Of a stretch of 17,800 nucleotides of DNA, positions 1 through 17,800 are shown piece by piece. Each line of letters begins with the position of its first letter. The stretch's first letter is position 1. This DNA is from Candidatus Auribacterota bacterium. Its GTDB lineage: Bacteria > Auribacterota > JAFGBW01. A program made the position numbers and the translations under genes. The notes under the pieces were generated by a model. That model had not been told where the DNA came from and searched no databases. It saw only the letters and a program-made list of their open reading frames with translations. Location: assembly GCA_016932965.1 (NCBI GenBank), contig JAFGBW010000065.1, positions 1 through 17,800 of the forward strand. Reading direction: 5' to 3'.

Positions 1-480
1 GGCTTCGATAACCTCATAGACGGCGCTGAAAGCCATGACACATTCAACCGGAAGATAATAGGCCCATGCCCCTTTGAGATTTAAAAGGCGCGTGCCTATT
101 TCGTTTAGTGGATAGATCATGAGGGCTCCGAATAATAAATGCATGATGCGGTCATAATGATTTCTGGAGAAATGAAGGATTTCTTGCAGCCAGCATCCAA
201 AAGGAACGTAGGAATAGCTGTAATGAGTACCGATGGTGTGCAGGGATAAAAAGATGGTCATCAGGAGGTATGATATGTCCGAAAAGGAAAATACCCGGTA
301 AGTGGCCACCAGAGCCCACAGGAAGATAAAAACAGGAATGTTTTCCACAATCCAGTCAAGACGGTCATTGGGAGAAATCGCCAGTAAGGTCCACAACGCG
401 ATCAGCCATACCACGCAGCCCTGCAGAAACAGATTGTGTCTGAAACGGATTCGAATATCAGTCGAAGCTCTTGACAGCAT
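1..480 (-). CDS. YjdF/DUF2238 family inner-membrane protein, C-terminus cut by window edge
   Basis: About 160 codons are visible on the minus strand, from an ATG at 480-478 to the left edge, so the C-terminus is missing. The protein is strongly hydrophobic with several membrane helices. It has the motifs that mark the DUF2238/YjdF family: HTIGTHYSYSYVPFG near residues 80-95 and NHYDRIMHLLFG about 15 residues later, followed by an NEIGTRL turn. The function of this family is unknown; it is a multi-pass inner-membrane protein. An in-frame TGA lies six codons upstream (496-498), so the ATG at 480 is the first possible start. A GGGG stretch just upstream is a weak ribosome-binding site. It points the same way as comF but is separated from it by a repeat-rich spacer, so co-transcription is doubtful. 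Confidence 0.8.
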   Translation of the reverse strand, partial: MLSRASTDIRIRFRHNLFLQGCVVWLIALWTLLAISPNDRLDWIVENIPVFIFLWALVATYRVFSFSDISYLLMTIFLSLHTIGTHYSYSYVPFGCWLQEILHFSRNHYDRIMHLLFGALMIYPLNEIGTRLLNLKGAWAYYLPVECVMAFSAVYEVIEA

Positions 481-643
481 GAATGCCCCGTTTTTTCATC
501 TTTCCTTTTATTATTGCGATTATTTTCTTATAAGTCATTTTTTCCGGTTCTGTCAAAAGGAATCAGATGATAATTCTGGTGTCCGGAACAAATATAATCA
601 TGAGTTAACTATAACCTATAATAAAATAATAAGGGATAAACAG

Positions 644-690
644 GAATTGAGAATGGTGAATGGTTGATAATTATTGGTTGTTGATAAATA
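644..690. repeat. Dispersed repeat fragment, GAATTGAGAATGG type
   Basis: The segment starting GAATTGAGAATGGTGAATGG and continuing with TTGATAAT and TTGGTTGTTGA resembles 9352-9396 (GAATTGAAAATGGCTGATGG, then GGTTAGTTCTTGGTTGA). Both lie in gene-free spacers next to other repeat fragments. The match is imperfect and found by eye. Confidence 0.5.
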
Positions 691-724
691 GAAAGTTTAT
701 ACCGAGGGGGGCAAGGCATGATTA

Positions 725-750
725 TCTCCGTGTTCTTCGTGCTCTCTCTG
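725..750. repeat. Dispersed repeat fragment, CACGAA type (inverted)
   Basis: TCTCCGTGTTCTTCGTGC reads on the other strand as GCACGAAGAACACGGAGA. It is related to the CCACGAAACACACGAAAAGC stretch at 11929-11948 and to the CTTCGTGGTTAAA stretch at 849-866. All three are outside genes. Confidence 0.45.
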
Positions 751-771
751 TTGTGAAAATTCTATTTGTTT

Positions 772-801
772 CCTCTGCGTCTCAGCGCCTCAGCGGGACT
801 C
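772..801 (-). repeat. GC-rich dispersed repeat, GCAGAGGCGCTGAG family
   Basis: The plus strand reads CCTCTGCGTCTCAGCGCCTC; its complement contains GAGGCGCTGAGACGCAGAGG. Close relatives in the same orientation are at 13082-13110 and 13911-13939. Weaker copies in the opposite orientation are at 12963-12988 and 9438-9456. All copies are intergenic. Confidence 0.65.
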
Positions 802-810
802 ATCTTATTT

Positions 811-866
811 CCCAATTCAAAATTCTCAATTCTTAATTTATTTTTCTCTCCTTCGTGGTTAAATGG
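811..866. repeat. Dispersed repeat fragments, CAATTCTTAATT and TTCGTGGTTAAA types
   Basis: CAATTCAAAATTCTCAATTC followed by TTAATTTA (811-840) resembles 11988-12023 (ATTCAAATTTAGCTCTCAAT, then TTTTAATTCTTAATTT). Both lie just past the 3' end of a minus-strand gene. It is followed at 849-866 by CTCCTTCGTGGTTAAATGG, a CACGAA-type fragment. Confidence 0.45.
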
Positions 867-891
867 GGTGATATGCTTTCATCTGCATTTT

Positions 892-1644
892 TTAATCTTC
901 CACGGACATGAGTGTCAGCACCGTGATATAGGATACGCCGTTTTCCTTTAGGATTTTGGCGCATTCATTCAGGGTGTTGCCGGTGGTCATGACATCATCC
1001 ACCAAAAGGACATGGTCTGATTTCCGGTTGAATTTTTTTTTGATCTGAAAGGCGTTCCGGATGTTTTTGGCCCTTTCCCGCAAATCCAGACTTGCCTGCA
1101 CGGCGTCAAAGCGTATCCGGTCCAGAGCAGGAAAGGTCCTGATGCGAAGGCGTTTGCCGACTTCGTTTGCCAGGAGCTCGCTTTGATTGAATCCTCTTTC
1201 CTTGAATCGAAAGGGATGAAGCGGGACAAAAGTGATCCAGTCCGGATGGGAAACGGCGTTTTTGACATAGGCCCGGGTCATCAGACCTGCCAGTGGGGCA
1301 GCCAAACCGAAATCACCCTGATATTTCATATGAAAAAGGAGTTTTTTGGCCGGATGGTCAAATAAAAGTGCGGATACACCGCTGTCAAAAAAACGTCTGC
1401 TTTCCGAACAGGTTTTGCAAGCGCTTTGAACAGGACCGGCCGCACTGAGATAGCGTCCGCACTCTCTGCACCTTGCGTGAATCCAGGGAAGGTTTCTGAG
1501 ACAGTTCCGGCAGAAATAAAGCGGCTTGTCGAACTCCAGGAGTTTTCCGCATAGAAGACAGGAACGGGGATAAACCAGATCAAGAACGCCGGCTGTAACA
1601 TGACGGGCGAACGATGAAAAAAAGTGAAGGACAGGAAAACGCAT
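892..1644 (-). CDS. comF: ComF-family phosphoribosyltransferase-like protein
   Basis: This gene encodes a ComF-like protein of 250 residues. The N-terminal third has four Cys-x2-Cys-type pairs (CLLC at 29-32, CRNC 45-48, CREC 59-62, CKTC 76-79), typical of the ComF zinc ribbon. The C-terminal part is a type-I phosphoribosyltransferase fold with the FKERGFNQ motif (147-154) and the PRPP-binding loop LLVDDVMTTGNT (213-224). ComF proteins assist uptake of transforming DNA into the cytoplasm in naturally competent bacteria, but they are also widespread in species with no known competence; no other competence gene is visible here. The open frame extends upstream to 1713, but that would overlap the tRNA-Gln gene, so the ATG at 1644-1642 is preferred. 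Its ribosome-binding site (GGAA) is weak. Confidence 0.88.
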   Translation of the reverse strand: MRFPVLHFFSSFARHVTAGVLDLVYPRSCLLCGKLLEFDKPLYFCRNCLRNLPWIHARCRECGRYLSAAGPVQSACKTCSESRRFFDSGVSALLFDHPAKKLLFHMKYQGDFGLAAPLAGLMTRAYVKNAVSHPDWITFVPLHPFRFKERGFNQSELLANEVGKRLRIRTFPALDRIRFDAVQASLDLRERAKNIRNAFQIKKKFNRKSDHVLLVDDVMTTGNTLNECAKILKENGVSYITVLTLMSVED

Positions 1645-1689
1645 GTGTGTTTCCGTTTGAATCTGACGCGGTTTTTCCGCTGGAAAAAA

Positions 1690-1760
1690 CTGCCGGACGT
1701 GGATTCGAACCACGACGGGGAGATTCAGAGTCTCCTATCCTACCGTTAGATGATCCGGCA
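1690..1760 (-). tRNA. tRNA-Gln (anticodon CUG)
   Basis: The minus strand folds into a full cloverleaf. The acceptor stem is TGCCGGA with TCCGGCA, the D arm is short, and the anticodon stem GGAGA/TCTCC encloses the loop CTCTGAA with anticodon CTG at the usual position. The T arm is CGTGG/CCACG with loop TTCGAAT. U1-A72 and the G discriminator base agree with bacterial tRNA-Gln. CCA is not encoded: the 3' end runs straight into six T residues. The gene stands alone, about 45 bases upstream of comF on the same strand, so read-through into comF is possible. Confidence 0.93.
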
Positions 1761-1773
1761 TTTGAGTATTGAT

Positions 1774-1803
1774 GCTATAGTTAAGCATGGACTTTTAGCA
1801 CAA
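1774..1803 (-). promoter_or_regulatory. Candidate sigma-70-type promoter for tRNA-Gln
   Basis: On the minus strand TTGTGC (complement of 1798-1803) is followed after 18 bases by TATAGC (complement of 1774-1779). The tRNA 5' end lies 13 bases further on. The match to the -35 and -10 consensus is fair and the placement is right for a tRNA promoter. Confidence 0.4.
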
Positions 1804-1913
1804 AATTTTATTTTTCATCAATTCTTTTATTCAAACGATTTTTTAATAAAATTCCGGATTGATTTCTGCCTCCTGAAGAGGACTGGAACCTTTATATACC
1901 CTTGCCGCTACTT

Positions 1914-1943
1914 CGTCATTCGTGCCTGCCTCCGGCAGGAATC
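1914..1943. repeat. REP-like inverted repeat
   Basis: CCTGCC (1925-1930) and GGCAGG (1934-1939) form a perfect 6-bp stem around TCC. It is flanked by GTCATTC on the left and AATC on the right. This layout resembles the dispersed GTCATTCC-stem-GGAATC elements common in many bacterial genomes. Only one copy is visible in this window. Confidence 0.4.
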
Positions 1944-2091
1944 CTGTGGGTGCCCGTCTTTAGGTGAAAATGAAACGAAGGTGTTTTTCGGTTAAATCCC
2001 TTGCATGGGGCCATCAATTATGGTTAAATGGATGACCATTTTTAAGCTTTTTTAAAAGCGTTTAACCCTTTTTCATCTGAAAGGTATACCA

Positions 2092-3696
2092 ATGACTCAG
2101 GAAACACATTACCTCACAGCTCCAGAGGACCGGATTTCTTTTTTTCAGAAGTTCATCTATGGATTAGGCTCACTGTGCAATCAATTGCTTGTCGCAGCCA
2201 TGTCTGTCCTAACGATTGTATTTGTGCCTGGTTTGCATATGAATCCGGCTCTGGCAGGCAAGATCATGGCCATCCCCCGTTTTATTGACGCTCTCATTGA
2301 TCCCCTTATGGGTTTTATCACGGATAAAACGAAATCCAAATGGGGCCGCAGAAGACCTTATATTTTTATCGGCGCACTCTTGTCCGGCATTGTTTTTATT
2401 GTCATGTGGCAGATACCGGAAAATAAAACGGAAAATTATTATTTTTACTTTTTTGCCATCTGGTTCATCATCTATTACATTGCCTACACCGTATTTGCAG
2501 CTCCATTTGTGGCTTTGGGATACGAAATGACCCCGGATTACCACGAACGGACGAAACTCATGAGCATGTCCAATACCGTAGGGCAATTCGCATGGACATT
2601 GAGTCCCTGGCTGTATCCCATGATCTGGCGGGCAGAATTCATCACGAATTTTTTTAACAAGGTGTTTGCCTATTTTCATCTGCCTGAATCCTGGAAAGGC
2701 ATGTTTATTTACAAGGATATGATTGACGGAACCAGACATATTTCGATCTGGATGGGGATTTTTATTATCATCATCGGCGTATTACCCGCCATATTCATCA
2801 AGGAACGTTACTATAAAATCGCCACGGCGGAAGAAAAGGAGAAGGATACGGAGGCCCCGCAGGTTTCCGGCTACACGGTCATCATGAGCAGATTCATTGA
2901 ATTTTTTAAAGGATTCCTGATCACCTTTAAAAATTTGGAGTTTCTAAAACTCTGCGCCACCATGTTTCTGGTTTTTAACGGATTCCAGCTGATTGCTGGA
3001 CTTGGACCTTTCAACATCAATTATTATCTTTTTGGAGGCGATTGGGGAAAGTCCGCCACTTTCATGGCCTGGTTTTTCTGCATCTCTTCCATCATGACCA
3101 GCATCGTGATTCCGTTCATCAGCTGGATTTCATCCAAACTGGGGAAAAGACGTGCGTTTTATATTGCCACATCGGTGGCTATTTTCGGGTATATCATCAA
3201 ATGGTTTTGTTATACGGCCATTGGAAATAATTCGACGGAGATTTTGTTTTCTTTCCCTGTTTTCGGATGGACTTTCAATGTCTACCGTTCCTATTATATG
3301 TTTTTATGCACTCCATTCATCGGGTTCAGTCTGGGCGGTCTTTTCACGTTAGTGGGAGCCATGATGGCCGATGTGTGCGATCAGGACGAATTGCAGACCA
3401 GTCACCGTCGCGAAGGATTATTCGGGGCCGTGAACTGGTGGGTGGTAAAATTAGGAATGGCTCTGGCTTTTTATATTTCAGGATATCTTTTGAATATGAC
3501 CGGATTCAAAGAATCCCTCGGAGGGGCGCAAACCGAGCAGGCGCTTTTCCTGATGAGGTTGTGCGAGGTCGGGATACCGATTGTGACCTCACTTCTGGCC
3601 ATCTTCTTTATCGCCATGTATCAGATCACGGAGCAAAAAGCCCATGAAATCCGCCAGGAGCTTGAAAAACGCCGCGGCAAAGCGAATGCGGTATAA
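2092..3696 (+). CDS. GPH-family (MelB/LacS-like) sugar:cation symporter, MFS superfamily
   Basis: This is a 534-residue polytopic membrane protein with about 12 hydrophobic segments. Residues 63-94 carry the signature of the glycoside-pentoside-hexuronide:cation symporters: RFIDALIDPLMGFITDKT, then KWGRRRPYIFIG. A second basic loop, SKLGKRRAF, precedes the C-terminal half, and an acidic MADVCDQDE loop follows helix 10, as usual in the family. These transporters import sugars or glycosides together with H+ or Na+. The substrate cannot be read from sequence, and no glycosidase or sugar kinase gene is near. The length is somewhat above the usual 450-500; the extra residues lie in the loop around residues 180-215 and in the charged C-terminal tail. 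The start is supported by GAAAGG 8 bases upstream. The gene appears to be a single unit convergent with the next gene. Confidence 0.9.
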   Translation: MTQETHYLTAPEDRISFFQKFIYGLGSLCNQLLVAAMSVLTIVFVPGLHMNPALAGKIMAIPRFIDALIDPLMGFITDKTKSKWGRRRPYIFIGALLSGIVFIVMWQIPENKTENYYFYFFAIWFIIYYIAYTVFAAPFVALGYEMTPDYHERTKLMSMSNTVGQFAWTLSPWLYPMIWRAEFITNFFNKVFAYFHLPESWKGMFIYKDMIDGTRHISIWMGIFIIIIGVLPAIFIKERYYKIATAEEKEKDTEAPQVSGYTVIMSRFIEFFKGFLITFKNLEFLKLCATMFLVFNGFQLIAGLGPFNINYYLFGGDWGKSATFMAWFFCISSIMTSIVIPFISWISSKLGKRRAFYIATSVAIFGYIIKWFCYTAIGNNSTEILFSFPVFGWTFNVYRSYYMFLCTPFIGFSLGGLFTLVGAMMADVCDQDELQTSHRREGLFGAVNWWVVKLGMALAFYISGYLLNMTGFKESLGGAQTEQALFLMRLCEVGIPIVTSLLAIFFIAMYQITEQKAHEIRQELEKRRGKANAV

Positions 3697-3755
3697 TGAG
3701 TATCTGATTATATTGGGATTGGCACCGGAACAAGAGCGTCATTTTGAAAAGGGGA

Positions 3756-4919
3756 TTAAAAGCTGCCGATAGCGGTGAGCCTTTCATAGGCCCGGCATAG
3801 TCCGGAGAAAATGCGGCTGTATGTGTCCTTTCCCTTGTCGTCGCCACCCAGGCTGATTCTGACTGCTCCCCGGGCGATATGATCAGGGACGTTCATGGCC
3901 TGTAAGACATGCGAAGGTTCCGGATCATTGTCCAGACAGGCTGAGGATGTAGTGACGAAAATGCCTCTTGATTCCAGTTCGATCTGGACCGCCTGGCCGT
4001 ATATTCCCGGATAAGAGACGAGTGTTGTGCCGGGAAGACGCTCTTTTATTTCACCGGCTATATACAGGCAGGGAAATTTTTCTTTCAGGTTTTTTTCGAA
4101 TTTTTCTCTGGAAGCCCTGAGGAGGTCGATATGGCTGATTGAGTGTTTCATGTCTTCCAGGGCAATGGCAAGGGTTTCAATTCCGATGTAATTTTGGGTG
4201 CCTCCCCGCAGGCCCTTTTCCTGTATTGTTCCCAGGATAAGAGGGGTGAACAATAAAGGATTTTTTATCAAAAGGATCCCGCATCCGGGAAGGGCGCCGA
4301 TTTTATGACCGGACACAACGGCAAAATCAAATCCGGACTCCTCAAAATTAAACGGGAGCTTTCCAATCAATTGGGCGGTGTCGCAAAAGTAAAGAACATC
4401 ATTTTCCCGGCAAAAGGCTGAGATTTTTTCGTACGGCTGCACCACTCCTGTTTCATTGTTGGCTGCCATCACGCTCACGAGAGAAACCCCTTTTGATTTT
4501 CTTCTGAGGAAGCTTTTGATGTATTCCGCATCAGTCACACCATTGGAATCTGCCGGGATTTGAGTGATGACAAATCCTTTTGAGCTGTAATAATCCGCTG
4601 TACGGATAACGGCATGATGTTCGATGGATGAGATGAGGATGTGTTTTTTCCGGTTTTTTCTGCCGTATTCACAACAGGAGTGAAAGGCTGATGTGATCCC
4701 TTCTGAAGAACCTGAATTGAAAAGGATTTGTTCAGGTTTTGCACCCAGGATTTCCGCGCAGATATGACGGCTCTCCTCGATTTTTTTCATGATCTGTCTG
4801 CCTGCATGGTGCAGGGAATTAGGGTTGGCATAAGGGCCCCCCCCGGACAGTCTTTTCTGCAGATAAGCCCCCACCTGGGAAGTCAAAGGTGAACTGGAGT
4901 TGTAATCAGCATAGACCAT
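3756..4919 (-). CDS. Cysteine desulfurase-like class-V aminotransferase (NifS/IscS family)
   Basis: This is a PLP enzyme of 387 residues, full length for the family. The N-terminus VYADYNSSSP matches the usual YLDYNATTP start. Key residues visible are His101 (SSIEHHAV), Asn154-Glu-Thr (ANNETG), Asp180 and Gln183 (CDTAQ), the PLP lysine Lys206 in SGHKIG, and the candidate catalytic Cys328 in SSACLDNDPEPSHVL. Such enzymes take sulfur from cysteine for Fe-S clusters, thiolated tRNA or cofactors. No iscU, mnmA or suf gene is adjacent, so its partner is unknown. Around the lysine, GALPGCG replaces the more usual YGPKGVG. The start is fixed by homology, yet no Shine-Dalgarno sequence precedes it. 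A run of eight G lies in codons 26-29 (complement of 4847-4854). NifS, IscS and other subtypes cannot be told apart here. Confidence 0.88.
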   Translation of the reverse strand: MVYADYNSSSPLTSQVGAYLQKRLSGGGPYANPNSLHHAGRQIMKKIEESRHICAEILGAKPEQILFNSGSSEGITSAFHSCCEYGRKNRKKHILISSIEHHAVIRTADYYSSKGFVITQIPADSNGVTDAEYIKSFLRRKSKGVSLVSVMAANNETGVVQPYEKISAFCRENDVLYFCDTAQLIGKLPFNFEESGFDFAVVSGHKIGALPGCGILLIKNPLLFTPLILGTIQEKGLRGGTQNYIGIETLAIALEDMKHSISHIDLLRASREKFEKNLKEKFPCLYIAGEIKERLPGTTLVSYPGIYGQAVQIELESRGIFVTTSSACLDNDPEPSHVLQAMNVPDHIARGAVRISLGGDDKGKDTYSRIFSGLCRAYERLTAIGSF

Positions 4920-5295
4920 AAGGATGGAAAGGGTGGATTTTAAATCATGAATGGATTTCAGACAGATTCATATATTCTCATGACGAATGGCAGTCTATCC
5001 TTGAAAATACATGGTATCAATCTTTATTTCAACCTCTTCATGCGGCGGACAGGTCTTTTTTTGACGGAGGCTATGTTAGGGCTGGATTCATTTTCTTTCC
5101 TGCGTTTAAGCATTTCTGAGAGGCAGAAAAGATAAGAATTGATGATTGATAAAAAATCGAATAGTATTTTGTCTTATTCATTTGACAGGGGTTTCATTCA
5201 TTGTCCTGGATGAATGAAACATCAGATCCAGGACCAACATCGTTTGATTTATGAATTGATTGAGACGATTCAGTTAGAAAGTGGAGGAAAACATC
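4920..5295. other. Spacer with possible decayed or cryptic small ORFs and a structured leader
   Basis: This 376-base spacer lies between two divergent genes. In the left part two overlapping plus-strand frames stay open: 4947-5135, with an ATG but no convincing ribosome-binding site, and 4922-5119, which looks more protein-like but lacks a standard start. Neither is supported enough to call a gene. The right part holds TTGACA (5182-5187), the interleaved inverted repeats at 5191-5234, and the ribosome-binding site of the TMEM43-family gene. Confidence 0.5.
5191..5234 (+). promoter_or_regulatory. Two interleaved perfect inverted repeats 5' of the TMEM43-family gene
   Basis: Stem A pairs GTTTCATTCAT (5191-5201) with ATGAATGAAAC (5210-5220), 11 bp with no mismatch. 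Stem B pairs GTCCTGGAT (5203-5211) with ATCCAGGAC (5226-5234), 9 bp with no mismatch. The left arm of B is essentially the loop of A. As RNA this gives either two alternative hairpins or an H-type pseudoknot (11-bp and 7-bp stems). As DNA it could be a compound operator. It sits 62 bases before the start codon at 5296 and just after a consensus TTGACA box at 5182-5187; no good -10 box was found at the right spacing. Confidence 0.6.
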
Positions 5296-6462
5296 ATGTC
5301 TGAAAACAGTTTTACGGAAGTCACACATCAATCCTGGTTCAGCCGGATCGGCAATTCCATAAAAGGGATTCTTGTAGGGGTGGTTTTATTTGTTGCCGCT
5401 TTTCCGCTTCTGTTCTGGAATGAGGGGAGAGCTGTCAGAAGATACAAGGCTCTGAAGGAAGGGAGCGCGGTTGTGATTTCTGCTCCATGCGATAAACTCA
5501 ATCCGGAAAACAATTCCAAGCTGGTCCATATGTCCGGAACGGCGACAACGGAAGAAACACTGAGTGATCCGATTTTCAATGTATCGGACAAGGCGATCAA
5601 ACTGAAACGCCATGTTGAAATGTATCAATGGAAGGAATCCTCAAAAAGCAAGACCGAGAAGAAATTGGGCGGCGGAACGGAAACCGTGACCACCTATGAG
5701 TACACAAAAACATGGGATGACGATGTCATTTCCTCTTCCGGATTTAAAAAACCGGAAGGTCATGATAATCCTGCCGGAATGCCTTTTGAATCCGAAACCA
5801 TAAACGCTTCCGATGTTAAACTGGGTGCCTATCAATTATCTCCGGGTCTCATTGATATGATCAGCGAATTCACCAATTTGGATGTGTCCGGTGTGCCGAA
5901 ATTGAAAGCCAACGTCGATAAAACCGTTCATGTGGTGAATGGCGGTTATTATATTGGAAATAATCCAACTCAGCCGGAGATCGGGGATTTAAAAGTAAGC
6001 TTCAAGGTTGTCAAACCCCTTCAAATCAGCATCGTGTCGGAACAGATCAACGACACTTTCCAGCCTTATCAAACCCAGGCGGGAGACGGAACCATTCAGC
6101 TCCTTCAAACCGGAGAAGTGAGCGCCCAAGCCATGTTTCAGACTGCACAAAAGCAGAATGTATTCATGACATGGGTCATCAGAGTGGTTGGTTTCATCAT
6201 GATGTACCTGGGGATATCCCTGATTTTCAAACCGCTGTCGGTTCTGGCGGATGTTCTGCCTTTACTGGGTACGATAGCCGAAACAGGCATCGGCCTTATC
6301 GCCTTTCTTTTTGCCTCGGTTTTTTCATTGCTGACGATTTCCATCGCCTGGATCATTTACCGGCCCCTGGTGGGCATTGTGCTTTTATTGGCGACCGGAG
6401 GAGCCGTATATGGAATCAAGACCGTATTGAAAAAGAAACCCAAACCAGCAGTCGGCGGATGA
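5296..6462 (+). CDS. TMEM43-family (DUF1625) membrane protein
   Basis: This encodes a protein of 388 residues. Helix 1 (about 21-40) leads into FWNEGRAVRRYKALKEG (40-56), the hallmark of the TMEM43/LUMA family. A large, mostly hydrophilic domain (about 57-290) follows, which in this family faces the non-cytoplasmic side. Three to four membrane helices occupy about 293-380, and the tail is short and basic (KKKPKP). Bacterial members have no established function; human TMEM43 is an inner nuclear membrane protein. The frame could start at GTG 5281, but GGAGG at 5283-5287 lies 8 bases before ATG 5296, which settles the start. It is preceded by the structured element at 5191-5234 and followed after 69 bases by a response-regulator gene on the same strand, so the two may be co-transcribed. 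Confidence 0.85.
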   Translation: MSENSFTEVTHQSWFSRIGNSIKGILVGVVLFVAAFPLLFWNEGRAVRRYKALKEGSAVVISAPCDKLNPENNSKLVHMSGTATTEETLSDPIFNVSDKAIKLKRHVEMYQWKESSKSKTEKKLGGGTETVTTYEYTKTWDDDVISSSGFKKPEGHDNPAGMPFESETINASDVKLGAYQLSPGLIDMISEFTNLDVSGVPKLKANVDKTVHVVNGGYYIGNNPTQPEIGDLKVSFKVVKPLQISIVSEQINDTFQPYQTQAGDGTIQLLQTGEVSAQAMFQTAQKQNVFMTWVIRVVGFIMMYLGISLIFKPLSVLADVLPLLGTIAETGIGLIAFLFASVFSLLTISIAWIIYRPLVGIVLLLATGGAVYGIKTVLKKKPKPAVGG

Positions 6463-6531
6463 GTGATTGCGTTTTATTTTATGGATGATGTTTTCATTAT
6501 ACCTGTAACTATTTCAGAGTGATTGATTTTT

Positions 6532-6918
6532 ATGAAAATACTGATCGTTGAAGATGACAAGACTTATGCAGAAGTGTTGAAGGAATTTTTGACTTTCCGT
6601 CTGCAGACGGAAATCGAACTGGTTCATGATCATAAACAGGTTCAATCCACTGCGGAATCATTCAAGCCCCATCTGATTTTACTGGATCTTGGTTTAGGGG
6701 CGCATCCGGAGGCCAGCGGGCTGCCTGTCTTACAGAAGTTATCGGAAGGAGCGGATACCAAGGATATCCCGGTCATCATTATCAGCGGTTATAATGAAGC
6801 CAATATCCTGAAGCAGGTCATCTCCCGCAAGGTGGCTGAATACGCGGTGAAACCCATCAATCTGACGGATCTTCTAGCCAGGATAAAGAAAGTACTGGGT
6901 AAAAAAAATCTGATCTGA
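6532..6918 (+). CDS. Single-domain response regulator receiver protein
   Basis: This 128-residue protein is a REC domain with no output domain, like CheY or Spo0F. The acidic pocket is Asp8/Asp9 (VEDDK), the phospho-acceptor is Asp52 (LILLDLGLG), the switch residue is Ser85 (IIISGYNE), and Lys107 is followed by Pro108 (AVKPIN). All key residues are present, so it should accept phosphate from a histidine kinase. No kinase gene lies in the window, so it is an orphan. The frame could begin at TTG 6523, but the ATG at 6532 matches the family start (MKILIVEDD). The ribosome-binding site is poor. Output must be through protein contacts; a link to the upstream membrane protein is only suggested by position. 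Confidence 0.92.
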   Translation: MKILIVEDDKTYAEVLKEFLTFRLQTEIELVHDHKQVQSTAESFKPHLILLDLGLGAHPEASGLPVLQKLSEGADTKDIPVIIISGYNEANILKQVISRKVAEYAVKPINLTDLLARIKKVLGKKNLI

Positions 6919-7386
6919 GACAAGTCTTTATCTGAATTTCAGAAATAATTACTGTCCGGTTATCATTTCCATCTCTTGAAATAAACCCTGGTTTTTAAGG
7001 CGAGTCTGCACTATTTTTTTACTGACAGGGCTTGATAACGGGGCAGCTGGAACCGGGAATCCACAATCAGCACTTTTTCTTTTCCTTCTTGGTCAGCCTG
7101 GTTTTGAACTGTCAATTCCTAATTCTGGCCTATCCGATATCAGATTCAATACGTTAGTTTGACTGCCCAGGCTATTTTTTATCAGATCTGTTTGAATTAC
7201 AGCGTTACTGCATCTGACGCAATTTTCGGTTTATCTGAAATATTGACTTTTTATTTATATGTGGTAAATCAATTCTATCTGCTAATCTTTATCTAATGGA
7301 TATTTGTTTGTTGTTAAAGCCGGAGAAATGCGAGTGATTGATCCGGTTAACCACTGGCCTTTTATCAGGGAGTATCTGCCTCATAT
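6919..7386. other. AT-rich spacer, mostly featureless
   Basis: This is a 468-base gap with no convincing gene. It holds a short perfect palindrome, TCTGAA-T-TTCAGA (6931-6943), just after the response-regulator gene. TTGACT at 7243-7248 is followed by TGTGGTAAAT (7260-7269), a weak promoter candidate with a short spacer. At the right end is a 20-codon reading frame (7328-7390) that overlaps the next gene start by ATGA. No T-rich terminator is visible. Confidence 0.45.
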
Positions 7387-8475
7387 ATGAAGTTAATGTG
7401 GAACATGTTATTCATCCTGACGCTTCTCTCATACCATACGGCATGTCCGGTTCCAGGCATTGAAATCCAATCCTGTTCCTTGGCGCCTGTTTCGGGAATG
7501 TCCGTCTATCTCCCTTTTCCGGAAGTGCCTGATGCGGAAGCGCTGGCCATACAAATCCAGGAAAAAATCCCTGATAAGGTTCAAGACGTCGTAAGGATAC
7601 TTCACAGTCATGGTTATCGGGTTAACATCTTTGGCGGGGCCGTTAGGGACATCGCGCTTGGATTATCCCCCAAGGACTGGGATTTGGAAACCGATGCCCC
7701 GTTCGATAAACTGAAGGAGATTTTTTCCAGTCTTGTTTGCATCAGAAATGAGGCATCTTCTTTTAAATCCGGCGGATATGTCATAGAGTTCTCCAGATAC
7801 ACCGGTGACCGAATCCATACGGAAGATGCCAATGAATGCACGTTCAATCATCTTAAATACGACACAAACCAACAACGGATCATTGATCCTCTGAACGGTC
7901 TTGGTGATCTGGCCCAGCGTAAAATTCGTGTACCTGTTGAATATGAAATGGACGTCGATGCCGTCTTCAGGATCATTAAAAATTATATCATGCTCCAGTC
8001 CAGCTATGGAGGATGCGTTTTTGATGATGCCACCTGGAAGGCATTGGAAACATATGCCCGTCAAAAAGATTTTTCAGTGTTTTCCGCCTCTCCAAGAAGA
8101 TGGAAAATTCTTCAATCTTTGTATGAAACTTTCAGCATATCTCCTTGTCTTTCACTTCAGTTATGGGAGAATCTGGGCATCCTCGATTCCCTCTATTTTC
8201 CGGAATTAATAGGAATGGACAGGGATTTCCTTCATTCAACGGCCTTGAAAGTCTTAACAGTGCCGAGAATAAACCGGTTAAGCAGTTTTATTGATTCATT
8301 GCCTCCGGAAATATCAGCAAGGATTCGTTTCAGAATGCAGGATCTGACATTACCTGCGGAAAGGATCGCTATTGCAAATCCTGAATTTCTTTTGTTTGTG
8401 GAAGCGGCTCTTCAACTGAATTTTCCTGGGAATACTGCAGGTTTTCATCCGAACTTGACAGCAACTTCAATGTGA
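7387..8475 (+). CDS. Divergent poly(A) polymerase / tRNA nucleotidyltransferase-like protein
   Basis: This is a 362-residue protein of the class-II PAP/CCA-adding family. The head domain has IFGGAVRDIALG (81-92) and the metal-binding DWD (97-99), both as in active enzymes. Further matches are NECTFNHLKYD (149-159, where the family has RRDFTINALAYD), IIDPLNGLGDL (165-175) and the late SPRRWKILQSL/LGILDSLYFPEL region (235-274). The Arg-rich segment of the family (DALRILRAIRFA) is poorly kept (DAVFRIIKNYIM, 191-202), so nucleotide choice or activity may differ. The N-terminus (1-20) is hydrophobic and signal-like, which is odd for a cytoplasmic RNA enzyme. The true start may be Met38 (ATG 7498) or another internal codon. 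The C-terminus may be cut by a frameshift, since an open frame continues to 8618. AGGGAG lies 13 bases before ATG 7387. Confidence 0.75.
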   Translation: MKLMWNMLFILTLLSYHTACPVPGIEIQSCSLAPVSGMSVYLPFPEVPDAEALAIQIQEKIPDKVQDVVRILHSHGYRVNIFGGAVRDIALGLSPKDWDLETDAPFDKLKEIFSSLVCIRNEASSFKSGGYVIEFSRYTGDRIHTEDANECTFNHLKYDTNQQRIIDPLNGLGDLAQRKIRVPVEYEMDVDAVFRIIKNYIMLQSSYGGCVFDDATWKALETYARQKDFSVFSASPRRWKILQSLYETFSISPCLSLQLWENLGILDSLYFPELIGMDRDFLHSTALKVLTVPRINRLSSFIDSLPPEISARIRFRMQDLTLPAERIAIANPEFLLFVEAALQLNFPGNTAGFHPNLTATSM

Positions 8476-8706
8476 TTTTTTTGTATCATTTCGGACCGGA
8501 CCAGATGAATCTGTGTAACCTGGCGGTGGATGAAATGATCATGCGTTTTCCTAATGCTTTATATAACAGGCCCTTTTCAAGGAAGTTAGACTCTTTCATC
8601 CGAATTAAAAAAAATTAAAAAAATGAGAAAAATGCTAGAAATTCTCACAAAGATCAGATATAACTTCTTTGAACTTTGACTAGCATATCATACTGATACT
8701 GGAGAT

Positions 8707-9312
8707 ATGGACACAGAAATCTCAGTGCAATGGAAGAAAAGTTTGAAGATTTATCGCTGTCTAACAGCTATTTTCACCGGTATTATTCTAATAACATCCA
8801 TCACCGGCTGCGAAACACTCAGGTCAAAGCACACTCCGGAAGAAACGAATCTGCATGTTCAATATCATGATGAAGGCAGAATTATTTATTACAAGCCAAA
8901 AGGCAATTATTTCTGCAGAGAATATCCGATAAGCATTCCAGTCATGAACCATCCTGAAGGGACCTCAGGTGAATTGGCGATGATGAATGGAAAAGGAGCG
9001 ATTGAGGCCATTGTTCTGGGGCCGAAAAATCTGGCTGTTTTTGATAAAAACGGCCATTTAACGGGATATAAGCAGGGTCCCGGATATATCAAGTCCAATG
9101 TCAACCGCGAAAGACAGATGGAGATCAATACAAACGGTGATACCTTGATATACGAGAAAGGACAATTGATCCAGGTCTGTAAAAAGAACGCCCAATTCAT
9201 TTTCAACGCGCAGGGAAAACCGGTCGGATCTGAACGAAAAAGGCCGAACGGAACGGTGGAAAAGTTTGATCTGTTGGGGCAACCCCTGACCGGTAAAGAG
9301 ATGGTGTCATGA
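8707..9312 (+). CDS. Predicted lipoprotein of unknown function
   Basis: This 201-residue protein has a charged start, a hydrophobic stretch (about 17-31) and a lipobox SITGC with Cys35 as the lipidation site, so it should be anchored in the cell envelope. The mature part is hydrophilic and seems rich in short beta-strand and turn repeats (for example FDKNGHLTGY, INTNGDTLIYEKGQLI, FNAQGKPVG). This pattern recalls antitoxin or wall-associated YD/MORN-like repeats, but no family was recognised. GGAG sits only two bases before the ATG, a tight but usable ribosome-binding site. A-rich tracts lie at 8605-8630 upstream. It leads a run of four plus-strand genes ending at 11872, though the next spacer contains repeat fragments. 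Confidence 0.75.
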   Translation: MDTEISVQWKKSLKIYRCLTAIFTGIILITSITGCETLRSKHTPEETNLHVQYHDEGRIIYYKPKGNYFCREYPISIPVMNHPEGTSGELAMMNGKGAIEAIVLGPKNLAVFDKNGHLTGYKQGPGYIKSNVNRERQMEINTNGDTLIYEKGQLIQVCKKNAQFIFNAQGKPVGSERKRPNGTVEKFDLLGQPLTGKEMVS

Positions 9313-9547
9313 AATCGTTTCACCTTGAAGGAGCGGCAGCGAGGGGGAGCGGAATTGAAAATGGCTGATGGTTGAGGGTGGTTAGTTCTTGGTTGAAAAA
9401 GATTCTTCGCTGTCCCTCAGAATAACAAAAATGACTTCCGCAGAGGCGCCGAGGGAATGGTCATTATCCGAAAAAATTCTTAGCATCATGACGGGACTTC
9501 ATGCTAGTATTCCTTGTTGCAAGCAATCAAATAGAAGGAGAAAGCCC
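9313..9547. repeat. Spacer with several dispersed-repeat fragments
   Basis: From left to right it contains a GAGCGG/GGGGGAGCGG stretch (9331-9352), a GAATTGAAAATGGCTGATGG tract (9352-9396, like 644-690), GATTCTTCGCTGTCCCTCAG followed by AATAACAAAAATGAC (9401-9435), and CCGCAGAGGCGCCGAGG (9438-9456, GCAGAGGCGCTGAG family). The GATTCTTCGC...AGAATAACA type is another intergenic repeat seen widely in bacterial genomes. The frame from 9389 that runs through these repeats is not counted as coding; the real start is at 9548. Confidence 0.5.
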
Positions 9548-9706
9548 ATGAATGGAAAAACTGCCCGGCTTATTCATAAATATGCCTCAGGTTCGGGACT
9601 GAACGAGAAGCAGACAAAACTCCTTTGGAATAGTCTGAATCGTGATCAAAGGACGATTGAACGGAAAAAAATGCTGAACGGATTGAATGAGAAATCCGAA
9701 AAATAA
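9548..9706 (+). CDS. Small basic protein, 52 residues, unknown
   Basis: The ATG at 9548 follows AAGGAG with good spacing (9536-9541), much better support than any start further up the same frame. The product is short, basic and helical in character (MNGKTARLIHKYASGSG at the start, ending NGLNEKSEK), without a signal sequence or cysteines. I recognise no family. It overlaps the start of the downstream solute-binding protein gene by 20 bases, which suggests translational coupling and a real operon. Confidence 0.6.
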   Translation: MNGKTARLIHKYASGSGLNEKQTKLLWNSLNRDQRTIERKKMLNGLNEKSEK

Positions 9707-11597
9707 GTCCGCTCCATTTATCCTTTCCGCTGCCATTTTTTGTCTGGTCATGAACGGCTGCAGCCCCAGGGAAAGGAAAGTGGTCATACCTCCTGAAAAG
9801 GACACCCGGACAGAGAAGATTTCAGTCGAGTCCGGCCAAACGGAAGTTTTCAATCAGAAAGAGTGGAAAACCAATCTGGATTTCAAACCCATTGGGAGTC
9901 TGCGCGCTGTCAAAGGCGGTTCCATATCTATTGTGATTTCTGATTTTCCTCCCACCTACAGGACCTTCGGCAAGGATACGGCGCTCATGATTTTGTCATT
10001 GTTGGAAAGCCTGGCATATGAGTCGTTGCTTTCTCTGGACCCTGAAACCCTCAATTACCGTCCTAATCTCGCCACTCATTGGAAAATATCTGAGGATAAA
10101 TCCACTTATTGGTTCAGATTGGATCCGGAAGCCAGATGGGCGAACGGAGAAAAAGTCACGTCGTATGATGTGGTCGCGACGTTCCGGCTTCTCATGGATG
10201 AACAAATCGAAGATCCTTCCCGAACCGTACTTTATACTGAAAATTTCGTGCTCCCTGTTGCTGAAAGCGATTCCGTCGTGCGGGTGAAATGCAGAAAGGT
10301 CAACTGGAGAAGTTTCATGTATTTTGCTTCCCAGGCTATTTTCCCGTTCAGCCATGTTTCCAAGGTCGATGGAGAAAGCTATCTGAAAAAACATCAGTTC
10401 CAGATGATGCCTGGCTCGGGCCCTTATGAGCTGGATTCATCTGACACGGTCAAAGGCAGGAACCTCGTAATAAAAAGAAGAAAGAATTACTGGGCGATCA
10501 ATAAAAAACAAAATTTGGGTCTGTATAATTTCGATGAAATAAGGTTTGTTGTGGTTTCCGACGAGAGACTTCAGCTCGAAAAATTCAAAAAGGGCGAGTT
10601 TGATCTCTACATGCCCTCAAAGGCCCAGTGGTGGATCCAGGAATTGGACCCGGCTTCAGGACAATTTCCGGCTATTTCACGGGGTCTTGTCCTGAAAAGA
10701 AAAATTTTTAACTTTGAGCCGCTTGGAATGACCGGACTGGCATTCAACACCCTCGTTGAGCCTTTTGATGATATTCGTGTCAGGCAGGCCTTCTCCTGTT
10801 TATGGAACGTGGACCAGCTGATTGATAAGCTTTTTTTCAACGAATACGTACGATGTAAATCCTGGTTTCAGGGAAGCGTTTACGAGAACCCCGACAATCC
10901 CATGCCTTCGTATGATCCGCAAAAAGCCATGGAACTCCTGGATGAGGCTGGATGGATAAAAAAGCCGGGTGAGCCATGGCGAACCAAAGACGGAAAAATT
11001 TTTGAACTCACTCTTTCCATTGATGCCGGATGGGACAGGATTTTTACCCCGTTTCAGGAAGACCTGGAAAAAGCCGGGATCAAATTGAACCTGGTGAACA
11101 TGTCCAGCCAGAGTATTTTTGAAAAAGTCATGAAGAGGGAATTCACCATCGCGTACCAGGGATGGACAGGGCTTTTATTCCCCAACCCGGAAAGCTCCCT
11201 GCATTCGAAATTCTCAGAAATGCCTGAAAGCGTCAATATCACCGGCATGAAAAATAAAAGAGTGGATGATCTCTGCGAACAATACGATCAAAGTTATGAT
11301 GCGCAGGAAAGAATAAGCATCATAAGGGAAATGGACGGGATCATTTCTGCTGCTTATCATTATGCTTTTGGCTGGATCGCCCCGTATTCCGTCAGGATTG
11401 CCTTTTGGAATAAATTCGGGCACCCTGATTCCGGTTTATCCTACACGGGTGACTGGACCCAGATCCCGGCCTTATGGTGGGTGGATCCGGAAAAAGAGAA
11501 AATGCTCAACAAAGCCAGACAGGATGAAACCATCGTGTTGCCGCGCGGCAGGGAGACGATTGATTTCTGGAATAAATTGAATAAAAAGGGAGAATGA
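9687..11597 (+). CDS. Family-5 extracellular solute-binding lipoprotein (peptide/nickel ABC type)
   Basis: This 636-residue precursor has a hydrophobic signal stretch (9-22) and a near-lipobox VMNGC with Cys25. The body matches SBP_bac_5 (OppA/DppA-like) proteins: the early GGSISIVISDFPPT strand, the LLESLAYESLLSLDPETL segment, PNLATHWKISEDKSTYWFRL, ARWANGEKVTSYDV, and later VRQAFSCLWNVDQL. Such proteins capture peptides or related solutes outside the membrane and hand them to an ABC permease. No permease or ATPase genes follow, so it must work with a transporter encoded elsewhere or act as a free sensor or chaperone. Its length is above the usual 500-550 residues. It overlaps the small upstream gene, and its TGA is close to the PUR-domain gene. 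Confidence 0.88.
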   Translation: MRNPKNKSAPFILSAAIFCLVMNGCSPRERKVVIPPEKDTRTEKISVESGQTEVFNQKEWKTNLDFKPIGSLRAVKGGSISIVISDFPPTYRTFGKDTALMILSLLESLAYESLLSLDPETLNYRPNLATHWKISEDKSTYWFRLDPEARWANGEKVTSYDVVATFRLLMDEQIEDPSRTVLYTENFVLPVAESDSVVRVKCRKVNWRSFMYFASQAIFPFSHVSKVDGESYLKKHQFQMMPGSGPYELDSSDTVKGRNLVIKRRKNYWAINKKQNLGLYNFDEIRFVVVSDERLQLEKFKKGEFDLYMPSKAQWWIQELDPASGQFPAISRGLVLKRKIFNFEPLGMTGLAFNTLVEPFDDIRVRQAFSCLWNVDQLIDKLFFNEYVRCKSWFQGSVYENPDNPMPSYDPQKAMELLDEAGWIKKPGEPWRTKDGKIFELTLSIDAGWDRIFTPFQEDLEKAGIKLNLVNMSSQSIFEKVMKREFTIAYQGWTGLLFPNPESSLHSKFSEMPESVNITGMKNKRVDDLCEQYDQSYDAQERISIIREMDGIISAAYHYAFGWIAPYSVRIAFWNKFGHPDSGLSYTGDWTQIPALWWVDPEKEKMLNKARQDETIVLPRGRETIDFWNKLNKKGE

Positions 11598-11620
11598 AGA
11601 AACGGAATAAGGAGAAGGAC

Positions 11621-11872
11621 ATGCAGGAAGAAAGACGAGAAGAAGAAATTTTTTCACGCAAAGTCATTGCAGGAAGCCGTAATTATTTTTTTGACGTGAA
11701 GCAGAACGAGGAAGGGACCATTTATCTCACCATCACAGAAGCTAAATTTCAGCCGGGGGTTGAAAAACCCGAACGCTTCAGGATTTTGGTGTATGAAGAT
11801 AAATTGGGTGATTTCCTTTCCGGATTCCGGGAAGCAGTGAATTTCATCAAAGACAGGATCATGAACATTTAA
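11621..11872 (+). CDS. PUR-domain nucleic-acid-binding protein (DUF3276, BpuR-like)
   Basis: This 83-residue protein has the bacterial PUR-alpha-like repeat: FSRKVIAGSRNYFFDVKQN (11-29), then YLTITEAKF (35-43), and a C-terminal helix (about 62-81, FLSGFREAVNFIKDRI). Characterised members bind single-stranded DNA or RNA, for example Borrelia BpuR, which regulates gene expression. The frame can be read from ATG 11594, which overlaps the previous stop as ATGA. However, AAGGAG at 11609-11614 lies 6 bases before ATG 11621, and the domain begins just after, so 11621 is preferred. It is the last gene of the plus-strand run and is followed at once by a terminator. The link to the solute-binding protein is positional only. 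Confidence 0.82.
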   Translation: MQEERREEEIFSRKVIAGSRNYFFDVKQNEEGTIYLTITEAKFQPGVEKPERFRILVYEDKLGDFLSGFREAVNFIKDRIMNI

Positions 11873-11926
11873 CCCGCTTTTCTCTTCACAAAACCCGGCG
11901 AAAAAAGCGGGTTAATATGGTTTTTT
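11871..11926 (+). terminator. Rho-independent-type terminator after the PUR gene
   Basis: AACCCGCTTTT (11871-11881) pairs perfectly with AAAAGCGGGTT (11903-11913), an 11-bp stem starting inside the stop codon. A TTTTTT run follows at 11921-11926 after seven bases. It would stop plus-strand transcription before the convergent rluD gene. The gap between stem and T-run is a little long. Confidence 0.75.
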
Positions 11927-11957
11927 AAACCACGAAACACACGAAAAGCACGAAATA
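11927..11957 (+). repeat. Dispersed repeat, CACGAA type
   Basis: AAACCACGAAACACACGAAA followed by AGCACGAAATA contains three CACGAA units at irregular spacing. Related inverted fragments are at 725-750 and 849-866. It lies between a terminator and the end of rluD. Confidence 0.55.
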
Positions 11958-11987
11958 ATTAAAACAGGTAAACCACCGCACCACAGG

Positions 11988-12023
11988 ATTCAAATTTAGC
12001 TCTCAATTTTTAATTCTTAATTT
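11988..12023. repeat. AT-rich dispersed repeat, CAATTCTTAATT type
   Basis: ATTCAAATTTAGCTCTCAAT followed by TTTTAATTCTTAATTT resembles 811-840. Both copies lie just past the 3' end of a minus-strand gene, here rluD and there comF. Confidence 0.45.
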
Positions 12024-12026
12024 CTT

Positions 12027-12947
12027 CTATCTGCCGCGCAATAGCTGTAGAATTTCTTCCATGTCCTGAGGGATGGGCGCCGTGAATTCCATGCTTTGAT
12101 TGGTGGCAGGATGATTCAGCCTGATTTTGTATGCATGAAGCATTTGCCGTCTGAGAGGATGTTTGAAAATATTGAGATTGTTTTTCCCGCCATAGGTTTT
12201 ATCCCCCAGGATGGGGTGCTTCCAGTAAGAAAAATGAACCCGGATTTGATGCGTACGGCCGGTTTTGGGATGGACGCTGACATACGTGTGGGTGGTGAAT
12301 CTCTCAAGCACGTTAACCTCAGTAATGGCCTCTTTGGATCTGGGAACCAGCACAGCCATCTTTTTTCTGTCCGTCAAATGCCTGCCGATGCCTGCTGTAA
12401 TTGTCAGCGTGGCTTCTTTAATATTCCCTGTCACAATGGCGCGGTATTCTTTTTCAATGCATCTTTGAGCGAATTGAGTCTGCAGACGCTCCAGACTTTG
12501 AGGCGTCTTTGCTATGACCATGATTCCGGACGTGTCCTTATCGAGCCTGTGCACGATTCCGGGCCTTACTTTGTCATCAAATTTGTTCTGGCCTTTCAGA
12601 TGGTGGAGAAAAGCGTTCACAACCGTGTTTTCAGATGAGCCTCCTCCCGGATGAGTGACCAGTCCAGCCTGTTTGCTGATGATCAGCATCCATTCATCCT
12701 CAAAAAGAATATTCAGAGGAATATCCTGAGGTCTTAAGGACAGGACTTGAGGCTGAACCCATTCAAACTCGATCTGATCGCCCGTTTGTATTTTATAGGA
12801 AACCGGTCTTTTTTTTCCGTTGACAGAAAGGCTGTCTTCTCTAAGGCGGGATTGAAAAGAAGACCGCGAAATGTTCAGCCGTTTGGCAGCGGCGATGTCT
12901 GCCCTCATGCCGTTGAGAGATGAATCTGCTGTGAAGGAATATTTCAT
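12027..12947 (-). CDS. rluD: RluD-type 23S rRNA pseudouridine synthase (RluA family)
   Basis: This 306-residue enzyme has an N-terminal S4 RNA-binding domain (about 13-62, with SRSSFQSRLRED) and a catalytic domain. The catalytic aspartate is Asp136 in GIVHRLDKDTSG, and HQIRVHFSYWKHPILGD marks the C-terminal motif. RluD makes the pseudouridines of helix 69 in 23S rRNA; RluA, RluC and RluD paralogues share this layout, so RluD itself is the likely but not certain name. No Shine-Dalgarno sequence precedes the ATG. Instead TATAAATAAT lies about 7 bases upstream, so the mRNA may start near the ATG. It is last in the ileS-dksA-lspA-lgt-rluD row but separated from lgt by a 173-base repeat-bearing spacer. 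Confidence 0.93.
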   Translation of the reverse strand: MKYSFTADSSLNGMRADIAAAKRLNISRSSFQSRLREDSLSVNGKKRPVSYKIQTGDQIEFEWVQPQVLSLRPQDIPLNILFEDEWMLIISKQAGLVTHPGGGSSENTVVNAFLHHLKGQNKFDDKVRPGIVHRLDKDTSGIMVIAKTPQSLERLQTQFAQRCIEKEYRAIVTGNIKEATLTITAGIGRHLTDRKKMAVLVPRSKEAITEVNVLERFTTHTYVSVHPKTGRTHQIRVHFSYWKHPILGDKTYGGKNNLNIFKHPLRRQMLHAYKIRLNHPATNQSMEFTAPIPQDMEEILQLLRGR

Positions 12948-12962
12948 CTGATTATTTATACT

Positions 12963-12988
12963 CGTGCAGAGGCGCTGGGGAGCGGAGG
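12963..12988 (+). repeat. GC-rich dispersed repeat, diverged GCAGAGGCGCTGAG copy
   Basis: TGCAGAGGCGCTGGGGAGCG followed by GAGG is a diverged copy in plus orientation, close to the start of rluD. It is opposite in direction to the copy at 13082-13110, so the two could form an imperfect inverted pair around this spacer. Confidence 0.5.
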
Positions 12989-13005
12989 AAGGGGAAGATA
13001 TTTAT

Positions 13006-13024
13006 TAGACAGGATTTACAGGAC
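13006..13024 (+). repeat. Short dispersed repeat, GACAGGATTTACAGGA type
   Basis: TAGACAGGATTTACAGGAC has the form of a widespread intergenic repeat unit in bacterial genomes (GACAGGATTTACAGGATT...). Only one intergenic copy is visible in this window. A similar string at 15000 is part of the ileS coding end. Confidence 0.35.
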
Positions 13025-13081
13025 AGATCCGGCTTCGCCGAAAGAAGTATCCTATTGTCTTCCAAATTTCTATTCACTATT

Positions 13082-13110
13082 CTCTGCGCCTCAGCGCCTC
13101 TGCGCGAGAA
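13082..13110 (-). repeat. GC-rich dispersed repeat, GCAGAGGCGCTGAG family
   Basis: On the minus strand it reads TTCTCGCGCAGAGGCGCTGA then GGCGCAGAG. It matches the copy at 13911-13939 at 27 of 29 bases. It lies just past the end of lgt. Confidence 0.7.
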
Positions 13111-13120
13111 AAATTATTTC

Positions 13121-13891
13121 TTACTCCTGGATTTTCTTCTTACTCCAATAAAAATACAGTCCCAGACTCAAGGGGAATACAACGATCCCCACACACTGTG
13201 AAAGGGTGAGACCGGCTAAAATCGGCGGATTGTCTCCTCTTAAAAATTCAAGCAGGAAACGGATGACGGCATAACCCATTCCGTAAAGGGCGATCATCTG
13301 TCCGTCGAATCGTTTTTTCTCATAGATCGTCAAAAGAAGGAGAAAAAAACAACCCAGGGCGATGGATTCATATAACTGCACCGGGTGCACCGGCATGAGC
13401 TCCTGGTAATAGTCACAGGCAGGGCTTCCCAACGGAAAGGTCACTTTAATCGGAAAGGTTGTTGGACGGCCGAAACAACAGCCGTTCAGGAAGCAGCCGA
13501 TTCTTCCGAACATCTGCCCTAAAGGAATCACGGTCATGGCCATATCCCCTATTTTCAAAACCGGAAGTTTTTTTTTCTTCAGATAACAGATGCCGGCAAG
13601 GATTCCACCGAGAATGCCTCCATAGAAGACCAGTCCGCCGCGGTTTAATAAAATGATTTCCAGAGGATGTTCCTGATAATGAGGAAGATTGATGAGGATA
13701 TACAGGATTCTGGCTCCCACAATGGAAGCAACCAGGATCCAGATGGTGAAATCCATCAGATCATCCTTTTGGAATCCCGACTTTTTTCCCAGGTCGGCAA
13801 AAGCCATCGTGGCCAGCAGGAATCCCAGAGCCAGAAAACATCCGTAGGTAAATATGGTCAGCCACCCCCACTGGAAAACAACAGGATACAT
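13121..13891 (-). CDS. lgt: Prolipoprotein diacylglyceryl transferase
   Basis: This 256-residue inner-membrane enzyme has about seven hydrophobic segments. It transfers diacylglycerol from phosphatidylglycerol to the lipobox cysteine of prolipoproteins. Visible family motifs are FTYGCFLALGF (14-24), GARILYIL (59-66), RGGLVFYGGILGG (84-96) and the Lgt signature GRIGCFLNGCCFG (129-141), with the key Arg and Asn present. HPVQLYES follows. AAAGGAAA about 8 bases before the ATG is a good ribosome-binding site. lspA lies directly upstream on the same strand with a 48-base gap, so the first two lipoprotein-maturation enzymes are neighbours. That gap contains a dispersed repeat copy. Confidence 0.95.
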   Translation of the reverse strand: MYPVVFQWGWLTIFTYGCFLALGFLLATMAFADLGKKSGFQKDDLMDFTIWILVASIVGARILYILINLPHYQEHPLEIILLNRGGLVFYGGILGGILAGICYLKKKKLPVLKIGDMAMTVIPLGQMFGRIGCFLNGCCFGRPTTFPIKVTFPLGSPACDYYQELMPVHPVQLYESIALGCFFLLLLTIYEKKRFDGQMIALYGMGYAVIRFLLEFLRGDNPPILAGLTLSQCVGIVVFPLSLGLYFYWSKKKIQE

Positions 13892-13910
13892 GGATTTGGT
13901 TTCCTTTATG

Positions 13911-13939
13911 CTCCGCGTCTCAGCGCCTCTGCGCGAGAA
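13911..13939 (-). repeat. GC-rich dispersed repeat between lspA and lgt
   Basis: On the minus strand it reads TTCTCGCGCAGAGGCGCTGA then GACGCGGAG. It fills most of the 48-base lspA-lgt gap and begins one base after the lspA stop codon. It is thus likely transcribed inside the operon mRNA. Confidence 0.7.
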
Positions 13940-14425
13940 TCACTGTGTTTTATTACTCAGCCAGACAGATAGTAAAACAATTGAAACGCCAATGCAAATA
14001 TAAGAATCCGCAAAATTGAACACAGGCCATCTTTCAAGATTCATCTCGGGAATGATCCATAAAGACGGGATGTGGATATCAAAAAAATCAAAATCCAGGA
14101 AATCCACCACATAGCCTCTGAACAACCGGTCAATCAGATTACCGGTCGCCCCGGATAAAATCAAATAATATCCGGCCTTTTCCATCTTTGTTTTTGATTT
14201 CCGGATTGCGTAAAAAACAAAAAGGATACATGCGAAAGAAATCCAGATCAAAGACGTAACCATGCCTTGAAATTGGCTGAAAGCGGAACCGGTGTTTTCC
14301 CCATAGGTCAGTCTTAACAAATGACCCAGCAAAGGGGTGGAAGGCTGGTTCTTCAAAAAGGCAATAGCCGCTTCCTTCGTGAGAATATCCGTGAAGATCA
14401 GCAGGCTGGTTAGAATAATCGGCAA
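13940..14425 (-). CDS. lspA: Lipoprotein signal peptidase (signal peptidase II)
   Basis: This aspartic protease of the inner membrane has 161 residues and four hydrophobic helices. It removes the signal peptide from diacylglyceryl-prolipoproteins after Lgt has acted. The catalytic dyad is visible: Asp108 in GNLIDRLFRGYVVDFLDF and Asp140 in FNFADSY. NENTG-like YGENTGSAF (41-49) is also kept. The loop between the two catalytic motifs is longer than in E. coli. The start must be TTG at 14425-14423, because the preceding in-frame codon is the stop of the dksA-like gene and the next ATG lies past conserved sequence. AAGGG sits three bases upstream of that TTG. Confidence 0.94.
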   Translation of the reverse strand: MPIILTSLLIFTDILTKEAAIAFLKNQPSTPLLGHLLRLTYGENTGSAFSQFQGMVTSLIWISFACILFVFYAIRKSKTKMEKAGYYLILSGATGNLIDRLFRGYVVDFLDFDFFDIHIPSLWIIPEMNLERWPVFNFADSYICIGVSIVLLSVWLSNKTQ

Positions 14426-14860
14426 TTACCCTTTTCTCCCGTCCTTTTCGATTTTTTCCTGAGCCTCTTTGCAATAAGACGTCCAGGGAATGGCATTCAA
14501 ACGGCTCGTGGGAATAAAATCCTGGTGCATTTCACAGATTCCGTATGTGCCTTTGTTGATCCTGTCGAGAGCCTGGTCGATCTGATACAGAATATCCTGT
14601 TCATTGCCCGCCACGTTCATGGCCAGTTCCTTGTCGTATGTGTCGGTTCCCATGTCCGCCATATGAAGCGAATAGCTGGACAGGTCCCCGCTGGATTCCT
14701 TGTTGGAGTTAAGGTTGTCATTTTCGAGTGAATCCACATTTTTCATGATTTGCATCTTGAGTTGAATCAGGGTGTCCCGATAATGCTCTATTTGATTTTT
14801 TGTTAAAGGATTTTTCTTGTTTGAATGATTGCTGTTGTTGTGTTGTTCCTTCTTTTTCAT
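14426..14860 (-). CDS. DksA/TraR-family protein with an incomplete zinc finger
   Basis: This encodes 144 residues. A basic, Asn/Lys-rich N-terminus (1-20) is followed by a helical coiled-coil segment (about 21-55), the HMADMGTDTYDKE motif (66-78) and a second helix (about 80-103). The zinc-finger region YGICEMHQDFIPTSRLNAIP ends with WTSYCKEAQEK. DksA-type proteins bind the RNA polymerase secondary channel and modulate initiation, often with ppGpp. The canonical finger has C-x2-C...C-x2-C; here the four positions are Cys109, His112, Cys130 and Ala133, so one ligand is missing and one is His. GGAG lies before the ATG. It is cotranscribed with lspA, whose frame begins immediately after its TAA. 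Assignment to the family is firm; E. coli DksA orthology is not. Confidence 0.85.
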   Translation of the reverse strand: MKKKEQHNNSNHSNKKNPLTKNQIEHYRDTLIQLKMQIMKNVDSLENDNLNSNKESSGDLSSYSLHMADMGTDTYDKELAMNVAGNEQDILYQIDQALDRINKGTYGICEMHQDFIPTSRLNAIPWTSYCKEAQEKIEKDGRKG

Positions 14861-14993
14861 GGCACTCCATTTATCGGTTTTAATTGGTCTGTCGTTTCTT
14901 TGAATCTTGGAACGGTCTGAGGCCGTTCTTCACTTCTTGAGTTTGCTCTTTATGTTATATCTTATAACACTCCCTTCATTTGACTGATGGCCT
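14861..14993 (-). promoter_or_regulatory. ileS-dksA spacer with two inverted repeats
   Basis: Within 133 bases there is a perfect palindrome GTTATA-TCT-TATAAC at 14954-14968 and a 6-bp hairpin GAACGG-TCTGAGG-CCGTTC at 14910-14928. Neither is followed by a T-run on the minus strand, so they do not look like a terminator. They could mark an operator or a leader structure of the dksA-like gene. Function is not shown by the sequence. Confidence 0.4.
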
Positions 14994-17750
14994 TTATTTT
15001 GACAGGATTTTCACTACTTCGGTGCAAGAAGGACATAAGCGGGTCTCATTCGTTTTAGCTACGGATTCGTCAAATACAACCCAGCAACGCTCGCATTTTA
15101 CACCTTTTTTAGGAATGGCGTCTATGACAATTTTTGATGGAATCCCTTCCTGTTTTCTGACAATGACTTCCGCTACTGTAAAAAAACGTTTTAATTCATG
15201 GTGGAGTCCGGAAAACCGGCTGTATTCCGTTTCCCCGCCGCAGGAAATAATCACCTGAACCTGATTGGATGTCTGAATGGACTTGGAGGTGATCAGCTGT
15301 TCTATTTTTTTAAAGATATCCTCCCTCATTTCAAACCATTTTTCAAATTCTGAAACAATTTCATCCTCATTTTGTACGGCTGGAATTTCAGGCCAATATT
15401 CGGTGAATACCGTTTGATGATCCGGATTCTTTTTGTTGATCTCGTTCCAAACCTCATCGCATGTAAAAGGGAGGAATGGGGACAGGATTTTTACCAGGGC
15501 ATGAAGGATTATTCTTAATACAGTCTGCACTGAAAGACGCTCTCTCGATGCAGGATGAGAGCAGTACAAGGTGTCTTTATGAATGTTGAAATAGACCGCG
15601 CTCAGCTCCACGGCGCAGAATTGAAATATTTTCTGCCATGCGCGGAAAAAACGGTATTCTTGCATTTCCCTTTTCACTTCTTCCGTCATCTTTCTGAATC
15701 GGATGAGCAGCCATTTGTCTATCAGGTTTAATTCATCCGGTTTCAGGGACAAATGTTCATCGAAATCAAATAAATTGCCCAGAAGGAACCGAAAGGTATT
15801 GCGGATCTTTCGATACGCTTCCCCCAGCTGGTTGAAGAGATCCTGGGATATTTTAATGTCCATGGCATAATCAACAGATGACACCCATAAGCGCAGGATG
15901 TCCGCCCCGTATTGATTCATAACTGAGAGAGGATCCATCACATTACCAACGGATTTGCTCATCTTTTTCCCTTCCAGATCCACAATGAATCCGTGCGTTA
16001 AAACAGCCCTGAAAGGGGGATCGATGGAAAGGGCGGATGCAGTCAATAAAGATGATTGAAACCATCCGCGGTGCTGGTCGGATCCTTCCAGATAAAGATC
16101 AGAAGGATAGGGGAGTCCCTTCTGCAGGATGGATTGATGGCTGATGCCTGATTCGAACCAGACGTCAACGATATCTTTTTCCTTCTCAATTTTTTTTGAC
16201 GAGCAAAAAGGGCATGTGATTTCTGAATCCGTCAGTTCCTGGACCGGTTTCTCGAACCAGATGTCTACTCCATGGGTTTTGACATGTTCGATGAGTATGT
16301 CGATTAGGGTTTCATTTAAAAAAGAATGGCCGCAGCCGGTGCATTTAAGTCCCGGAATGGGCACGCCCCATAATCTTTGTCTCGAAATGCACCAGTCTGG
16401 ACGCAGAGATACCATAGAAAAAATGCGTGTCTTTCCATAATCGGGGATCCATCTGGATTTTTCGATGTTGGCCAGCGCTGTTGACCGCAGGTCTTTTTTA
16501 TTCATGCCGATGAACCACTGCTCGGTCGCCCTGAAAATCACCGCCTTTTTGCATCTCCAGCAATGAGGGTAGGAATGGAGCACCTCTCCCGCATAAAGCA
16601 GGGCGTTTTTTTCCTTGAGAATACGGACGATTTCAGGGTTGGCTTCAAAAACATTTTTGCCTGCACACACCTTGGCTTCTGCGGTGAGTTTTCCCTTTTC
16701 ATCCACCGGGGAAAAGACTTCCAGCTGATATTTTCCGCTTAAGGAATAATCTTCCTGACCGTGTCCCGGAGCAATATGAACACAACCGGTCCCGGTATCC
16801 AACGTCACCAATTCCGGGGCCAAAACCACAGGTGATTCACGGTTTAAAAAGGCATGGCGGTAGATGAGCCCGGATAGTGTTTTTCCGGGATAGGTTTTTT
16901 GAACACAGGCCCCGGTCAATCCGCAGGTTTGGATAAAGTTATCACTGAGTTCTCTGGCAACGATGTAATGTTCATTTCCATGCTCAATTTCCGCGTATTC
17001 ATAAGAATCATGGACGGCAATAGCCAGATTGGCCGGCAGTGTCCAGGGCGTGGTTGTCCAAATCACCATGAAACATCCCGGACGGTCTTTGAGCTCGAAT
17101 TTCACATAGACGGAAGGGGAGGTGTGTTCATGGTATTCCACTTCAGCTTCAGCCAGCGCGGTCTCACATTCCAGGCACCACAAAACGGGCTTTTTTGCCT
17201 TGAACATATGGCCGGCCTTGTAGATGTCCAGGATCCCTTTAAGGACAGCGGATTCATAGACGGGTTCCATGGTTAAATAGGGATTCTCCCAATCTCCAAA
17301 AATTCCCAGGCGTTTGAATTCTTCTCTCTGGATATTCATCCATTTGAGGGCGAATTCCTTTGCCTCTTTTCTGAATTGCACCTGATTTGTTTGATCTTTT
17401 GTCTTTCTTGTATTTTTTAACAATTGATGTTCTATCGGAAGGCCGTGACAATCCCATCCCGGCACATAGGGGGCGTCATATCCAGCCAATATTTTGAATT
17501 TGAGCACGATGTCTTTGAGGATTTTATTCAAAACATGGCCCATGTGGATGTGCCCGTTTGAATAGGGAGGGCCGTCATGAAGAAAGAAAAGCGGTTTCCC
17601 CTTTCTTGAATCCCGGATTTGACGGTAGATCGATTTTTTCTCCCATTCCTGGATTTGCAGAGGCTCTCTCAACGGCAAAGAAGCCTTCATAGGAAAATCG
17701 GTTTGAGGAAGATTGAGGGTATTTTTATAACTTTTTTTTTCTTCTGCCAT
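14994..17750 (-). CDS. ileS: Isoleucyl-tRNA synthetase
   Basis: This 918-residue class-I synthetase charges tRNA-Ile. The ATP-binding HIGH motif is PYSNGHIHMGH (62-72) and the KMSKS loop is GKKMSKSVGN (about 595-604). The CP1 editing domain lies between, with WTTTPWTLPAN and TGCVHIAPGHG. A C-terminal zinc finger, CERCW...CPSC, is within the last 30 residues, as in bacterial-type IleS. A second CxxC cluster, CTGCGH...CPFC, lies about residues 480-520. The ATG is preceded by AGAGGT (SD) at good spacing. A run of nine A occupies codons 4 to 7, which may be a slippage site. It is probably the first gene of the row leading to dksA, lspA, lgt and rluD; its promoter is not clear in the last 50 bases of the window. 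Confidence 0.97.
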   Translation of the reverse strand: MAEEKKSYKNTLNLPQTDFPMKASLPLREPLQIQEWEKKSIYRQIRDSRKGKPLFFLHDGPPYSNGHIHMGHVLNKILKDIVLKFKILAGYDAPYVPGWDCHGLPIEHQLLKNTRKTKDQTNQVQFRKEAKEFALKWMNIQREEFKRLGIFGDWENPYLTMEPVYESAVLKGILDIYKAGHMFKAKKPVLWCLECETALAEAEVEYHEHTSPSVYVKFELKDRPGCFMVIWTTTPWTLPANLAIAVHDSYEYAEIEHGNEHYIVARELSDNFIQTCGLTGACVQKTYPGKTLSGLIYRHAFLNRESPVVLAPELVTLDTGTGCVHIAPGHGQEDYSLSGKYQLEVFSPVDEKGKLTAEAKVCAGKNVFEANPEIVRILKEKNALLYAGEVLHSYPHCWRCKKAVIFRATEQWFIGMNKKDLRSTALANIEKSRWIPDYGKTRIFSMVSLRPDWCISRQRLWGVPIPGLKCTGCGHSFLNETLIDILIEHVKTHGVDIWFEKPVQELTDSEITCPFCSSKKIEKEKDIVDVWFESGISHQSILQKGLPYPSDLYLEGSDQHRGWFQSSLLTASALSIDPPFRAVLTHGFIVDLEGKKMSKSVGNVMDPLSVMNQYGADILRLWVSSVDYAMDIKISQDLFNQLGEAYRKIRNTFRFLLGNLFDFDEHLSLKPDELNLIDKWLLIRFRKMTEEVKREMQEYRFFRAWQKIFQFCAVELSAVYFNIHKDTLYCSHPASRERLSVQTVLRIILHALVKILSPFLPFTCDEVWNEINKKNPDHQTVFTEYWPEIPAVQNEDEIVSEFEKWFEMREDIFKKIEQLITSKSIQTSNQVQVIISCGGETEYSRFSGLHHELKRFFTVAEVIVRKQEGIPSKIVIDAIPKKGVKCERCWVVFDESVAKTNETRLCPSCTEVVKILSK

Positions 17751-17800
17751 GTCGTTTACCTCTAAAAAAGAATGGCAGAAATTAAATCATTGCTGAAAAA

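Follow-up and report, generated by a model that had tools for sequence, protein, structure and literature searches.

Two interleaved perfect inverted repeats upstream of a bacterial TMEM43-family gene: a possible RNA pseudoknot in a genome rich in perfect hairpins

Do two inverted repeats that cross one another ahead of a bacterial TMEM43-family gene form a regulatory element, acting either as RNA or as DNA, or do they represent an ordinary hairpin of the genome with a coincidental partner? The repeats lie in a divergent intergenic region of 376 bp (positions 4920..5295 of the window, the whole 17,800-nucleotide stretch of DNA that was analyzed). On one side of this region is an aminotransferase class V gene on the minus strand (3756-4919). 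On the other side, on the plus strand, is a gene of 388 codons (5296..6462, ATG at 5296), whose assignment to the TMEM43 family was borne out by a match to Pfam TMEM43 (PF07787, E = 1.1e-85). A GGAGG at 5283..5287 on the plus strand reads as its Shine-Dalgarno sequence. The TMEM43 family is known from human heart disease; a limited search of the literature returned no described role, function or regulation for a bacterial TMEM43. A stand-alone response-regulator receiver gene is located 3' of the TMEM43 gene (window 5296-6918).

The first repeat (S1, 5191..5220, plus strand) has perfect 11-bp arms, GTTTCATTCAT at 5191-5201 and ATGAATGAAAC at 5210-5220, around the 8-nt loop TGTCCTGG (5202-5209). 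As an RNA hairpin, it has a calculated energy of -13.1 kcal/mol, including an added U-G closing pair. The second repeat (S2, 5203..5234, plus strand) has perfect 9-bp arms, GTCCTGGAT at 5203-5211 and ATCCAGGAC at 5226-5234, around a 14-nt loop, and its RNA hairpin is calculated at -14.4 kcal/mol. The left arm of S2 consists of seven of the eight bases of the S1 loop plus the first two bases of the S1 right arm; the S1 hairpin and the full 9-bp S2 hairpin exclude each other. The two perfect interleaved repeats are thus present as the sequence-only reading had described them. The octamer AAACATCA occurs twice in this region, at 5217-5224 (S1 right arm and downstream flank) and at 5289-5296 (just before the TMEM43 start codon), in the contexts GAAACATCA and GAAAACATCA, respectively. 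A frame of 29 codons (5214-5303) begins within the S1 right arm and stops 8 nt inside the TMEM43 gene, overlapping the start of that gene as translationally coupled frames do. As a leader peptide this frame was rejected, having no Pfam match and a length that is common by chance; a 31-aa frame that begins near 5040, likewise without a Pfam match, was also set aside.

In an H-type pseudoknot, S1 would keep its 11 bp, followed by a 1-nt loop, 7 bp of S2 and a 7-nt loop, with the two stems abutting at 5209/5210. S2 is reduced to 5203-5209/5228-5234 in this layout, in agreement with the earlier description, as two of its bases belong to the S1 right arm. The stacking energies of both stems sum to about -31 kcal/mol, compared to -12.5 to -14.4 kcal/mol for the single hairpins. 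The penalty for a pseudoknot is typically about 10 kcal/mol, so the pseudoknot should be favored over either hairpin alone, which weakens the case for two alternative, exclusive states. On these estimates, geometry and stacking allow both interleaved stems to form together, and a pseudoknot of S1 and S2, as had been proposed, is possible. The coronavirus IBV-type frameshifting pseudoknot, in its minimal form, has a stem 1 of 11 bp, a stem 2 of 6-7 bp, a very short loop 1 and a loop of 7-8 nt. The likeness to S1/S2 is one of geometry only; S1/S2 is located outside a coding frame, S1 is rich in A+U, and no slippery site is implied.

Shuffle tests, which cannot count a pseudoknot, found the single-strand fold of the surrounding 90 nt no better than that of shuffled sequences (z = -0.31); for the leader of 137 nt the advantage over shuffled sequences was slight (z = -0.81). 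A scan of the whole window against Rfam 15 returned only a tRNA, and a scan of 4900-5400 up to E = 10 returned only a chance match (E = 3.9). No riboswitch or cis-regulatory RNA family of Rfam 15 matched at or above its gathering score, consistent with the earlier statement that no riboswitch family fits.

The suggestion that the two hairpins act as a mutually exclusive switch or attenuator was not supported. In the 137-nt fold, S2 frees the left arm of S1 to cover the Shine-Dalgarno region; the pairing of the freed arm with this region amounts to -8.4 kcal/mol, a value equalled by 30% of shuffled arms. Sequestration of the Shine-Dalgarno sequence by the S1 left arm was rejected, because the pairing is at chance level and is lost in a longer fold. 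We consider it very improbable that one of the two exclusive hairpins is an intrinsic terminator or attenuator. The mutual exclusion of the fully formed S1 and 9-bp S2 is what such a device would use, but a terminator scan found no T-run after either stem on either strand, and no long plus-strand gene precedes the hairpins within the divergent region.

Whether S1/S2 would be part of a transcript depends on where transcription starts. The TTGACA hexamer that had been noted beside the element is present at 5182..5187 on the plus strand; it was rejected as a promoter, since it has no -10 partner at 16-18 bp (CCTGGA stands at 17 bp). Lacking a -10, this hexamer gives no argument for a transcription start downstream of S1/S2. 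A possible weak promoter, TTGATG-N17-TAGTAT (5139..5167, plus strand), would give a start near 5174 and place S1/S2 in the transcript; with 8 of 12 matches it is below the limit of the promoter scan and no better than chance.

To judge how unusual the repeats are, we compared them to a dinucleotide Markov model and to a 268-kb sample of the genome (sampled stretches plus the window). Under the model, 17.8 kb should contain about 0.2 perfect repeats whose arms have at least 11 bases, and 28.4 Mb of model sequence contained two interleaved 11/9 pairs. The genome sample contained 19 perfect repeats with arms of at least 11 bases, vs. about 2.6 expected under the model. Perfect hairpins are thus in about 7-fold excess in this genome, and S1 belongs to a common class. 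Looser interleaved 9/7 pairs were also more numerous than the model predicts (8 observed vs. about 1.2 expected in the same sample), and about 16 hairpins with arms of at least 10 bases were counted in about 27 kb of intergenic DNA. With S1 given, a crossing arm of at least 9 bp arises in 0.24% of random loop and flank contexts, and at least seven S1 loop bases pair to a flank in 1.2% of them. Applied to the approximately 190 intergenic hairpins extrapolated for the genome, this conditional chance of 0.2-1.2% gives an expectation of about 0.5-2 pairs like S1/S2 genome-wide. The arrangement is unusual locally; its occurrence somewhere in the genome is not. The genome also contains several intergenic perfect hairpins with arms of 18-21 bp and loops of 3-8 nt (L033:6964-7008, L033:7033-7071, L032:8410-8453, L043:8777-8818 and L046:8799-8844). 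These have no obvious T-run after them, and the two in L033 are 24 bases apart; the four contigs that carry them had no Rfam matches.

For conservation, this genome was compared with 43 others of the phylum, making a set of 44 in which it is the sole member of its family. TMEM43 has a patchy distribution, being found in 11 of the 44 genomes (own included). The nearest TMEM43 protein is 53% identical, only one carrier belongs to the same order (47%), and none belongs to the same family. Neither S1, S2 nor the interleaved pair was found upstream of the TMEM43 genes of the phylum relatives and of nine more distant ones, including the leader from the same order. In this comparison only 64 bases upstream were covered for L025. 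In L011, L013 and L016 the matched part could start within a longer gene, in which case the stretch compared may not be a leader. Conservation of the stems, part of the check that the sequence-only reading had put forward for its proposal, was thus not seen in any TMEM43 relative examined. All of these relatives are distant, which makes the negative result weak and leaves it compatible with a lineage-specific element.

Similar DNA was absent from the rest of the genome and from the 43 other genomes of the phylum. Covariance models of the single stems, built from one sequence and therefore prone to miss a strongly diverged relative, gave no match above chance in the TMEM43 loci of the relatives or in the organism's own genome; the best match of the S1 model over the 44 genomes had E = 0.07, which is chance level. 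A repeat element or mobile hairpin was rejected, as no second copy was present in the genome, the relatives, plasmids or viral contigs. The genes that neighbor TMEM43 differ among the relatives examined, and no conserved neighborhood was found. In the closest relative (L019, matched on its minus strand), another inverted repeat, which is G+C-rich and has a 24-nt loop (GGCCAGGCCA / TGGCCTGGCC), is located just upstream of the start codon; in sequence it resembles neither S1 nor S2.

The repeats could also act as DNA. The 30-bp dyad GTTTCATTCAT-N8-ATGAATGAAAC, helped by additional ATTCAT half-sites (at 5176 and at other places between the two genes), might bind a dimeric regulator that controls TMEM43, the aminotransferase gene on the other side, or both; we regard this as unlikely. 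The region 4920..5295 contains seven ATTCAT/ATGAAT words (at 4947, 4966, 5086, 5176, 5196, 5210 and 5251), vs. 0.55 expected in 376 bp from the genome sample. Seven such words, the highest count, were reached in one of the 5219 sampled windows, the most frequent hexamer has at least seven copies in about 1% of Markov-simulated regions, and the half-site recurs as a direct repeat 20 bp upstream. However, these words were counted post hoc and two of the seven belong to S1, so the excess lends mild support to a putative protein-binding site. Against an operator, the dyad is unique in the genome: the sole other match is degraded, with 3 mismatches, and searches with a variable spacer found none. 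The 12-base half-site (at most one mismatch) occurs 61 times genome-wide, vs. 64-72 expected; a control that used the reversed word was misleading, because the expected count of the reversed word is much lower. An operator shared by a regulon was rejected, since no other clear dyad is present and the half-site is not enriched. In addition, no -10-containing promoter extends over the dyad, and an operator would not account for S2. CIRCE operators, which are bound by HrcA, have perfect 9-bp arms around a spacer of 8-9 bp and are located between promoter and start codon of chaperone genes. S1 resembles them in its long perfect arms (11 vs. 9 bp), similar spacer and location between a possible promoter and the start codon; it differs in that its arm sequence is unrelated, TMEM43 is not a chaperone gene, and the genome has no second site.

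Another explanation is that the TMEM43 leader is a regulatory RNA acting in cis, in which the S1/S2 pseudoknot would be bound by a protein or small molecule and control translation. Both stems are perfect and stable, and the energy gain of the pseudoknot remains after the penalty is subtracted. The element ends 61 nt before the ATG, and a transcription start near 5174 would place it within the leader. Pseudoknots upstream of an initiation site are known, as in the leader of mycobacterial rpsO (PMC10931766). The leader pseudoknots of ribosomal-protein genes (rpsO/uS15 and alpha operon/uS4; PMC10931766) likewise contain two stems that interleave, but those leaders belong to ribosomal-protein genes, whereas S1/S2 precedes TMEM43 and showed no conservation. 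The absence from the TMEM43 relatives examined counts against such an RNA, as do the lack of an Rfam family, the lack of another copy in the genome, and a pairing between S1 arm and Shine-Dalgarno sequence that is no better than that of shuffled arms. We regard a leader RNA of this kind as possible, though on the doubtful side, and the narrower proposal, that this bacterial TMEM43 leader carries a regulatory pseudoknot peculiar to its lineage, as decidedly improbable.

The reading that we prefer, tentatively and at a little short of an even chance, is that S1 is an ordinary intergenic hairpin, one of many in this genome, and that S2 crosses it by coincidence. Because hairpins are so common here, and S1/S2 is neither repeated nor conserved in any related sequence, the pair is probably an ordinary or one-off element. 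Counted against the ordinary hairpin are the conditional chance of 0.2-1.2%, which is small for one place, the leader-like position, the good fit of the stems to a classical H-type pseudoknot, and the distance of the relatives, whose lack of S1/S2 is poor evidence against a lineage-specific element. The likelihoods given here to the ordinary hairpin, the leader RNA, the operator and the terminator are judgements and not computed probabilities.

S1/S2 is a real feature of the DNA and, judged from its sequence, a putative regulator at most. Should the transcribed TMEM43 leader include this region, S1, S2 or the pseudoknot would form in the RNA some 50 nt ahead of the Shine-Dalgarno sequence. Such a fold would probably have no specific role; it may at most provide a generic 5' structure that affects mRNA stability or spacing, rather than a dedicated switch. 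Perfect hairpins are a frequent background in this genome, and a single interleaved pair is no evidence of an RNA switch. If S1/S2 did work as a leader element, bacterial TMEM43 would have a cis-regulatory RNA of its own, and with it an initial clue to the conditions under which bacteria use the protein.
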